Under the pieces are notes generated by a model. The model was given only the letters and a program-made list of their open reading frames with translations, had not been told where the DNA came from and did not search any database. A program made the position numbers and the translations under genes. From positions 6,328,501 through 6,392,500 of the forward strand of contig NZ_JAVDYB010000001.1 of the NCBI RefSeq assembly GCF_031458235.1: DNA of 64,000 bases, in the 5' to 3' direction. This DNA is from Catenuloplanes atrovinosus (GTDB lineage: Bacteria; Actinomycetota; Actinomycetes; Mycobacteriales; Micromonosporaceae). Of this stretch, positions 1 through 64,000 are shown piece after piece. Numbering within the stretch: position 1 is the first letter of the stretch; every line of letters starts with the position of its first letter.

Positions 1-960
1 CTTGAGCAGCAGGTACGTCCGCATGTTCGCCGCGGCGGAGGCCCAGACGCCGTCGTAGTCCTCGGTGCGGCTCGGCTTGTAGTCGAAGTGACGCGGGCCG
101 GAGTAGGCCTCGCCACCGCCGGGCGCGCCGTTCTCCAGCAGGTCGACCAGCGCGAACGCGTTGAGCAGGTCGCCGTGGCCGAAGACCAGGTCCTGGTCGT
201 ACTTGACGCCGCGCTGGCCGTTGAGGTCGATGTGGAACAGCTTGCCGTGCCACAGCGCCTGCGCGATGCCGTGCGCGAAGTTGAGGCCGGCCATCTGCTC
301 GTGGCCCACCTCGGGGTTGAGGCCGACCAGCTCCGGCTTGTCCAGCTCGTTGATGAACGCGATCGCGTGGCCGACCGTGGGGAGCAGGATGTCGCCGCGG
401 GGCTCGTTCGGCTTCGGCTCGAGCGCGAAGCGGATGTCGTAGCCCTTCTCGGTCACGTACTGCGTGAGGAGGTTCAGGCCCTCCTTGTAGCGGTCGAGCG
501 CGGCGCGCACGTCCTTGGCCACGTCGTACTCCGCGCCCTCACGGCCGCCCCACAGCACGTACGTGTTCGCGCCGAGCTCGGCGGCCAGGTCGACGTTGCG
601 GAGCACCTTGCGCAGCGCGTAACGCCGGACGGAGCGGTCGTTGCTGGTGAAGCCGCCGTCCTTGAACACCGGGTGGGCGAACAGGTTGGTGGTGGCCATC
701 GGGACCTTGAGGCCGGTCTCGTCCAGCGCCTTCTTGAACCGGCTGATCTGCTCGTCCCGCGCGGCGGTCTCGGCACCGAACGGGATCAGGTCGTCGTCGT
801 GGAACGTGATGCCGTACGCCCCCAGCTCGGCGAGCTTGTGGACGGCCTCGACGGGGTCGAGCGGGGCCCGGGTGGCGTCGCCGAACGGGTCACGGGCCGT
901 CCAGCCGATCGTCCAGAGGCCGAACGTGAACCTGTCCGCGGGAGTGGGCTGAGCGGCCAT
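1..960 (-). CDS. xylA: Xylose isomerase (partial, C-terminus beyond the left edge)
   Basis: Interconverts D-xylose and D-xylulose in the cytoplasm, the first step of xylose use. The 320 visible residues begin [20 protein letters not shown] and follow the actinobacterial enzyme closely: [16 protein letters not shown] carries the catalytic histidine region, [12 protein letters not shown] and [12 protein letters not shown] carry metal ligands, and [17 protein letters not shown] the second metal site. Family members are about 385-395 residues, so roughly 70 are missing past the edge. The gene is divergent from a ROK-family repressor, with a 75-bp AT-rich gap between the two starts, which fits xylose-responsive control. 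Identification is secure. The reading frame stays open to base 1. Confidence 0.96.
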
Positions 961-984
961 GCGATACCTCCACGTAACATCCGC

Positions 985-1012
985 GATTTGTTTATTGGTT
1001 GAATTATTTGAG
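985..1012. promoter_or_regulatory. Putative XylR/ROK operator and divergent promoter region
   Basis: The xylA-ROK gap holds an unusually AT-rich stretch (TTTGTTTATTGGTTGAATTA and following bases) in otherwise GC-rich DNA. ROK repressors of xylose genes usually bind AT-rich imperfect repeats between divergent genes. I see imperfect TTATT/AATTATTT repeats but no perfect palindrome. The exact bases contacted are inference. Confidence 0.5.
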
Positions 1013-1035
1013 GGGCGTGTGGCATTGTCAACCCC

Positions 1036-2238
1036 GTGATTTCCGGGATCTCCGCCGCCGCCGGCGCGCCGGTGCGGCAGGCGAGCCTCCGCCAGCACAA
1101 TCTGCGTCTCGTGCTGGGACAGGTCGCCTCCGGCGCGCCGCTGTCGCGCGCCGATATCGCCGCCGCCACCGGGCTGACCCGCGCCACGGTCTCCACTCTC
1201 GTCGACGATCTGGTCTCCGGCAGGCTGTTGCGCGAGGTCTCGCCCACCCCCCGCGGCGGCGCCGGCCGGCCCGGCGTCGGCCTGGTGCTGAACGACGCGG
1301 ACGGCCCCGCCGGACTCGGCCTGGAGATCAACGTCGACTACCTGGCCGCGTGCGTGCTGGACCTGGCCGGCGCGGTGCGGCACCGGGAGATCCGGCCCGG
1401 CGACCGGCGCGGCGTCGAGCCGTCCGCGGTGCTCGCGGAGGCGGCCGCGCTCGCGTCGCGCGCCGCGCTCGCCGCGGAAGATCAGGGACTGACCATCGCG
1501 GGTACGGCCATGGCCGTGCCCGGCCTGGTCTCGCCGGACGGCACGATCCGCCTCGCGCCGAACCTGGGCTGGCGGGACGTCGACACGTCCGGCTTCACCC
1601 CGGGCCCGCTCACCGGTCCGCTCACCGTGGAGAACGAGGCGAACCTGGCCGCGCTCGGCGAGCTGTTCCACGGCGAGCCCGGGCTGTCCAGCTTCCTCTA
1701 CGTCTCCGGCGAGATCGGCATCGGTGCGGGGATCGTGCTCACGGGCAGCCTGTTCCGCGGCGCGCGCGGCTGGAGCGGCGAGCTCGGCCACGTCGCGGTC
1801 GACCCGGACGGGCCCGCCTGCCGGTGCGGCGCGCACGGCTGCCTGGAGCAGTACGCCGGGCAGGAGGCCCTGCTACCGCCCGGCGTCTCCCTCGCCGACC
1901 TGGTCGCCGCGGCCGACCGCGGCGAGCGGCCGGCGCTGGACCGGCTCACCTCCGCCGCCTCCGCGCTCGGCGTCACCATCGCCGGCGTGATCAACCTGCT
2001 GGACGTGGACACCGTGGTGCTCGGCGGCGTCTACGCACCGCTGGCCCGCTGGCTGTCCCCCGGCATCGAGCAGCAGATCGCCTCCCGCGTGCTCACCGCC
2101 GGCTGGTCTCCGGTCCGCGTCCGGCCCGCGCGGCTGGGCAGCGACGCCGCCGTCGTGGGCGCCGCCGGCGCGATCATCCGCGCGGTGCACGACGAGCCCG
2201 CGGCCTGGCTGCTTCCGGCTTCGGCCGGTACGCCATAG
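1036..2238 (+). CDS. ROK family transcriptional repressor (XylR-like)
   Basis: Probable repressor of the divergent xylA gene. The N-terminus has a winged helix-turn-helix (about residues 14-70; [20 protein letters not shown] is the recognition region). A ROK sugar-kinase-like domain follows, with the family signature [20 protein letters not shown] near residue 250, including the CxCGxxGC zinc ligands. The GTG start at 1036 is chosen because the next in-frame candidates lie inside the DNA-binding domain; no strong Shine-Dalgarno sequence is visible. At 400 residues it is normal for a ROK repressor. Its position 75 bp from xylA supports a role as xylose sensor, but the ligand is inferred. Confidence 0.9.
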
Positions 2239-2276
2239 AGACACGACACACATCGCGGGGGTACTCTCGGCGGACG

Positions 2277-2795
2277 ATGGCCGTACAGCATGGGCCAAAC
2301 CGGCCGGATTCCACCGTCGCGACCGCCGTCTCCCCGACCGGCGCCGTCTCCGCCGACGCCGCCGCGATCGACGAGGCGGCCGAGGCGCTGCTGGGCGTGT
2401 GGGACACCGCGCGGGAGAAGGCCACCAACCGCCTCTCGGGCTCGCAGCTGCGAGCCTTGCTGGTCGTGGAGCAGGACGAGGGCATCAACCTGGGCCGCCT
2501 CGCCGGAAACCTCGGCATGATCCTCTCCTCCGCCAGCCGCCTCTGCGACCGCCTGGTCGCCGCCGGCATGCTGGAACGCGAGCCGGGCCGGGCGGACCGC
2601 CGGGAGATCGCGCTCACGCTCACCCCGGCGGGGCGCGCACTGCTCGACGAGGTCCGGGCGGAACGCCGCGACCAGCTGTCGGTCGTCCTGTCACGGATGT
2701 CGCCGGCGGCACGGGCGGCGCTGCTGGCCGGGCTGCAGGCCTTCACCACCGCGACCCGGCCGGCCGAGGAGTCGACGCCGGCCCGCACGGCGTGA
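2277..2795 (+). CDS. MarR family transcriptional regulator
   Basis: A 172-residue winged-helix regulator. After about 35 low-complexity residues come a helix (LLGVWDTAREKATNRLSGSQ), the recognition segment INLGRLAGNLGMILSSASRL and the wing EREPGRADRREIALTLTPAG, with the conserved DRR..LTLT pattern of MarR proteins. A C-terminal dimerisation helix completes it. The frame is open much further upstream, but that part overlaps the ROK gene; ATG 2277 is the first start after the ROK stop. A TACTCT hexamer lies 12-17 bases upstream, so the message may have little or no leader. The ligand and targets are unknown; no neighbouring operon indicates them. Confidence 0.85.
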   Translation: MAVQHGPNRPDSTVATAVSPTGAVSADAAAIDEAAEALLGVWDTAREKATNRLSGSQLRALLVVEQDEGINLGRLAGNLGMILSSASRLCDRLVAAGMLEREPGRADRREIALTLTPAGRALLDEVRAERRDQLSVVLSRMSPAARAALLAGLQAFTTATRPAEESTPARTA

Positions 2796-2810
2796 TCTTC
2801 TCCTCCCGCG

Positions 2811-2845
2811 TCCGGCGTGGTGGCGGCCCGCATGCTCCCGCGGGC
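2811..2845. repeat. 35-bp dispersed repeat, copy 1 (hairpin-forming)
   Basis: Begins TCCGGCGTGGTGGCGGCCCG and ends with the stem GCCCGC-ATGCTCCC-GCGGGC. A second copy with one mismatch lies at 56868-56902. It sits 15 bp after the MarR stop and might act as a weak terminator, but no T-run follows. Confidence 0.6.
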
Positions 2846-3120
2846 ACCGGTCGTCGCTAGCTAGCGCTCCTTCCTGCCGGTGCCGTGGGTGGCCTGCCGG
2901 TCACGCGTGCCGGGTCGGCGCGATGCACACGCGACGACGCGGACCGGCGGGCTGGCCCGGCTACGGAACGGTGGGGCTGAGACCCGCCCGAACCGGCGTG
3001 GCCGCGGGACCGGCGGGGCTACGCAACGGTGCGGCGGGGAACCGGCCGGGCCGCGGAACCGGCGCGGTCACGCAACGGTGCGGCGGGAAGCCGGCGGCGG
3101 GACGGTGGGCCGTGTCGGGG
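2846..3120. other. Intergenic gap with short direct repeats
   Basis: No gene is supported here. An exact 18-bp direct repeat, ACGCAACGGTGCGGCGGG, occurs at 3021-3038 and 3070-3087, with a degenerate third unit near 2963, giving a period of about 50-58 bp. Long open frames crossing the gap are shadows with no start signal or recognisable protein. Confidence 0.5.
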
Positions 3121-4605
3121 TCAGTAGGCGCCGCGGGAGCGGATGACGGCGCCGACGGTTTTCCAAAGGATCGTGAGGTCGGCGGCGAGGGACCAGTTCT
3201 CGACGTAGAAGAGGTCGAGCCGGACGCCGTCCTCCCAGGAGAGGTCGGAGCGGCCGCTGACCTGCCAGAGGCCGGTCATGCCGGGCTTGACCAGGAGGCG
3301 CCGGGCGAGGTCGCCGTCGTAGCGGGCCACCTCGGAGGGGAGTGGGGGGCGGGGGCCGACCAGGCTCATGTGGCCGAGGAGGACGTTGAAGAGCTGGGGC
3401 AGTTCGTCCAGGGACCACTTGCGGAGGAAGCGGCCGACGCGGGTGACGCGCGGGTCGTTGCGCATCTTGAACATCAGGCCGTCGGTCTCGTTCTTGGCCT
3501 TGAGCTCGGCGAGCAGCGCGTCCGCGTTGGTCACCATGGTGCGGAACTTGAACACGCCGAACTCGCGGCTGTCCAGGCCGACGCGGGTCTGCCGGAAGAT
3601 GACCGGGCCCCGGCTGTCGATTTTGATGGCGAGCGCGATGGCGATCATCACGGGCAGCGCGACCAGCGTGGCCAGCAGGGCGATGCTGCGGTCGATCAGC
3701 TCCTTGATGAGCTTGCGGCCGCCGCGGAACTCGGGGGACTCGACGTGGATCAGCGGGAGGCCGGCGACCGGGCGGGTGTGGATGCGTGGGCCGGCCACGT
3801 CGGTGAGCGCGGGCGCGAGGACCAGGTCGACGTCGGTGCCCTCGAGCTGCCAGCCGAGGCGGCGGAGGCGGCCGGCGGTGAGCTCCCCGGAGGCGGTGAC
3901 CGCGACCGTGTCGACGCCGGTGGCCGCGACCGCGTCCAGGATGCTGCGGAACGAGCCGACCACGGGCACGTCGCCGAGGCGCTGCGGGACCGGGGCGAGC
4001 AGCGCGTCCGGGATGCAGGCGCCGACCACGTGGTATCCGGCGTACGGCTCGCGGCGCAGCGTATGCACCAGTTCCAGCACGTGCGGGGCGTCGCCGACCA
4101 CGAGCACCCGGCGGGCCCAGCCGCGGCCGTTGCGGCGCTGGCGGTGCAGGCGCTTGCGGGCCGCCCAGCGCGCGGTGATCAGCAGGACCGTGCCGAGCGC
4201 GAAGGAGATGGCGAGGAAGCCGCGGGCCACGCCGATGTCGACGGCGTACCCGGCGATCGCCACGCCGCCGGCGACGCGCGCGCTGGCGGAGAAGATCCGG
4301 CGGTACTCGTCCGCGCCGTAGCCGAGCACGCGGTCGTCGTAGCAGCGCAGGCCCTTGAGTGAGAGCAGCCAGACGACGGCGAGGACCGGCAGGATGACGT
4401 AGTACGGCACCTGGACGCCGATCACCGGCGTGTCGTAGAAGCGCCCGATGTAGCCGGCCAGCACCGCGGTGGCGACCACGGCGGCGTCCACGACCACGAG
4501 GGTACGGACGTAGCGGTGCTGCCGGAGGCGGAGCGTGGCGACGGAGGCGTCCGGCCGGGTGTCCGGCCGCGTCCCGGACGACGGCGCTAGCGTCACGGAC
4601 GTCAT
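3121..4605 (-). CDS. Polyprenyl-phosphate glycosyl-1-phosphate transferase (exopolysaccharide priming enzyme)
   Basis: Transfers a sugar-1-phosphate to undecaprenyl phosphate at the membrane, starting a polysaccharide or glycan repeat unit. The 494-residue protein has several N-terminal membrane segments (about residues 30-140), a nucleotide-binding-like middle (VLVVGDAPHV), and a C-terminal bacterial sugar transferase domain with KFRTMVTNAD, KWSLDELPQLFNVLLGHMSL, VGPRPPLPSE and KPGMTGLWQVSGRSDLSWED. This is the WcaJ/WbaP-type layout. ATG 4605 is preceded at 5 bp by GGGGAGGG, so the 35 upstream in-frame residues are rejected. No other glycan genes are adjacent, so it is an orphan priming enzyme here. 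Substrate unknown. Confidence 0.93.
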   Translation of the reverse strand: MTSVTLAPSSGTRPDTRPDASVATLRLRQHRYVRTLVVVDAAVVATAVLAGYIGRFYDTPVIGVQVPYYVILPVLAVVWLLSLKGLRCYDDRVLGYGADEYRRIFSASARVAGGVAIAGYAVDIGVARGFLAISFALGTVLLITARWAARKRLHRQRRNGRGWARRVLVVGDAPHVLELVHTLRREPYAGYHVVGACIPDALLAPVPQRLGDVPVVGSFRSILDAVAATGVDTVAVTASGELTAGRLRRLGWQLEGTDVDLVLAPALTDVAGPRIHTRPVAGLPLIHVESPEFRGGRKLIKELIDRSIALLATLVALPVMIAIALAIKIDSRGPVIFRQTRVGLDSREFGVFKFRTMVTNADALLAELKAKNETDGLMFKMRNDPRVTRVGRFLRKWSLDELPQLFNVLLGHMSLVGPRPPLPSEVARYDGDLARRLLVKPGMTGLWQVSGRSDLSWEDGVRLDLFYVENWSLAADLTILWKTVGAVIRSRGAY

Positions 4606-4770
4606 CGGCCCTCCCCACCCGTTGTTCCCGCGGAAAAGGCGGGGAGCCCATGATCGCTGAGTAGGGCCGGTCGCAGAATATCCGCGACGCATTACCGTCA
4701 GCTCCGCCATCCGGCGGAATTTCCGCTGGCCGGACGGCTTGCCGCGCCGCGGCGATCGCCGAGCGTGAGT

Positions 4771-6522
4771 TCAGCCGACCGTCGCGGCGCGGGAGGCGAT
4801 GGCCTGGAGGAAGATCTCGTCGATCCGCGCGGGGTCCTGCGCGACGAACGCGCCACCGCCACCGGCCGCCGCGATGGTCTCCAGCTCCTCCTTGTTGACC
4901 TCGTTGCCGATGCCGATGAGGATGACGCGGACCGGCCGCTTGGCGTCGGCCTTGTCCTTGAGCTGGGCGACCAGTTCCTCGCGGCTGATGCTGTTGGCGT
5001 CCTCGTTCTGCCCGTCGGTGAAGAGCACCACCGAGTTCACCTTGTCGGCCTGGTAGCCCTCCTGGACCTCCAGGTACGACGCGAGGACGGTGTCGTAGAG
5101 GCCGGTGGCGCCGTTCTCCACCGGGACGACCTCGCCGAGCGAGGCCTGGAGCGCGTCCCGCTGCTTGCTGATCTGGCCGATCGGGACCAGTTCGCGGTAG
5201 TCGCGCTGACCGTCCAACTCGGTGGAGAACGCCCAGACGCCGAGCCACCACTCGTTGTCCAGCAGGCCCAGGCCACGACCGGCCGCCTCGACCATCACCT
5301 CGTTACGGGTCTTGTCGCCGGCCGTGGGGACCGGGCTGAGCATCGAGCCGGACACGTCGAAGACCACGAGCATGCGGCCGGGCGAGGTGATCGCGGTCCA
5401 GCTGGCCAGCGCGCGGCCGATCGCGGTCGCGTCTAGCCCGTTCGCCGCGGCGCCGCCGCTGCTGGCCGGCGCGGACGCGGCGATCGCCTCCGGGCTGGGC
5501 GCGCCGGTCGGCGCCGCGAAGCCGCCGCCCGCGGCACCGTCGGAGCCGCGCAGCCCGGCCTTGGCCAGCGAGTCACGGTAGCCGGGGCTCGACACCAGCT
5601 CACCGAAGAGCAGGTCGGCGGCGTTGCCCTTGACCGCGTCCGCCTCCGGCATGACGGCGAACGGGTAGTCCAGCGCGACCGCGGCCGGCTCGACGTAGAG
5701 CGCGGCCAGCGACACCGGGGGCTGGGTCGCGTTGTACGCGATCACGTCCTCCTCGGAGAGCGCGGCCAGGCCCACGCCGTTCGCCAGCGCGGCCGGATCC
5801 TCCGACTTCGGGAACTTCGCCACCAGGTCGGCCCGCAGGTTGGACCGGTTCAGTGCGAGCGTGCGAAGCACGGCCACCCGGGCCGCCTCGTTGGCGGTGC
5901 CGTTGCCGGACGAGGCCTGCCCGAGCGCGAGCAGCGCGGACAGGCCGGACGCGTCGCGGGCCGGGTCCACGATGCCGGTCTTCAGCGGGGAGTCGCTGCT
6001 GGTCATCTGCGCGAGCAGGTCGGACCACTGCAGCTTCTTGTCCGGCCAGCCGACCATGGTCTTGGCCAGCGGCTCCGGCATCGCGACCACGACCGGGCTG
6101 GTCGCGACGGACGCGGCGTTGAGCGGGGAGAAGCCGGGCGCGGCCTGCTCGAGGCGCTGCAGCCAGGTGGAGGAGTCCGGCACCCAGACGTCGGGGAGCA
6201 CGGTCGCACCGCTGCCCTGGCCGACGCCGGTCAGCGTGGTGGCGTGCTTGGTGGCGATCGCGGCCGCGATCTCGACCGGGTCGGCGGCCTGCACCGTCAC
6301 CTCGAGACAGCGGCCGTCGACGCCGGCGCCGGCCGACATCTTCGCGTCGGCGGCGGCCTTGATCGGCTCGACGATCTCGGGCGCGGCCGCGACCACCAAC
6401 GGCACCGACCCGGTGCAGCTGGGCTGCGACAACTGTCGGTAACCGAGGTAGGAACCGGAGACGACGGCGACCAGTGCCATCGCCGCAGCGATGGCACCGG
6501 CTCCACGAAAGCTGCTGTTCAT
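4771..6522 (-). CDS. Membrane-anchored binding-protein-like/VWA domain protein
   Basis: A 583-residue exported protein. MNSSFRGAGAIAAAMALVAV starts a signal or anchor helix, followed by a type-2 periplasmic-binding-protein-like region (about residues 35-330, beginning VPLVVAAAPEIVEPIKAAAD), an Ala/Ser/Gly linker, and a C-terminal von Willebrand factor A domain (about 375-583). The VWA domain keeps the metal site: DVSGS, the GATGLYDT threonine and the FTDGQ aspartate. Similar actinobacterial proteins are annotated as substrate-binding/VWA proteins of unknown role; adhesion or complex assembly outside the membrane is the likely activity. The start at 6522 is chosen because it directly precedes the signal sequence; a GTG 18 codons upstream is the alternative. 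A 165-bp gap separates it from the downstream sugar transferase. Confidence 0.85.
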   Translation of the reverse strand: MNSSFRGAGAIAAAMALVAVVSGSYLGYRQLSQPSCTGSVPLVVAAAPEIVEPIKAAADAKMSAGAGVDGRCLEVTVQAADPVEIAAAIATKHATTLTGVGQGSGATVLPDVWVPDSSTWLQRLEQAAPGFSPLNAASVATSPVVVAMPEPLAKTMVGWPDKKLQWSDLLAQMTSSDSPLKTGIVDPARDASGLSALLALGQASSGNGTANEAARVAVLRTLALNRSNLRADLVAKFPKSEDPAALANGVGLAALSEEDVIAYNATQPPVSLAALYVEPAAVALDYPFAVMPEADAVKGNAADLLFGELVSSPGYRDSLAKAGLRGSDGAAGGGFAAPTGAPSPEAIAASAPASSGGAAANGLDATAIGRALASWTAITSPGRMLVVFDVSGSMLSPVPTAGDKTRNEVMVEAAGRGLGLLDNEWWLGVWAFSTELDGQRDYRELVPIGQISKQRDALQASLGEVVPVENGATGLYDTVLASYLEVQEGYQADKVNSVVLFTDGQNEDANSISREELVAQLKDKADAKRPVRVILIGIGNEVNKEELETIAAAGGGGAFVAQDPARIDEIFLQAIASRAATVG

Positions 6523-6773
6523 GCGATGGCGGCCTGGCACACGCCAATACTCCGCACGTTCGACGCCGAATGCCACAGACGTTCGGTCGAAAGTTACGGA
6601 GACGAAACCGATCTATACCAGCATTATTACGCTTCGTAATTGATCAGTGCCTGCGCGTCGGCAAAATGGGTAGGACCGGCACAATAGTTTAGGAAAGCTT
6701 TAAGGTAGTCGTCCATACCCATCGCGGAGGTCATTCGGCGAATCGGACACCGCGCGAACCCTCCCCAGTGGAA

Positions 6774-7832
6774 TCAGGCGCGGATAATGCACGTGGGTGT
6801 GCCCAGCTCCAGCACGGGAGCGCCGGGAGCGGGGATTCCGGTCTCCGGGTCCAGGCGGAACGTGATCACTGAGTCCGATCTCTCGTTCGCCACGTAGAGG
6901 AACTCGGGGCCGGCCGGATCGACACTCGGCATGAGCGAGAAATGGCGCGGCCAGACGCCGCCGGACGGCACCTCACCGCGCAGTACCGGAATGCCGGATG
7001 TCTCATCCAGAGCGAAAACGGCGATCGTGTCCGGGCCGCGGTTGGCAACGTACCCGAAACGTCCGTCCGCGCCGATGCCGATCTCGGACGGCTGCACCGG
7101 GCCGTCCGACTCGCTGGCGCCGGCCCGGCCGAGCTCGGTCAGCGTGCCGTCCGCGGCCGCGTCGTACCCGGTGACCGAGCCGTCCAGCTCGCCCACCACG
7201 TAGAGGCGGCCGCCCGCGCGGGTCAGGTGCCGCGGGCCGGTGCCGGGCCGGGTGCGGAACGGCGCGGGCGGCGGTTCCAGCCGGCCGGTCTCCGGGTCCA
7301 GCCGGTACCCGAACAGCGCGTCCAGCCCCAGATCGATCACCCACACCCGGTCGCCGTCCGGGTCCGGCGTGGCCATGTGCGCGTGCGGCCCCTCCTGCCG
7401 GTCCTCGACCGGGCCGGAGCCCTCGTGCCGGCGCAGGTCGGTGCGCTCGCCCGGCACGCCGAGCAGGTCCAGCGGGTGCACGGCGACGCTGCCGCTGCCG
7501 TAGTTGGCGGTGACCAGGTGCGCGCCGTCCGCGGTGACCGCCACGTGGCACGGGTGCTCGCCGCCGGTGGGCTGCTCGCCGAGCAGCGTCAGGTCGCCGT
7601 CCTCCGCGATCGCCCACGCGGTGACCCGGCCCTCGGCCAGTTCGCCGGCGGCGTACAGCACGGGCAGGCGCGGGTGGCGGGCCAGGAACGACGGGGACGG
7701 CGTGGCGGCGGCCAGGCGCGGCGCGGAGAGCTCTCCGGTGCGCGGGTCGCGGCGGGCCACGGAGATGCCGTCGCCGCGGCCGCCCGCCTCCGAGGTGTAG
7801 CAACCGATGAATACGAGTTCGCCGTCGCTCAT
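6774..7832 (-). CDS. Lactonase family (6-phosphogluconolactonase-like) seven-bladed propeller protein
   Basis: A 352-residue cytoplasmic protein of the Pgl/YkgB lactonase family, which hydrolyses sugar lactones. It opens with VFIGCYTSEAGGRGDGISVA and contains repeated propeller strands such as PCHVAVTADGAHLVTANYGS, GPHAHMATPDPDGDRVWVID, GTGPRHLTRAGGRLYVVGEL and PRHFSLMPSVDPAGPEFLYV. The conserved HxHM/GPRH motifs of the family are present. It lies 43 bp downstream of an aldo/keto reductase gene on the same strand and is probably cotranscribed; a dehydrogenase making a lactone followed by a lactonase is a sensible pair. The actual substrate is inferred, not shown. Confidence 0.9.
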   Translation of the reverse strand: MSDGELVFIGCYTSEAGGRGDGISVARRDPRTGELSAPRLAAATPSPSFLARHPRLPVLYAAGELAEGRVTAWAIAEDGDLTLLGEQPTGGEHPCHVAVTADGAHLVTANYGSGSVAVHPLDLLGVPGERTDLRRHEGSGPVEDRQEGPHAHMATPDPDGDRVWVIDLGLDALFGYRLDPETGRLEPPPAPFRTRPGTGPRHLTRAGGRLYVVGELDGSVTGYDAAADGTLTELGRAGASESDGPVQPSEIGIGADGRFGYVANRGPDTIAVFALDETSGIPVLRGEVPSGGVWPRHFSLMPSVDPAGPEFLYVANERSDSVITFRLDPETGIPAPGAPVLELGTPTCIIRA

Positions 7833-7875
7833 GATCCGATGAAACCAGAGCGGTGGTCGTTCCGCGCGCCGGGGC

Positions 7876-8865
7876 CTACGGCGTGGGCACGGACGCGGGG
7901 AGCAGTCCTTCGCCCTTCAGCGCGGTCCACAGCTCGGCCGGGATCGGCAGCGCGGCCATGTCCACGTTGTCGTCCACCTCCTCCGGGGAGCGGGCGCCGC
8001 ACACCACGGCCGCCACCGCCGGGTGGCCGCACGCGAACTGGATCGCCGCGGCGCGCAGCGGTACGCCGTACCCCCGGCAGATGTCCTTGATCTTCAGCGC
8101 CCGGTCGAGCATCGCGCGCGCCGCGGGCGCGTAGTCGAACCGCGCGCCGGGCCGCGGGTCGGCCAGCAGGCCGGAGTTGTACGGCGCCGCGGCCAGCACG
8201 GAGATGCCCCGGCGGGCCGCGAGCGGCAGCAGGTCGTCGAGCGCCGACTGGTCGAGCAGCGTGTAACGGCCGGCCACCAGCACCGCGTCCGGGCCGGGCC
8301 CGCCCATCGCGCGGATCAGGCCGGCCGGCATCGGCGCCTGATTCATCCCGATGCTGATCGCGCCGACCGCGCCGGACCTGCGCAGCTCCACCATGGCCGG
8401 CAGCGCCTCGTGCAGCGCGGGCAGGTAGTGGTCGTCCGGGTCGTGCAGGTGAAGCAGGTCGATGCGGTCCATGCCGAGCCGGCGCAGGCTCTCCTCGACC
8501 GAGCGGCGGATCGCGGCGGCGGAGAAGTCGAAGCGGATTCCGGCGTCGCCGGACAGCTCGGTCCAGAGCGTGGAGCGCTCCGCCGTGCCGTGGACGACCA
8601 GCCGGCCGGCCTTGGTGGAGAGCACCAGCTGGTTGCGCGGCCGGTCGCGCAGTGCCGCGCCGGTACGCCGTTCGGAGAGCCCGTGCCCGTAGAGCGGCGC
8701 GGTGTCGAAGAGGCGGATGCCACGCTCCCAGGCGCGGTCGAGCACGGCGCGCGCGGTGGCGTCGCCGACCGGGGCGTAGAGGCCGCCGATCGGGGCGAGG
8801 CCGAGCCCCAGGCGGGTGACCAGGACATCGCTGCCGCCGAGCCGGACGCGGGCCGCCGGGTCCAT
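7876..8865 (-). CDS. Aldo/keto reductase (L-fucose/aldose dehydrogenase type)
   Basis: NAD(P)-dependent oxidoreductase of 329 residues with a TIM-barrel fold. The catalytic tetrad is visible: D and Y in RLFDTAPLYGHGLSERR, K in LVLSTKAGRL and H in DLLHLHDPDDHYLP. The sequence resembles the subgroup containing L-fucose and D-threo-aldose 1-dehydrogenases, which oxidise sugars to 1,5-lactones. ATG 8865 has a strong upstream AGGGGAGAAGT. It is divergent from a GntR regulator, with the palindrome ATCCTATAGGAT between them, and followed by a lactonase gene. Together they could oxidise a sugar to its acid; the substrate remains a guess. Confidence 0.9.
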   Translation of the reverse strand: MDPAARVRLGGSDVLVTRLGLGLAPIGGLYAPVGDATARAVLDRAWERGIRLFDTAPLYGHGLSERRTGAALRDRPRNQLVLSTKAGRLVVHGTAERSTLWTELSGDAGIRFDFSAAAIRRSVEESLRRLGMDRIDLLHLHDPDDHYLPALHEALPAMVELRRSGAVGAISIGMNQAPMPAGLIRAMGGPGPDAVLVAGRYTLLDQSALDDLLPLAARRGISVLAAAPYNSGLLADPRPGARFDYAPAARAMLDRALKIKDICRGYGVPLRAAAIQFACGHPAVAAVVCGARSPEEVDDNVDMAALPIPAELWTALKGEGLLPASVPTP

Positions 8866-8886
8866 GGACTTCTCCCCTGTTCGTAG

Positions 8887-8898
8887 ATCCTATAGGAT
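8887..8898. promoter_or_regulatory. Palindromic operator for the FadR-type GntR regulator
   Basis: ATCCTATAGGAT is a perfect 12-bp palindrome placed 22 bp from the aldo/keto reductase start and 32 bp from the GntR gene start. FadR-subfamily GntR proteins bind short palindromes of this form between divergent genes. Binding by the adjacent regulator is inferred. Confidence 0.7.
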
Positions 8899-8930
8899 TC
8901 GCCGTGCCGTCCTTCCCTCACCCAGGTTAG

Positions 8931-9572
8931 GTGCAGATGCGCCCGGCGCGGAGACTCACGCTCACCGATGACGTCTACACGTCGGTGCAAACGCTGATCA
9001 TGGATCACGAGGTGGCACCCGGCGAGAAGATCAACATTGACGCGCTGGCGCGCCGGCTGGAGGTCTCCCCCACGCCGGTGCGGGAGGCGCTGGCCCGGCT
9101 GGAGTCCGACGGGCTGGTCCGCAAGCGGGCGCTGGCCGGATACACGGCGTCGCCGCTGCTCACCCGCGCCGAGTTCGAGGAGCTGATCGAGATGCGGCTG
9201 CTGCTCGAACCGGCCGCGGCGGCGAAGGCCGGCTACGTCGACGACCTGCGCGCCGTGGCCGACCTGCCCGCCTCACCGGAGGCACCGGGCTTCACGGGCA
9301 TCGCGGCGTTCACCGCGCAGGACGCCCGGTTCCACCACCGGATCGCGGAGCTGTCCGGCAACGGGATGCTGCGCGACGCGATCGTCCGGTTGCGCGCGCA
9401 CCTGCACCTGTTCCGGCTCAACTTCCCGCAGAGCCACTACGGGACCAGCGCCGCCGAGCACCACCGGATCGTCGACGCGATCGCGGCCGGGGACGGTCCC
9501 GCGGCCGCCGAGGCCATGCGCGACCACATCACCGCCGCCCGCGCGCGGCACCTGACCTACTTCGGGAGCTGA
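8931..9572 (+). CDS. GntR family transcriptional regulator, FadR subfamily (FCD domain)
   Basis: A 213-residue regulator. The N-terminal winged helix (residues 10-75) contains INIDALARRLEVSPTPVREA and LARLESDGLVRKRALAGYTA, typical of GntR. The C-terminal FCD ligand domain has the metal-binding pattern: aspartate/histidines in DARFHHRIAELSGN and AEHHRIVDAIAAGD. It ends 4 bp before lutA, so it is the first gene of the lut operon and probably senses L-lactate or a related acid, like LldR-type regulators. A GTG at 8931 and an ATG at 8937 are both possible starts. The palindrome at 8887-8898 is its likely operator. Confidence 0.9.
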   Translation: MQMRPARRLTLTDDVYTSVQTLIMDHEVAPGEKINIDALARRLEVSPTPVREALARLESDGLVRKRALAGYTASPLLTRAEFEELIEMRLLLEPAAAAKAGYVDDLRAVADLPASPEAPGFTGIAAFTAQDARFHHRIAELSGNGMLRDAIVRLRAHLHLFRLNFPQSHYGTSAAEHHRIVDAIAAGDGPAAAEAMRDHITAARARHLTYFGS

Positions 9573-9576
9573 CGCC

Positions 9577-10311
9577 ATGCGGATAGCGCTCTTCATCACC
9601 TGCGTGAACGACCTGATGTACCCGGACACCGGCCGGGCCGTGGTGTCCGTCCTGGAGCGGCTCGGGCACACCGTCGACTTCCCGGAGGCGCAGACCTGCT
9701 GCGGGCAGATGCATGCGAACTCGGGCTACCGGGCCGAGGCGATGCCGATGGTGCGCGGGTTCGTGGACACGTTCCGGGGGTACGACGCGGTGGTGGCCCC
9801 GTCCGGCTCCTGCGTGGCGATGGTGCGGGACTCGTACCCCCGGCTGGCCCTGGGTGATCCTGATCTGGAGAGCGGCGTGGCCGAGGTGGCGCCGCGCACC
9901 TACGAGTTCGCCGAGCTGCTGGTCGACGTGCTGGGCGTGACCGACGTGGGCGCGGTCTTCCCGCACACCGTGACGTATCACCCGACCTGCCACGGGCTGC
10001 GCATGCTGCGGCTCGGCGACAAGCCGCTGACCCTGCTGCGCGCGGTCGGCGGCCTGGAGCTGCGGCCGTTGGCGAGCGCCGAGGAGTGCTGCGGGTTCGG
10101 CGGCACGTTCGCGCTGAAGAACGCCGGTGTCTCGGCCGCGATGCTGGCCGACAAGTGCGGCGCCGTGGACGCGACCGGCGCCGAGTACGTGGTGGCCGCG
10201 GACAACTCCTGCCTGACCCACATCGGCGGCGGGCTGTCCCGGCGCGCCGCGTCGACCGCGAAGCCGATCCACTACGCCGAGATCCTCGCCAGCACCGGGA
10301 GCGCATCGTGA
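9577..10311 (+). CDS. lutA: L-lactate oxidation subunit A (iron-sulfur/CCG-domain protein)
   Basis: First subunit of the LutABC complex that oxidises L-lactate to pyruvate. It is 244 residues, with two CCG repeats: TCCGQMHANSGYR and ECCGFGGTFALKN, plus HPTCHGLRMLRLGDKPLTLL. These cysteine-rich motifs bind a cluster in heterodisulfide-reductase-like proteins. The opening MRIALFITCVNDLMYPDTGR is highly characteristic of LutA. GGGAG lies 8 bp upstream of the ATG. Its stop overlaps the lutB start (GTGA), so translation is coupled. Confidence 0.95.
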   Translation: MRIALFITCVNDLMYPDTGRAVVSVLERLGHTVDFPEAQTCCGQMHANSGYRAEAMPMVRGFVDTFRGYDAVVAPSGSCVAMVRDSYPRLALGDPDLESGVAEVAPRTYEFAELLVDVLGVTDVGAVFPHTVTYHPTCHGLRMLRLGDKPLTLLRAVGGLELRPLASAEECCGFGGTFALKNAGVSAAMLADKCGAVDATGAEYVVAADNSCLTHIGGGLSRRAASTAKPIHYAEILASTGSAS

Positions 10312-11726
10312 ACGGAACCGGGAACATCGTCGCCCTGCGCCCCTTCCCGGACGCGGCCCGGCTGGAGCTCAACGATCAGCAGTTGCGGACCAACCTGCGC
10401 CGCGCCACGCACACGATCCGGGACAAGCGGCTGCGCGTGGTCGGCGAGGTCGACGACTGGGAGGCGCTGCGCCGGGCCGGCGCGGCGATCAAGGACGACG
10501 TCCTCGCCCGCCTGCCCGAGCTGCTGGAACGGTTCGAGGAGTCGGCGACCCGGGCCGGCGCCGTGGTGCACTGGGCGCGCGACGCGGCGGAGGCCTGCGA
10601 GATCGTGACCCGGCTGGTCACCGGGACCGCCGCGCGCGAGGTGGTCAAGGTCAAATCGATGGCCACCCAGGAGATCGGGCTGAACGAGGCGCTGGAGGCG
10701 GCCGGGATCGAGGCCACCGAGACCGACCTCGCGGAGCTGATCGTGCAGCTCGCGGACGACACGCCGTCACACATCCTGGTCCCGGCGATCCACTACAACC
10801 GCAGCCAGATCCGGGACATCTTCCGCTCCCGCATGCCCGGCGTCACGGACGGGCTCACCGACGACCCGCCCGCGCTCGCCGAGGCCGCCCGGCGGCACCT
10901 GCGGGCGAAGTTCCTCAGCGCCACGGTCGGCATCTCCGGCGCGAACTTCGCGATCGCGGAGACCGGCACGCTGGTGGTGGTGGAGTCCGAGGGCAACGGG
11001 CGGATGTGCCTGACGCTGCCGGAGACGCTGATCTCCGTGGTCGGCATCGAGAAGATCCTGCCGACCTTCTCCGAGTTGGAGGTCTTCCTGCAGCTGCTGC
11101 CGCGCTCGTCGACCGGTGAGCGGATGAACCCGTACACGTCGATGTGGACCGGCGTCACGCCCGGCGACGGGCCGCGGACCACGCACATCGTGCTCGTCGA
11201 CAACGGGCGCACCGCCACGCTCGCGGACGAGATCGGCCGGCAGGCGCTGCGCTGCATCCGCTGCTCCGCCTGCCTGAACGTGTGCCCGGTCTACGAGCGG
11301 GTGGGCGGGCACGCGTACGGGTCGGTCTACCCCGGGCCGATCGGCGCGATCCTGTCGCCGCAGCTGACCTCCTCCGGGGCGAACAGCACGCTGCCGTACG
11401 CGTCCTCGCTCTGCGGCGCCTGCTTCGACGCCTGCCCGGTGCGGATCAACATCCCCGAGGTGCTGGTGCACCTGCGGCAGAAGGGCGTGGACGCCAAGCG
11501 CGGCAAGCCGTCCGCGGAGCGTGCCGCGTTCGTCTCGCTCTCCTGGATCATGCGGGACCGCCGCCGGTACGCCGCCGCGCTGCGCGCCGCCCGCCGGGGC
11601 AGCGCGCCGCTGCGCGGGCGGGGACGACTGCGCCGGCTGCCCTGGCCGGCCTCCGCGTGGACGGACAGCCGCGACGTGCCGCTGCCGCCGAAGCAGACCT
11701 TCCGGGAATGGTGGGCCAAGCGATGA
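10308..11726 (+). CDS. lutB: L-lactate oxidation subunit B (4Fe-4S protein)
   Basis: A 472-residue subunit of LutABC. The N-terminal two thirds is a LUD domain (KSMATQEIGLNEALEAAGIE, TVGISGANFAIAETGTLVVV). The C-terminal third has two ferredoxin-like cluster motifs, CIRCSACLNVCPVYERVGGH and CGACFDACPVRINIPEVL. The frame is open for a further 74 codons upstream, but those overlap lutA; the GTG at 10308 overlaps the lutA stop and has GGGAG 6 bp upstream. Downstream it overlaps lutC by ATGA. Length and motif order match the family. Confidence 0.95.
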   Translation: MNGTGNIVALRPFPDAARLELNDQQLRTNLRRATHTIRDKRLRVVGEVDDWEALRRAGAAIKDDVLARLPELLERFEESATRAGAVVHWARDAAEACEIVTRLVTGTAAREVVKVKSMATQEIGLNEALEAAGIEATETDLAELIVQLADDTPSHILVPAIHYNRSQIRDIFRSRMPGVTDGLTDDPPALAEAARRHLRAKFLSATVGISGANFAIAETGTLVVVESEGNGRMCLTLPETLISVVGIEKILPTFSELEVFLQLLPRSSTGERMNPYTSMWTGVTPGDGPRTTHIVLVDNGRTATLADEIGRQALRCIRCSACLNVCPVYERVGGHAYGSVYPGPIGAILSPQLTSSGANSTLPYASSLCGACFDACPVRINIPEVLVHLRQKGVDAKRGKPSAERAAFVSLSWIMRDRRRYAAALRAARRGSAPLRGRGRLRRLPWPASAWTDSRDVPLPPKQTFREWWAKR

Positions 11727-12346
11727 GCAGCGCGCGTACGGAGATCCTGGCCCGCGTCCGGGCACACCGGCCGGCGTCCGCGCCCCCGGTGCCGCGCGAC
11801 TACCTGCCGGACGTGCCCGGCATCGACGTGGTCGAGGTGCTGGTCGACCGGCTCGCCGACTACCGGGCCGGCGTGCACCGGGCGTCCGCCGCGACGCTGC
11901 CGGGCGTGCTCGCCGGCCTGGTGGCCACGTCGTCCACCGTGGTCGCACCGCCCGGCCTGCCCGCGGAGTGGCTCGCCGAGGTGGCCGGCCCGGTGCTGCG
12001 CGACTTCCCCGGCGCGCCGATCTCGGTCGCCGACCTGGACCGGCCCGGCGTCACCGTGGTCACCGGCGCCGCGGTCGCGATCGCGGTCACCGGCACGCTG
12101 ATCCTGGACGCCGCTCCCGACCAGGGTCGCCGCGTGCTCAGCCTGGTCCCGGACCACCACGTCTGCGTGATCTGGACCGACCAGATCAGCGGTGGGGTGC
12201 CGGCCGCGCTGGCCCGCCTGGCCGACCCGTCCCGGCCGATCACGCTGATCTCCGGCCCGTCCGCCACCAGCGACATCGAGCTCAACCGCGTCGAGGGCGT
12301 GCACGGCCCGCGCCGCCTCGACGTTGTCGTCGCCGCCCGGTCCTGA
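11723..12346 (+). CDS. lutC: L-lactate oxidation subunit C (LUD domain protein)
   Basis: Third subunit of the lactate-oxidising complex, 207 residues, a single LUD domain. Recognisable parts are GVTVVTGAAVAIAVTGTLIL, VPDHHVCVIWTDQISGGVP and the C-terminal ISGPSATSDIELNRVEGVHG, the last being the strongest LutC signature. The start overlaps the lutB stop (ATGA), giving a tightly coupled gntR-lutA-lutB-lutC operon. No lactate permease gene follows; transcription probably ends at the inverted repeat immediately downstream. Confidence 0.95.
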   Translation: MSSARTEILARVRAHRPASAPPVPRDYLPDVPGIDVVEVLVDRLADYRAGVHRASAATLPGVLAGLVATSSTVVAPPGLPAEWLAEVAGPVLRDFPGAPISVADLDRPGVTVVTGAAVAIAVTGTLILDAAPDQGRRVLSLVPDHHVCVIWTDQISGGVPAALARLADPSRPITLISGPSATSDIELNRVEGVHGPRRLDVVVAARS

Positions 12347-12354
12347 TCCGCCTG

Positions 12355-12412
12355 CCTCCGGCCGGTGCCGCGCGGCCCCCGTCGTGTCTCGCCGCGCGAC
12401 CCCGGCCGGAGG
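12355..12412. terminator. Bidirectional inverted repeat between convergent genes
   Basis: CCTCCGGCCGG (12355-12365) pairs with CCGGCCGGAGG (12402-12412), with an inner stem CGCGCGGC (12369-12376) and GCCGCGCG (12391-12398). It fills the gap between lutC and the convergent lipoprotein gene, so it probably terminates both. No T-run is present, as is common in actinomycetes. Confidence 0.65.
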
Positions 12413-12416
12413 GGCA

Positions 12417-13211
12417 TCAGGCGGCGAAGAGGTCGTAGAGCAGGTCCGGCGTCTCCGCGGTGTCGGGCGCGGCCGGGGCCTCGACCGGTGCGGCGGTGCC
12501 GTAGGCGTACGTGACCTGGTAGGAGAAGGCCTGGACCTCGCCGATCGCCGGGATCTCGACGGTCAGCGCGGTCAGCCGGCCGGTGCCGTCGACCGAGGCG
12601 GTGAACGGGACGGACTTGACCGCGTCGCCGGCCGCCGCGACGTCCACGAGTTCCCAGTCGCTCGCCCGGGTGAGGTCCATGGTGCCGGCGTACGCACCGG
12701 TGCCGGTCTCGGTGACCGCGACGGCCGTGGAGATCAGCGCCGCGGTGGTGCCCGGGTCCGCGTCGGCCGGCGTGAACGCGGTGGGCAGCGCGTCGTCCTC
12801 GTCACCGGCGCGGGCCGGGTCGACCTTCAGCCACTTGTCCGGCAGCTCCGGCAGACCCTGCACGTCCTTCTCCGCGTCGAACGTGACGCGTACCCAGGAG
12901 GCCGGCCCGACCACCCGGAACCGCAGGTTCATGGTGAAGCCCGCGTCCCGATCGGTGTAGGACGTGGCCAGGTCGTAGCTCTGGGCCGCCGGGCTGACCA
13001 CGCCCTTCAGGTCCTGCGGGACGCCCTCCGGGTCGACGCCCAGGATGGTGTACGCGAACGGCGGCGACTCCAGGCCCGGCGCGGACGCGGCCAGCACGTC
13101 CCGGGGCGTCTTCGCGGCCTCCGCGATCTCCTCCGGGAGGCCGCACCCGGACAGCCCGGCGATCATGACGAGCGCGAGACCGGCGGTGCGGGACGCTACT
13201 GCAGCAGACAT
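12417..13211 (-). CDS. Exported lipoprotein of unknown function (LolA/LppX-like fold possible)
   Basis: A 264-residue lipoprotein: MSAAVASRTAGLALVMIAGL is followed by the lipobox LSGC. The mature part begins with an AAKTPRDVLAASAPGLESPP segment and alternates strands with a late VPFTASVDGTGRLTALTVEI, a pattern seen in LppX/LprG and LolA-like lipoproteins that carry lipids, though similarity by eye is weak. The start at 13211 directly precedes the signal sequence; the 37 codons upstream are not signal-like and are rejected. It is divergent from the SARP-type gene and convergent with lutC. Lipid or ligand binding outside the membrane is only a suggestion. Confidence 0.75.
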   Translation of the reverse strand: MSAAVASRTAGLALVMIAGLSGCGLPEEIAEAAKTPRDVLAASAPGLESPPFAYTILGVDPEGVPQDLKGVVSPAAQSYDLATSYTDRDAGFTMNLRFRVVGPASWVRVTFDAEKDVQGLPELPDKWLKVDPARAGDEDDALPTAFTPADADPGTTAALISTAVAVTETGTGAYAGTMDLTRASDWELVDVAAAGDAVKSVPFTASVDGTGRLTALTVEIPAIGEVQAFSYQVTYAYGTAAPVEAPAAPDTAETPDLLYDLFAA

Positions 13212-13373
13212 GTCGAACAGCTCTCTGTCGAGACGGGAAGGTGTGCCGGGGAACCGTCCCGAGGTCCGCTGCCGGACGGCTGCCGTGCCGCTGCCGCCGC
13301 TGCCGATCCGCTGCCGTTCCATTGAAATGTGCTGCTAGAGTCTCGTCCGCGAAACCCGGGGAGGAGACGCGTC

Positions 13374-14933
13374 ATGCAGGTCCGGTACGCGGTCCTGGGC
13401 CCGCTGACGGCGACGGCCGACGGCGCCGAGGTGGACCTCGGCCCGGCCAAGCAGCGCGCCGTCCTCGCGCTGCTGCTGCTGAACGCGAACCGGCCGGTCT
13501 CCGCCGCCGCGATCGTGGACGCGGTCTGGGCCGACGATCCGCCGGAGAACGGGACGAACGTGGTGCAGAAGCACGTCGCCGGGCTGCGCCGCGCGCTGGA
13601 GCCGGACCGCTCGCCCCGCTCCCCCAGCACCGTGCTCGCGCTGGACGGCGCCGGATACCGGCTGCACGTCGAGGCCGGCGCGCTCGACACGGACACGTTC
13701 GACTCGTCGGTACGCGGCGCGCGCGCCCTGCTGGCCGGCGACGACCCGGGCGCGGCCGCCACCGCGCTCCGCTCCGCGCTGCTGCTCTGGCGTGGCGAGG
13801 CGCTGGCCGGGCTGGACGGCCGGGTGTTCGCCACCGCGCGCCGGCGGCTGGACGACGCGCGCGGCGCGGCGTGGGAGCTGCTGGCCGAGGCGGAACTGGC
13901 GCTGGGCCGGCACGCGTCGCTGGGCGCGGAGCTGGTCCGGGTGATCGAGGAGTTCCCGGCCCGGGAGGAACTGCGCGGCGCACTGATGCTGGCGCTGTAC
14001 CGGCAGGGCCGGCAGGCGGAGGCGCTGACCGCGTTCCGCGAGGCGCGCGACTACCTGAGCGACGAGTTCGGCGTGGAGCCGGGCGAGCGGTTGCAGGACC
14101 TGCACCGGCGCATCCTGCGCTCGGATCCGTCACTCGGTCTCGCCGCCCCGCCGGTCACGTCGCCCGCGGCTGCCCCGCCCGTCGCCGCCGCGCCGCCGCC
14201 TCCTCCGACTCCGACTCCGGCTTCGGCTTCGGTGCCGGTGCGGACCGGGCGGCGGCTGGACCTCTCCGCCAAGGCGTGGGCGAAGGCGGTGCTATTCGGC
14301 GGCGTCGCGGCCGGATCGCTCGGCATGCTCACCTGGCTGGTGATCGGCGTGCTCGCCTTCGCGCGCCGTAGCTGGGCGCAGGGCGCGGCCGCGGCCGTCT
14401 ACGGCGTGCTCACCATGGGCATGTTCGTGCTGATCGGCTCCGGCGAGATCGACCCGGAGCGCGACCTGGGCACCACCTGGGACCTGCTGTTCTCGCTCTG
14501 CCTGTTCGTGCCGATGCTGGTGGGCGCGCTGCACGCGGTGCTGCTGGCGTTCTTCCCGCGCTCCCCCGCGCCGGTCGCGCCGGCCGGCGACCCCTTGCGG
14601 GAGGCGCATCGGGAGCAGGCGCGGCAGATCCTCGCGTACCGGCCGGACATCGCGGCGGAGTTGGGCATCGGCCGGCCGGACCTGTTCCGGTGGTACGACG
14701 ACGGCGGCCTGGTCGACGTGAACGCCGTACCGGAGGCCCAGTTGGCCGCGCTGCCCGGCCTGAGCGCGGAGGCCGCGCGGACCGTGGCGGCGGAGCGGGC
14801 CCGCGGCGGCCCGTTCGGCTCGCTGCACGACCTGGTGGCCCGCGGCGCGCTGCCGCCGGACGACGCCTACGCCCTGCGGCAGCTCCTCGTCTTCGGCGCC
14901 GGCCTGGCTACGACGGCGCGCCCGCCAGGCTGA
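13374..14933 (+). CDS. SARP-type regulator fused to membrane segments and a helix-hairpin-helix domain
   Basis: A 519-residue protein. Residues 1-95 are an OmpR-type winged helix (MQVRYAVLGPLTATADGAEV, LNANRPVSAAAIVDAVWADD) and 100-245 a bacterial transcriptional activation (BTAD) domain (LYRQGRQAEALTAFREARDY, LSDEFGVEPGERLQDLHRRI), the AfsR/SARP layout. A Pro/Ala linker leads to three hydrophobic segments (about 303-400; GGVAAGSLGMLTWLVIGVLA is the first). The end (about 440-510) is ComEA-like: VDVNAVPEAQLAALPGLSAE and GGPFGSLHDLVARG, a helix-hairpin-helix motif. ATG 13374 follows GGGGAGGAGAC. A DNA-binding activator tethered in the membrane is unusual. The last 26 bp overlap the convergent conservon gene. 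Confidence 0.85.
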   Translation: MQVRYAVLGPLTATADGAEVDLGPAKQRAVLALLLLNANRPVSAAAIVDAVWADDPPENGTNVVQKHVAGLRRALEPDRSPRSPSTVLALDGAGYRLHVEAGALDTDTFDSSVRGARALLAGDDPGAAATALRSALLLWRGEALAGLDGRVFATARRRLDDARGAAWELLAEAELALGRHASLGAELVRVIEEFPAREELRGALMLALYRQGRQAEALTAFREARDYLSDEFGVEPGERLQDLHRRILRSDPSLGLAAPPVTSPAAAPPVAAAPPPPPTPTPASASVPVRTGRRLDLSAKAWAKAVLFGGVAAGSLGMLTWLVIGVLAFARRSWAQGAAAAVYGVLTMGMFVLIGSGEIDPERDLGTTWDLLFSLCLFVPMLVGALHAVLLAFFPRSPAPVAPAGDPLREAHREQARQILAYRPDIAAELGIGRPDLFRWYDDGGLVDVNAVPEAQLAALPGLSAEAARTVAAERARGGPFGSLHDLVARGALPPDDAYALRQLLVFGAGLATTARPPG

Positions 14934-15510
14934 GCCCGCGGCGCTCCGCCACGTGCTCGACCAGCGCGATCAGCACGCTCTTGCCGGAGCGGCGATCGCG
15001 GGCGTCGCAGAGCACGATCGGCACGTCCGGGTCCAGGTCGAGCGCGGTGCGCAGCGCGGCCTCGGTGATCTGCTTGTGGCCGTCGAACATGTTGACCGCG
15101 ACCACGAACGGCGTGCCCCGCTGCTCGAAGTAGTCCACGGACGGGAAGCAGTCCGCCAGGCGCCGGGTGTCGGCCAGCACCACCGCGCCGAGCGCGCCGA
15201 ACGCCAGCTCGTCCCAGAGGAACCAGAAGCGGTCCTGGCCGGGCGTGCCGAACAGGTAGATCTGCAGATCCTCGCTGATCGTGATGCGCCCGAAGTCCAT
15301 CGCGACCGTGGTGGTGCCCTTCTGCTCGACGCCGAACGTGTCGTCCACGTCCAGGCCGAGGCCGGTCAGCACCTCCTCGGTCTGCAGCGGGCGCACCTCG
15401 CTGACGGAGCCGACCAGCGTGGTCTTCCCCGCGCCGAAGCCGCCCGCGATCAAGATCTTGAGAGCCGTCGGTACGGAGACCGACTCGTCGTCATAGCGCA
15501 CGGAGCCCAT
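14908..15510 (-). CDS. cvnD: Conservon GTPase (CvnD-like, Ras/Arf-like ATP/GTP-binding protein)
   Basis: Last gene of the conservon; a 200-residue small GTPase. The P-loop is GGFGAGKTT (about residue 25), followed by the switch region GVEQKGTTTVAMDFGRI, the G3-like LFGTPGQDRFWFLWDE, and VNMFDG in place of NKxD. In Streptomyces coelicolor CvnD proteins work with the CvnA sensor and CvnB roadblock protein in a membrane complex. ATG 15510 has AAGGCGG 8 bp upstream; an ATG 10 codons earlier is the alternative. The start overlaps cvnC by 20 bp. The 3' end overlaps the convergent SARP-type gene by 26 bp. Confidence 0.94.
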   Translation of the reverse strand: MGSVRYDDESVSVPTALKILIAGGFGAGKTTLVGSVSEVRPLQTEEVLTGLGLDVDDTFGVEQKGTTTVAMDFGRITISEDLQIYLFGTPGQDRFWFLWDELAFGALGAVVLADTRRLADCFPSVDYFEQRGTPFVVAVNMFDGHKQITEAALRTALDLDPDVPIVLCDARDRRSGKSVLIALVEHVAERRGLSLAGAPS

Positions 15511-15880
15511 TAACAACCGCCTTGAGGATGTCTTCGTCATGCCGGCGAGCCGCGGGCGGCTCGTACATGGAGATCAGGTCGGCGGCCAGCAGGTCGCCGA
15601 GGAGTACACGGATCACGCCGAGCGCCAGGTTCAGCTTCGCGGCGATCTCGGCCACGGAGATCGGCTCGCGGCAGGCGGCGAGGATGGCCCGCTGTTCCGG
15701 GCTCAGATGTGACGGCAGCTCGTCCTCCGTCACGCGGCAGACCACGAACGCCACCAGGTCGAAACCGCCGGCGACGGGGCGCACCCGGCCGCCGGTCACC
15801 GCGTAGGCGCGCACCACCGGCCCGGCGTCGTCGTCCATCCAGTGCATCTCCGGCAGCTCGTCCGGTGGTCTATCCGGCAT
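15491..15880 (-). CDS. cvnC: DUF742 protein (CvnC-like)
   Basis: A 129-residue DUF742 protein, third gene of the conservon. Typical features are VVRAYAVTGGRVRPVAGGFD near the N-terminus and a helix-turn-helix-like part, PISVAEIAAKLNLALGVIRV LL, followed by DLLAADLISMYEP. CvnC proteins are thought to assist the CvnA-CvnB-CvnD complex; a DNA-binding role is possible from the winged-helix-like second half but unproven. Its start overlaps cvnB by 11 bp and its end overlaps cvnD by 20 bp, so all are translationally coupled. Confidence 0.94.
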   Translation of the reverse strand: MPDRPPDELPEMHWMDDDAGPVVRAYAVTGGRVRPVAGGFDLVAFVVCRVTEDELPSHLSPEQRAILAACREPISVAEIAAKLNLALGVIRVLLGDLLAADLISMYEPPAARRHDEDILKAVVNGLRAL

Positions 15881-16292
15881 CCGTATGCACTCCCGGGGTT
15901 CGTTGGGTGGCGCTCATGGTCTGCCCCACCCGGGTGACGAGCATGGCCATCTCGTAGGCGATCAGCCCGATGTCGGAGTCCGACGCGGCGAGCACGGCGA
16001 GGCAGGCGCCCGCCCCGGCCGCGGTCACGAAGAGGTACGCCGCCTCCATCTCGACCACGGTCTGCCGCACCGGCCCGGCACCGAAGTGCCGGCTGGCGCC
16101 CTTGGCGAGACTCTGGAAGCCGGCCGCCATCGCGGCCATGTGCTCCGCGTCCTCCCGGCTCAGGCTCCGCGAGGCGCCCATCAGCAGGCCGTCGGAGGAG
16201 AGCACCACCGCCTGGTGCGCCGTCGGGACCCGGTTGATCAGGTCGTCGAGGAGCCAGTTGAGGTTGGCGGAGGAGGTCATCTGCTGTGCCAC
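15870..16292 (-). CDS. cvnB: Roadblock/LC7 domain protein (CvnB-like)
   Basis: A 140-residue roadblock/LC7 protein, the family that regulates small GTPases. The signature LNWLLDDLINRVPTAHQAVV and LSSDGLLMGASRSLSREDAE start the domain, and the middle has GAGACLAVLAASDSDIGLIA. It probably regulates nucleotide exchange or hydrolysis by the CvnD GTPase. The GTG at 16292 lies immediately after the cvnA stop codon (TAAGTG) and has AGGGAC 7 bp upstream; an internal ATG four codons later is the alternative. Confidence 0.94.
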   Translation of the reverse strand: MAQQMTSSANLNWLLDDLINRVPTAHQAVVLSSDGLLMGASRSLSREDAEHMAAMAAGFQSLAKGASRHFGAGPVRQTVVEMEAAYLFVTAAGAGACLAVLAASDSDIGLIAYEMAMLVTRVGQTMSATQRTPGVHTDAG

Positions 16293-18971
16293 TTATGCGT
16301 CCCTGTCTGCTTCCTGGTGCATGTCGTGCCCCGCCGCGCCCTGCTCTGCCGTCGCGGCGGACTTCTCGGCCGCCGCCGCGGACTGCACGGTCGTCGGCGT
16401 GCCGACCGCGGGGATCTCGGTGCCCGGCGCCGGCGTCAGCACCGCGCCGGGCGGCGGCGTGGCGGTGGCGCGCACCGCCTCGCTCCGCTGCTCCGGCGCC
16501 GGCTTCCCGGCGGCGGACTCGGGGGCCGTGGTCATCATGGCCTCGGCCGCGCGCCGGCCCCGGTTCGTGCCCGCCTGGAGCGCGGACATCAAACTGCGGA
16601 CCTGATCAGGGGTACGCGGTGCGGCCTCCGCCGGCGCGGGCTGCGCCGGCTGGCGCCCCGCGCGCAACTGCGGTGCCAGGCTCGCCTGGCGAACGCGCTT
16701 GGGCAGGCCGTCCATCGTGGTGGTCTCCTCCGGGTCGTCCCCCGGCTCCGCGTCCGTCGCCTCCCGCCCCGGCTGCGGCATGGCGAGCGTCGGCGCGTCC
16801 TCGCCGTCCTCTGTCTTTACATTCTCCGTGTCCGATGTGGCGGACGCGACCGGGGTCGCCTTGCGCCGCTTCGTCGACCGGCGGCCGGGCAGCTCCATCC
16901 CATCGACCACAACCGTGCCGATGGTCTCACCCGCCGGCCGGGCGCTGCGCGCGGGTTCGATCTCCCGCGGCGTGACCGGCCGGGCCTCGACCGCGTGGCC
17001 GTTCGCCGGAGTGGCCGGCTGCACCGCCGGCTGCGTGGCCGGCTGCGCCACGGCGAACCGGGGCAGCGACGGCTCGACCACGGTGACCAGCTCGCTCGGG
17101 ATGAGCACGACCGCGGTCACGCCGCCGTACGGTGAGACGCGCAGGCTGACCTGGACCTGGTGGCGCGCGGCGAGCTGGGCGACCACGAACAGGCCGAGGC
17201 GGGCGCTGTTGGCCGGATCGAACTCCGGCGGCTCGGCGAGCCGGCGGTTCGCGTCGGCCAGTTCCTCCGGCGTCATGCCCAGGCCGCGGTCCTCGACCTC
17301 GATCGCGTACCCGTTCGGCACCGGCTCGCCGCCGACCTTGACCCGGGTGTGCGGCGGGGAGAACGACGTGCCGTTCTCGATCAGCTCGGCCAGCAGGTGG
17401 ATCACGTCGCCGACCGCGCGGCCGACGACCGCGATGTCGTCCGCGACGCCGATGTCGACCCGCGCGTAGTCCTCGACCTCGGAGACCGCGCCGCGGACCA
17501 CGTCGATCATCGGGACCGGGTTGCGCCAGCCGCGGCCCGGGACCGCGCCCGCGAGGATCACCAGGTCCTCCGCGTGGCGCCGCATCCGGGTCGCCATGTG
17601 GTCGACCCGGAACAGGTCGGCCAGCTCGTCCGGGTCGGTGACCCGGCGCTCCATCCGGTCCAGCAGCGCGAGCTGGCGGTGCAGCAGCGTCTGGCTGCGC
17701 CGCGCGATGTTGAGGAAGACGTCGTTGAGGCCGCGGCGCAGCGCCGCCTCGTCCACCGCGGCCTGCACGGCCGTGCGCTGCACCTCGGTGAAGGCGTTGC
17801 CCAGCTGGCCGATCTCGTCGGTGCCGAACGCCAGGCTGCGCGTCTCCGCCGCGACGTCCACCTCGTCGCCGCGGCGCAGCCGGCCGACCACCTCGGGGAG
17901 CCGGTGACCGGCCAGGTCGGTGGCCTCCGCGCGCAGCTCGGAGAGCCGCTTTATCAGTGACCGGCCGACCTTGACGGAGATGACCAGCGACAGCACCATC
18001 GCGGCGAGGCCCAGCAGGCCGGCGACCGCGAGCAGGCCGAGGGTACGCACGGCGAGCGGCACCGCGTCCTCGGCCGCGCGCTCGGAGGTGAACTGCTCGA
18101 ACCCGCGCAGTTGCAGCGCGACCTGGTCGTAGGTGCGGGTCCACTCGGTCAGGCCGATCGGCACGGCCTTGCCGTCCGCGCCGGACGTTATGAGCGCGTT
18201 CTCCATGCTGTTCATGCGCTCGAAGACCGGCGACTGGATCAGCAGGTTGTAGCGCTGCCGCGTCTGCGCGTCGAGATCGGCCACGGCGGTGTCGTACAGG
18301 TACCGGTACGTACCGATGATCTGGACTAATTGACCGTGCTCACTGATGCCGAACTGCCCCGCGGTGGAGGCGCCGGCGACGAGCGCGTCCACCTGGCCGA
18401 GCACCTCGCGGGCGTGACCGAGCTGGGCCATCGCGCTGGCGCGGCGGCTGAGCACCGGGTCGTCGTACTGGCTGAGCAGGTCGAAGACCTTGAACATGTC
18501 GCCGATCACCGCGCTGTAGAACCGCAGCGCGCCCGGCTTGTCGACGTCGCGCGAGTCGATGAAGTCCCGCTGCCGGGCGATCGCGTCCAGCGAGGTGTAG
18601 GCGGTCGCCAGCCGGCGGTCCAGTTCGTCGCCGATGTCCGCGTGGTCCGCCGAGCGCTGCCGGAACTCCGCCATCGCCGCGTCCGTCCGCTTGCGCTGCT
18701 CGGTGAGCGCCTCGCTGTCCCTGCGCGCGGTGGGGGTGCTCGCGTTCCCGGCCAGGTAGACCAGGGACAGCCGGCGCTCCTGCTGCAGATCCGCCACCAA
18801 CTCCTCGCCGGGACGGCCGACCTGGTCGAGCACGTCCTGCGACGCCAGCAGGCGCATCGCCGGATCGATCGTCAGCACGGTGGCGAAGACCCAGAGGGCC
18901 AGCAGTGCCACGAGCGGCACCGACACCAGCGCGATGATCTTCGATCGGATCGACCAGTTCCGGATGTTCAT
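16293..18971 (-). CDS. cvnA: Conservon sensor histidine kinase with NIT-type extracellular domain (CvnA-like)
   Basis: An 892-residue membrane sensor. MNIRNWSIRSKIIALVSVPL begins the first membrane helix (about 10-35); an extracellular all-helical nitrate/nitrite-sensing-like domain follows to about 300, then a second helix (LLAVAGLLGLAAMVLSLVIS), HAMP, a dimerisation helix (QTLLHRQLALLDRMERRV) and a HATPase domain with LLAELIENGTSFSPP (N box) and EVEDRGLGM (G1). The last 300 residues are disordered, Pro/Ala-rich. No canonical HisKA box is obvious, as in other CvnA proteins. ATG 18971 has GAGG 5 bp upstream; the frame is open 28 codons further but without signal. It heads the cvnABCD operon. 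Confidence 0.93.
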   Translation of the reverse strand: MNIRNWSIRSKIIALVSVPLVALLALWVFATVLTIDPAMRLLASQDVLDQVGRPGEELVADLQQERRLSLVYLAGNASTPTARRDSEALTEQRKRTDAAMAEFRQRSADHADIGDELDRRLATAYTSLDAIARQRDFIDSRDVDKPGALRFYSAVIGDMFKVFDLLSQYDDPVLSRRASAMAQLGHAREVLGQVDALVAGASTAGQFGISEHGQLVQIIGTYRYLYDTAVADLDAQTRQRYNLLIQSPVFERMNSMENALITSGADGKAVPIGLTEWTRTYDQVALQLRGFEQFTSERAAEDAVPLAVRTLGLLAVAGLLGLAAMVLSLVISVKVGRSLIKRLSELRAEATDLAGHRLPEVVGRLRRGDEVDVAAETRSLAFGTDEIGQLGNAFTEVQRTAVQAAVDEAALRRGLNDVFLNIARRSQTLLHRQLALLDRMERRVTDPDELADLFRVDHMATRMRRHAEDLVILAGAVPGRGWRNPVPMIDVVRGAVSEVEDYARVDIGVADDIAVVGRAVGDVIHLLAELIENGTSFSPPHTRVKVGGEPVPNGYAIEVEDRGLGMTPEELADANRRLAEPPEFDPANSARLGLFVVAQLAARHQVQVSLRVSPYGGVTAVVLIPSELVTVVEPSLPRFAVAQPATQPAVQPATPANGHAVEARPVTPREIEPARSARPAGETIGTVVVDGMELPGRRSTKRRKATPVASATSDTENVKTEDGEDAPTLAMPQPGREATDAEPGDDPEETTTMDGLPKRVRQASLAPQLRAGRQPAQPAPAEAAPRTPDQVRSLMSALQAGTNRGRRAAEAMMTTAPESAAGKPAPEQRSEAVRATATPPPGAVLTPAPGTEIPAVGTPTTVQSAAAAEKSAATAEQGAAGHDMHQEADRDA

Positions 18972-19126
18972 CAGACCTCGTCCGCTGAGGGGTTCGGCAG
19001 GGCCGACTCGGCGCCTTCCCCGCTGGGCAGGATACGTAATCGACGGCGCGCGCACTACCTCGCCGGTGGCCCAAGTAGACGGACCGGGAATGCGACATGG
19101 CTCGCTGACCGGGAGTGATCAGGCAT

Positions 19127-19144
19127 TGACCGATCTTTCGGTCA
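19127..19144. promoter_or_regulatory. Inverted repeat between divergent genes
   Basis: TGACCGA-TCTT-TCGGTCA has perfect 7-bp arms. It lies 156 bp upstream of cvnA and 88 bp upstream of the gene at 19232. It could be an operator for either direction or a small hairpin. No regulator can be assigned. Confidence 0.4.
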
Positions 19145-19231
19145 GCCCGCGCGGCCGGTCGCGAAGAAACCCCGCGAAGGTGGATTGGCGATCACCGTCC
19201 GCCGGGCATTAGCCGGGGGAAGGAGGAAACC

Positions 19232-19828
19232 ATGTCCGGTACGCAGATCGCCGTCCTCATCGTCGTCGCCGTCATCGTCCTGGCCGTCGCGGGCGTCGCC
19301 GTCTACCTCGGCCGCAACCGCTCCCGCCGCCGGCTCCAGGAACGCTTCGGGCCCGAGTACGACCGCACCGTGGAGGAGTCCGGCAGCCGCGAGGCCGCCG
19401 AGAAGGACCTGCTCGATCGCGAGCGCCGCCACGCCGAGCTGACCCTGATCCCGCTCAGCGACGAGTCCCGTACCCGCTACACCACCGAGTGGGAGCGGAT
19501 CCAGGCCATGTTCATCGACTCGCCGGTCGCGGCGGTGGCCGAAGCTGATGAACTTGTGACCCAGCTGGTTGCCGAGCGCGGATATCCTACGGAGAACTAC
19601 GACGAGCAGCTCCGCCACCTCTCGGTCGAGCACGCCAACACGCTCGGCCACTATCGGGACGCGCACGAGATCAGCGTCGCCAGCGCCCGTGGTGAGGCGA
19701 GCACCGAGCAGCTCCGCAAGGCCCTCGTTCACTACCGCGCACTCTTCGGCGAGCTGCTGGAAGCCGACCCGCTGCCGCCGAACTCTCCCGCCAGTTCCAC
19801 CGAGAACACCCACACCAGCCACCGGTGA
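19232..19828 (+). CDS. Single-pass membrane protein of unknown function
   Basis: A 198-residue protein with one N-terminal membrane helix (MSGTQIAVLIVVAVIVLAVA, about residues 5-27), a basic stop-transfer patch (RNRSRRRLQ), then a soluble helical domain. The segment YTTEWERIQAMFIDSPVAAV AEADELV resembles the C-terminal domain of the next gene product (DRWREVQLRFVDDPAQAAAD), so the two share a domain. I recognise this only as an actinobacterial family of unknown function. GGGGGAAGGAGG lies 8 bp before the ATG. The next gene starts 12 bp after its stop, so the two probably form an operon. Confidence 0.85.
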   Translation: MSGTQIAVLIVVAVIVLAVAGVAVYLGRNRSRRRLQERFGPEYDRTVEESGSREAAEKDLLDRERRHAELTLIPLSDESRTRYTTEWERIQAMFIDSPVAAVAEADELVTQLVAERGYPTENYDEQLRHLSVEHANTLGHYRDAHEISVASARGEASTEQLRKALVHYRALFGELLEADPLPPNSPASSTENTHTSHR

Positions 19829-19840
19829 GGAGATCGTCCG

Positions 19841-21664
19841 ATGCGTTTCTTCCAGAGCGAGTCCCACCCCAAGCCTGACGACACGACCGACGACAACGAC
19901 CACGGCACCGACACCGTCCGCTCCGAGCCGGTGCCGGTGCCACGCGGCTCCGAGGAGAACGACGTGGCCGACGGCGGCACCCACCGCTCGCCGGACACCG
20001 ACCTCGACGGACGGCCCGGCGACGGTACGGACGCGACCGCGGCCGACCGGCCGCACATCTCCACCGGATTCACGGACTCGGACCCGACGGACACATCGGA
20101 CCTCTCGGACACTACCCGCCGGGATGACCCGGGCGCGGACGACTCGACGGCCGCGGACCGGCCGCACTTCTCCATCGGCGCGGTCGACCAGGACCCCGCC
20201 GGCCCGGACTCCACCGACCTGGACCGGGACGGCGACGACAGCTCGGTGCGGACCGGGGAGCCGGTCGACGCCGAGGTGGTCCCGGCCGGGACCACGGACG
20301 ACGAGCCGGTGTTCGTCGAGCCGGTGCCGCAGGAGACCGCGTTCGGCGCGGCCACGGTGGGCGGCGCCGTGGCGGCGTCCGAGCTGGCGGCGCGCCGCGA
20401 GATCGACGACCCGGACGCGCCGGCGGTGGCGACCGCCCCGGTGCCGCAGACCGGCGCCGAGCGGACGGACGCGTTCGGCACGCCGGTGGCGGCGGAGTCG
20501 CCGTCGGAGTTCGGCCGGGAGGGCGATCTGGCCGAGGAGTCGCCGTGGGACTCGCACCGGACCGGGGACGGCCCGGCCGGCACCGACGAGGCGGCCGAGG
20601 ACGAGGCCGCGCAGTCCCCGCACGATTTCGGCCGCGTGGGCGACACCGACGACGAGGCCGCGCAGTCCCCCCACGAGTTCGGCCGTGCGGGCGACGCGAC
20701 CGGCACCCACGACGCGACCGACACCGACGGCGCCGACGCGGATCGGGCCGAGGATTCCGGGACCGCGGCCGACCGGGACCCGGGCCACGTCGAGGGGTTC
20801 GGCACGGCCGACCGCACCGATGACGAGGGCTTCGGCACGGCCGACCGCACGGATGAGGACGAGGGCTTCGGTGCGGCGGACCGCACGGACGGGGACAAGG
20901 GCTTCGGTGCGGCGGACCGCACGGACGGGGACGAGAACGACAAGCCGCTTCGGGCCGAGAGCGTCGGGGAGCCCGCGCACATCGAGGGGTTCGGCGCGGC
21001 CGGCGCGACCACCACCACCGATGAGACCGCCGCGAGTGAGCGGCTGGCCGAGGAGGACCGGCCCGGGGACGAGGCGGACACGTCCGGTTCCGGACACACC
21101 GCGGCGCTCGGCGCGGCGGCGGCCGGTGCCGTGGCCGGGGTCGCCGCCGCCGGTGCGGTCGGCGCGGCGCGGGCCGCGCGATCGGCGGACTCCGACGACC
21201 ACGACACCCCGACCGGCACGACGGACCGGGACCGGGACGGCGACGGGCGCGTCAACGGCGAGCCGGCCACGCCGGTCACCGGCGCCGCGGTGCCGATCGA
21301 GCCGATCCCGGCGCCGGCCGACGCGGAGACGCGGGACGCGACCACCGTGGACGAGCCGGTCGAGCTGCTCCCCGGCGACGTGCCGGAGCAGCCCGCGCTG
21401 GCCGCGTTCTTCAGCGAGAGCGCGGCGAGCGACTTCCGCGACCGGTGGCGCGAGGTCCAGCTCCGCTTCGTCGACGACCCGGCCCAGGCCGCGGCGGACG
21501 CGGGCACGCTGGTCGACGAGGTGGTGGCCGCACTCAACGCGGCGATCGCCGAACAGCGCGAGGCACTCGGCGGCGCGCACGCCGGCGGCCAGAGCGACAC
21601 CGAGCAGCTGCGGGTCCTGGTCCGCCGCCAGCGCGACTTCCTGGACCGCATCCTCGGCCTCTGA
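19841..21664 (+). CDS. Large acidic repeat-containing protein, paralogous C-terminal domain
   Basis: A 607-residue, very Asp/Glu/Thr/Gly-rich protein with no signal peptide at the start (MRFFQSESHPKPDDTTDD). Residues 319-365 hold four tandem units of 11-12 residues of the type GFGTADRTDDE/GFGAADRTDGDK. A hydrophobic Ala/Gly stretch (HTAALGAAAAGAVAGVAAAG) around residue 420 could insert in a membrane. The C-terminal 85 residues (FFSESAASDFRDRWREVQLR onward) form the only conserved-looking domain, similar to the preceding gene product. Function unknown; the acidic part is probably disordered. GAGGAG lies 7 bp before the ATG. Antisense and alternative-frame long ORFs across it are composition artefacts. 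Confidence 0.82.
   Translation: MRFFQSESHPKPDDTTDDNDHGTDTVRSEPVPVPRGSEENDVADGGTHRSPDTDLDGRPGDGTDATAADRPHISTGFTDSDPTDTSDLSDTTRRDDPGADDSTAADRPHFSIGAVDQDPAGPDSTDLDRDGDDSSVRTGEPVDAEVVPAGTTDDEPVFVEPVPQETAFGAATVGGAVAASELAARREIDDPDAPAVATAPVPQTGAERTDAFGTPVAAESPSEFGREGDLAEESPWDSHRTGDGPAGTDEAAEDEAAQSPHDFGRVGDTDDEAAQSPHEFGRAGDATGTHDATDTDGADADRAEDSGTAADRDPGHVEGFGTADRTDDEGFGTADRTDEDEGFGAADRTDGDKGFGAADRTDGDENDKPLRAESVGEPAHIEGFGAAGATTTTDETAASERLAEEDRPGDEADTSGSGHTAALGAAAAGAVAGVAAAGAVGAARAARSADSDDHDTPTGTTDRDRDGDGRVNGEPATPVTGAAVPIEPIPAPADAETRDATTVDEPVELLPGDVPEQPALAAFFSESAASDFRDRWREVQLRFVDDPAQAAADAGTLVDEVVAALNAAIAEQREALGGAHAGGQSDTEQLRVLVRRQRDFLDRILGL
20795..20935 (+). repeat. In-gene tandem repeat (11-12 codon units)
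   Basis: Four units start at 20795, 20828, 20864 and 20900 (33, 36, 36 and 36 bp). The last two are identical except for the final AAG/GAG codon, suggesting recent duplication inside the acidic gene. Confidence 0.8.
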
Positions 21665-21677
21665 ACCCCCACACCTC

Positions 21678-21705
21678 GCGGCCGCCCCGATCCCGGGGCG
21701 GCCGC
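21678..21705 (+). terminator. Strong hairpin terminator after the acidic-repeat gene
   Basis: GCGGCCGCCCCG and CGGGGCGGCCGC form a perfect 12-bp stem with a 4-base loop, 13 bp after the stop codon. A short TTCCGTT follows. Probably also blocks read-through from the opposite-strand Tad operon. Confidence 0.8.
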
Positions 21706-21778
21706 TTCCGTTCCCGCGGAACGCGGTAGCCGCTCACCGCCGCGCTTGCCATGCACAGTGCGAGAGCCGCGCACGGGC

Positions 21779-21880
21779 GCGGCCCCCACACGCGTGCGGC
21801 CCCCACACGAGCGCGGCCCCCACACGAGCGCGGCCCCCACACGCGTGCGCCCCTCACACGCGTGCGGCCTTCACACGTGT
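21779..21880. repeat. Tandem repeat array, 17-bp period
   Basis: Six consecutive 17-bp units of consensus GCGGCCCCCACACGMGY (21779, 21796, 21813, 21830, 21847, 21864), then degenerate GCGGCAGCCGC units up to about 21920. It lies in the 295-bp gap between two convergent genes. The units are contiguous without spacers, so this is not a CRISPR array. Confidence 0.8.
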
Positions 21881-21959
21881 GCGGCAGCCGCGCACGGTGT
21901 GCGGCAGCCGCACACAGGTGCGCCGGACGGGGGTGACGGCGCGGCCCCTGGTGGATCGG

Positions 21960-23243
21960 TCAGTGGCGGGACGGGCGGCGGCGGTCGCGGAGGCCGAGCA
22001 GTGCGCCGACCTGCGCGCCCACCACGGCGGCGGCGGCCAGTACGGCGGAGACCGCGAGCGGGAGCGGGCCGCGGTCGTTGCCGTCCAGCCCCTTGGCGCC
22101 GTTGAGTCCGCCCAGCGGGTCCTCGCCCTGGTGCGGCGCCTCGGGCGCCCCCTGGCCGCCGGGCGCGGGAGCCTGGGTGGACGGCGCCTGGGTGGCCGGG
22201 GCCGGGGCGGGAGTCGGTGCCGAGGTGGACGGTGCGGACGTGCCGGGTGCGGGGGTGGCCGCGCCGCCGGGTGCCGCGGGCGTGGGGTCCGTGACGTCGG
22301 GGGCGGTGCCGGGCGGCGTGGCGGTGACCGGCGGCGGCGCGTCGACCAGGCCGGTCGCGTGCTCGCGTACCCCCCGGTCCTTGGCGTTCTCCGGCAGGTG
22401 CAGGAAGTCGCCGGCCCGGATCACGTCGGGGTCGTCGATGCCGTTGAGCTGCGCCAGCTCCGGGTAGCGCTCGAAGTCGCCGAGGTAGCGGTCCGCGATC
22501 GCGCCCAGGTAGTCGTCCTGCTCGACGCGGTAGACCGGGTCGCCGGGCAGTGCCTCCGTGGCGGGCGCCCGGTAGGCCTGGCCACCGGCCTCGCCCGCGG
22601 TGCCGCCCGCGGCCGCGTGCGTCGGGGCGCTCCCCGGCGTACCGCTCCAGGGGCCTTGGTCCCAGGCGCCGCTCGCGGCGACCAGGTCCGGCCGGGCCGG
22701 CGCGGCGCCGAATCCGGCGGTGTACGTGGGAGCGGCGCTCTGGTAGCCGACGTGCAGCGGCGTGTCGCCGGGGATGCCGATGCTCGGCGCCGCCGCGGCC
22801 GGCGCGACGCCGCTGGGCACGGTCTGCGCGGCGCCGAGGCCGAGCGCGGACGCGGAGGCCGCCGCGCCGGTGGAGACGATCAGCGTGACGGACGCGATCA
22901 GCGCGGTCGCCATCCGCTGCTGGGTGCGCATGCCGGGCAGGTGCGGCGCCGGTACGCGCAGCACCAGCGCGACCAGTTCGACCAGCACGGACAGCGTGAA
23001 CGTGAGCCAGCCCAGCCAGCCGACGAGCGCCAGCGCGCGCAGGAAGAGCTGCCCGTCGTCCGGGCTGGTCAGCGTCGCGACGGCCGCGTCCAGCGTGGGC
23101 AGCCGGTCCGGGATCGGGTTGCCGGCGACCGCGTAGAGCGCGATCGGCGCGCCGGCCAGCAGGCCGACGAGCAGCACGAGCCCGGCCAGCCCGGTCGTGA
23201 TCCGCCCGATCCTTCGCGGTACGGAGATCCGTGTGCTCGTCAT
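21960..23243 (-). CDS. Membrane protein with LysM domain, last gene of the Tad operon
   Basis: A 427-residue protein. Three membrane segments occur in the first 140 residues (TTGLAGLVLLVGLLAGAPIA; ALALVGWLGWLTFTLSVLVE; ATALIASVTLIVSTGAAASA). A LysM-like domain is at about 240-290 (YRVEQDDYLGAIADRYLGDF, DVIRAGDFLHLP). A Pro/Thr/Ala linker leads to a C-terminal helix (LPLAVSAVLAAAAVVGAQVG) ending in RRRPSRH. LysM proteins bind peptidoglycan, so this may hold the Tad machinery to the wall. It lies 23 bp after the last TadE/TadG-like gene. Related LysM-membrane proteins sit in tad loci of other Micromonosporaceae as far as I recall. Its exact role is unknown. Confidence 0.85.
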   Translation of the reverse strand: MTSTRISVPRRIGRITTGLAGLVLLVGLLAGAPIALYAVAGNPIPDRLPTLDAAVATLTSPDDGQLFLRALALVGWLGWLTFTLSVLVELVALVLRVPAPHLPGMRTQQRMATALIASVTLIVSTGAAASASALGLGAAQTVPSGVAPAAAAPSIGIPGDTPLHVGYQSAAPTYTAGFGAAPARPDLVAASGAWDQGPWSGTPGSAPTHAAAGGTAGEAGGQAYRAPATEALPGDPVYRVEQDDYLGAIADRYLGDFERYPELAQLNGIDDPDVIRAGDFLHLPENAKDRGVREHATGLVDAPPPVTATPPGTAPDVTDPTPAAPGGAATPAPGTSAPSTSAPTPAPAPATQAPSTQAPAPGGQGAPEAPHQGEDPLGGLNGAKGLDGNDRGPLPLAVSAVLAAAAVVGAQVGALLGLRDRRRPSRH

Positions 23244-23266
23244 ACCCTGTCGCCTTCTCTCGTAGG

Positions 23267-23707
23267 TCAGATGTCCTCGTCGGTCAGGAGTTCCGCGGTG
23301 GCGCTGCCGTTGACCGTGACCTGCTGCGGGAAGCCGAAGATGGGCAGCATCACCATGTCGTACGTCATCTGCACGTCCACCCGCAGGCAGCGTGCGGTGT
23401 CGGCGCAGCCCTCGCCCTGGGTGACCCAGGTCGCGTCGCCCTCCACCCCGGCCCGGTCCAGGTAGTCGACCGCGGCGTCGGCGGCGGCGGCCATGTCGAC
23501 GACCTTCAGGCCGGCGCTCATCGCCTGCGCGACGTCGATCTGCTGGCCGCCGGCCCGGGCCGCCTCCGCTGCGAGGTTGTCCGCGCGCTGCTGGGTGCGC
23601 AGCCGGCCGGCCGCGTCGAACGACAGGCCGATCATGACGAGCACCGCGAACAGCGCGATCGCCAGGAAGATGCTGACCCGGCCGCGGTCCCGCTCGGCCC
23701 CGGTCAT
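23267..23707 (-). CDS. TadG/Rv3655c-like pilus assembly protein
   Basis: A 146-residue protein with an N-terminal export helix, RDRGRVSIFLAIALFAVLVM, the form seen in the third minor-pilin-like protein of actinobacterial Tad loci. The rest is exported: FDAAGRLRTQQRADNLAAEA ARAG is the conserved TadG-type helix. Compared with the two TadE proteins upstream in the operon, the residue five places after the Gly of the signal is Phe instead of Glu. Its ATG overlaps the stop of the previous gene (ATGA). Confidence 0.85.
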   Translation of the reverse strand: MTGAERDRGRVSIFLAIALFAVLVMIGLSFDAAGRLRTQQRADNLAAEAARAGGQQIDVAQAMSAGLKVVDMAAAADAAVDYLDRAGVEGDATWVTQGEGCADTARCLRVDVQMTYDMVMLPIFGFPQQVTVNGSATAELLTDEDI

Positions 23708-24147
23708 GACCGGCTCCGGTACGTGTCCAGCACCGACTCGTAGGTGGCCTGCTTGGTCCGGTCGCCCGGCACGCCCGGGAACCCGAGATCGGCGAACGAG
23801 ATCACGCAGGTGACGGTGACGACCACGGACGCGGGCTGGCCGACCGGCGTAGCGAAGGCCCCGAGCAGCGAGTTCGGCGTGCCGTAGCTGATCACATTGC
23901 TGTTGGTGCACGTCACGTCCTGTTGCGCGAGCGCCTTCTCGGCGGCGGCGCGCGCGGCCGTGTCCGCCGAGGCGGCGTCGCGGGCGATCGAGGCGGCGCG
24001 GGCGGCGTCGTGCGCGGCGAGGTCCACCGCGTTCGTCGCGGTGGCGGTGCGGCCGACCACGAACGCGGTCACGATGAGCGCGATGAACGCCGGCGTCAGG
24101 ATGGCGACCTCGACGGAGACCGACCCGCGGTCGCGGCGGCGGATCAT
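23704..24147 (-). CDS. TadE family minor pilin (pseudopilin)
   Basis: A 147-residue TadE-like protein. The N-terminus MIRRRDRGSVSVEVAILTPA has the class III signal: basic residues, Gly, then Glu at +5, followed by the membrane helix FIALIVTAFVVGRTAT. The conserved helix AVDLAAHDAARAASIARDA follows, then an exported region containing two cysteines (VTCTNSN; VVTVTCVISF). It should be processed by a TadV-type peptidase and incorporated in, or help assemble, the pilus. Overlaps both neighbours by ATGA. Confidence 0.88.
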   Translation of the reverse strand: MIRRRDRGSVSVEVAILTPAFIALIVTAFVVGRTATATNAVDLAAHDAARAASIARDAASADTAARAAAEKALAQQDVTCTNSNVISYGTPNSLLGAFATPVGQPASVVVTVTCVISFADLGFPGVPGDRTKQATYESVLDTYRSRS

Positions 24148-24593
24148 CCGGCACCGCCCGGCTGGGTGAGGCGCTCGCGCGGCGCGCTGGCGGACTGGGT
24201 GACGGTGAGCGTCCAGCCCGGGATGACGGAGAGCGCGTTGCCGGTGACCACGCAGCTCACCTCGGTGTCCGTCTCGGTCACCGTGATGGTGGGCTGGGTG
24301 AGCCAGTCGCCCGCGGCCTTGATGAACGCGTCGGCGCGCTTCCAGCCGGAGCCGTCCTGCGCCTCGAACATCCGCTCGGTGGCGACCGCCTCCTGCGCGG
24401 CGGAGAGCGCGGTGGCGCGGGCCACGTAGACCGCGGCGATCTGGATGGCGCCGAACAGCATGAAGAAGATCACCGGCATCAGGACGGCCAGTTCGACCGG
24501 CGAGGCGCCGCGGTCGGGGCGAGGCGCGCGCGCCGGCCGCGCACGGTCCTCGGCGGACCGTGCGCGGCGTGCGGAGGCGTGTCCCGTCCTCAT
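24144..24593 (-). CDS. TadE family minor pilin (second copy)
   Basis: A 149-residue protein. An unusually long basic N-terminus of about 30 residues precedes the class III signal DRGASPVELAVLMPVIFFML, with Glu at +5 relative to the Gly. The helix TALSAAQEAVATERMFEAQD is typical of TadE. The exported part has one cysteine (VSCVVTGNAL). The start at 24593 is the first ATG after the preceding gene and leaves an 8-bp gap; the frame is open further upstream but overlaps that gene. Its stop overlaps the next tadE start. Confidence 0.85.
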   Translation of the reverse strand: MRTGHASARRARSAEDRARPARAPRPDRGASPVELAVLMPVIFFMLFGAIQIAAVYVARATALSAAQEAVATERMFEAQDGSGWKRADAFIKAAGDWLTQPTITVTETDTEVSCVVTGNALSVIPGWTLTVTQSASAPRERLTQPGGAG

Positions 24594-24601
24594 CGGCGGT
24601 A

Positions 24602-24817
24602 TCAGTTGGGGACGGCCGGGATGTTGCCGGTGTCGTGGTCCATGAACAGGTTGGCCTCGTTGAAGGCCCAGGCCAGGACCGCGACCGCGAGCGCGGCCAG
24701 ACCGGCGATGATGATGACGGTCGGCACCGGGCTGTCGCCGCGATCCCGGTTCTCGGGCCGGTTGAGGTCCGTCAGCCGGGCGGCGACGGCGGCATATGCG
24801 TGCAGGAACAGGGTCAT
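24602..24817 (-). CDS. Small membrane protein, candidate Flp-type pilin
   Basis: A 71-residue protein between the TadC and TadE genes, where Flp pilin genes usually lie. One hydrophobic helix, PTVIIIAGLAALAVAVLAWAF, follows a basic stretch ending DRGDSP. This resembles a class III prepilin, but the Glu expected five residues after Gly is Pro, so cleavage is uncertain. GGGAGG lies 7 bp before the ATG, stronger than for most of its neighbours, which would suit an abundant structural subunit. It could instead be an accessory membrane protein. Confidence 0.78.
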   Translation of the reverse strand: MTLFLHAYAAVAARLTDLNRPENRDRGDSPVPTVIIIAGLAALAVAVLAWAFNEANLFMDHDTGNIPAVPN

Positions 24818-24846
24818 GGTGCGGCCTCCCTTCGGGGGTTGTGGGG

Positions 24847-25737
24847 TCAGACCCTTGCCATGAACGGATAGATGACGAAGCCGAGCAGGATGAAGACGAG
24901 CAGCGCGCCGGGAATGTCCAGCCGGCTCGTGATCCCCTCGGCGCGGGCGAGCGACTCCGTCCGAATCTCGTCCCGGAGCGCGTCGGCACGGCTGCGCAGG
25001 GTGTCGTGCACCTGGGCGCCCTCGGTGCCGGAGGACTGCATGATCGCGCCGACGTCGCCGAGTTCGGGCACGCCGATGCGCTCGGAGAGTTCGCGCAGTT
25101 CCTCCCAAGGGGAGCGCATCTGCAACTGGGCGATGTGCAGCGCCTCCCGGATGCGCTCGAACACCCAGCCGTCGCAGATCTCGGCGGCCTGTTCGAGGGA
25201 CTGGACCGGCCCGTGCGCCGCGGAGATCTGCAACGCGACCAGGTCCAGGTACGTGCAGACCGCCCGGCTGAACTCGCCCCGCGCGCGCTCGGCCCGGGAC
25301 AGCACGTCGTGGTGGGCCACCCAGGCGGCCAGCGCCGCGAGCACCAGGCCGGCGAAGACCGGGACGACGAAGGGCAGCGGACGCCCGGCCAGCGCCAGCA
25401 GCGTGACCACCAGGACCGGCGTGATCAGGCCAACCAACGCGGACAGCAGGATGGAGAGCGCGTACTGCTCCGGGGTACGGCCGAGCAGGTCCAGCTCCCG
25501 CAGCGGCGGGCGGAGCCAGCGGGCGAAGCCGCCGAGCCACTCCAGGCCGCGCCGGCGGCGCACCTCCGCGATCGGCATCCGTCGCTGCTGGTGCAGCCGG
25601 CGCAGCGCCGGGGCCAGCGCGGGTGTGGCCGGCATCAGCTCGCGGACCGCGATGAACACGCCCGCGCCGACGGCCGCGCCGCCGCTGACCGCGATCGCGA
25701 GATCCGTGTTGAGGACGAGCCCGAACGGCGCGATCAC
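24847..25737 (-). CDS. tadC: Type II secretion F-domain inner-membrane protein (TadC)
   Basis: A 296-residue platform protein of the Tad system. It has an N-terminal helix (LAIAVSGGAAVGAGVFIAV), a paired helix region (ILLSALVGLITPVLVVTLLA; FVVPVFAGLVLAALAAWVAH), a cytoplasmic T2SSF domain (AVCTYLDLVALQISAAHGPV, GTEGAQVHDTLRSRADALRD) and a terminal helix (ALLVFILLGFVIYPFMARV). The GTG at 25737 overlaps the tadB stop (GTGA). Works with TadB and the CpaF ATPase. Confidence 0.9.
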   Translation of the reverse strand: MIAPFGLVLNTDLAIAVSGGAAVGAGVFIAVRELMPATPALAPALRRLHQQRRMPIAEVRRRRGLEWLGGFARWLRPPLRELDLLGRTPEQYALSILLSALVGLITPVLVVTLLALAGRPLPFVVPVFAGLVLAALAAWVAHHDVLSRAERARGEFSRAVCTYLDLVALQISAAHGPVQSLEQAAEICDGWVFERIREALHIAQLQMRSPWEELRELSERIGVPELGDVGAIMQSSGTEGAQVHDTLRSRADALRDEIRTESLARAEGITSRLDIPGALLVFILLGFVIYPFMARV

Positions 25738-26642
25738 CGGAACGCCTCCTCGGTCCGCGGCGGGTTCAGGAAGCGCGGCACCGGCGGCGGCATGCTCATC
25801 CCGCGCACCCAGGCCAGCAGCGCCACGAACCCGGTGCCGAGCGCGGCCATGATGAGCTGGCCGACCGGCGACGCGTACGGCCGCATGTACTGCGGGTTCA
25901 GCAGGCCCAGCACCAGCACGACCAGCGTGACCACGGTGAGGAACCGGACCGCGAACCGCGGCTGGGTGCGTTTCGCCTCCACCTCGCGGCGCGTGGCGAC
26001 GTCCGCGGCGGCACCGGCCGCGATCGAGGCCAGCACGTCGCTGAGCCGCTCGCCGCGGTCGGTGAGGTGCAGGATCAGCGCGGCGACCACCTGGTCCGCG
26101 ACCGGGTCGCCCATCTCGTCCGCGAACAGCAGCAGCGCGTCCGCCGGGTTCTCGCCGGCGCGCAGGCGCCCGGCGAGCGTGCGTACCTCGTCGCTGATCG
26201 TGTCCGGCGCGGTGGCGGCGGTGCTGACGATGGCCTGCTGCAGGCCCTGGCCGATGTTGGAGACGTCCTTGAGCCGTCGCGTCCACTCGCCCAGCGCCTC
26301 CACCCGCGCGATGCTGCGCTGCTCGGCCCGGCCCACGGTGAACAGCCAGGGCGCGCCCGGGATCGCGATGCCGACCAGCACGCCGATCACCGGCAGGCCG
26401 GTGAGCAGCCAGGCGAGCGCGGCGGCGGCGAACGCGAGGATGATGACCGCGTGGTGGCGGCGCCGGCCGGCCGCGCTCGGGTCGCTGCCGTTCCAGATCC
26501 GCCGCAGCCGGAGGGTCAGCCGGGAGTCCGGCCCCGACGGGCCGGGCCGGCCGAAGACCGCCACGGCGGCCAGGATCAGGCCGCCCACGATCGCTGCACC
26601 GCCCAGCGCCGCGATCAGCGAGATGCTCGCCGTCTGGTTCAT
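25734..26642 (-). CDS. tadB: Type II secretion F-domain inner-membrane protein (TadB)
   Basis: A 302-residue membrane protein with the T2SSF domain: EWTRRLKDVSNIGQGLQQAI, GENPADALLLFADEMGDPVA and GERLSDVLASIAAGAAADVA. Membrane segments flank it (LIAALGGAAIVGGLILAAVA; AVIILAFAAAALAWLLTGLP; FLTVVTLVVLVLGLLNPQYM; QLIMAALGTGFVALLAW). The ATG at 26642 overlaps the cpaF stop. TadB and TadC probably form the platform heteromer that passes pilin to the growing fibre. Confidence 0.9.
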   Translation of the reverse strand: MNQTASISLIAALGGAAIVGGLILAAVAVFGRPGPSGPDSRLTLRLRRIWNGSDPSAAGRRRHHAVIILAFAAAALAWLLTGLPVIGVLVGIAIPGAPWLFTVGRAEQRSIARVEALGEWTRRLKDVSNIGQGLQQAIVSTAATAPDTISDEVRTLAGRLRAGENPADALLLFADEMGDPVADQVVAALILHLTDRGERLSDVLASIAAGAAADVATRREVEAKRTQPRFAVRFLTVVTLVVLVLGLLNPQYMRPYASPVGQLIMAALGTGFVALLAWVRGMSMPPPVPRFLNPPRTEEAFR

Positions 26643-28195
26643 GCCGGCCTCAGCAGACTGACCCGGGGCCGGCGCCAGGCGCCGGTCTTCGCGTCGATAT
26701 AGCGGCTGAGCATGCGCGCGTCGTAGCCGACCCGCAGCAGTTGGTCCCGGACCCGCTCGGGCAGGTGCATCGGGATCGCGCGGCCGTCCCGCCCCGGCCC
26801 GAAGACCGTGGTGGTGGCGAGCCGGCCGCCCTCGCCCACGCCGATGACCTCCTCGACGTGCGAGACGAACCGGTGCTTGCGGCCGCCGATCGCGGTCTCG
26901 TCCTCGATCGTCACGTAGACGATCAGGTCGAGCGCGTTGCCGGCCATCCGGCGGGCCATCTCGACCGTCATCTCGCGGCCGTGGGAGAGCGCCAGCTCGA
27001 TGATGCGTTCCAGCACGCCGGTGGACGTACGCGCGTGGATCGTGCACATCGAGCCGCGGCTCGTGGTCATCGCCTGGAGCATCGGGACGATCTCCCGCGA
27101 CCGGACCTCGCCCACGATGATCCGCAGCACCCCCATCCGCAGCGAGAGCGGGATCAGATCCGCGATGGTGACCTCACCGGCGGGGCGGCCGTCCGGCCCG
27201 CGCTCGCCGTGCCCCTCGCGCGCCTCGAAGCTCATCACGGCCCGGTGGTAGCCGTTCTCGTCCCGGGCCGGCAGCAGCTCGCGGCTCTCCTCCAGCAGCA
27301 CGAACGGCTCGTCCGGCGCGATCTCCCGCATCAGGGCGCGGATGACCGTGGTCTTCCCGGCGCCGGCCAGCCCGGCGACCATGATGTTCAGCCCGGCGCG
27401 GATGGAGGCGCGGAGGAAGTCGCGCAGCAGCGGGTCGAGCATCTCGTCCAGGTCGCCCCGGCCGCCGGCGATGTCCTCCAACGTCACGTCGAGCGTGTTG
27501 TGACGCCGGATCACCGCGTACGGACGGCGGCTGACCAGGTAGACCGCGGCGAGCCGGCTGCCGTCCGGGAGTTGCAGGTCGAGCGTGGGCTTGGAGGTGG
27601 ACAGCGACCGCTCGGTGGCGCCGGCCCGGCGCGCCGCCGCCTGGATCGTCTCGATCATCTCCTCGTCGCTGTCCGCGATCGGCTCGCCCCAGTCGACGCC
27701 GCCACCGCGCCGGGTGATCCGCACCCGGTCGCAGCCGAGCACGTGCACCTCCTCGATGGACGGATCGTTGAGCAGCCGCTGGAGCCGCCCGAGGCCGACC
27801 ATCTCCGCGGTGACCAGGTCGAGCAGCAAGCGCTCCTCGGCCGCGGAGATCGGCGTGCCGGTGCGGCGCTGGGTGTCCGCGTACTCCGCGACGACCGCGA
27901 CCGCGACCCGGTCCCGCTCGCGCCGCTCCTGCTCGGGCGTGAGGTTCTGGCCGCGCTCGACGATCGTGATCCGCTCGCTCAGCCGCCGGCGCAGCTCCTT
28001 GACCACCGCGTAGTCGCGGCGCGGCACGCCGGCCGGCGCGGGCGGTGGCTCCGGCGGCGCCACGGTGGCACCGGCCGGCTGCGGCGTCAGGTGGAACGCC
28101 TGGGCCGGGAACGCCGGGGGCGCGCCGTTGGCCGGCGGGTGGCCGTTGGCGGGCGGCGCCGGGCGGGGGTCCTGGGACAGTGGCTCAAACCGCAC
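26639..28195 (-). CDS. cpaF: CpaF/TadA family secretion ATPase
   Basis: A 518-residue hexameric motor ATPase of the Tad system. After a Pro-rich N-terminus (1-60) comes the N-terminal domain (DYAVVKELRRRLSERITIVE, LVTAEMVGLGRLQRLLNDPS). The ATPase core has the Walker A GLAGAGKTT (about residue 280), Asp box region LLEESRELLP, Walker B MGVLRIIVGEVRSREIVPML and the His box TTSRGSMCTIHARTSTGVLE. GTG 28195 has GGAGGAG 8 bp upstream and overlaps the preceding gene by 11 bp; the longer open frame lacks any plausible protein sequence. Confidence 0.95.
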   Translation of the reverse strand: MRFEPLSQDPRPAPPANGHPPANGAPPAFPAQAFHLTPQPAGATVAPPEPPPAPAGVPRRDYAVVKELRRRLSERITIVERGQNLTPEQERRERDRVAVAVVAEYADTQRRTGTPISAAEERLLLDLVTAEMVGLGRLQRLLNDPSIEEVHVLGCDRVRITRRGGGVDWGEPIADSDEEMIETIQAAARRAGATERSLSTSKPTLDLQLPDGSRLAAVYLVSRRPYAVIRRHNTLDVTLEDIAGGRGDLDEMLDPLLRDFLRASIRAGLNIMVAGLAGAGKTTVIRALMREIAPDEPFVLLEESRELLPARDENGYHRAVMSFEAREGHGERGPDGRPAGEVTIADLIPLSLRMGVLRIIVGEVRSREIVPMLQAMTTSRGSMCTIHARTSTGVLERIIELALSHGREMTVEMARRMAGNALDLIVYVTIEDETAIGGRKHRFVSHVEEVIGVGEGGRLATTTVFGPGRDGRAIPMHLPERVRDQLLRVGYDARMLSRYIDAKTGAWRRPRVSLLRPA

Positions 28196-29456
28196 GCGGC
28201 AGCTCCTCCGTGATCGGCCCGTCCGGGGCGGGCGACTGCCCGTTCCGGACGGATTGAGCCGGCGGCGGTGCTGGCTGGGTCTGGTGCGGAACGTGTGGGG
28301 CCCGCCATGAGACGGGCGGGTTCTCCTGGGTCGGCGGCGCGGGCTGCTGCCGGGCGGGCGCGCCCTGCTGCGCGTCCCGAGGCGTCTGTGACTCCCGCGC
28401 CGCCTGACGCGGCGGCACCGACGGCTGCTGCGGCGCCGCCGGAGACTCCGCGGCCGGCTGAGACGGCCCTGCGACCTGCTCGGCGGCGGAGGCCTGCTGC
28501 GGTACCGGCGGGGGCGCCGCCGGCCACGCGTGCTGCGGCGGCGCACCGTGCTGAGGCTGTGCGGTGTGCTGAGGCTGGGCCGTGTGCTGCAGCGGTCCGG
28601 CCGGCGCGGCGTGCTGCGGTGCCGGGTGCGCGTGCTGCGGCGCGGACGTCTGCTGTGGGACGGGTGGCATCGGCGGCGCGGTCGTGTTCCACGTGGCCCG
28701 CGCTCGGCGCCGGTCCACCATGGACCGGATCGGCACCTCCAGCGCCGCCGCCGCGCGCATCAGCGGTCGCCGCCCGCGGACCGTACCCCCGTAGCTGAGC
28801 ACCTGGGCGGTCTGCCGGTCGATCGGCAGGTGCGCCGCGACCGGCACGCCGAGCGCGCGGCTGATCTCGCCCTTGCCGTGCCCGCCGCCGACCACCACGA
28901 GCCGCACCGTGCCCGGCGGTACGCCGTTGTCGCGCAGGTCGCGGCCGATCGCCTCGAGCGTGGCCGCCGCGTTCGACAGGTCCGGCAGCCGGGCGGACGT
29001 GACCACCAGCACCGCGGACGCCGCGCGCAGGATCGGCCACGGCGGGTTCGCCACGTGCAGCCGGCCGCAGTCGGCCAGCACGTCGAAGCCGGGGTTCTCG
29101 TGCTCCAGCCGGGTGAAGAAGTCCGCGAACCGGCCCCAGAGCGGCGTCAGGCTGCCGGCCTGTGCCGGGTTCGCCAGGCCGGGCAGCAGCAGCCGCTGCC
29201 GCTTCGGCGCGTCCAGGTCCACGAGCTGGCCCCAGAAGTCCTGCTCCAGGCGGCCGTCCCGCAGCTCGGAGACGGCCAGCTCGCCGATGCCACGCGGCCC
29301 CTCCAGCGCGCCGCCCAGGTATCCCGCCATGAGTGAGCCGCCGGCCGGGTCGCACTCGGCCAGCACGACCCGGCTGTGCCAGGAGAGCGTGCAGGCCAGG
29401 GCCGTGGTGGTCACGCCGGGCGAGCCCTTCGGCGAGACGAACGCGATGATCGCCAC
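28185..29456 (-). CDS. MinD/CpaE-like ATPase with Gln/Pro-rich tail
   Basis: A 423-residue protein. The first 250 residues are a MinD/ParA-like fold starting MAIIAFVSPKGSPGVTTTAL; the P-loop KGSPGVTT keeps the deviant first Lys but has Val-Thr where the usual Gly-Lys occurs, so the main lysine is absent. Later parts are DVLADCGRLHVANPPWPILR and VLVVTSARLPDLSNAAATLE. The rest (about 260-423) is a low-complexity Gln/Pro/Ala tail. In Tad loci CpaE positions the machine. Nucleotide binding may be altered. The gene is 2 bp after the SAF-domain gene and overlaps cpaF. Confidence 0.83.
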   Translation of the reverse strand: MAIIAFVSPKGSPGVTTTALACTLSWHSRVVLAECDPAGGSLMAGYLGGALEGPRGIGELAVSELRDGRLEQDFWGQLVDLDAPKRQRLLLPGLANPAQAGSLTPLWGRFADFFTRLEHENPGFDVLADCGRLHVANPPWPILRAASAVLVVTSARLPDLSNAAATLEAIGRDLRDNGVPPGTVRLVVVGGGHGKGEISRALGVPVAAHLPIDRQTAQVLSYGGTVRGRRPLMRAAAALEVPIRSMVDRRRARATWNTTAPPMPPVPQQTSAPQHAHPAPQHAAPAGPLQHTAQPQHTAQPQHGAPPQHAWPAAPPPVPQQASAAEQVAGPSQPAAESPAAPQQPSVPPRQAARESQTPRDAQQGAPARQQPAPPTQENPPVSWRAPHVPHQTQPAPPPAQSVRNGQSPAPDGPITEELPRAV

Positions 29457-29458
29457 GA

Positions 29459-30133
29459 TCAGGATCCGCTCTGCAGCACGACCGAGATGCGTCGCTGCGC
29501 GTGCAGCAGCACCACGGCGGCGGCGTCCTTCTCGGCGACGGAGACGTAGACGACGGTCATGTCGCTGGGCACCGCGGACTCCTGCTGCGGCGTGACGGTG
29601 TCGACCACCACGCCCTGGAACCGGGTGGCCTCGGACGGCGCGGCGTCCTGCCGCGCCGGCGCGCCGACCAGGAGCACCTTGTCGCCGGGCCGCAGCGCGC
29701 GGGCCGGGATCTCCTGCGGTGACAGGCCGAGCGCGACCTGCTGCTGACCGGCGCCGAGCAGCTGCTTGTCGGTGATCTGGTCGGGGGTGAGCAGGCTGCC
29801 GGCCGACAGCGCCACCGCGGCCCGCTTGCCGACCACCTTGTCCGCGTCCGAGGCCGCGATCGGGGTGAGGCCCTGACCGCCGCCGAGCTGCACGATCATC
29901 AGGTCCTCGGGCACGATCTGGGCGCCGACCGACACCGGGCGCGCGACCGCGATGTACTGGCCGGTCGCGCGCACCGAGTTCACCGCGTACGCCGCGGCGA
30001 GACCGCCCAGCGCCACGAGCAGCAGAGCGAGACCGAGCAGCCCCGGCCGGGTACGACGCTGGCGCACCACCTTGGGCGGGGCGACCGGGGCATCGGCCGG
30101 TCCGGGAGCGGGACGCGTCTGCGCCACGGTCAT
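29459..30133 (-). CDS. SAF domain protein (CpaB/RcpC-like)
   Basis: A 224-residue protein with one membrane helix (GLLGLALLLVALGGLAAAYA, about residues 31-50), then a SAF domain (AVARPVSVGAQIVPEDLMIV, VVGKRAAVALSAGSLLTPDQ) and a C-terminal part resembling the CpaB region (GDKVLLVGAPARQDA, VPSDMTVVYVSVAEKDAAAV). CpaB/RcpC proteins belong to Tad pilus assembly and link to the wall or outer layer. ATG 30133 overlaps the stop of the upstream gene. The order SAF-CpaE-CpaF-TadB-TadC is the usual Tad order. Confidence 0.87.
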   Translation of the reverse strand: MTVAQTRPAPGPADAPVAPPKVVRQRRTRPGLLGLALLLVALGGLAAAYAVNSVRATGQYIAVARPVSVGAQIVPEDLMIVQLGGGQGLTPIAASDADKVVGKRAAVALSAGSLLTPDQITDKQLLGAGQQQVALGLSPQEIPARALRPGDKVLLVGAPARQDAAPSEATRFQGVVVDTVTPQQESAVPSDMTVVYVSVAEKDAAAVVLLHAQRRISVVLQSGS

Positions 30134-31074
30134 CGGTTCACCACCTGAAGCTCGTTGACGACGTAGGCCGTCGTGCTGTACTCGGTCGTCACGCCGGGCA
30201 GCACGCCCGACCCGCTGGTCGTGGTGGTCCAGGCGAGGTCCCACGACGTGCGCACGCGGACCTGGTAGGGGGCGCCGCCCGGGTTCGTGTTGCTGGCGCG
30301 CTGGTAGCCGGGCAGGCTGCTGCCGGCCATCGGGTATCCGCAGGACGGCGAACGGCCGGTGCCCTTGTCCGTGCTCCACGCCTCGCCGCGACCGGTGCAG
30401 ACCACCGTCCCGACTCCGTCGCCCATGTCCCACTCGGCCCGCACCGGCGTCGCGGTGACGGTGACGGTGAGCCCGGCGACGGACTCGGTCCTGCTGATCG
30501 GCGCGTCCGGCCACGCGGTGTCCTGGCGGATGCGCATCCAGACCGGCAGGCCGAGCACGCCCGCGCCGGCGGGTGACAATTCGGCTTCGGGAACGGGGAT
30601 CACGATGCGGGTGGCGATGTCCGCAGCGACCGCGGCCGGGTCCGGCACGAACACGTCCGGCGGGGCATCGAGGTCCTCCTCCGACTGGGCGCCGGGATTG
30701 TCCAGGCAGGACTTGAGGTAGCGCGTCTTGCCCTCCGGCACGCCCGCCGGCTGCGGCTCGGCCATCCGGTAGTAGCAGCCGTCGTTGCCGTTGAAGTAGC
30801 CGGCGCCCTCGACGTAGCAGTCGACCTCCTGGCCGCGCCAGGAACAGGTGCCCGTTCCGCCGCCGCCTCCGCCGCCGGGGTTGTTGCCGTTGCCGTCGCC
30901 CGGGATGGTGGTCTCGTCGCCGATGCTGCACTCGGTGGAGTCCGGGGTGTTGTGGCACTCCGGCGGCGCCGCGTAGACATCCGGGCCGCGGACCAGCATG
31001 AGGCCGGTCGTGGCGAGCACCCCGGCGAGCAGCGTGGCGAGCGCGAGGCGCACGCGCGTCCGGCGGGTCAGCAC
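30130..31074 (-). CDS. Secreted protein of unknown function in the Tad operon
   Basis: A 314-residue protein with a signal peptide (RVRLALATLLAGVLATTGLM, cleaved near VYAAPPE). The N-terminal mature part is rich in cysteines (CHNTPDSTEC; CSWRGQEVDCYVEGAGYF; CYYRMAEP; CLDNPG) separated by a poly-Gly stretch, suggesting disulfide-bonded structure. The second half is beta-rich (TESVAGLTVTVTATPVRAEW, RVRTSWDLAWTTTTSGSG). I do not recognise the family. It overlaps the upstream lipoprotein by 7 bp and the SAF gene by ATGA, so it is part of the operon and may be a surface subunit. Confidence 0.8.
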   Translation of the reverse strand: MLTRRTRVRLALATLLAGVLATTGLMLVRGPDVYAAPPECHNTPDSTECSIGDETTIPGDGNGNNPGGGGGGGTGTCSWRGQEVDCYVEGAGYFNGNDGCYYRMAEPQPAGVPEGKTRYLKSCLDNPGAQSEEDLDAPPDVFVPDPAAVAADIATRIVIPVPEAELSPAGAGVLGLPVWMRIRQDTAWPDAPISRTESVAGLTVTVTATPVRAEWDMGDGVGTVVCTGRGEAWSTDKGTGRSPSCGYPMAGSSLPGYQRASNTNPGGAPYQVRVRTSWDLAWTTTTSGSGVLPGVTTEYSTTAYVVNELQVVNR

Positions 31075-31646
31075 GGCTGGTCCTCGTGTGAGAGCCCGTC
31101 GCTGACCAGCCAGCTGGCCTGCACCGGGTAGTACGTCACGGTGGCGGTGGCGACGTAGCGGACCTTCCGCTTGCCGGGGACCGCGGATCGCGTCGTTTCG
31201 TAGACCATTTCGTAATCCGTCCCGTCGACACAGTCCTGGATCTGAACCGTCTTGGGCGTGCTTTCTAGATCAACAAGGGTGACCGTCGGATTTATGATCA
31301 GCCGCCCCTGCCGGATCGCGCCCTCCTGCCTGAGGTCGCTGATTCCGGCCTGCACCCGCGCCAATAGTGGATCAGCGAGGAATTCCCGGAGGCCGTCGTA
31401 TTGCGGATCCGGGATCGCCGATGCCTTTTGCGCGGCATCCATATAGCCCTGGTACGCGGCGAGCGCTGCGTCGGCCGCCTTGGAGCGCTCGGTGTCCCCG
31501 GTCGGGGCGGCGGACGGGGTGGCGTCGAGCGAGACCGGCGTGGGGCCCTCCAGGCCGCTTCCGCAGGCGCTCACGGCGACCGCCATCGCAAGGGTGGCAA
31601 GGATCGCGGGGACCCTTCTCGTGGTGTGCGGCTGCACCCGGTGCAT
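31068..31646 (-). CDS. Lipoprotein, first gene of the Tad operon
   Basis: A 192-residue lipoprotein: basic start MHRVQPHTTRRVPAILATLA, then the lipobox VSAC. The mature domain (about 60-190) has ADAALAAYQGYMDAAQKASA and a late VQIQDCVDGTDYEMVYETTR/YYPVQASWLVSD, an NTF2-like or SnoaL-like fold seen in other actinobacterial lipoproteins. GGAGG is 10 bp before the ATG. It is the first gene after a long 5' gap and overlaps the next gene by 7 bp. It may anchor the Tad complex at the outer face of the membrane; this is inference. Confidence 0.8.
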   Translation of the reverse strand: MHRVQPHTTRRVPAILATLAMAVAVSACGSGLEGPTPVSLDATPSAAPTGDTERSKAADAALAAYQGYMDAAQKASAIPDPQYDGLREFLADPLLARVQAGISDLRQEGAIRQGRLIINPTVTLVDLESTPKTVQIQDCVDGTDYEMVYETTRSAVPGKRKVRYVATATVTYYPVQASWLVSDGLSHEDQPC

Positions 31647-32388
31647 CGATGAAGGACCTCCTTCCGCACATCGCAGGCGCCGATGGACGGACGTGCTCAG
31701 GCGGCGCCCGTTTTGCGCAGGGCGCGCGTTTTCTTACGTGATCCCGATATGCGATTGAGTCGCGCTGCGCTCCCGTTCCCGCGCGGCCCTCCCCAGGGGC
31801 CGTCGCACTCCGCGCCCCGGTCGCCGGGACGGTTCGCCGGCGGTGTTGCGCCGACAAATGGGGAGCATAGGCTCAGCGACGCCGATAGAACAGAGGCAAT
31901 CCAAGTCCGTACTAAGAGTGACGATCTCCAGCTCACGGCCCCGATCTTGCGCTCTCAGTGCCGTCAATGTTCCCGACATCTCGCGCCCGGCCGCCCGTCA
32001 TCCGCCCCGGACCGCGCCGCGACGAGCGGGATTCCCGGTCGGAGCGTGTAAACGCAGCGGGCGACACGCCGACGCGGATGCGGCCGACCGGGACGCGATG
32101 GTGGTAATCGATCCCCGCCCGCGCGGCCCTCGATCGTGGAATCGGCCGGCACACCGGCCACATCGAGCACTTCCGCAACATGAAAAATACTCTGCGTAGT
32201 TAAGGCCCCGCACTCACTCCGTACCCCTTATGGGGGTTTTAACCCTTTACTGCCTCAAGTTTCGCTTAAGTGCGGCGCGGCCGCCTTTCCCGTATCGGAC
32301 AAGATCGGCATCATGGCAGCCGATCGACCCGAGGCTCGCCACACGCGTCGAGCGGGGCCGGCTGCCACCGGCTCCGCTCCGCGGCGCC
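31647..32388. other. 742-bp intergenic region upstream of the Tad operon
   Basis: The longest gene-free stretch in the window. It is less GC-rich than its surroundings, and I find no protein with a plausible start and codon bias, nor a tRNA. Near 32221-32245 there is CCCC-TTAT-GGGG followed by TTTT, and the palindrome GGGTTTTAACCC (32234-32245). It must contain the Tad operon promoter, and it also receives the end of the convergent-looking ligase-like gene. A small RNA is possible but not shown. Confidence 0.4.
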
Positions 32389-33429
32389 TCAGACCGACAC
32401 TCGCAGCCAGGAGCCGGGCCGGTAAGGGGCGTCGAGCCGTTTGGCGATGACCGCCGGCAGCCCGTGCGCGCGCGCCGCGTCGATCGCGTAGCCACCGCCG
32501 CCGGAGAAGTACGGCGGCGTCTGCCACGACTCCCCCGACACGTCCAGGTCGGCCAGCAGCGAGCGCCGGTCCGCGTAGCCGAGCTCCTCGGTCGACCGGC
32601 CCTCCAACCACAACAGATCGAAGACCAGCAGCTGTACGGGGATCCGCCCGGCCCGCCGCCGCCCGCCGCCCTCGATCCGCGAGCGCAGCGCGGCACGGCT
32701 CACGTGCCCCTCCCGGTCGAACGCGACCACCACGCCGTCCAGCACGCACTCGATCGGCGCCAGCGCCTCGGCCAGCCCGCGCAGCTCGCCGAACGCGCCG
32801 GTCAGCTCGTGGCCGTCCACGTCCAGCAGCCGCACCCGGCCACCGTCCACACAGGCGATCGCGCGGGCGCCGTCCCACTCCATCTCATACGCCCAGTCCC
32901 CGTCCCCGGCCGGCAGCCGCGCGGCCGGGATCGGGCGGACCGGCAGCACCTGCTCCGGCATCGGCGTCCAGCCCGGCTCCGGCGGGTCCATCCGGTGGAT
33001 CATCCAGTCCCGGTCCCGGGTGTGGAACAGCGCGTACCGCCCGGACACCCGGTCGCCGCGGAGCACCACGATCACCTCGTCGTCGCTCCACTTCTCCACC
33101 TCGTACCGGCCGCGGTCGAAGATGGTCATGGTGCCGCCGCCGTACTCGCCGCGCGGGATCTCGCCGGAGAACCCGGCGTACTCCATCGGATGGTCCTCGG
33201 TGTGCACCGCGAGATGGTTGCGCCGGGGGTCGCGCGGCAACCCGCGCGGCACCGCCCAGCAGACCAGCACGCCGTCCCGCTCCAGCCGCAGGTCCCAGTG
33301 CAGCCGGCGGGCGTGGTGCTGGTGGACCACGAACGCGTCGCCGGTGCCGAGCCTGATCCGCTCCGGAATGGGTTCCGGGGTACGCCGCGCATCGCGCTTG
33401 CCACGATAAGCGTCCAGTCGGTCACCCAT
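32389..33429 (-). CDS. LigD-type phosphoesterase domain with degenerate ATP-dependent ligase domain
   Basis: A 346-residue protein. Residues 20-150 match the LigD 3'-phosphoesterase domain (FVVHQHHARRLHWDLRLERD, GVLVCWAVPRGLP, PMEYAGFSGEIPRGEYGGG), which trims 3' ends in NHEJ. Residues 175-346 resemble a ligase adenylation domain, but motif I reads EWDGAR where KxDGxR is expected (Glu codon 32878-32880), motif III reads LDGVVV instead of LDGE, and motif V PAVIAKRLD instead of EGVV. The OB-fold is missing. It therefore probably trims DNA ends but does not ligate. ATG 33429 is chosen over an ATG 11 codons upstream; neither has a clear ribosome-binding site. No Ku or polymerase gene is nearby. 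Confidence 0.85.
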   Translation of the reverse strand: MGDRLDAYRGKRDARRTPEPIPERIRLGTGDAFVVHQHHARRLHWDLRLERDGVLVCWAVPRGLPRDPRRNHLAVHTEDHPMEYAGFSGEIPRGEYGGGTMTIFDRGRYEVEKWSDDEVIVVLRGDRVSGRYALFHTRDRDWMIHRMDPPEPGWTPMPEQVLPVRPIPAARLPAGDGDWAYEMEWDGARAIACVDGGRVRLLDVDGHELTGAFGELRGLAEALAPIECVLDGVVVAFDREGHVSRAALRSRIEGGGRRRAGRIPVQLLVFDLLWLEGRSTEELGYADRRSLLADLDVSGESWQTPPYFSGGGGYAIDAARAHGLPAVIAKRLDAPYRPGSWLRVSV

Positions 33430-33500
33430 AGCCACATTGTGCGGCGGATTAGCGCGAAACATCCGCTGATGAACGTGAATGAAACGGTCTCGTTACGGCG

Positions 33501-35075
33501 TCAGAATCTGAAGTGCTCCGCGACCCGCACCAGCTCCGTGGCGACCTCGGTGAGCCGGTCCGCCTCCTCCCGGGTGGCCGCGGACTCCTCCAGCGTCACC
33601 CGCACCGCACGGGACACGTCGGCCATCGTGCCCGCGATCTCCTCGCCCCGGCCGGACGCCTCGGACATGTTCCGGTTCATCTCGCCGGTGGTCGCCGACT
33701 GCTCGTCCACCGCACCCGCGATCGTGGTCTGGAACTCGTTGATCCGCTCGATGATGCCGGTGATCTGCGCGATCGCCTCGCGCGCGGCCAGCGTGTCCGC
33801 CTGGATCTCCTGCACCTGGCCGACGATGCCCTCGGTGGCCCGCGCCGTCTCCTGGGCGAGGTCCTTCACCTCGCCGGCCACCACCGCGAAGCCCTTGCCC
33901 GCCTCGCCGGCCCGCGCCGCCTCGATCGTCGCGTTGAGCGCCAGCAGGTTCGTCTGTCCCGCGATGGCCGTGATGCTGCGGACCACGTTGTCGATCTCGG
34001 CGCTGGACGCGCTCAGCTTCGACATCGAGTCGTTCGTGCGCGCCGCCGCGGCCGCGGCCTCCGTGGCCACCCGGACCGCCTCGTTCGCGCTCTGCGAGAT
34101 CTCCCGGATGGACGCGCCCATCTCCGTGCTGCCCTGCGCGATCGTGCCGATGTTCGCGGACATCTGCGCGGAGGCGTCGGTGGCGCCGACCGCCCGCGCG
34201 CTCGCGCTCTCGGCCGCCGCGGTGATCCGGCCGGACGCGTCCGACATCCGCCGCGCGGTCGCGCCCACCCGTTCCGCCGAGCCGGCGAACGCCTCGACCG
34301 CGGTACGCACGCCGTCGATCGCCTCGTTCACCGCGCCGGCCATCCGGCCCAGTTCGTCCCGGGAGGTGACGGTGGCGCGCCGGGTCAGGTCCCCTCGGGC
34401 GAGCGCGCCCAGCACCTCGCAGACCTCCACCAGCGGGCGCCGGATCGCGCGAAGCACGAACCAGGCCAGCGTCGCCAGCAGGACCGCGCACGCGGCCTGG
34501 GAGAGCCCGACCTGCCACTGCGCCGCGGAGCGCTGGTCGCGGACCGCCGCGGAGGCCGTGGCGGCGTCCGCGGCCAGCGCGTCGCTGACCGTCGGCAGCC
34601 CGTCCTCCACCGCGCCGAAGCTCTCCAGGAAGTCGGCGTAGCCGGGCGGCGTCCGGCCCGGCTCGGTGATCGCGCCCAGCGTCCGCGTGGCCAGGGTGGT
34701 GTAGTTCTCGATGTCCGGGAGCACGGCGTGCGCGGCCGCCCGCACCTCGGCGCTCTCCTCGGTGCCGGTCACGAAGTCCGCGACGTTCCCGCTGATCGTG
34801 TCGATGTGGCCGGCCAGATCGTCCGCCGCCTCCTGCCGCTCCGCCGCGGTGGTGGCGAGCAGCGCGCGCTGGACGTCGCCGCGGATGGCGTCGTGCGCCA
34901 TGTCCGCCTCCAGCGCCTGCCGGGTGGAGGCGGACACCTGCTCGAGCTGGCGGGCCCGCTCCGCCACGTCGTCCAGCGCGGCCATCGCCATCCCCGCCGT
35001 CACCAGCAGGGAAACGAGCGCGAACGCCACGATCGACCCGATCTTGGTCCCTACCGAGCGATCCCTGATCCCCAT
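33501..35075 (-). CDS. Methyl-accepting chemotaxis protein
   Basis: A 524-residue chemoreceptor. Membrane helices at about 12-33 ([20 protein letters not shown]) and 190-210 ([20 protein letters not shown]) enclose a mainly helical extracellular sensor. HAMP follows ([20 protein letters not shown]). The signalling tip is intact: [20 protein letters not shown] and [20 protein letters not shown]. It signals to CheA/CheW, none of which is in the window. Presence fits a genus with motile spores. The ligand is unknown; the four-helix sensor resembles small-molecule binding types. No pentapeptide (NWETF-like) CheR tether is visible at the C-terminus, which ends in VRVAEHFRF. Confidence 0.94.
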
Positions 35076-35134
35076 GACTTCATCGTGCGGGCCGATCGCG
35101 GTTCAGCAGCGGAAATGGCCAAATCGCGCCCGGG

Positions 35135-36358
35135 TCAGGTCAGCGGAACGGAGGCGACCACGGCGTCGGCCATGGCGCGCATCCCGGCGTCGGTCAGGTG
35201 CAGGAAGTCGGTGTGCGCGTAGGCGGGCAGCAGCGCGGTGGGGTTGGCCGGGTCGCGCAGGGCCGCGTCGAAGTCGACGACCGCGTCGAACGCACCGGAG
35301 GTACGAATCCAGCCGTTCAGCGCGGCCCGGGTCGCCTCCCGCGCGGCCGTGTGCCTGTCGAACCCGGCGAACGGCAGGATCGTGCCGCCGTAGACCGCGA
35401 CGCCGCGCGCGTGCGCCCGGTCGATCAGCGTCTGGTACGCGGCCCGCAGGTCCCACGACGTGACCGGCACGCTGCCCTCGCGGAGGATGTCGTTGACGCC
35501 CTCCAGCAGGATCACCGCGCGCACCTCCGGGTGGCCGAGCGCGTCGTGCTCGAACCGGCTCAGCGCGCTGAGCCCGGCCTCCGGGCCGGCGTCGAAGAGC
35601 ACCGAGTTCCCGGCGATCCCGGCGTTGACCACGCCGAACCGGGGCGCGCCACCGGTGTCGGCGTGCAGGCGGCGAGCGAGGTAGTCGGGGTAGCGGCGGT
35701 TCGTCAGCGGGGTCGACGAGAAGCCGTCGGTGAGCGAGTCGCCGAACGCCACGACCGTCCCGGTGGCGCTCGCGCTGACCACGTCGATGCCGCCGAGGTA
35801 GTACCAGGCCCCGTGCCGGATCGGGTACGCGTCGCTGGTGTCGTCGGCGGCGTGGTTCCCCGGGTCGGAGACGTACGTGTTCATCAGCGCGTTCGGGTGC
35901 CGCACGGACGGCCCGGTCGTGCCCGGCAGGTAGAGGCTGACCAGCAGGTTCACGCCGATCGGCACGGTCATGTCGACCGGATCACTGATGATCTCCCGAC
36001 CGGCCGGGACGACCACGCTCCCCTGCCCGCCGAACGTGACCCGCCGGTGGCTGCCGGCCCGGGCGATGCCGCCGAGGCTCTGCTCGGCGAGGTCCACGTG
36101 CCCCACGGTCAGCGGCGTGGTGCCGCGCAGGTTGGACAGCCGCACCCGGGGCGCGGTCCCGCCGCCGGACGCGTACACCACCTGGCGCAGCGTCCGGTCG
36201 GTGAAGCTGGGGCCGCCCCCGTTGAGCGACGGCCCCCAGATGCCGACCCGCCCCGGCGCCGCGGACGCGGTCCCCGGCCCGATCGTCACCGCGGCGGCGG
36301 CGAGCGGGACGGCGCTCAGCACCGCGCGCCTGCTGACGTTCCTCACGCTACGAGACAT
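35135..36358 (-). CDS. Tat-exported SGNH/GDSL hydrolase
   Basis: A 407-residue secreted esterase-type hydrolase. The twin-arginine signal is SVRNVSRRAVLSAVPLAAAA, cleaved near ASAAPG. The N-terminal 140 mature residues form a beta-rich extra domain. Catalytic blocks are VVAFGDSLTDGFSS (Ser), NAGIAGNSVL (Gly), LLEGVNDILR (Asn) and TDFLHLTDAGMRAMA (Asp/His). Actinobacterial relatives deacetylate plant polysaccharides or lipids; neighbouring arabinose and cellulose genes make a hemicellulose esterase plausible but unproven. It starts 45 bp after the araD stop on the same strand and could be cotranscribed. Confidence 0.9.
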   Translation of the reverse strand: MSRSVRNVSRRAVLSAVPLAAAAVTIGPGTASAAPGRVGIWGPSLNGGGPSFTDRTLRQVVYASGGGTAPRVRLSNLRGTTPLTVGHVDLAEQSLGGIARAGSHRRVTFGGQGSVVVPAGREIISDPVDMTVPIGVNLLVSLYLPGTTGPSVRHPNALMNTYVSDPGNHAADDTSDAYPIRHGAWYYLGGIDVVSASATGTVVAFGDSLTDGFSSTPLTNRRYPDYLARRLHADTGGAPRFGVVNAGIAGNSVLFDAGPEAGLSALSRFEHDALGHPEVRAVILLEGVNDILREGSVPVTSWDLRAAYQTLIDRAHARGVAVYGGTILPFAGFDRHTAAREATRAALNGWIRTSGAFDAVVDFDAALRDPANPTALLPAYAHTDFLHLTDAGMRAMADAVVASVPLT

Positions 36359-36403
36359 CGGCAGATGATCTCACAACCGCCGATGTCCCGGGGTACGCGC
36401 GGG

Positions 36404-37096
36404 TCAGGCCTTCGGCGCGGGCCGCTGGCCGTAGACGTTCTGGTAGCGCTCGTAGAGCGAGTCGATGTGGTGCTGCGGGAGCGGCTGCACCGGCCCGCGC
36501 AGCGTGGCGAAGTGCACCGTGCGCGCCACGTCCTCGCACATCACCGCGGCCTTCACCGCCGCCTTGGCGTTCTTGCCGATGGTGAACGGGCCGTGGCTGC
36601 GCATGAGCACGGCCGGGGACCGGTGCCCGGACAGCGTCTCCACGATGCCCTTGCCGATGTCGTCGCTGCCGATCAGCGCGAACGGGCCGATCGGGATGGG
36701 CCCGCCGAACTCGTCGGCCATCGCGGTGATCACGCACGGGATCTCCTCGCCGCGCGCGGCCCAGGCGGTCGCGTACGGGCTGTGCGTGTGCACGACGCCG
36801 CCGACCTCGGGCATCGCGCGGTAGACGTACGCGTGCGAGTCGGTGTCACTGGACGGTGCGTGCGCGCCGTCGACCACGGTGCCGTCGAGGTCGCACACGA
36901 CCATCGACTCGGGCGTCAGGTCCTCGTAGGACAGTCCGCTCGGCTTGATCACCATGAGGTCGGCACCGGGGACCCGGGCGGAGACGTTGCCGCTGGTCCA
37001 GGTCACCAGGCCCCAGCGGGTGAGTTCGGAGTGCAGCAGGCACACCTCGGCCCGCAGCTTGTTCACGATCTCGAGGTGCTCAACGGGGATGGTCAT
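36404..37096 (-). CDS. araD: L-ribulose-5-phosphate 4-epimerase
   Basis: Converts L-ribulose-5-phosphate to D-xylulose-5-phosphate, last step of arabinose entry to the pentose phosphate pathway. It is 230 residues, a class II aldolase fold. Zinc ligands are in VVHTHSPYATAWAARGE and LMRSHGPFTIGKNA; the phosphate-binding loops are TWTSGNVSAR and IKPSGLSYEDL, and Asp/Tyr catalytic residues are in HIDSLYERYQNVYGQ. The start overlaps the araB stop (ATGA). Confidence 0.96.
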   Translation of the reverse strand: MTIPVEHLEIVNKLRAEVCLLHSELTRWGLVTWTSGNVSARVPGADLMVIKPSGLSYEDLTPESMVVCDLDGTVVDGAHAPSSDTDSHAYVYRAMPEVGGVVHTHSPYATAWAARGEEIPCVITAMADEFGGPIPIGPFALIGSDDIGKGIVETLSGHRSPAVLMRSHGPFTIGKNAKAAVKAAVMCEDVARTVHFATLRGPVQPLPQHHIDSLYERYQNVYGQRPAPKA

Positions 37097-38766
37097 GAGT
37101 TCACCGCCTGGTTACGGATGGCGCGAAGCCGGTGGAGGGACTTACTGCTCCGGCCGAACTGCTCGTGCAGCTCGGTGTAGATCTCGAAGAGCGCGTCGTA
37201 CGCGTCCGCGCGCGCCGGGTCCGGCGTGTAGACGTTCCGGCGCACCTTGCCCATGGCCGCGGCGGCGGCGCGGATGTCCGGGTACGCCCCGGCCGCGACC
37301 GCGGCGTGGATCGCGGAGCCGAGCGCGGGCCCCTGGTCGGAGTCGATCAGGTGCAGCGGCCGGCGCAGCACGTCCGCGTAGATCTGCATGAGGAACGCGT
37401 TCTTCAGCAGCCCGCCCGCGACGATGAACTCGTTCACCGGTACGCCGGACCGCTCGAACGCCTCGACGATGGTCCGGGTGCCGAACGCGGTCGCCTCGAT
37501 CAGCGCGCGGTAGACGTCCTCCGGCCGGGTGGCCAGCGTCTCGCCGATGATCACGCCGGACAGATTGTGGTCGACCAGCACGGACCGGTTGCCGTTGTGC
37601 CAGTCGAGCGCCACCAGGCCGTGCTCGCCGACGGCCTGCTTCGAGGCCAGCTCCGTCAGGTAGCCGTGCAGCGAGATGCCGCGCTCGGCGGCCTCGGACG
37701 CGTACGACGCCGGCACGAAGTTGTCCACGAACCAGCCGAAGATGTCGCCGACGCCGCTCTGCCCGGCCTCGTACCCCCACAGGCCCGGGATGATCCCGTC
37801 CTGGACCACGCCGCACATGCCCGGCACCTCGGCGAGCGCGTCCGAGCTCATGATGTGGCAGGTGCTGGTGCCCATCACCGCGAGCAGCTGGCCGGGCTCG
37901 ACCGCGGCCGCGGCCGGCGCGGTGACGTGCGCGTCGACGTTGCCGACCGCGACCGCGATGCCCTCGGGCAGGCCGGTCCAGGCGGCCGCCTCCGCGGACA
38001 GCCGGCCGGCCAGCCCGCCGAGCGGCGACAGGTCGAGGCGGAGCTTGTCGACGAAGCCGCCGAAGCCCGGGTTCAGCGCCTCCAGGAAGGCGGTGGACGG
38101 CCAGTCCCCGTCCTGGTAGATGCCCTTGTATCCGGCGGTGCAGACGTTGCGCGTCTCGACGCCGGTGAGCTGCCAGACGATCCAGTCCGCGGCCTCGATC
38201 CAGCGGTCGGCCCGCGCGTAGATCTCCGGGTCCTCCTCCAGCACCTGCAGGCCCTTGGCGAACTCCCACTCGGAGGAGATCTTCCCGCCGTACCGGTTGA
38301 TCCAGGGCTCCTTGCGCTCGTGCGCGAGCGCGTTGATCCGGTCGGCCTGCGGCTGGGCCGCGTGGTGCTTCCACAGCTTGACGTAGGCGTGCGGCCGGTC
38401 CGCGAAGCCCTCGACCTCGTTCAGCGGCGTGCCGTCCGCGAGCGTGGGCAGCACGGTGCAGGCGGTGAAGTCGGTGGCGATGCCGATCACGCTCTCGGCC
38501 GGCACCCCGGCCGCGGCCAGCGCGGCGGGCACGGTCACCCGCAGCACCTCGCGGTAGTCCTCGGGCACCTGCAGTGCGGTGTCCGGGGCCAGTCGCACGG
38601 ACGAGCCGGGCAGCGTGCGCTCCACGACCGCGTGCGGATATTCGTGCACGGCGCTGGCCAACTCGGCACCGTCGGAGACGCGGACCACGACGGCGCGCCC
38701 GGAGAGCGTGCCGTAGTCGACACCGATCACCACGCGCTCGTTGTTAGCGCTCACACCATCGGTCAT
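37093..38766 (-). CDS. araB: Ribulokinase
   Basis: Phosphorylates L-ribulose with ATP. It is 557 residues, FGGY kinase family: N-terminal phosphate loop VIGVDYGTLSGRAVVVRV, DFTACTVLPTLADGTPLNEV, the KISSEWEFAKGLQVLEEDPE insert typical of ribulokinases, and C-terminal FIVAGGLLKNAFLMQIYADV with ALGSAIHAAVAAG. Start ATG 38766 has AAGGA 9 bp upstream; the long upstream frame overlaps the LacI gene. An operator-like sequence lies in codons 4-8. araA (isomerase) is not adjacent, unlike classic araBAD operons. Confidence 0.96.
   Translation of the reverse strand: MTDGVSANNERVVIGVDYGTLSGRAVVVRVSDGAELASAVHEYPHAVVERTLPGSSVRLAPDTALQVPEDYREVLRVTVPAALAAAGVPAESVIGIATDFTACTVLPTLADGTPLNEVEGFADRPHAYVKLWKHHAAQPQADRINALAHERKEPWINRYGGKISSEWEFAKGLQVLEEDPEIYARADRWIEAADWIVWQLTGVETRNVCTAGYKGIYQDGDWPSTAFLEALNPGFGGFVDKLRLDLSPLGGLAGRLSAEAAAWTGLPEGIAVAVGNVDAHVTAPAAAAVEPGQLLAVMGTSTCHIMSSDALAEVPGMCGVVQDGIIPGLWGYEAGQSGVGDIFGWFVDNFVPASYASEAAERGISLHGYLTELASKQAVGEHGLVALDWHNGNRSVLVDHNLSGVIIGETLATRPEDVYRALIEATAFGTRTIVEAFERSGVPVNEFIVAGGLLKNAFLMQIYADVLRRPLHLIDSDQGPALGSAIHAAVAAGAYPDIRAAAAAMGKVRRNVYTPDPARADAYDALFEIYTELHEQFGRSSKSLHRLRAIRNQAVNS
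38742..38755. promoter_or_regulatory. Operator-like site inside the araB 5' end
   Basis: TGTTAGCGCTCACA on the plus strand is a near-palindrome (TGTTAGCGCTAACA with one mismatch), within araB codons 4-8. It matches the palindrome upstream of the LacI gene. It may let the repressor block araB transcription from within the operon. Binding not shown. Confidence 0.55.
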
Positions 38767-38786
38767 GGCGAGGAGTCCTTCACTGG

Positions 38787-39830
38787 TTAGAGAAAACGGG
38801 CGGTGCTGGATCGGATCACCAGGCGCGCGGGCACGATGTCGCGCAGCGCGTCGGGTGACTGGTCCGGCCGGGCGGCGTCGATCTGCCCCAGGAGCATGCG
38901 CATGCTGCGCCGCCCGACCTCGGTGAAGTCCTGGGTGACGGTGGTCAGCGGCGGCGGGAAGAACTCCGCCTCCGGGATGTCGTCGAAGCCCACCACGCTG
39001 ACGTCCTCGGGCACCCGGATGTCCGCCTCGCGCAGCGCGCGCAGCGCACCCAGCGCCATCTGGTCGTTGCCGACGAAGATCGCGGTTATCCGGCCCGGCT
39101 CCGCGCGCGCGATCGCGGCCAGCTCCGCGCCGGCCTGGTAACCGGAGCGCGGGCTCCAGTCGCCGCGGATCGGCGGCGGCACGGCCGCACCGGCGGCGGT
39201 GAGCGCGGCCTCCCAGCCGCGCACCCGGGCGTCCGCCTCCAGCCAATCGGCCGGGCCGCCGATGTGCCAGACCGTGCGGTGGCCGAGGTCCAGCAGGTAT
39301 CGCGTGGCGAGCGCGGCGCCGCCCGCCTGGTCCACCGCGACGATCGGGACGTCCCCCGCGTTCGGCCCCTCGACCGCGACGACCGGGGAGCCCTGCGGCA
39401 GGTCGAGGATCGCCTCGATGGCCGCCTGCTGCGGCGCCAGCACTATGTATCCGTCGACGGACTGGGCGGCCAGGTAGTCGAGCGCCTCCCGTACCGTCTC
39501 GTGGGTGATGGCCTTGAGACTGACGATCGAGACGAAGTATCCGGCCTCGCGGGCCGCCTGCTCGATGCCGTAGAGCGTGCTGGCCGGGCCGAACAGCGTG
39601 GTGTCGAAGGCGACCACGCCGAGCGTCTGGGTGCGGCTGGTGACCAGCGCGCGGGCGGAGTAGTTGCGCCGGTACGCCAGCTCCTCGATGGCGGCCAGCA
39701 CCCGGTCGCGCGTCTCGGCCCGCACGTTCGGATGCTCGTTGAGCACGCGGGAGACCGTCTGGTGGGAGACGCCCGCCAGGCGCGCCACGTCGGCCATGAT
39801 GGGCGGGCCGGACGTCCGTCTGCGCGGCAT
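38787..39830 (-). CDS. LacI family transcriptional regulator (arabinose operon)
   Basis: A 347-residue repressor. The LacI helix-turn-helix is IMADVARLAGVSHQTVSRVL with the hinge YSARALVTSRTQTLGVVAFD. The sugar-binding domain ends with FVGNDQMALGALRALREADI and DVSVVGFDDIPEAEFFPPPL TT, typical of pentose or galactose sensors. First gene of the regulator-araB-araD set on the minus strand, so it is probably the local arabinose/ribulose sensor. ATG 39830 is chosen because it lies just before the DNA-binding domain; a further ATG 24 codons upstream would overlap the operator-like palindrome at 39888-39901. Confidence 0.92.
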   Translation of the reverse strand: MPRRRTSGPPIMADVARLAGVSHQTVSRVLNEHPNVRAETRDRVLAAIEELAYRRNYSARALVTSRTQTLGVVAFDTTLFGPASTLYGIEQAAREAGYFVSIVSLKAITHETVREALDYLAAQSVDGYIVLAPQQAAIEAILDLPQGSPVVAVEGPNAGDVPIVAVDQAGGAALATRYLLDLGHRTVWHIGGPADWLEADARVRGWEAALTAAGAAVPPPIRGDWSPRSGYQAGAELAAIARAEPGRITAIFVGNDQMALGALRALREADIRVPEDVSVVGFDDIPEAEFFPPPLTTVTQDFTEVGRRSMRMLLGQIDAARPDQSPDALRDIVPARLVIRSSTARFL

Positions 39831-39887
39831 GCGCGGCTCACCGCCTCCCGAAATTTGCCGTTCACAGCGCCGTGATGTGGGGAACAT

Positions 39888-39901
39888 TGTTAGCGTTAAC
39901 A
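39888..39901. promoter_or_regulatory. LacI-type operator upstream of the arabinose regulator
   Basis: TGTTAGCGTTAACA has perfect TGTTA/TAACA arms around a CG centre, the usual LacI-family form. It lies 58 bp upstream of the regulator start, so it probably mediates autorepression of the whole regulator-araB-araD unit. Confidence 0.75.
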
Positions 39902-39996
39902 TCCGAGGTCGTCAAGGGCGGGTTTTACGACCGGCACGCATCCTGCGACAACGGATCAAATTCACGATCTTCAAATCTCGGCGGTACGCGAGAAAA

Positions 39997-40029
39997 GCCC
40001 CCGGCCCGGCGGGCGGCCGGGCCGGGGGC
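39997..40029 (-). terminator. Rho-independent terminator after the GH6 cellulase gene
   Basis: A perfect 13-bp stem, GCCCCCGGCCCGG (39997-40009) with CCGGGCCGGGGGC (40017-40029), and a 7-base loop. On the minus strand it is followed by CTTTTCTC. It starts 15 bp past the cellulase stop. Confidence 0.9.
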
Positions 40030-40044
40030 ACCCCAGCGAAAGGC

Positions 40045-41817
40045 TTACAGCGCCGGATAGGCGTTGTTCATCAGCTCGGTCAGCTGCGCCGGGAAGAACG
40101 CACCGGAGATCGGGGCGTTCGGCAGCGCGCCGCTCGGGTTGTTGCCGTTGCGGGCGTTACCGGTGTAGGTGGGGTCACACATGCGGTCGAAGCCCTTGCC
40201 CTCGGTGTTCGGGATCAGCTCGCTGGAGCCGTCCGACTCACCCGGCGGCTTCACCCACACATAGGCGTCGATGCCCGGCTCCGGCGCCGCCTTCGGGCGC
40301 TCACCCAGGCCCGCACCGGACTGGTTGCACCAGTTGCCGGCGTGGATGCGCCGGTCGACCCGGGACTCGTTGACGAACGTGTTCACGTCGGTCGACGTGC
40401 TGGCCGCGGTCGGCCGGTCCGGGCCGCCCCAGCCGTTGCGGCTGGTGTCGATCAGCATGCCGATGTCCGAGCGGAAGCCCTTGGCGACCAGCTCGGTACG
40501 GAACGCCTGCGCGAACGACAGCTCGTCCACGTAGAAGTTCCAGTCCACCCACTTCGACTGGCGCACGGACTGGCCGTTCACCGTGGTGCCGGCGTTGAAG
40601 AACGGCTCCTTCAGCGCGGAGTAGTTCGCGGTGTTGGTGATGAAGCCGTGCACGTTGTTCACGGTGCTGCCGGAGGCGTTGGCGGCCTGGGCGAACAGCG
40701 TCGCCGACGGGCCGAAGTTGGTGTCCCAGCCGATCCAGCCGTGGTGCGCGGCGTCGATGTAGTTGTAGACGTTCGCGATCGGGCCCAGCTTGGCCAGCGC
40801 GTAGCCGACGCCGTCGACGTACCCGTTGTTGGCCTTCATCGTGCGGCACATCTCGGTACCGGCCGCGCCGTCGACGTTCGTCACCAGGTTCGGCAGCGAG
40901 TCGATCTCGATGATGTTGATGATCCGCAGGTTCCGGTACTTCGGGTCCGCCTGGATCGCCGCGATCGGGTCGATGTACTGCGCCTTGTACTTCGGCAGCT
41001 CCGTCGGGCCGAGCTCACCGTTGGAGGCCAGCGCCGCGCAGTCCCGGCCGGGCAGGTTGTAGATCACGAACTGGATGTAGCCCGCGCCCTGCGCCAGCGC
41101 CGCGTCCAGGTGGTCGCGCACGCCCATCGAGCCGTTGGAGCTGCTGCCCTCGGTGCCCTCGATGGCGGCGATCCGGTCCAGCCAGACCGCGGTCGGCTGG
41201 TTGGAGATCCGGTTGCCGCCGGCCACCGACTCCGCCTTCGCCTTCCACTCCGGGTTGACGTAGCCCTGCGCGCCGACGTACGGGTTGTCCACCTTGGAGC
41301 CGGGGTTGCCGGTCGGGCCCGGGGTCGGCGTGGTCGGGCCGGGCGTCGGGGAGCCCGGGTCGCCCGTCGGCGAGCCGGTGGGGCCCGCCGCGCCGGTGCA
41401 GACCGTGCCGTTCAGCGAGAACGAGGTCGGCGCCGTGTTGGTGCCGGAGAAGGTGGCCTGGAAGCCGGGGGTCACCGACGCGTTGGTGCCCAGCGACGTG
41501 GCCCAGGACGGGTTCCGCACGGTCACCGCGGTGCCGGACTGACTGAAATCGCCGTTCCACCCCTGCGTGACCTGCTGGTTCCCGGCCCAGGTCCAGGTGA
41601 GGTTCCATCCGTTGGTGATCGGGTCACCGAGGTTGGTGACCGTCAGGTTCCCGGTGAAGCCGGTGCTCCACTGGTTCACCGAGTAGGTGACCCTGCAGCC
41701 GGCGGCCGCGCTGGCCTGCGAGGCGGCCACGACGATGCCGGTGGTGCCGAGCGCGAGCGCGGTGACGGCGGTCAGGCCGCGGCGCCAGCGCTGCGAAGGA
41801 CTCGAGCCGAGTCTCAT
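40045..41817 (-). CDS. Secreted glycoside hydrolase family 6 cellulase (cellobiohydrolase type) with CBM2
   Basis: A 590-residue exported cellulase. A signal peptide of about 37 residues (ALALGTTGIVVAASQASAAA end) is followed by a family 2 cellulose-binding module (38-138; CRVTYSVNQWSTGFTGNLTV, NGWNLTWTWAGNQQVTQGWN), a Pro/Thr/Gly linker, and the GH6 domain (165-590). Motifs: VIYNLPGRDCAALASNGEL (catalytic Asp region), YIDAAHHGWIGWDTNFGP, LIDTSRNGWGGPDRP and YVWVKPPGESDGSS. The long catalytic domain resembles exo-acting Cel6B more than short endoglucanases. AGGAGA lies 7 bp before ATG 41817; the longer open frame is rejected. A CebR-like palindrome lies 247 bp upstream. Confidence 0.95.
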   Translation of the reverse strand: MRLGSSPSQRWRRGLTAVTALALGTTGIVVAASQASAAAGCRVTYSVNQWSTGFTGNLTVTNLGDPITNGWNLTWTWAGNQQVTQGWNGDFSQSGTAVTVRNPSWATSLGTNASVTPGFQATFSGTNTAPTSFSLNGTVCTGAAGPTGSPTGDPGSPTPGPTTPTPGPTGNPGSKVDNPYVGAQGYVNPEWKAKAESVAGGNRISNQPTAVWLDRIAAIEGTEGSSSNGSMGVRDHLDAALAQGAGYIQFVIYNLPGRDCAALASNGELGPTELPKYKAQYIDPIAAIQADPKYRNLRIINIIEIDSLPNLVTNVDGAAGTEMCRTMKANNGYVDGVGYALAKLGPIANVYNYIDAAHHGWIGWDTNFGPSATLFAQAANASGSTVNNVHGFITNTANYSALKEPFFNAGTTVNGQSVRQSKWVDWNFYVDELSFAQAFRTELVAKGFRSDIGMLIDTSRNGWGGPDRPTAASTSTDVNTFVNESRVDRRIHAGNWCNQSGAGLGERPKAAPEPGIDAYVWVKPPGESDGSSELIPNTEGKGFDRMCDPTYTGNARNGNNPSGALPNAPISGAFFPAQLTELMNNAYPAL

Positions 41818-42063
41818 GCTGGATTCTCCTAGGTTGTCGCAGATAGCCGAGGGCGCACTGGTTTCCGCTCGGCGCGGCGTGATCCGTCCGCGGGACAGCG
41901 AGGACCCACGAAGGACACGCCGGATGACGGCCCGCCCGACCCGGACGGCGAGCAACGCGAAGAAAGAGGGGTGTTTCGGCCCGCCTCGCGATCGGTGAGA
42001 CACCGCTCGCGTGCCCTGTGGCGGCCGTGCGCATCGGCTCCGGATGCGACTGCGGTGAGTTTT

Positions 42064-42083
42064 GCATGGGAGGGCTCCCATGC
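42064..42083. promoter_or_regulatory. CebR-like operator
   Basis: GCATGGGAGGGCTCCCATGC is a perfect inverted repeat (9-bp arms) whose core TGGGAGGGCTCCCA differs from the published CebR site TGGGAGCGCTCCCA by one base. CebR is a cellobiose-responsive LacI repressor of cellulase genes. The site lies between the GH6 gene and the small-protein/P450 pair; the cellulase is the natural target. No cebR gene is in the window. Confidence 0.8.
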
Positions 42084-42261
42084 ACAAGGGATGACGAAAC
42101 GATTACCGCATCGTTGCACGTCAACGCGTCGAAATGGACGAACGTGCATTTCAACTGGCAGCGGGCCCGTGTCACCTGGCGGGGATCTCCTTGTGGCGCG
42201 CCGATTCCGTACACTAATTTCGATGCCGGTCGGATTTTCCGCACAGCCTCTGGGAGGCGGC

Positions 42262-42504
42262 GTGAACTCGGGGGGTGACGTGCGGGCGGGACCGCTGGTG
42301 ATACCGCCGGGCACCGTGCTCCGGCTGGCCAAGGACGACCAGCGGGCCGGCGTCTGGCCGATCTGGATCCGCATCGACCGGCTCGGCCTGCGTGAGGACC
42401 GCTGGCAGCTGGTCGAGGGCCATCAGCTGGCGGACGACGGCACCCCGATGGGCCGCGTGCAGGTCTGGGCCGCCCTCGACGCACTCCGGAAGGGACTCGC
42501 ATGA
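42262..42504 (+). CDS. Small protein of unknown function, coupled to a cytochrome P450
   Basis: An 80-residue cytoplasmic protein of unknown family. The body PLVIPPGTVLRLAKDDQRAG and IWIRIDRLGLREDRWQLVEG looks like a small beta-barrel-type domain. GTG 42262 has GGGAGG 4-5 bp upstream; ATG 42223 would add 13 residues and is the alternative. Its stop overlaps the P450 start (ATGA), indicating coupled translation. It is not a ferredoxin: there are no cysteines. It may be an accessory protein or simply cotranscribed. Confidence 0.7.
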   Translation: MNSGGDVRAGPLVIPPGTVLRLAKDDQRAGVWPIWIRIDRLGLREDRWQLVEGHQLADDGTPMGRVQVWAALDALRKGLA

Positions 42505-43697
42505 CCACCGCGCTCCACGGACCCGTGTTCCGCGCCGACCCGCACGCGGTCTACCGCGCCATGCGCGAGGAGGCGCCGGTGCACCGCGTCGAGCTGGCCG
42601 GTGGGGTGGAGGCCTGGCTGGTCACCCGGTACGACGACGCGAAGGCCGCGCTCACCGATCCGCGCCTGGTCAAGGGCGTGCTGCACCCGCCGCGGCGGAT
42701 GGACCTCCCGGACGACGTGCACTCCTCGATCACCCACCACATGCTCTCCGCCGACCCGCCGGACCACACGCGGCTGCGGCGGCTGGTCTCGGCCACCTTC
42801 ACGCCGCGGCGGATCGAGGCACTGCGGCCGCGGATCACCGCGCTGACCGCGGAGCTGCTGGACGCCATGGACGGCCTCGGCGCCGCGGACCTGATCGAGA
42901 CGTTCGCGTTTCCGCTGCCGATCGCGGTGATCAGCGAGCTGCTCGGCGTGCCGATGGAGGACCGGGAGGCGTTCCGCTCGTGGTCCAACCTGGTCACCTC
43001 GCCCGGCGACCGCCGGGCCGAGGCGCCCCGGGCCGTGATCGCGCTGCACGGGTACGTCCAGGAGCTGATCACGCAGAAGCGGAAGGCGCCCGGTGACGAC
43101 CTGCTGTCCGCCATGATCGCGGTGCGCGAGGGCGGCGACCGGCTGACCGAGGAGGAGCTGTCCTCCACCGTCTTCCTGCTGCTCATCGCGGGCCACGAGA
43201 CCACGGTCAACCTGATCGCCAACGGCGTGTACCGGCTGCTCTCCGAGCGCGACCGGTGGGAGGAACTGCGCGCCCGCCGCGAGCTGCTGCCGTCCGCGAT
43301 CGAGGAGTTCCTGCGCTTCGACAGCCCGGTGCAGACCAGCACCGTACGGATCAGCGCGCAGCCGCTGACCATCGGCGGCGTGGACATCCCGGCCGGCCGG
43401 GTGGTGATGGTCAGCCTGCTCTCGGCGAACATGGACGGCGCCCGCTACCCCGACCCGGAGCAGCTGCGGCTGTCCCGCACCGGCACGCCGCACCTGGCGT
43501 TCGGCCACGGCATCCACTACTGCCTGGGCGCGCCGCTGGCCCGGCTGGAGGCGCAGATCGCGTTCACCGGCCTGTTGGACCGCTTCCCGAACCTGCGGAT
43601 GACGGTGTCGCCCGCGGAGCTCACCTGGCGGCCCGGCACGCTCATCCACGGGCTGGAGGCGCTGCCGGTGACCGGCCTCACCTCGCGTCACACCTGA
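42501..43697 (+). CDS. Cytochrome P450 monooxygenase
   Basis: A 398-residue soluble bacterial P450 (CYP105/107-type in appearance). Motifs: I-helix LLLIAGHETT (about residues 226-235), ExxR in AIEEFLRF, DGARYPDPEQLRLSRTG, and the haem loop FGHGIHYCLGAPLAR with the cysteine ligand. N-terminal MLSADPPDHTRLRRLV SATF is the usual C-helix region. No ferredoxin or reductase is adjacent, so redox partners are elsewhere. Not part of a recognisable biosynthetic cluster here. Substrate unknown. Confidence 0.95.
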   Translation: MTTALHGPVFRADPHAVYRAMREEAPVHRVELAGGVEAWLVTRYDDAKAALTDPRLVKGVLHPPRRMDLPDDVHSSITHHMLSADPPDHTRLRRLVSATFTPRRIEALRPRITALTAELLDAMDGLGAADLIETFAFPLPIAVISELLGVPMEDREAFRSWSNLVTSPGDRRAEAPRAVIALHGYVQELITQKRKAPGDDLLSAMIAVREGGDRLTEEELSSTVFLLLIAGHETTVNLIANGVYRLLSERDRWEELRARRELLPSAIEEFLRFDSPVQTSTVRISAQPLTIGGVDIPAGRVVMVSLLSANMDGARYPDPEQLRLSRTGTPHLAFGHGIHYCLGAPLARLEAQIAFTGLLDRFPNLRMTVSPAELTWRPGTLIHGLEALPVTGLTSRHT

Positions 43698-43705
43698 AGC
43701 CCGTC

Positions 43706-43729
43706 CGGGCGGGCGGCCGCGCCCGCCCG
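43706..43729 (+). terminator. GC-rich hairpin after the P450 gene
   Basis: CGGGCGGGCG (43706-43715) pairs with CGCCCGCCCG (43720-43729), loop GCCG, 8 bp after the stop codon. No T-run; probably an actinomycete-type terminator. Confidence 0.65.
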
Positions 43730-43839
43730 CGGGCAGCTCACGAGCGGGGGCGGCGGGCCGACCTTCGCCGAGTGGCTGGCCGCGCCCGGCAAATGACCTA
43801 GGGTGGATACGCCGGGTCCGTAACACGACGGCGACAAGC

Positions 43840-43858
43840 GGTATATCTGGACGATACC
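43840..43858. promoter_or_regulatory. Possible operator upstream of the xanthine dehydrogenase genes
   Basis: GGTATATCTGGACGATACC has GGTAT/ATACC arms in a relatively AT-rich stretch, 58 bp upstream of the FAD subunit start. Could be a regulator site or promoter element; no regulator gene is adjacent. Confidence 0.35.
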
Positions 43859-43916
43859 TGCCCACGACAGCCTGAAACGCTCATCAACGACGTGGGCGGA
43901 CGGGAGCACAGCGGGC

Positions 43917-44717
43917 GTGGATCTCAATACGATCTCCGAGGTCGTGGCGGTGCGCGAGGCGCCGGACACGGCCGGGTGGCGACCCGGCGACGCCTGGCTG
44001 GGCGGCGGCACCTGGCTCTTCTCCGAGCCGCAGCCGCGACTGCGCCGGCTGATCGACCTGCCGAGCCTGGGCTGGCCCGCGCTGACCGTCACGGACCAGG
44101 GCCTGGAGATCGCGGCGACCTGCACGCTCGCCCAGTTGCACGCGTTCGCGGCGTCGGACGACTGGCTCGCGGCCCGGCTGTTCCCGCTCGCCTGCCGCGC
44201 GCTGCTCGGCAGCTTCAAGATCTGGAACGCGGCCACGGTCGGCGGCAACATCTGCCTCGCGTTGCCGGCCGGGCCGATGATCTCGCTGACCGCCGCGCTG
44301 GACGGCGTCTGCACGATCTGGGGGCCGTCCGGGTCGCGCGCGCTGCCCGTGCGCGAGATGGTCACCGGCCCGCAGCGGAACGCGCTGGCCCCGGGCGAGC
44401 TGCTGCGCTCGGTGCACCTGCCGGTCGCGGCGCTGCGCTCGCCGGCCGCGTTCCGGCAGACGTCGCTGAGCCCGGTTGGCCGGTCCGCGGCGCTGCTGAT
44501 CGGGCGGCGCACCGCCGGGCTGGAGCTGACCGTGACCGCGTCCGTGATCCGGCCGCTGCGGCTGTCCTTCCCGGCGCCACCCACCGCGGCCGAGCTGCGC
44601 GACGCCATCGCCGCGGTCCCGGCCGACACCTACCACGACGACGTGCACGGCACCCCCGCCTGGCGCCGCCACATGACGTTCGAGCTCGCCGAGGAGATCC
44701 GGGCGGAGCTGGCATGA
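43917..44717 (+). CDS. Xanthine dehydrogenase-type FAD-binding subunit
   Basis: A 266-residue FAD subunit of the molybdenum hydroxylase family. FAD motifs are AWLGGGTWLFSEPQPRLRRL and TVGGNICLALPAGPM, with the CO-dehydrogenase flavoprotein C-terminal part after residue 170. It passes electrons from the Fe-S/Mo subunit to NAD or another acceptor. The GTG at 43917 has GGGAG 10 bp upstream. The stop overlaps an ATG at 44714 that begins the repeat region before the large subunit. The substrate is probably a purine given the guanine deaminase gene downstream. Confidence 0.9.
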   Translation: MDLNTISEVVAVREAPDTAGWRPGDAWLGGGTWLFSEPQPRLRRLIDLPSLGWPALTVTDQGLEIAATCTLAQLHAFAASDDWLAARLFPLACRALLGSFKIWNAATVGGNICLALPAGPMISLTAALDGVCTIWGPSGSRALPVREMVTGPQRNALAPGELLRSVHLPVAALRSPAAFRQTSLSPVGRSAALLIGRRTAGLELTVTASVIRPLRLSFPAPPTAAELRDAIAAVPADTYHDDVHGTPAWRRHMTFELAEEIRAELA

Positions 44718-44980
44718 GCGAGCTTGCGAGCGAATCATCGGCTCAGCGCCGACCACCCGCCGACCGCACCAACCCACCCCAACCCGGCACCAGTGAGCTT
44801 GCGAGCGAATCATCGGCTCAGCGCCGACCACCCACCCACCGCACCAACCCACCCCAACCCGGCACCAGCGAGCTTGCGAGCGAATCATCGGCTCAGCGCC
44901 GACCACCCACCCACCGCACCAACCCACCCCAACCCGGCACCAGCGAGCTTGCGAGCGAATCATCGGCTCAGCGGCGTCCC
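44717..44980. repeat. 75-bp tandem repeat (3.5 units) between the two dehydrogenase genes
   Basis: Units start at 44717, 44792, 44867 and 44942 (the last partial). Each begins with AGCGAGCTTGCGAGCGAATC (AGTGAG in unit 2) and includes CAACCCACCCCAACCCGG. All units are multiples of three and keep the frame open from ATG 44714 to the large subunit (25-residue unit beginning SELASESSAQRRPP). The other strand also stays open. Units 2 and 3 are nearly identical, so the expansion is recent. Confidence 0.9.
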
Positions 44981-45013
44981 GGGCCGGAACCGCAGCGTGG
45001 AGGGCCGGCCAGC

Positions 45014-47809
45014 ATGAGGATCGACGGGAGGGATGCGGCCGGGGTGCCGCGGCCGGGGCAGTGTCTGCGCACGTTCCTGCGGGAGCAGGGGGCGTTCGGT
45101 GTGCGCAAGGGCTGCGACGCCGGTGACTGCGGCGCCTGCACCGTGTGGCTGGACGGGACGCCGGTGCACAGCTGCGTGACGCCCGCGTTCCGCGCGGAGG
45201 GCCGCGAGGTCACCACCGTCCAGGGCCTGGCCACCGGCGACGAGTTGCACCCGGTGCAGCGCGGGTTCCTGGAGGCGCAGGGCTTCCAGTGCGGGTTCTG
45301 CACCAGCGGCATGATCATGACGGCGGCCGCGCTGGACGAGGCGCAGCGCGCCGACCTGCCGCACGCGCTCAAGGGCAACCTGTGCCGGTGCACCGGCTAC
45401 CGCGCGATCGAGGACGCGATCAACGGCGTGCGGCACGTGGAGGAGCCGGAGCCGGGCGAGGCCGCGGGCCGCAACCTGCCGGCCCCGGCGTCGCGCGCGA
45501 TCGTCACCGGCACCGCGCTGTTCACGCTGGATCTGCCGCCGGACGGGCTGCTGCACATGAAGCTGCTGCGCTCGCCGCACGCGCACGCCCGGATCGTGGC
45601 GATCGACACCAGCGCGGCGCTGGCCGTACCGGGCGTGCGCGCGGTCCTGACCCACGAGGACGCGCCGAAGCGGCTGTTCTCCAGTGCGCGGCACGAGCAC
45701 ATGACGGACGACCCGGACGACACCCGCGTGCTGGACGACGTGGTCCGGCACGTCGGGCAGCGGGTCGCGGCCGTGGTCGCGGAGACCGTGGCCGCGGCCG
45801 AGGAGGGCGTGCGCGCGCTGGTCGTGGAGTACGAGGTGCTGCCCGCGGTGTTCGACCCGGAGCTGGCGATGCGGCCGGGCGCGCCGGTGATCCACGCCAA
45901 GCCGGCCGAGGAGTCCCGGATCGCGTTCCCGGAGCGCAACACGGTCGCGGAGATCCACGGCAATCTGGGCGACGTGGCGGCCGGTTTCGACGAGGCCGAC
46001 GTGATCTACGAGCAGATCTTCCACACCCAGCGCGTGCAGCACGCCGCGATGGAGACGCACGGCTGTGTGGCCTGGGTGGACGAGCGCGGCGCGCTGACCG
46101 TGCGGACCAGCTCGCAGGTGCCGTTCCTGACCCGGCAGGCGCTGTGCGCGGTGTTCAACCTGCCGCCGGAGCACGTGCGGGTGCTGACCGTGCGGGTCGG
46201 CGGCGGCTTCGGCGGCAAGCAGGAGATGCTGGTCGAGGACGTGGCCGCGCTGGCCGCGCTGCGCCTGGGCCGGCCGGTGCAGCTGGAGCTGACCCGCGAG
46301 GAGCAGTTCACCGGCACCACCAGCCGGCACCCCATGGCCATCTGGGTACGGGCCGGCGCGCGCGAGGACGGCACGCTGACCGCGCTGCAGCTGCGCGTGG
46401 TCTCGGACACCGGCGCGTACGCGAACCACGCGGTGGGCGTGCTGCACCACGGCTGCGGTGAGTCGATCGCGGTCTACCGCTGCCCGAACAAGAAGGTCGA
46501 CGCGTACGCGGTCTACACGAACACGGTGCCGGCCGGCGCGTTCCGCGGGTACGGGCTGAGCCAGACCATCTTCGCGGTCGAGTCCGCGATGGACGAGCTG
46601 GCCCGCATGCTGCACCTGGACCCGGTCGCGTTCCGGGAGCGCAACGTGGTGCGGCCGGGCGACCCGATGGTCTCGGTCAGCAACGAACTGGACGACGTGG
46701 AGTACGGCAGCTACGGCCTCGACCAGTGCCTGACGCTGGTCCGGGACGCGCTGGCGGACGCGCCGGAGGAGGCGCCGGGCCCGGGCTGGCTGACCGGCGA
46801 CGGCGTGGCGCTGTCGCTGATAAACACGATCCCGCCGCGCGGCCATCACGCGGAGGCGGACGTGCGGCTGCTGCCGGACGGTACGTACCAGCTGATGGTC
46901 GGCACCACGGAGTTCGGCAACGGCACCTCCACCGTGCACCTGCAGCTGGCCGCGACCGCGCTGGGCACCACGCCGGACCGGGTCGCGATCGCGCAGTCGG
47001 ACACCGCGCTGGTCGCGCACGACACCGGCGCGTACGGCTCGACCGGCGTGGTGGTGGCCGCCCGCGCGACGTTGCTGGCCGCGCGGGCGCTGCGCGAGCG
47101 TCTCCAGGCGGCGGCCGGGCTGCTGACCACGTTGCCGCCGGAGGAGTGCGAGCTGACCGCGGACGGCGTGGTCTGCGGCTCCGGCACCATGCTCGGCCTG
47201 CCGGAGCTGCACCGGCGCGCGACCGAGGGCGGCTTGCCGACCGGGGCGCACGCGGTGACGGACGGCACGCCGCGCTCGGTGGCGTTCAACGTGCACGGCT
47301 TCCGGGTCGCGGTGCGCCCGCGTACCGGCGAGATCAAGATCTTGAAGAGCGTGCAGGCCGCGGACGCCGGCGTGGCGATGAACCCGATGCAGTTGCGCGG
47401 GCAGATCGAGGGTGGCGTGGCACAGGCGCTGGGCGCGGCGGTCTACGAGGAGATGCGGATCGGGCCGGACGGCCGCGTGGTCAACCCGGCGCTGCGCGGC
47501 TATCACGTGCCGCAGTTCGCCGACGTGCCGCGCACCGAGGTGCTGCTGGCCGAGACGGAGGACGCGCTGGGCCCGCTGGGCGCGAAGTCGATGAGCGAGA
47601 GCCCGTTCAACCCGGTGGCGCCCGCGCTGGCGAACGCGGTCCGGGACGCGACCGGCGTACGGCTGACGTCGCTGCCGCTGGCCCGCGACCGGGTGTGGGA
47701 GGCGCTGGCGCTGGCCGGCGTGACCGCGGACGACCCGGCCGGCGGCCCCGCGCACGCGGTCTCGCTCGCGGCCGGGCTGCCCGAGGAGACGGCGGTGGAG
47801 CGGCGATGA
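45014..47809 (+). CDS. Xanthine dehydrogenase-type fused [2Fe-2S]/molybdopterin subunit
   Basis: A 931-residue molybdenum hydroxylase large subunit. N-terminal [2Fe-2S] domains: CDAGDCGACTVWLDGTPVHSC and CGFCTSGMIMTAA with NLCRCTGYRAI. The Moco domains follow from about residue 160 (TGTALFTLDLPPDG), with VGGGFGGKQEMLVEDV, GAFRGYGLSQTIFAVESA, QIEGGVAQALGAAV and the catalytic glutamate in GAKSMSESPFNPV. The fused Fe-S/Mo form with a separate FAD subunit resembles aldehyde oxidoreductases and some actinobacterial xanthine dehydrogenases. ATG 45014 has GGAGGG 8 bp upstream; ATG 44714 would prepend 100 residues of repeat translation. Overlaps the deaminase gene by ATGA. Confidence 0.92.
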   Translation: MRIDGRDAAGVPRPGQCLRTFLREQGAFGVRKGCDAGDCGACTVWLDGTPVHSCVTPAFRAEGREVTTVQGLATGDELHPVQRGFLEAQGFQCGFCTSGMIMTAAALDEAQRADLPHALKGNLCRCTGYRAIEDAINGVRHVEEPEPGEAAGRNLPAPASRAIVTGTALFTLDLPPDGLLHMKLLRSPHAHARIVAIDTSAALAVPGVRAVLTHEDAPKRLFSSARHEHMTDDPDDTRVLDDVVRHVGQRVAAVVAETVAAAEEGVRALVVEYEVLPAVFDPELAMRPGAPVIHAKPAEESRIAFPERNTVAEIHGNLGDVAAGFDEADVIYEQIFHTQRVQHAAMETHGCVAWVDERGALTVRTSSQVPFLTRQALCAVFNLPPEHVRVLTVRVGGGFGGKQEMLVEDVAALAALRLGRPVQLELTREEQFTGTTSRHPMAIWVRAGAREDGTLTALQLRVVSDTGAYANHAVGVLHHGCGESIAVYRCPNKKVDAYAVYTNTVPAGAFRGYGLSQTIFAVESAMDELARMLHLDPVAFRERNVVRPGDPMVSVSNELDDVEYGSYGLDQCLTLVRDALADAPEEAPGPGWLTGDGVALSLINTIPPRGHHAEADVRLLPDGTYQLMVGTTEFGNGTSTVHLQLAATALGTTPDRVAIAQSDTALVAHDTGAYGSTGVVVAARATLLAARALRERLQAAAGLLTTLPPEECELTADGVVCGSGTMLGLPELHRRATEGGLPTGAHAVTDGTPRSVAFNVHGFRVAVRPRTGEIKILKSVQAADAGVAMNPMQLRGQIEGGVAQALGAAVYEEMRIGPDGRVVNPALRGYHVPQFADVPRTEVLLAETEDALGPLGAKSMSESPFNPVAPALANAVRDATGVRLTSLPLARDRVWEALALAGVTADDPAGGPAHAVSLAAGLPEETAVERR

Positions 47810-48273
47810 CGGACCGGGCGTTGCTGGACCTCGCGGTGGCGGCCGCGGTGGAGAACGTGGCCGCGGGCGGCGGCCCGTTCGGCGCGCTGGTGGTGCGCGA
47901 CGGCGAGGTGGTGGCGACCGGCGTCAACCGGGTCACCGCCACGCTGGACCCGACCGCGCATGCGGAGGTGGTGGCGATCCGGGCCGCCTGCCGCGCGCTC
48001 GGCACGTTCAAGCTGGACGGCTGCGTGCTGGTCAGTTCGTGCGAGCCGTGCCCGCTGTGCCTGGCCGCCGCGCTGTGGGCCCGGGTGGACCGGGTGGTCT
48101 ACGCGGCGGACCGGCACGACGCGGCGGAGGCGGGCTTCGACGACCGCGCGTTCTACGACCTGTTCGCCAAGCCGCGCGAGGAGTGGGAGGTGCCGGTGGT
48201 CCAGGCGGAGGCGGGCGATCGGGTGGCGCCGTTCACGGCCTGGGCGAGCCGGCCGGACCGGGTGGAGTACTGA
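47806..48273 (+). CDS. Nucleoside/guanine deaminase (CDA superfamily)
   Basis: A 155-residue zinc deaminase, most like bacterial guanine deaminase (GuaD). Zinc motifs are PTAHAEVVAIRAACR (HAE) and SSCEPCPLCLAAALWARVDR (PCxxC). The substrate-lid segment RHDAAEAGFDDRAFYDLF is typical of guanine deaminases. Guanine to xanthine followed by xanthine oxidation by the two preceding gene products makes a coherent purine-degradation operon. Start overlaps the dehydrogenase stop. Its last 121 bp overlap the convergent methyltransferase gene. Confidence 0.88.
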   Translation: MTDRALLDLAVAAAVENVAAGGGPFGALVVRDGEVVATGVNRVTATLDPTAHAEVVAIRAACRALGTFKLDGCVLVSSCEPCPLCLAAALWARVDRVVYAADRHDAAEAGFDDRAFYDLFAKPREEWEVPVVQAEAGDRVAPFTAWASRPDRVEY

Positions 48274-49019
48274 GCGCCGGCCGGGTCGCGGCGCAGCACC
48301 ACCACGTATTCGGTGCGGGCCGCGTCGAGCCGGCCGAGGCTGAGCGCGCGGACCAGGCCGCGGACCAGCGACCAGCGCCGGCCGGTGATCCCCAGCCGGC
48401 GGCGGAACCGCGCCTGCTTCTCGTCCTCGAAGTAGCCCTCGAAGACCGGCGCCAGGCCGTGCCGGGCGACCAGCGCGGCGATCGCGGCCGGTGCGATGGA
48501 GCGGCGCAGCGTGGTCGGGTACGGGCCGTAGCCGGGCTTGCCCGCGTTGGGGAAGCCGAGCACGTGGCGGCGGAACCAGACGTGGAACGCGTGCGGCGTC
48601 AGCTTCGTGAACAGCGACTTCGGGCTCCACAGGTGTGGCACCGCGAGCACGACCAGGCCGCCCGGGGCGATCATGCGGGCGAACCGGCCGATCAGCACCT
48701 CGGGCCGCTCGACGTGCTCCAGCACGTACCAGCAGGTGATCAGGTCGAAGGAGTCCGGCGGCGCCGCGTAGTCGTGCAGGTCGCCGACGACGCGCTCGTG
48801 CAGCCGGGGGTTGAGGCCCATCGCGGTGCCGTCGGTGTCCACGCCGACCAGGTAGGCGTCGTCCGGCACGTCGAGGCGGATGCGCTTGCCGGCCCCGGCC
48901 TCCAGCGCGCGCAGCGGCGCCCCGGCGGGCGGGCGGAGCAGGGCGGTCACCGTGCTCCGCAGCGCGCCCGTCACCTCGTCGGGAGTACCCAGGACGACCT
49001 TGTCCGATTGTTCCGACAT
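48153..49019 (-). CDS. Class I SAM-dependent methyltransferase
   Basis: A 288-residue methyltransferase. Motif I is degenerate (LRALEAGAGKRIRLDVPDDA, YLVGVDTDGTAMGLNP); the middle DSFDLITCWYVLEHVERPEV and MIAPGGLVVLAVPHLWSPKS are typical of UbiE/Methyltransf_11-type enzymes. Later YGPYPTTLRRSIAPAAIAAL is seen in glycan or lipid methyltransferases of actinobacteria. Substrate unknown. ATG 49019 is the first sensible start; the longer frame overlaps the small gene upstream. The conserved part ends near EYVVVLRRDPAG; the final 37 residues are antisense to the deaminase gene and probably an extension. Confidence 0.85.
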   Translation of the reverse strand: MSEQSDKVVLGTPDEVTGALRSTVTALLRPPAGAPLRALEAGAGKRIRLDVPDDAYLVGVDTDGTAMGLNPRLHERVVGDLHDYAAPPDSFDLITCWYVLEHVERPEVLIGRFARMIAPGGLVVLAVPHLWSPKSLFTKLTPHAFHVWFRRHVLGFPNAGKPGYGPYPTTLRRSIAPAAIAALVARHGLAPVFEGYFEDEKQARFRRRLGITGRRWSLVRGLVRALSLGRLDAARTEYVVVLRRDPAGAQYSTRSGRLAQAVNGATRSPASAWTTGTSHSSRGLANRS

Positions 49020-49072
49020 GGGGGCATTATTCACATGTGGCGGGCGGGGCGGGGCGAGGCACGCCCGAGGGG

Positions 49073-49324
49073 TCAGTCGAGCGGGCGCTTGAAGTGGTAG
49101 CGGTGCACCTCGGTGGTGCCCTGGAGGTTGTTCACGTCCTCGGACGCGGAGATCATCTCCCAGCCGGCGGCACCGGCCTGGTTGAGCTGTGAGATGACGG
49201 CGGTGCCGTACATGGTCACGTCCTGCACGGTGCCGTCCGGCGCGTACCAGGCGAACGTGATGACCCACTGACCTCCGTCCGGGACGCGGCGGCGGATGAG
49301 CAAGGCGTACTCCCACTTGACCAT
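49073..49324 (-). CDS. Small conserved protein (DUF4177-like)
   Basis: An 83-residue protein: MVKWEYALLIRRRVPDGGQW, then an antiparallel-sheet pattern and LNQAGAAGWEMISASEDVNN, ending HRYHFKRPLD. The GWE(M/L)(I/V)S motif near the C-terminus recalls DUF4177-type small proteins of unknown function. It starts head to head with the giant kinase gene, 171 bp apart, and lies 53 bp upstream of the methyltransferase on the same strand, so the two are possibly cotranscribed. Confidence 0.78.
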   Translation of the reverse strand: MVKWEYALLIRRRVPDGGQWVITFAWYAPDGTVQDVTMYGTAVISQLNQAGAAGWEMISASEDVNNLQGTTEVHRYHFKRPLD

Positions 49325-49495
49325 GTGGACATTATGCGGACCGAATCACCCGTTCGGTGGTCCGGCGGCACGAACCGGGCGGCGGGTACGCGAGGGCCGC
49401 CGGCGGAAATGCTGAAGACCCCCGTTCGGGTGCCGAATGGGAGCATGACGGGTGCTGTCGCGCCCCGGTCCACGTCCGCTGGAGGCACGGCCGCG

Positions 49496-52400
49496 ATGGT
49501 CCTGGTCGACGAGGTGCTCTACGAGAGCGAGCGCACCCTCGTGACGCGCCGTGCCACGGACCGGATCGTGTTCAAACGGCTGCGCGGCCCGGGTGCGCAG
49601 GAGCGGGCCCGGCACGAGCGCGCGATGCTGGAACGCGCGGCCGGCGTGCCCGGCGTGCCCGCGCTCGCGCCACCCGGCGATGGCGACGGCGACGTGCTGG
49701 CGCTCGCGGACACCGACGGCGGCCGGACGCTCGGCTCCCTGGTCGCGGCCGGGCCGCTGCCGATGCCGGACGCGCTGCGCCTGGCCACCGGCCTGGCCGC
49801 CACGCTGGCCGGCCTGCACCGGCGCGGCATCCTGCACCGCGACATCACGCCCACGAACGTGCTGCTCGGCCCGGACGGCACGCCCACGCTGATCGACTTC
49901 GGGCTGGCCACCGCGCAGGTGGAGGGCCCGGACGCGGGCCGGCTGGTCGGCACGCTCGCCTACGTGGCGCCGGAGCAGACCGGCCGGACCGGGCGCGGCG
50001 TGGACCAGCGCGCCGACCTCTACGGGCTGGGCGCGACGCTCTACGCGGCGCTGACCGCCCGCCCGCCGTTCGGCGAGGACGACCCGCTGCGGCTGGTGCA
50101 CGACATCCTGGTGGTGATGCCGGAGGAGCCGGCCGTGCTGAACGAGCACGTGCCGATCGTGCTCTCCTCGATCGTGATGCGGCTGCTGGAGAAGGAGCCG
50201 GACCATCGCTACCAGAGCGCGGAAGGGCTGGCGCACGACCTGGAGCGGGTGGCGCGGCGTGAGCTGACCGGCTTCACGCTCGGCGAACGCGACTTCCCGG
50301 CCCGCCTGGTGGCGCCGCCCCGGCCGGTCGGGCGGGTCGCGGAGATCGCCGCGCTGCGCACGGCCGTGACCTCGGGCGTGCCGCTGATCACCATCGGCGG
50401 GTCACCCGGTCTCGGCCGGACCAGCCTGCTGGCCGAGGTGCGGTCGCTGGCCGAGGACGCGGGCGCGCGGTACGTCGGCGGCCGGTGCGACCCGCGGCAC
50501 GCGGACACCGACGGGGACGGGCTGCGCGAGGCGCTGAGCGCGCTGGGCGGGCTGCTGCTGACCGAGCCGGAGGCGGTGCTGTCCGGCACGCGGGACCGGC
50601 TCCGGCACGCGCTCGGCGAGCACGCCCCGGTCGTCTCCGCGCTGGTGCCCGAGTTCGGCGTGGTGCTGAGCGACGACACCGCGCCGGGTGTGTTGCCCCG
50701 GCTGGACCCGGCTCAGGTGGAGAGCGCGCTGGTGCAGGTCACCGGCGCGCTGCTGCGGGCGGTGGTCGCCGAGTCGTACCCGCTGGTGCTGGCCCTGGAT
50801 GATTTTCACCTGGCACCGCGGATCGCGGCGCGCTCGGTCGAGGCGCTGGTGACGGCGGACCCGGTGCCGGGACTGACGCTGGTGGTCACGCACCGCGACA
50901 CCGCGCCGGTGCTGACCGACGCGAGCGTCGAGACGCTGCGGCTGCGGCTCGGCGTGCTGCCGCTGGACGCGGTCACGCAGTTGGTCACGGACGTGCTGCG
51001 GGTGCCGGTGAGCGACCCGGCCGGGCTGGCCGCGGCCGTGCACGAGCGCACCGGCGGCCTCCCCGCGGAGGTGCTGGCGCTGCTCAACGAGCTGCGGACG
51101 ACCGGCACGCTGCGGGTCGGCCCGGACGGCTGGGTGTGGGACGCGGCGGCGCTGCACCGGCACCTCGGCGAGGCGGACACCGGCCGGCGGCTGGTGGACC
51201 GGGTCGCGGGGCTGCCGGACCGGACCCGCGCGCCGCTGCTGGCGCTGGCCTGCCTCGGCGGGGAGGCGACGCCGGAACTGCTCGGCGCCGCGTGCGGGCA
51301 GCCGGCCGGCGAGGCCCTGGAGGCGCTCGCACCGGCGCTGGACGACGGGCTGGCCGTGTTCGCCGGCGAGACCGTGCGGGTCCGCCACCGGGTCCGGCAG
51401 GCGCTGGGGAACGAACCGGACACGGTACGACCGGCGATCGCGCGCCGGCTGGCGGAGACGCCCGCGTACCGGGGCGTGGCCGCGGAGGTGTTCCTGGCCG
51501 CGGGCGCGCCGGCCGCCCCGGACCGGGAGCTGGCCGCGACGCTGTTCACCGAGGCCGCGGAGGCGAGCCGGGTGCTGGACCCGGAGCGCTCCGAGCGGTT
51601 CCTCGCCGCGGCCATCGGCGTCGCCGACGGCACCGACCCGCTCGCGCTGCTCATGCTGCACGTCCACCGGCACGCCGCGCTCTGCCGGCTGGGGCGGCTG
51701 GAGGAGGGCGACGAGGAGTACCGGTACATCGAGGAGAACTGCCCGGACCCGGTCGGCCGGGTGCCCAGCGCGTGCGTGCAGATCGGCGCGCTGAACCGCC
51801 GGATCCGGTTCGCGGACGCGCTGGAGCTCGGCGCCGACCTGCTCGACCGGATCGGCGTGCCGGTCGTCCGGTCGGCGGAGGAGGCGCGCCCGGTGGCCGA
51901 GGCGGGCATGGAGCGGCTGGCCTGGTGGGCGGCGACGCTGCCGGAGAATGGCGATCCGCGGCCGGAGAACCGGGGCCGCGCGCACCAGGCGCGGGCCGAG
52001 CTGATCAACGCACTGATGCCGAACGCGCTGTTCGCCGGGCCGATGGTGATGGCGTGGCTGCAGGTCACCGCGCACCGGCTGTGGCTGACCGACGGCCCGG
52101 CCGAGCGGCTCGCCGGACCGGTGGCCGCGGGCGGGTTCGGGCTGATCGCCGCGCGCGAGGACTACCACAGCGGCTACCGGATCGTCCGGCACCTGCTGGC
52201 CGAGGCGGAGCGGCGCGGGTGGGAGCGGACCGCCGCGGAGCTGCGGTTCGTCTTCATCACCTGGGCCGGTCACTGGCACGAGCGGCTGGAGGACCTGCTC
52301 CCGGTCGCACGCACCGCGTTCGCCGGGCTGGTGCGCGCCGGCTCGACCACCCAGGCCGGGCTGGCCTGCAGTGGACTGGCCGCGTACGTGCTGGACAGCG

Positions 52401-54130
52401 GCTCGCTCGGGGCGCTGGACGAGCAGGTCACGTCCGCGCTCGGGTACGCGCGGCGCACCGGGCACGCGCAGGCGGGGCTGATCCAGTCCGCGTACCGCCG
52501 GTTCGGGTGCGCGATGCGGGACGAGCCGGCCGAGGACTTCGACGAGGCCGCGGTGGCCGGGAACGCCCCGGCCGCGCACACCGCGCAGGCGCTGCGCGGG
52601 CTGGCCGCGCTGATCACCGGCGACCGGGAGACGGCCCGGGCCGCGGCCGCGGCGGCCGTCGCGCTGCTGCCCCGCAACCCCGGTTTCTACCTGGTCACCA
52701 CCACCCGGCTGCTGAGCGTGCTGACCGGCGTCGACGTGGACGGCGGCGCGGCGTGGCTGGCCGAGCGGGCCCGGGACTCGCCCGGCAACTTCTCCCACCT
52801 GGCCGCGCTGGCCGCGGCGGAACGGGCGCGCCGGGACGGCGACCGGTGGGCGGCCACGGCCGCGTTCGACACGGCGCTCCGCGAGGTGAGCCGCCGGCGG
52901 CGCCCCTGGCACTACGCGGTGATCGCGGAGCGGGCGGCCGAGTTCCAGCTCGCGGAGGGGAACGAGTACGCCGGCAACGGGCTGCTCGGGCTGGCCCGGG
53001 ACGCGTACGTGGAGTGGGGCGCCACCGCGAAGGCCCGCGCGCTGGAGGCCGAGCACCAGTGGCTGCGCGGCCGGCGCGCCGACCCGGACCGGCTGCACAG
53101 CGGCAGCGCCTCGCCGGGCAGCGGCCTCAACAACACGGACATCGACCTGGTCGGCGTGCTGGACGCGACGCGCACGCTGAGCTCGGAGACGCGGGTCGGC
53201 GCGCTGCGCGAGCGGGTCGACGAGGTGCTGCGCGCGCTGACCGGCGCCACCGACGTGACGCTGCTGGTCACGTCCGACACCGACTCCGGCCCGCGCTCCG
53301 TGGTCCGGTACGTGCGCCGCACGCGCGCGCCCGTGGTCAGCGAGGACGCGGTGCGCGACGACCGGTTCGCCCGCGACCCGTACTTCGCCGGCGTGGCCCG
53401 GTGCGCGCTGCTGGCCGTCCCGGTGGTGGCGCGCGGCGAGAACATCGCGGTGCTGATCCTGGAGAACCGGAGCAGCCGTAACGCGTTCACCGCGGACCGG
53501 CTGGACGCGGTACGCCTGGTCACCGGCCAGCTCGCGGTGTCGCTGGAGAACGCGCAGCTCTACGCGTCGCTGGAGGCGAAGATCGCGGACCGGACGCGGG
53601 AGCTGGAGGAGGCGAACCGGCGGCTGGAACAGCTGGCCGTCACCGATCCGCTGACCGGCCTGACCAACCGCCGCCGGATGGACGCGCTGCTGGAGAACGA
53701 GTGGCGGCGGGCGACCCGGCCCCGGCACCCGCTGTCCATCGCGATGATCGACATCGACCACTTCAAGGGGTACAACGACCACTACGGCCACCAGGGCGGC
53801 GACCGCTGCCTGACCGCGGTCGCCGCGGTGGTGGCCGCCAGCGTGCGCTCGACCGACCACGTGGCCCGGTACGGCGGCGAGGAGTTCTGCATCATCCTGC
53901 CGGAGACGCCGCTCGCCGAGGCATTGGTGGTGGCCGAACGCGTACGGTCCGCGGTCGAGGGACTGCGCGAGGCGCACCCGCTCTCCCCGCACGGCGTGGT
54001 CACCGTCAGCATCGGCGTGGCCGCCGCGCTCCCCCGCCCGGACGTGCAGGTGGACACGCTGGTGAAGCTGGCCGACGAGTGCCTCTACGACGCCAAGCGG
54101 TCCGGCCGGAACCGGGTCTCCGCCGCGTGA
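49496..54130 (+). CDS. Multidomain Ser/Thr kinase-ATPase-GAF-GGDEF signalling protein
   Basis: A 1,544-residue cytoplasmic protein. 1-250: protein kinase domain with LHRDITPTNVLL, LIDFGLA and VAPEQTGRTGRG; the Gly loop is poor, VFKRL supplies the Lys. About 290-560: AAA-type ATPase; Walker A reads GGSPGLGRTSLL with Arg in place of Lys, Walker B LVLALDDFHL. 600-1190: helical repeats. About 1215-1350: GAF domain. 1350-1385: coiled coil (ADRTRELEEANRRLEQLAV). 1383-1544: GGDEF with DPLTGLTNRRR, IDIDHFKGYNDHYGHQGGD and RYGGEEF, plus an RxxD inhibitory site (RSTD) five residues before. Probably makes c-di-GMP in response to a GAF ligand. ATG 49496 has GGAGG 9 bp upstream; ATGs at 49445 and 49325 are alternatives. 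Confidence 0.9.
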   Translation: MVLVDEVLYESERTLVTRRATDRIVFKRLRGPGAQERARHERAMLERAAGVPGVPALAPPGDGDGDVLALADTDGGRTLGSLVAAGPLPMPDALRLATGLAATLAGLHRRGILHRDITPTNVLLGPDGTPTLIDFGLATAQVEGPDAGRLVGTLAYVAPEQTGRTGRGVDQRADLYGLGATLYAALTARPPFGEDDPLRLVHDILVVMPEEPAVLNEHVPIVLSSIVMRLLEKEPDHRYQSAEGLAHDLERVARRELTGFTLGERDFPARLVAPPRPVGRVAEIAALRTAVTSGVPLITIGGSPGLGRTSLLAEVRSLAEDAGARYVGGRCDPRHADTDGDGLREALSALGGLLLTEPEAVLSGTRDRLRHALGEHAPVVSALVPEFGVVLSDDTAPGVLPRLDPAQVESALVQVTGALLRAVVAESYPLVLALDDFHLAPRIAARSVEALVTADPVPGLTLVVTHRDTAPVLTDASVETLRLRLGVLPLDAVTQLVTDVLRVPVSDPAGLAAAVHERTGGLPAEVLALLNELRTTGTLRVGPDGWVWDAAALHRHLGEADTGRRLVDRVAGLPDRTRAPLLALACLGGEATPELLGAACGQPAGEALEALAPALDDGLAVFAGETVRVRHRVRQALGNEPDTVRPAIARRLAETPAYRGVAAEVFLAAGAPAAPDRELAATLFTEAAEASRVLDPERSERFLAAAIGVADGTDPLALLMLHVHRHAALCRLGRLEEGDEEYRYIEENCPDPVGRVPSACVQIGALNRRIRFADALELGADLLDRIGVPVVRSAEEARPVAEAGMERLAWWAATLPENGDPRPENRGRAHQARAELINALMPNALFAGPMVMAWLQVTAHRLWLTDGPAERLAGPVAAGGFGLIAAREDYHSGYRIVRHLLAEAERRGWERTAAELRFVFITWAGHWHERLEDLLPVARTAFAGLVRAGSTTQAGLACSGLAAYVLDSGSLGALDEQVTSALGYARRTGHAQAGLIQSAYRRFGCAMRDEPAEDFDEAAVAGNAPAAHTAQALRGLAALITGDRETARAAAAAAVALLPRNPGFYLVTTTRLLSVLTGVDVDGGAAWLAERARDSPGNFSHLAALAAAERARRDGDRWAATAAFDTALREVSRRRRPWHYAVIAERAAEFQLAEGNEYAGNGLLGLARDAYVEWGATAKARALEAEHQWLRGRRADPDRLHSGSASPGSGLNNTDIDLVGVLDATRTLSSETRVGALRERVDEVLRALTGATDVTLLVTSDTDSGPRSVVRYVRRTRAPVVSEDAVRDDRFARDPYFAGVARCALLAVPVVARGENIAVLILENRSSRNAFTADRLDAVRLVTGQLAVSLENAQLYASLEAKIADRTRELEEANRRLEQLAVTDPLTGLTNRRRMDALLENEWRRATRPRHPLSIAMIDIDHFKGYNDHYGHQGGDRCLTAVAAVVAASVRSTDHVARYGGEEFCIILPETPLAEALVVAERVRSAVEGLREAHPLSPHGVVTVSIGVAAALPRPDVQVDTLVKLADECLYDAKRSGRNRVSAA

Positions 54131-54245
54131 TCCCACCGCTCCGGAGCGCGCTGACAGAGATCCGATAGTGGTGTATGGGCCGGTCGCGGGGCGTGTGGGC
54201 GATCGCATGACGCACCGGGTGGCAACTCACTGGTTTCGTCCGGGT

Positions 54246-54257
54246 ACGGTCCACTTC
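54246..54257 (+). promoter_or_regulatory. Possible promoter for a leaderless kinase mRNA
   Basis: TACGGT at 54246-54251 fits a -10 element (TANNNT) and lies 6 bp before the GTG start at 54258, which has no ribosome-binding site. Transcription starting at or next to the GTG would give a leaderless message, common in actinomycetes. The -35 region is not recognisable. Confidence 0.35.
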
Positions 54258-55994
54258 GTGTCCGACACCCCGCAGCGCGAGATCGCCGGCCGCTACCGAC
54301 TCCTCCGCCCCCTCGGCCAGGGCGCCATGGGCCGTGTCTGGCTGGCCCGCGACGAGATGCTGGAACGCGACGTCGCGCTGAAGGAGATCGTGCCCCCGGC
54401 CGGGCTGACCGGCGACGAGGTGCAGGAGCTCCGGGAGCGCGCGCTGCGCGAGGCGCGCGCCATCGCGAAGGTGAGCCAGAGCAACGTGGTCCGCATCTTC
54501 GACGTGCTCCGCACGGGCGAGGAGCCGTGGATCGTGATGGAGTACGTACCGTCGTCGTCCCTGCAGAAGGAGATCGCGACGAACGGGCCCATCTCGCCGG
54601 CCCGGGCCGCGGAGATCGGGCTGCGGGTGCTGGGCGCGCTGCGGGCCGCCCACGCGGTCGGCGTGCTGCACCGGGACGTGAAGCCGGCCAACGTGCTGCT
54701 CGGCGCGGACGGCCGGGTGGTGCTGACCGACTTCGGCCTGGCCACCGCCACGGACGACCCCGGCATGACGCGCACCGGCGTGGTGATGGGCTCGCCCGCC
54801 TACCTGGCGCCGGAGCGGGCCACCGGCGGGCAGGTCGGCGCGTCCGCGGACCTGTGGTCGCTGGGCGCCTCGCTCTACGCCGCCGTGGAGGGGCGCGCGC
54901 CGTACACCCGGCCGTCCTCCATAGCCACGCTGGCCGCGCTCGCCACCGAGCTGCCGCCGATGCCGCAGAACGCGGGCCCGCTGCTGCCCGCGCTGGAGGG
55001 CCTGCTGCGCCGCGACCCCGCGCGCCGGGTCGACGCGTACGAGGCGGAGCGGCTGCTGCGGCACGCGCTGTCCGGCGCGCCCGCGCACGCCGGCGCCGGG
55101 ATGCCGTCCGGCACCTGGGCGGCGGCCTCGGGCCCGGCCGCGTCCGGCGCGAACGCCGCGTCCCCGTCCGCGCACCAGCAGGCCGTGCCGGTCGGCACGC
55201 TCTCCCGGGCCCGGCACCGGCACGCGGCACCGACCACGATGCTGCCGACCGCGACCACCCGCCCGGACGGCGGCCCGACCGTGGAGATCCCGCCGAGCCC
55301 GTCCGTGCCGCTGCCGCCGTACCAGGACCCGCGCCCGCGCTCACGCGGCGAGTACGGCTCGCTCTACCTGCTGATCGGCGCCCTGGTGGTGGTGCTGATC
55401 CTGGCCGTGATCCTCGGCATGCGCGTGTTCAACCCGCCGTCCGGTGTGGACATCCGCAACGAGCCCGAGTTCACGCTGCCCACCGTGACCACGACCGCGC
55501 CGCGCTCCGCCACGCCGGCCCCGCCGTCGCCCACGCCCAGCCGCACCCGTACCGCGCCGACCACCGCGCCGCCGGTCCCGCCCTCCGCCGCGCCGCAGGT
55601 GATCACGCCGGTGGCCGCGGACCGCTCGCTGGTCAACGTGGGCAGCAACCGGTGCTTCGCGGTGCCGGGGAGCAACCCGGCCGCGCCCGAGCCCATCCAC
55701 ATCTGGGACTGCGACGGCACACCCGGCACCAAGTTCACGCTGCCCGGCACCGGCGCGCTTCAGGTACTCGGCGGCTGCGTACAGGCGGACAGCCCGAACA
55801 TCGGCAGTCAGCTGCACGTGCGGCCGTGCACCGGCGACCTGTCCCAGACGTTCGGCCTCAGCGACGCGGGCGACCTGATCAGCATCCAGACCGGCAAGTG
55901 CCTGGACGTGACCGGCGGCGGCACCACCAACGGCGTGCCGATCCAGATCCACGACTGCAACGGCACGCCGGCGCAGAAGTGGGCGCTCAGCTGA
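54258..55994 (+). CDS. Membrane Ser/Thr protein kinase with extracellular ricin-type lectin domain
   Basis: A 578-residue receptor-like kinase. Kinase domain 1-270: LGQGAMGRVWLARDEMLERD, VALKEI, VLHRDVKPANVLLGADG, LTDFGLAT and LAPERATGG, all catalytic residues present. Linker 275-365 is Pro/Ala-rich. One membrane helix (LYLLIGALVVVLILAVILGM, about 368-390), then a Thr/Pro spacer, then a ricin B-like beta-trefoil (about 455-578) with RCFAVPGSN, HIWDCDGTPGTKF, CLDVTGGGTTNGVPIQIHDC and a terminal QKWALS. It likely senses glycans outside. GTG 54258 is chosen as the residue just before the conserved N-terminus; ATG 54207 and GTG 54168 are alternatives. The end overlaps the convergent GntR gene by 8 bp. 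Confidence 0.88.
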   Translation: MSDTPQREIAGRYRLLRPLGQGAMGRVWLARDEMLERDVALKEIVPPAGLTGDEVQELRERALREARAIAKVSQSNVVRIFDVLRTGEEPWIVMEYVPSSSLQKEIATNGPISPARAAEIGLRVLGALRAAHAVGVLHRDVKPANVLLGADGRVVLTDFGLATATDDPGMTRTGVVMGSPAYLAPERATGGQVGASADLWSLGASLYAAVEGRAPYTRPSSIATLAALATELPPMPQNAGPLLPALEGLLRRDPARRVDAYEAERLLRHALSGAPAHAGAGMPSGTWAAASGPAASGANAASPSAHQQAVPVGTLSRARHRHAAPTTMLPTATTRPDGGPTVEIPPSPSVPLPPYQDPRPRSRGEYGSLYLLIGALVVVLILAVILGMRVFNPPSGVDIRNEPEFTLPTVTTTAPRSATPAPPSPTPSRTRTAPTTAPPVPPSAAPQVITPVAADRSLVNVGSNRCFAVPGSNPAAPEPIHIWDCDGTPGTKFTLPGTGALQVLGGCVQADSPNIGSQLHVRPCTGDLSQTFGLSDAGDLISIQTGKCLDVTGGGTTNGVPIQIHDCNGTPAQKWALS

Positions 55995-56748
55995 GCGGCT
56001 CGTCCGCCCGCCACCGCCGCTCGAAGACGATGCGGTGGCGGTCGCCGGGCAGCACGTTCACCGTGCACTGCACCGGCCGGTCGTCCGCGGTGTAGCCGGT
56101 GTCGTAATGCACCGCGACCGGCGTGCCCGGCCCGAGCCCGAGCCGCCGGATCTCGTCCGGCGTCGGCATGCGGACGAAGATCTCGTCCACCGCGCGCTCC
56201 TGCCGGTGGCCGAGGTCCGCCAGCACCCGGTCGGTGCCGCGCGGGATGTAGGCCGGCGACATGATCTCGGAGTCCTTGATCAGGTCGAGCGGGAAGTGCG
56301 AGTCGTTGATGTTGACCGGCTCACCGTTGATGAACCGCACCCGCCGCCGGATCACGATCGTCGCGCCCGCCTTCACCCGCAGCCGCTCCGCCAGGTCCGG
56401 CGCGGCCTGCGCCAGCGCCACCTCGATGTGCATGCTCGGCACCCGGCCCTCGTCGCTGATCTGCTGCGAGAACCGGTCCATCGTGGACCCGTCGGGCATC
56501 GGCCGGGACTTCTCCTGCGGCCGGTAGAGCATCCGCTCCCACTCCCGCACGAAGTAGCCGTGCGGCCGCCGCGCCACGATCAGCCCTTCGGACACCAGCA
56601 CACCCAGGCCGCTGCGCACGGTCTGCCGCACCACCCCGAACTGCTCGGCGATCTCGTGCTCGGTCGGCAGCCGCACCCCGGGCGCCAGCTCCCCCGACGC
56701 GATCTTGTCCCGGTAGACGGCAGCGATGCGCCGATAGGCCGGCTCCAT
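55987..56748 (-). CDS. GntR family regulator with UTRA domain
   Basis: A 253-residue HutC-subfamily repressor. The winged helix (2-75) has YRRIAAVYRDKIASGELAPG and LPTEHEIAEQFGVVRQTVRS. The UTRA domain (about 95-245) includes RVRFINGEPVNINDSHFPLD and DEIFVRMPTPDEIRRLGLGP. GGAGGGG lies just before ATG 56748. The operator-like palindrome ATCGTCTAGACAAT is 13 bp upstream of its start and a matching one lies before the divergent M20 peptidase gene, so it probably controls itself and that gene. Its effector is not evident. Confidence 0.92.
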   Translation of the reverse strand: MEPAYRRIAAVYRDKIASGELAPGVRLPTEHEIAEQFGVVRQTVRSGLGVLVSEGLIVARRPHGYFVREWERMLYRPQEKSRPMPDGSTMDRFSQQISDEGRVPSMHIEVALAQAAPDLAERLRVKAGATIVIRRRVRFINGEPVNINDSHFPLDLIKDSEIMSPAYIPRGTDRVLADLGHRQERAVDEIFVRMPTPDEIRRLGLGPGTPVAVHYDTGYTADDRPVQCTVNVLPGDRHRIVFERRWRADEPLS

Positions 56749-56760
56749 ACCCCTCCTCAG

Positions 56761-56774
56761 ATCGTCTAGACAAT
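56761..56774. promoter_or_regulatory. GntR operator, copy 1 (autoregulation)
   Basis: ATCGTCTAGACAAT is palindromic around CTAG (one mismatch between the arms), similar to known HutC/DasR-type sites with a central GTCTAGAC. It lies 13 bp upstream of the GntR start. Confidence 0.75.
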
Positions 56775-57051
56775 CTAAGCGCGTCCGCTCGCGCGGTCCA
56801 GCAGCCGTCGCGTCGCGTCCGATTCCGGCGTGGTCGCCGAGCCGGCCACGGGCCCCGCTTTCCCGCTTCCGGCGTGGTCGCGGCCCGCATGCTCCCGCGG
56901 GCCAACCTCGCGGCGGCTCCGCCGCCGCTCCGCCGCCGCATCGGAGCCGGTCCCGCCGCTGGTCACCACGAACCCCCGCGAGCGCGCCGGCACCCCTCGT
57001 CCCGGCCGCGCCGACCGGTCCTTGACCCGCCGCACTGTCTACCCACATCAT
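56775..57051. other. Intergenic gap between the divergent GntR and M20 genes
   Basis: No gene supported. It contains the second copy of the 35-bp dispersed repeat (56868-56902) and a partial third (TCCGGCGTGGTCGC, 56824-56837), then a GGCGGCTCCGCCGCCGC-rich stretch. Both promoters are presumably at the two ends next to the operators. Confidence 0.5.
56868..56902. repeat. 35-bp dispersed repeat, copy 2
   Basis: Matches 2811-2845 at 34 of 35 positions by eye. Here the stem extends to GGCCCGC-ATGCTCCC-GCGGGCC. Starts TCCGGCGTGGTCGCGGCCCG. A partial copy begins 44 bp before it. Confidence 0.6.
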
Positions 57052-57065
57052 ATTGTCTAGTCAAT
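57052..57065. promoter_or_regulatory. GntR operator, copy 2 (M20 peptidase promoter)
   Basis: ATTGTCTAGTCAAT, a near-palindrome around CTAG, ends 16 bp before the GTG start of the peptidase gene and just ahead of its GGAGG. It matches the reversed copy before the GntR gene (ATTGTCTAGACGAT) at 12 of 14 positions. Confidence 0.75.
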
Positions 57066-57081
57066 CTGACCTGGAGGCGTT

Positions 57082-58155
57082 GTGGACGTACGGGAAATGA
57101 CGGATGACCTGGCCACGCTGGTCACGGTGGAGTCGCCGTCGGTCGACGAGCGGGCGCTGGCCGCCAGCGCGCACGTGGTCGCCGCGCTGGGGACGCGGCT
57201 GCTCGGCACCGCGCCGGGCCGGCACGGCCACCACCTGGTGTGGCGGCACGGGCCGACCCGGGTGCTGGTCGCCGGCCACCACGACACGGTGTGGCCGGTC
57301 GGCACGCTCGACCGCTGGCCGTTCACCATCGACGGCGACCGCGCCACCGGCCCCGGCGTCTTCGACATGAAGGCCGGCCTGGTCCAGCTCTTCCACGGGC
57401 TGAGCACGCTCGGCTCGCTGGACGGCGTCACGGTGGTCGTCAACGCGGACGAGGAGATCGGCTCGATCGGCTCGCGCGACCTGATCCACCGCGCCGCCGA
57501 GGGCGCCCGCGCCGCGCTGATCTGCGAGCCCAGCGCCACCGGCGGCGCACTCAAGACCGCGCGCAAGGGCATCGCCCGCTTCCGCGTCGAGGTCACCGGC
57601 CGCGCGGCGCACGCCGGGCTGGAGCCGCACCTCGGTGTGAACGCCGCCGTCGAGCTGGCGCACCAGACGCTCGCCGTCGCCGCGCTCGGCCGCGGCGACA
57701 CCACCGTCACGCCCACCCTCGCCACCGCCGGCACCAGCGACAACACGGTTCCGGCCGGTGCGGCGCTGACCATCGACATGCGCGGGTTCGACCCGGCCGA
57801 GTTCACCCGCGTGGCGGGTGCGCTGCGCGCGCTCCGGCCGGTCCTCCCGGGTGCTGCGGTCACGGTCACCGGCGGCGTCTCCCGGCCCCCGATGCCGCCG
57901 GGCGCGTCCGCGGACCTGCACCGGCTGGCGCACGGCGCGGCCACCGCGCTGGGACAGTCCCCGCTCCCCGGCGTCGCGGTGGGCGGAGCCTCGGACGGCA
58001 ACCTGACGGCCGCGCGCGGCGTACCCACGCTGGACGGGCTGGGCGCGGTCGGCGGCAACGCGCACGCGGAGGGCGAGTGGGTGGATCTCTCGGCGATGCC
58101 GGCCCGGGCGGCGCTGCTGACCCGGTTGATCTCCGACATCCTCGCCCGCGGGTGA
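57082..58155 (+). CDS. M20 family metallopeptidase (CPG2/ArgE-like)
   Basis: A 357-residue zinc hydrolase acting on amino-acyl or peptide bonds in the cytoplasm. Metal ligands: VLVAGHHDTVWPVGTL (His/Asp), GVFDMKAGLVQL (Asp), VNADEEIGSIGSR (catalytic Glu-Glu), ALICEPSA (Glu side) and a late histidine in GNAHAEGEWVDLSAMP. The dimerisation domain starts at ITGRAAHAGLEP-like VTGRAAHAGLEPHLGVNAAV. Closest in look to glutamate carboxypeptidases. GTG 57082 has GGAGG 5 bp upstream. It is controlled, by inference, by the divergent GntR regulator through the operator at 57052. Substrate unknown. Confidence 0.92.
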   Translation: MDVREMTDDLATLVTVESPSVDERALAASAHVVAALGTRLLGTAPGRHGHHLVWRHGPTRVLVAGHHDTVWPVGTLDRWPFTIDGDRATGPGVFDMKAGLVQLFHGLSTLGSLDGVTVVVNADEEIGSIGSRDLIHRAAEGARAALICEPSATGGALKTARKGIARFRVEVTGRAAHAGLEPHLGVNAAVELAHQTLAVAALGRGDTTVTPTLATAGTSDNTVPAGAALTIDMRGFDPAEFTRVAGALRALRPVLPGAAVTVTGGVSRPPMPPGASADLHRLAHGAATALGQSPLPGVAVGGASDGNLTAARGVPTLDGLGAVGGNAHAEGEWVDLSAMPARAALLTRLISDILARG

Positions 58156-58266
58156 AGCCATACCGTACCGTCGCGATCACGCAGCGTTTTTTCCCGTACC
58201 GGCGTGAACCTCGGCACATCCGCGCTCGTTTCCGATGCGGATTTCGGCCTAGAAGGGTTCGACGCT

Positions 58267-60096
58267 GTGCCTCAGATGAGCCTCCGGAGACTGGCCGATG
58301 CCGGCCGCGGCGCCACCGGCATCGTCCTCACAGGACTTGCGATCGTCACGATGACCGCCGCCACCGTGAGCTGGGGCGTGGCGATCGCCGCCAACAACGA
58401 AGACCTCACCGGCGGTACGGTCGACGACCACCAGCTCGCCGCCATCCTGGACGCCGCCCACTCCTGCCCGATGCTCTCCTCGCACCGGATCGCCGGCCAG
58501 CTCATGGCCGAGTCCGGGCTGAACGAGAGCGCCACCGCCACCGAGTCCGGCGGCACCGGCCTGGCCGGCCTGGACGACGCCGACTGGAAGCAGTGGGCGC
58601 CGTGGCCGGACGCGGCCCGCACCGACACCCAGGCGACCGTGCTCGCCATGGCCCACAAGATGTGCGCGCTCAGCGGCGAGCTGCGGCTGGCCGGCGTCAC
58701 CGGCGACTCGTGGCGGCTGTCGCTGGCCGCGTACCGGTCCGGCACCGAGGCCGTGGTGGCCGCGAAGGACGTGCCCGAGGCCGCCACCGACTACGTCGAC
58801 CGCGCCACCGGTTACGCGTCCTACTACGAGAAGCTTCCGCAGTTCGCCGGCGCGGGCGCCGCGGCCGCCGAGATCAACGGTGCCATGGCCGACCCGATGG
58901 CGCTGCCGGAGGAGTACGTGGACCTGGTCGCCACCGCGGGCAAGCGCTGCCCGGAGATCGACGCCGCGACCGTGGCCGGCACGCTGATGGCCTCCTCCGC
59001 GTTCAACCCCAGCCGGCTCGGCGCCGCCGGGCGCGAGGGCATCGCGCAGTTCCGCGACGACGTGTGGGAGAAGTACGGACCGAAGGGCGCCTCCGCCTGG
59101 GAGCCGTCCGTGGCCGTCCCCGCGGTCGGCACCGTGCTGTGCATCCTGGTCGGCGAACTGTCCGGCGTCGAGGGCGATCCGTACCAGCTGGCGCTCGCCG
59201 CGTTCCACTCCGGCCCGGACACGGTCCGCCGCGCCGGTGGCATCCCGGACGCGATGGCCCGCGCACACCTGGAGAAGGTGGCGCACTACACGTCGTACTA
59301 CCGGCTGGACACCCGCATCGGCGGCACGCCCGGGTCCGCCTCGCCGTCCCCGTCCCCCTCGCCGTCCGCGCCGGCCGCCACCGCCTCCCCGACCCCGGCC
59401 GCGCCCACCGGCGCCCCCGCCGCCCCGGCGAAGCCGGACCAGCCGGTCCGCTTCGACTACCCGAGCTTCTCCGCCACCGGCGGCCTGAAGCTCAACGGCA
59501 ACGCCCAGGCGAACGGCGGCCGGCTGGCCCTGACCAGCGGCACCAACCAGGTCGGCAGCGCGTACGCGACCACCGCCGTCGACCCGTCCGCGTCGTTCAG
59601 CACCACGTTCACCGCGGTGATCAGCCAGCCGACCGACGGCATGGCGTTCCTGCTGCAGAGCGCCGGGACGAGCGCGATCGCGGCCGGCACCGGCGGCTCC
59701 ATGGGCTACGGCGGCGTCAGCCCAAGCATCGCGGTCGAGTTCGACACCTGGGACAACGCACCCGACGGCTACGACCCGGCCGGTCAGCAGCACATCGGCA
59801 TCATGGCCGACGGCGACTACAAGAACCACCTGGCCTGGGCCGACCCGCACTTCGACATGCGGTTCGGCACCCCGTTCACGGTGTGGGTCGACTACGACGC
59901 CGGCGCCAAGAAGCTGTCCGTCTACGCCAGCCAGGGCGGCGGCAAGCCCGGGTCGGCGATGGTCACCCACTCCATCGACCTGGCGGCGAAGTTCGGCGCC
60001 GCGAAGGTCTACGCCGGGTTCGCCGGCGCGACCGGTAACACGAACCTGACGGACTCCAGCGAGGCCGTGTTGAACTGGACTTTCACCGAGAAGTAG
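58267..60096 (+). CDS. Exported protein with two transglycosylase-like domains and an L-type lectin domain
   Basis: A 609-residue protein. A signal/anchor helix (GIVLTGLAIVTMTAATVSWG, 15-38) is followed by two SLT-like domains. Copy 1 (about 50-200) keeps the catalytic-type glutamate in MAESGLNES; copy 2 (about 210-360) has MASSAFNPSRLG, where Glu is Ser, though GIAQFRDDVWEKYGPKG and LALAAFHSGPDTV are family-like. A Ser/Pro linker leads to a legume-type lectin domain (about 395-609) with AVEFDTWDNAPDGYDPAG and QQHIGIMADGDY, the metal and sugar site. It likely binds and cuts wall glycans. GTG 58267 has AAGGG 9 bp upstream; ATG 58276 is the alternative. Confidence 0.85.
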   Translation: MPQMSLRRLADAGRGATGIVLTGLAIVTMTAATVSWGVAIAANNEDLTGGTVDDHQLAAILDAAHSCPMLSSHRIAGQLMAESGLNESATATESGGTGLAGLDDADWKQWAPWPDAARTDTQATVLAMAHKMCALSGELRLAGVTGDSWRLSLAAYRSGTEAVVAAKDVPEAATDYVDRATGYASYYEKLPQFAGAGAAAAEINGAMADPMALPEEYVDLVATAGKRCPEIDAATVAGTLMASSAFNPSRLGAAGREGIAQFRDDVWEKYGPKGASAWEPSVAVPAVGTVLCILVGELSGVEGDPYQLALAAFHSGPDTVRRAGGIPDAMARAHLEKVAHYTSYYRLDTRIGGTPGSASPSPSPSPSAPAATASPTPAAPTGAPAAPAKPDQPVRFDYPSFSATGGLKLNGNAQANGGRLALTSGTNQVGSAYATTAVDPSASFSTTFTAVISQPTDGMAFLLQSAGTSAIAAGTGGSMGYGGVSPSIAVEFDTWDNAPDGYDPAGQQHIGIMADGDYKNHLAWADPHFDMRFGTPFTVWVDYDAGAKKLSVYASQGGGKPGSAMVTHSIDLAAKFGAAKVYAGFAGATGNTNLTDSSEAVLNWTFTEK

Positions 60097-60134
60097 GACT
60101 GTGACCGGCCCGGCGGCGTGCCATCATCGTCGTC

Positions 60135-61406
60135 GTGCCGGTCACCCGCCGTACCGTCCTCCGATCCGCTCTTCTGACGGGCGCGGCCGCCGGCCTCGGT
60201 GGCTGCGCCCGTCCCGCCCCTCCCGCCACGACGGCGGCGCCGGGCACCTGGGTCGTCCCCTCCGCCGCCCCGTCCGTTGCCGCCCCGCCGTCTCCCACGT
60301 CCGCGCCCGCTCCCGCGCCCACCGCCGACGCCGCGCTCGAGGCGGTGCTGACCACCCACCTGTCGCCCACCCGCGACAACCCCCACCATCCCGGGTACGC
60401 CGGCGCGGTGGCGCTGGCCTGGCGGGACGGGCTGCCGCTGGCCGGCGCCACGGTCGGTGACGCGCTGCGCTACCGGGCCGGCCCGGTCGAGCTGCCCGCC
60501 GCCGACCGCGTCCCGATGCGCCCCGACTCGATCTTCGATCTGGCGTCGATCACCAAGGTCTTCACCGCGATCCTCACGCTGCGCCTGGTCGACGCCGGGA
60601 CGCTGGACCTGGACGTACCGCTGAGCCGGTTCCTCCCGGCGTTCACCACGCCCGACGTGACCGCCGCGATGCTGCTCACCCACACCGGCGGCATGCCGGT
60701 CTCGCCGCGCACCGCCGCCACGTTCGTGACGACGCCGCCGGTGGCCCCGCCCGGCACCGTCTTCCGCTACTCCGGCGTCGGCCCGATGGTGCTCGGCCAC
60801 CTGATCGAGAAGCAGACCGGCATGCCGCTGGACCGGGCGCTGCGCGAGCACGTCACCGGCCCGCTCGGCCTCGCCGACACCGGCTACCTGCCACTGACCT
60901 GGGTGCGCGACGTGGACCGGATCGCCGCCACGGACGCGCGATCGTCCCGTGGCCTGCTGCGCGGGCGCGTCCACGACGACATCTGCGACACGCTCGGCGG
61001 CGTCGCCGGTCACGCCGGCGTCTTCGCCACCGCCGCGGACGTGGCCGTGATCGGCCAACTGCTGCTCGACGGCGGCACCTACCGCGGCACCCGCATCCTC
61101 TCCCCCGAGCTCGTCACCCGCCTGCGCACGAACGCGAACGAGAACGTGCCGGTCGCCGCCGGTGAGCGCCCCGGCCGTACCGCCGCCTACGGCCTCGGCG
61201 TGGTGCTGAACCAGCCGTGGTTCATGGGCCGTCTCTCCTCCCCCGGCACGTTCGGTCACACCGGCTTCAGCGGCACCTCGCTGCTGGTCGACCCGGTGCG
61301 CCGGCTGGTCGTGGTGCTGCTGACGAATCGCGCCCACCCGAACTGGTCCTGGGCCGAACCCGACCCGTACCGCGTCGCCGTTCATGACCTGGTTTCAGCT
61401 TTTTAG
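60135..61406 (+). CDS. Serine hydrolase of the beta-lactamase/penicillin-binding family (class C-like)
   Basis: A 423-residue exported protein. The N-terminus has a Tat-like twin arginine and lipobox-like sequence (TRRTVLRSALLTGAAAGLGG C), then an Ala/Pro/Thr linker to residue 70. Catalytic SxxK is DLASITKVFTAI (about 136); the Tyr motif is FRYSGVGPMVLGH (YSG instead of YxN), and HTGFSGTSLLVDP is the third motif. Such proteins are esterases or D-aminopeptidases as often as beta-lactamases. A GTG at 60135 has no good ribosome-binding site. It starts 38 bp after the lectin-protein gene, so it might be cotranscribed. Confidence 0.9.
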   Translation: MPVTRRTVLRSALLTGAAAGLGGCARPAPPATTAAPGTWVVPSAAPSVAAPPSPTSAPAPAPTADAALEAVLTTHLSPTRDNPHHPGYAGAVALAWRDGLPLAGATVGDALRYRAGPVELPAADRVPMRPDSIFDLASITKVFTAILTLRLVDAGTLDLDVPLSRFLPAFTTPDVTAAMLLTHTGGMPVSPRTAATFVTTPPVAPPGTVFRYSGVGPMVLGHLIEKQTGMPLDRALREHVTGPLGLADTGYLPLTWVRDVDRIAATDARSSRGLLRGRVHDDICDTLGGVAGHAGVFATAADVAVIGQLLLDGGTYRGTRILSPELVTRLRTNANENVPVAAGERPGRTAAYGLGVVLNQPWFMGRLSSPGTFGHTGFSGTSLLVDPVRRLVVVLLTNRAHPNWSWAEPDPYRVAVHDLVSAF

Positions 61407-61467
61407 CCCCGGGTACCGACATACAGGTAGACAGATGAACGTGACGATTGCCGGAGGAGACTTTTCG

Positions 61468-61689
61468 ATGGCAGGCAATGAGCACGAGGTCAACCGCAGC
61501 ACCAAGAGCGGCCGTTTCGTCAAGCAGAGCACGGCGGAGCGCCAGCCCGACACCACCGTCACCGAGCAGGTCGGCGGCGACCACACCGGCGGCGACCGCG
61601 AGGTCAACCGCAGCGCCAGCACCGGCCGTTTCGTCCGCGAAACGACCGCCGAACTGCACCCCGCCACCACCGAGACCCAGCGAGTCTAG
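61468..61689 (+). CDS. Small protein with two internal repeats
   Basis: A 73-residue hydrophilic protein. Two repeats of the form EVNRSxxxGRFVxxxTAExxP are present: EVNRSTKSGRFVKQSTAERQ (about 6-25) and EVNRSASTGRFVRETTAELH (about 44-63). Streptomycetes and relatives have small proteins with one such unit, of unknown function. GGAGGAG lies 8-9 bp before ATG 61468; the frame is open 28 codons further without a good start signal. A strong terminator follows 15 bp after the stop. Confidence 0.8.
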   Translation: MAGNEHEVNRSTKSGRFVKQSTAERQPDTTVTEQVGGDHTGGDREVNRSASTGRFVRETTAELHPATTETQRV

Positions 61690-61704
61690 CTCCACTCGGG
61701 AGCA

Positions 61705-61733
61705 GGGCGCGGGCCGAATCTCGGCCCGCGCCC
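61705..61733 (+). terminator. Rho-independent terminator
   Basis: GGGCGCGGGCCGA and TCGGCCCGCGCCC form a perfect 13-bp stem with a 3-base loop (ATC), followed by TTTCGCATT. It ends the small repeat-protein transcript. Confidence 0.9.
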
Positions 61734-61974
61734 TTTCGCATTCCCGATTCACCGTCACCGCTTTCACGACGGAATGCGGTGACGGCAACCCCGGATCGCA
61801 TACGACGCGCTTCTCATTCACGTCCGGCGTCCGCGGAATTCGCGCACACGGCCGTTGTCGCCACGCGGAAGAACCGATGCGCGGCCTCTCGCCGGCGAGG
61901 CTGGGCAGGTCATACGCGGCGAGGTCAGCCTCCGCCGGGAGACCATGACGATGACGCGAAGTCGCCACAACGAA

Positions 61975-62009
61975 AAGTCCCGGAATCGATGAGGTCGATT
62001 CCGGGACTT
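61975..62009 (-). terminator. Terminator of the tRNA-Lys gene
   Basis: AAGTCCCGGAATCGA pairs perfectly with TCGATTCCGGGACTT (15 bp) around the loop TGAGG. On the minus strand it lies 6 bp past the tRNA 3' end and continues into TTCG. Clear rho-independent terminator. Confidence 0.9.
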
Positions 62010-62014
62010 GAAGC

Positions 62015-62090
62015 TGGTGCGCCGCGTAGGACTTGAACCTACAACCCGCGGATTAAGAGTCCGCTGCTCTGCCAGTTGAGCTAGCGGCGC
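62015..62090 (-). tRNA. tRNA-Lys (anticodon CTT)
   Basis: On the minus strand the 76-nt gene reads GCGCCGC (acceptor), TAGCTCAACTGGCAGAGCA (D arm), GCGGA-CTCTTAA-TCCGC (anticodon arm, CTT), GGGTTGTAGG as variable region and T stem start, TTCAAGT T loop, CCTAC, GCGGCGC and an encoded ACCA end. All arms pair. It reads AAG codons. The terminator at 61975-62009 follows. Confidence 0.97.
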
Positions 62091-62291
62091 TCGTCGGCAA
62101 CGGTGAGAACACTAGCACGGCCGTCAGGCGCACTTCCAATCGGTTAGCGGGGGACGGGCCGGACTGTGGCATACGCAACGTGACCGGTCGCGGCGAGGCT
62201 GCGGGGATTGCGATCGTCGGGCAGGATGGTGCCGTATCTCGGCAGGTCAGCGGATCTTCCGCCCCGAGACACACCGCATATCGGGGCATAC

Positions 62292-63572
62292 ATGAATAAA
62301 AGGATGGGCCGGATGAGGCGTACCGCGTTGGTGGCGGCGCTCGCGATCATGATGCCGCTGGCGCTGGCGGCCTGCGGCAGCGAGGACGAGCCGGCGGCGG
62401 AGGCCGCACCGTCGGCGGCATCGGTGCCGGCACCACCGGTCGCGACCTCGACGGTGCCCGCGGTGCCGCTGAAGCTGGAGGTCACGCCGAAGGACAAGGC
62501 GAGGAACCAGCCGGCGAGCGTGGAGATCGGTACGACCGTGGCCGGCGGCACGGTGGAGACCGTCACCCTGGTGGACGGCGCGGGCCGGCAGGTCGCGGGC
62601 TCGATGCGCGCGGACGGCACGTCCTGGGTGCCGGCGAAGACGCTGTCGTTCGGCGCGTCCTACACCGCGACCGTGACCGCCAAGAGCCCGGCCGGCGAGT
62701 CGATCACGCAGACCACCAGCTTCTCGACGATGGGCCGGCCCGGCAAGGAGACCGGCACCGGGCTGTACATGTTCGACGGCCACACGTACGGCGTGGCCAT
62801 GCCGGTCGTGGTCGAGTTCATCCCGGGCGTACCGGAGAGTCATCGGGCGGCGGTGGAGAAGCGCCTGTTCGTGCAGACCGACCCGCCACAGCCGGGCGTG
62901 TGGTCGTGGGTGAAGGGCGGCACCCAGGCGTACTACCGGGCACCCGAGTTCTGGCAGCCGGGCACCAAGCTGACCGTCCGGATAGGGATCGGCGGCCTGG
63001 AGACCGCGCCGGGCACCTATGGGAACACGGACCGCACCGCGACCGCGGAGATCGGGCGCAAGCTCGAGATGAGGGTCGACAACTCGGACAAGCAGATGAA
63101 GGTGTACGAGGACGGCACGCTCACCCGCACCTTCCCGGTCAGCCTCGGCCGGAAGAAGATGCCGTCGGCCAGCGGCGTGATGGTCGTGATGGAGAAGAAG
63201 GAACAGACCGTCTTCGACACGTACGAGCAGTTCGGCCCGGTCGAGGGTTACCGGGTGGACGTGGAGTTCGCGCAGCGGCTGACCTGGAGCGGCCAGTTCA
63301 TCCACGCGGCGCCCTGGTCGAACGCGTCGCAGGGCCGGGAGAACGTCTCGCACGGCTGCGTCAACGTCTCCCAGGAGGGCGGCGAGTGGCTGTTCGGCAA
63401 GACGCTGATCGGCGATCCGGTGACGGTGACCGGCACCGAGGAGAAGCTCACCGAGGGCAACGGCTGGACCGCCTGGAACGTGAGTTGGGCGGACTTCATG
63501 AAGGGTTCCGCGCTGCCGATTCCGGACAGTCTGCGCACCGCCACGCCGTCCCCCGCCAACAGCCCGTCTTGA
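62292..63572 (+). CDS. L,D-transpeptidase lipoprotein (Ig-like and YkuD domains)
   Basis: A 426-residue lipoprotein cross-linking peptidoglycan 3-3 bridges outside the membrane. A signal peptide with lipobox LAAC (near residue 31) is followed by an Ala/Pro linker, two Ig-like domains (about 60-260; PKDKARNQPASVEIGTTVAG, KETGTGLYMFDGHTYGVAMP) and the YkuD domain (from RKLEMRVDNSDKQMKVYEDG). The catalytic motif is SHGCVNVSQEGGEWLF with the upstream FIHAAPW. The layout matches mycobacterial LdtMt2-type enzymes. Starts at ATG 62292, 62304 and 62313 are all possible; AAAAGG lies 9 bp before the last. Confidence 0.94.
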   Translation: MNKRMGRMRRTALVAALAIMMPLALAACGSEDEPAAEAAPSAASVPAPPVATSTVPAVPLKLEVTPKDKARNQPASVEIGTTVAGGTVETVTLVDGAGRQVAGSMRADGTSWVPAKTLSFGASYTATVTAKSPAGESITQTTSFSTMGRPGKETGTGLYMFDGHTYGVAMPVVVEFIPGVPESHRAAVEKRLFVQTDPPQPGVWSWVKGGTQAYYRAPEFWQPGTKLTVRIGIGGLETAPGTYGNTDRTATAEIGRKLEMRVDNSDKQMKVYEDGTLTRTFPVSLGRKKMPSASGVMVVMEKKEQTVFDTYEQFGPVEGYRVDVEFAQRLTWSGQFIHAAPWSNASQGRENVSHGCVNVSQEGGEWLFGKTLIGDPVTVTGTEEKLTEGNGWTAWNVSWADFMKGSALPIPDSLRTATPSPANSPS

Positions 63573-63577
63573 GATCC

Positions 63578-63624
63578 GGCGGGGCGACCAGCCGCGATGA
63601 CCATGTGTAACTGATCGCCCCGCC
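63578..63624 (+). terminator. Putative terminator after the L,D-transpeptidase gene
   Basis: GGCGGGGCGA (63578-63587) pairs with TCGCCCCGCC (63615-63624) across a 27-base loop, 5 bp past the stop. The loop is long, so termination strength is uncertain. Confidence 0.5.
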
Positions 63625-63849
63625 ATTACGTTGCTGTCCCGACGGTCGGTTCGTCCGTTCGGCTCTGTGTGATCATGTCTGCCCCGGGTATCTTTACGGG
63701 CCTGGTGGGCGGTGCGACGCCGCACTTCCCGCCGCCCGAAGGGCCCGGCCGCCACGTGTCTCCTCTGCACGGGGTGCAACCGAGGCCCGCCGTTCCACGT
63801 GTTCAAGGCAGCAAGTGGCGTCGGGATCGAGACCTGGGGTTAGGGGACA

Positions 63850-64000
63850 ATGCACGCTACCCGTTCCGAGCGGGCACCTTGGGGTGTGCCCGGCTCACGT
63901 ATGGGGCGTCGCGCGTTCGGCGCGCTCGCCCTCGCCGGGGTCATAGGCTTCGGCACCGCCTGCAGCGGCGACTCGTCGCCCACCTGGCAGAGCAACGATG
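63850..64000 (+). CDS. Lipoprotein, partial (N-terminus only; possibly a second L,D-transpeptidase)
   Basis: Only 50 codons are visible before the right edge. A twin-arginine-like start (GRRAFGALALAGVIGFG) is followed by a lipobox-like TAC-SG, so the product is exported and lipid-anchored. AGGGGA precedes the ATG closely. The preceding gene has the same kind of signal and linker, and tandem L,D-transpeptidase genes are common in actinomycetes, but the visible part cannot prove it. Confidence 0.6.
   Translation, partial: MHATRSERAPWGVPGSRMGRRAFGALALAGVIGFGTACSGDSSPTWQSND

Follow-up and report, generated by a model that had tools for sequence, protein, structure and literature searches.

The 300-bp tandem array that lies at the junction of two xanthine dehydrogenase genes in Catenuloplanes atrovinosus very probably (probability about 0.85) derives, by expansion, from a family of small mobile repeats whose insertion sites are start codons, mainly in ATGA overlaps, and is here fused in frame with the downstream gene. 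The window, i.e. the whole analysed stretch of 64,000 nucleotides, corresponds to positions 6328501–6392500 of one contig of 8,906,892 bases. It carries genes for a P450-domain protein, an FAD_binding_5 subunit, a 2Fe-2S/molybdopterin large subunit and a protein with a cytidine/deoxycytidylate deaminase domain. The gene of the FAD-binding subunit (43917–44717, plus strand; Pfam FAD_binding_5, E = 6e-19) ends with the TGA codon at 44715–44717. The large-subunit gene (45014–47809, plus strand), starting at the codon equivalent to the orthologue start, encodes 931 residues with the Pfam domains Fer2, Fer2_2, Ald_Xan_dh_C, MoCoBD_1 and MoCoBD_2. At the next junction of the operon, the large-subunit stop and the start of the deaminase-domain gene share a repeat-free ATGA (47806–47809, plus strand; assigned from the letters and Pfam). 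By Pfam, the large subunit named in the sequence-only reading is corrected to a fusion of 2Fe-2S and molybdopterin parts, followed by the deaminase-domain gene.

Tandem Repeats Finder (TRF) reported the array at 44717–44973 with a period of 75, 3.4 copies, 97% match and a score of 493, the best of 58 rows for the window. A 20-base core occurs in the window four times at up to 3 mismatches and never in 100 shuffles. The tandem 75-bp repeat noticed earlier between the two genes is thereby confirmed. Its number of units, initially put at three and a half, is four: plus-strand units at 44717–44791, 44792–44866, 44867–44941 (all three by TRF and the family model described below) and 44942–45016, together 300 bp (44717–45016). 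The 5’-ends of the second and third units have no start codon. TRF drops the 3’-half of the fourth unit because this half differs from units 1–3; it matches the 3’-end typical of the family. Aligned with two typical 74-bp terminal units, the fourth unit contains one extra base near the middle. The family model applied with E-values up to 1 retrieved the four units of the array and nothing further in the window. The array opens within the ATGA at 44714–44717 (plus strand), where the FAD-subunit stop overlaps the start of the repeat ORF and GGAG is present upstream at 44705–44708, and closes in a second ATGA at 45014–45017, so that its last unit ends in the ATG at 45014–45016. The Shine-Dalgarno-like GGAGG of the large-subunit start (44999–45003) falls inside the fourth unit. 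Hence the array does not lie exactly between the FAD-subunit stop and the large-subunit ribosome-binding site, as had been described: it starts in the former and includes the latter.

Since the array consists of four 75-bp units, ATG 44714 and ATG 45014 share a frame. There are no stops between them, and the resulting fused ORF (44714–47809, plus strand) has 1031 residues vs 931 from ATG 45014, the repeat part accounting for 100 residues. The frame of the 100-residue repeat leader proposed from the sequence is therefore indeed open. Such a leader would be an addition, because the start of the orthologue in C. japonicus corresponds to ATG 45014 and the Fer2 homology begins at residue 112 of the fused ORF (Pfam). 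The open frame is by itself weak evidence, 71% of composition-matched shuffled 75-mers being open in frame 0. The frame had also been described as open on both strands. This stands for the plus strand from ATG 44714 to 45014; on the minus strand one of the three frames is stop-free, and at this base composition the open antisense frame was rejected as a meaningful feature.

The window contains several other tandem repeats. A 49-bp repeat (2.2 copies, 84% match) is located at 2990–3097. Within a 607-aa ORF (19841–21664), arrays of 51 bp × 2.0 and 36 bp × 4.1 at 20595–20935 encode acidic repeats such as EGFGTADRTDD. A 17-bp array of 6.3 copies, GCGGCCCCCACACGCGT, occupies 21779–21885 between the end of the same ORF and a minus-strand ORF at 21960–23243, whose translation we take to be LysM-like.

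Allowing up to one mismatch, the genome contains the core 92 times, 45 of them in forward and 47 in reverse orientation, and never the reversed core pattern. With ATG or GTG required in front of the core and up to two mismatches allowed, 122 matches were found. A sequence-only family model, built from 46 aligned units and used with 150 scored candidates per genome in the genus search, yielded at least 153 matches in the genome of the window and 21, 32, 26 and 21 in four congeners. The 41 stretches around the 92 matches were divided into 47 sites containing one to seven units each. This set comprises groups of matches with up to one mismatch, further two-mismatch sites and model matches lying outside it. 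All 47 sites have ATG, GTG or TTG in front of the first core, though the core pattern does not require a start codon. A typical unit, 74 bp long and in many relatives 77 bp, begins at the junction ATG and codes for about 24 residues (MSELASESSAQRRP...); its terminal TGA forms a 4-nt overlap with the following ATG, and a Shine-Dalgarno-like site often precedes this overlap. The 5’ 23 bases of the unit are highly conserved, the degree of conservation being inflated since most members were found by exact match to these bases. Two copies (locus L065, G000 about 7250000) lie between genes that we take, from sequence, to be nuoI and nuoJ of respiratory complex I, so at this nuoI/nuoJ-like site the repeat is tolerated inside a central operon.

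To trace the layout of the sites we used a script following starts and stops. In 38 of the 47 sites it found a chain of −4 overlaps that leads to an ORF with 50 or more codons. At two more (L036, L046), degenerate units follow the core matches and GTGA or ATGA precedes ORFs of 401 and 398 codons, which brings the number of chaining sites to 40. Six of the remaining seven are fused (L031, L038, L043, L057, L071 and the window array, L062) and one is irregular (L047). The latter, at G000 2620111–2620568, consists of seven units with spacings of 71, 73 and 74 bp, the relay frame being broken in places, and may be decaying. When compared with a one-third chance, 40 of 47 gives p = 3e-13; this value is overstated, since the copies inherit their length from a common ancestor and the frame counts describe copies of shared ancestry, not independent events. 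An ATGA is by itself often followed by an open frame (516 of 894 ATGA in these loci open at least 50 codons). At 41 of the 47 sites the first TGA closes an open frame of at least 80 codons, and some of these frames may not be genes.

Internal start codons follow the frame of the units. They are kept in all 38 internal units whose length is 2 mod 3 and in 6 of 35 units of 72 or 75 bp; four internal units of 64 or 73 bp retain starts despite breaking the relay frame. Counted by locus, all 19 relay-length arrays keep every start, and 4 of 14 fused-length ones keep any (Fisher test, 1.1e-5). Of the internal junctions, 29 of 38 with relay-length and 9 of 35 with fused-length units have Shine-Dalgarno-like letters in front, against a background of 10%; at the same background, such a site is present at 25 of 39 starts of downstream genes and at 20 of 47 first starts. 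Judging by these start codons and letters, internal initiation sites have usually been lost where the frame is fused, which would fit mini-ORFs that are translated. In the window array, the upstream −4 overlap with the FAD-subunit stop is present and the downstream −4 overlap is absent (4 × 75 bp, frame 0). In another fused site (L071), the methyltransferase ORF has in-frame starts only at residue 1, within the repeat, and at residue 39; its first cysteines are residues 20 and 23, and a Pfam zinc-binding match, under the curated cut-off, starts from residue 20. Here the repeat may have become a genuine N-terminus.

Orthologous junctions were compared in four congeners, whose FAD-subunit orthologues are 83–87% identical (protein search). 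The repeat is absent from the xanthine dehydrogenase junction in all four. In G002, which a 100% match over 2001 bases of a named contig identifies as C. japonicus NRRL B-16061, the same 26 bases precede a plain ATGA, directly followed by the large subunit; in the other three (G001, G003, G004) the repeat-free junction has a longer gene overlap, not ATGA. Together with six further junctions, 20 of 28 congener loci are repeat-free. Seven of eight query pieces (all but L055) were compared; six of them, with xanthine dehydrogenase, give the 28 loci, the L070 permease piece being represented by the locus of the window's genome alone. L067 and L061 are repeat-free in four of four congeners; at the PiT-transporter, YihY, thymidine-phosphorylase and nuoI/nuoJ-like junctions, two of four congeners lack the repeat in each case (gene names at the six further junctions are our assumption from the sequences). 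Of the 20 empty loci, 16 are −4 overlaps: 13 by script, one at the xanthine dehydrogenase junction and two nuo loci by eye, the nuoI/nuoJ-like junction having been read in this way because the scripted start was one codon off. The other four are three longer overlaps and one ATGG. Seven of the eight filled loci measure 50, 59, 62, 65, 74, 77 and 77 nt; each of these lengths is 2 mod 3, and the TGA overlaps the ATG that follows. The eighth measures 18 nt and is in frame; the 65-, 50- and 18-nt stretches contain no core and are too diverged to be identified with certainty as the same repeat. The two filled PiT loci may represent one old insertion. The YihY junction carries the 77-bp type in C. 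japonicus vs 74-bp units in the genome of the window. The mobile repeat family suspected in the sequence-only reading is thus strongly supported by the 92 core matches with none for the reversed pattern, by the presence of the core both elsewhere in the genome and in relatives, and by its absence from orthologous congener junctions.

The repeat occurs patchily across actinomycetes. The core with a start codon, at up to two mismatches, was found in five of five genus genomes (122, 15, 30, 16 and 9 matches), in 58 of 300 genomes of a family sample, two others having 130 and 73 matches, and in 6 of 394 genomes of a class sample, one of them from another family with 61 matches. The sequence model, run on the class sample with stricter filters and 12 scored candidates per genome, detected the family in at least 35 of 388 genomes. 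Among the matches listed are Actinoplanes, Kutzneria, Pseudonocardia, Amycolatopsis, Kibdelosporangium, Saccharothrix, Nocardia wallacei, Rhodococcus rhodnii, Mycolicibacterium septicum and an Acidimicrobiales MAG. The set from other taxa contained at least 120 stretches in 80 loci, three clusters near locus ends being outside the 83 sites classified; among the matches listed, 64 of these 83 chain, 17 are fused and 2 are other, the commonest relay length being 77 bp and the next 74 bp. We also picked, from the model matches listed for the class sample, 20 in twelve other genomes: 18 chain directly, one chains via a 4-codon step and one (L256) does not, and in 16 of the 20 the 5’-end is by eye clearly unlike the core. 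A sister type with the 5’-end ATGAGCGAGCGNAGCGAGCGAATC (peptide MSERSERI...) was observed in other families of the class (L253–L264 and L271) in the same relay layout. In four loci (L134, L128, L135, L159) just the first 22–27 bases of the unit are left, in frame with the downstream gene; the proteins begin with MSELASES... and possibly bear repeat-derived N-terminal tags.

Several known classes of small repeats offer a comparison. Mycobacterial MIRUs are oriented as the flanking genes and have no dyad symmetry; REP elements are small, dispersed, non-autonomous repeats moved by RAYT (Y1 transposases), and MITEs are small dispersed elements without a transposase. The family described here shares small size, dispersion and lack of autonomy with REPs and differs in having no covarying stem; REPs moved by a Y1 transposase were rejected, as Y1_Tnp matched in none of the five genus genomes (the control was positive in 5 of 14), and no mobilising enzyme was found in this search. 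MITEs are likewise small, dispersed and devoid of a transposase, and the difference is that no terminal inverted repeat rises above shuffles here: in six units the best terminal match was 7–9 of 20, reached by 306 to 492 of 500 shuffles.

The likeness to MIRUs is closer. A 2025 review (PMC12548453, crediting Supply et al. 1997) describes MIRUs as apparently mobile; they are said to insert at start codons and to bring an ORF whose coupling has a spacing of −4 nt. With tandem units of about 40–100 bp, MIRUs stand at tens of dispersed sites, 41 locations being given for H37Rv (PMC2734929). In the part of PMC4213456 concerned with senX3-regX3, three 77-bp MIRUs are reported for H37Rv and two of 77 and one of 53 bp for CDC1551, and the MIRUs of this operon are said to be restricted to M. 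leprae and the M. tuberculosis complex. PMC4128351 identifies one 77-nt 5’ UTR of M. bovis as a class I MIRU, the M. marinum gene being leaderless. Similarly, units of 74 or 75 bp stand in tandem, one to seven per site, at 47 dispersed sites here; judged from the letters, an insertion at start codons with −4 coupling would be common to both, the overlap being found in 40 of 47 sites and, among those listed elsewhere, in 64 of 83. The MIRU lengths of 77 and 53 bp are 2 mod 3, as is 74 bp, and 77 bp is the commonest relay length among the matches listed for other actinomycetes. The repeats are also oriented as the flanking genes, as implied by the chain at 40 of 47 sites, and have no dyad symmetry (none of six predicted pairs covaries, and six units show no terminal inverted repeat). 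In contrast to MIRUs, the window array is frame-fused and lacks the −4 overlap on its downstream side, and the family occurs mainly outside Mycobacterium. A MIRU primer pattern matched none of 396 Mycobacterium genomes and gave no MIRU sequence to compare; the family is hence likened to MIRUs by described layout, not by sequence alignment, and on this analogy appears MIRU-like, with the window array as a frame-fused variant. Our literature search in open-licence papers, which used partly narrow terms, found no MIRU-like start-codon repeat outside mycobacteria.

The mechanism we propose is, by this analogy, the one described for MIRUs. A ribosome would end the upstream gene, re-initiate on the mini-ORF, end there and re-initiate on the downstream gene; the insertion would be tolerated because the mini-ORF passes the ribosome on. 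In the window, the unit would have grown to four 75-bp copies, internal starts and stops would have been lost and the last unit would have gained one base, so that the 100-codon repeat ORF continues into the large-subunit gene without a change of frame. For ribosomes that have finished the FAD subunit we predict a large subunit extended by 100 residues at its N-terminus, and for those initiating anew at GGAGG/ATG 45014 some native form. The long form is expected since both the GGAG upstream of 44714 and the overlap with the FAD-subunit stop have been preserved. A repeat-coded N-terminus appears plausible here because the array is frame-fused, which is uncommon in the family (six of 47 sites plus one irregular). 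Our best reading of the product is accordingly put in open form: an extended subunit from ATG 44714, a native one from ATG 45014, or both. Counted against the main reading are the sites that do not chain, 7 of 47 in this genome (six fused, one irregular) and 19 of the 83 listed elsewhere, and the missing downstream −4 overlap of the window array itself. The shared ancestry of the copies, the starts retained in four internal units of 64 or 73 bp, the incomplete presence of Shine-Dalgarno-like sites, the three longer gene overlaps at repeat-free xanthine dehydrogenase junctions and the diverged filled stretches speak in the same direction.

The same mobile repeat could also be present as a tolerated spacer, the large subunit being made solely from ATG 45014 and the missing stop being accidental. 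This is quite possible, though we doubt it: GGAGG lies 10 nt before ATG 45014, the orthologue start is equivalent to this codon and an open frame is common at the composition of the array; however, no stop separates ATG 44714 from the large subunit, re-initiation is expected at ATG 44714, where the FAD-subunit stop overlaps it and the 26 upstream bases are those of the native C. japonicus start, and in the fused repeat of L071 the next in-frame start comes as late as residue 39. It is unlikely that the repeats act on transcription, as a promoter or regulator site of the downstream gene with incidental ORFs. Such a role would have parallels in two papers, in which a MIRU-containing region can drive senX3-independent regX3 expression (PMC4213456) and longer repeats before fpg1 go with higher expression in M. 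tuberculosis (PMC2734929). It leaves the frame and the start-codon pattern unexplained, and a scan of 44600–45100, covering one promoter type, found no sigma-70-like sites (none in shuffles either). A promoter or terminator inside the array was sought in the same region by the sigma-70/terminator scan and none was found.

An RNA structure or riboregulator in the conserved part is very improbable. The strong conservation of the 5’ 23 bases, inflated by the exact-match search for members, would speak for it, but the predicted fold is no better than that of shuffles (z = 0.66, with 72 of 100 shuffles folding as well), the predicted pairs show no covariation (0 of 6) and there is no Rfam match up to E = 1. 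A minisatellite arisen by tandem duplication within this gene alone would be tandem and in frame, as the array is; yet the unit stands beside different genes at 47 analysed sites and the orthologous junction is free of it in all four congeners, which leaves this explanation a negligible probability. A minisatellite of one gene is refuted by the 92 dispersed core matches.

Compared with these alternatives, a mobile repeat inserting at start codons and here fused in frame is the reading we prefer. Going further, and quite tentatively, we suggest that a start-codon-seeking actinomycete element hides in operons by means of a ribosome-passing mini-ORF. A shift from 74 to 75 bp would turn it into coding sequence and, in the window, extend the N-terminus of a xanthine-dehydrogenase-type enzyme by 25 residues per unit, with a length variable in frame between strains; its mover would be other than a Y1 transposase, and it would have no terminal inverted repeats.

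If the main reading is right, MIRU-like behaviour extends across actinomycetes and is not a mycobacterial peculiarity. The repeats would then constitute many natural experiments in termination-reinitiation, the number of required re-initiations being set by the copy number and the choice of 74- vs 75-bp units switching between relay and fusion. For annotation they carry a warning, since proteins starting with MSELASES... may have misplaced starts or an N-terminus that stems from the repeat. The movement of start-codon insertions becomes accessible to study in genomes that, like this one, contain more than 100 copies.
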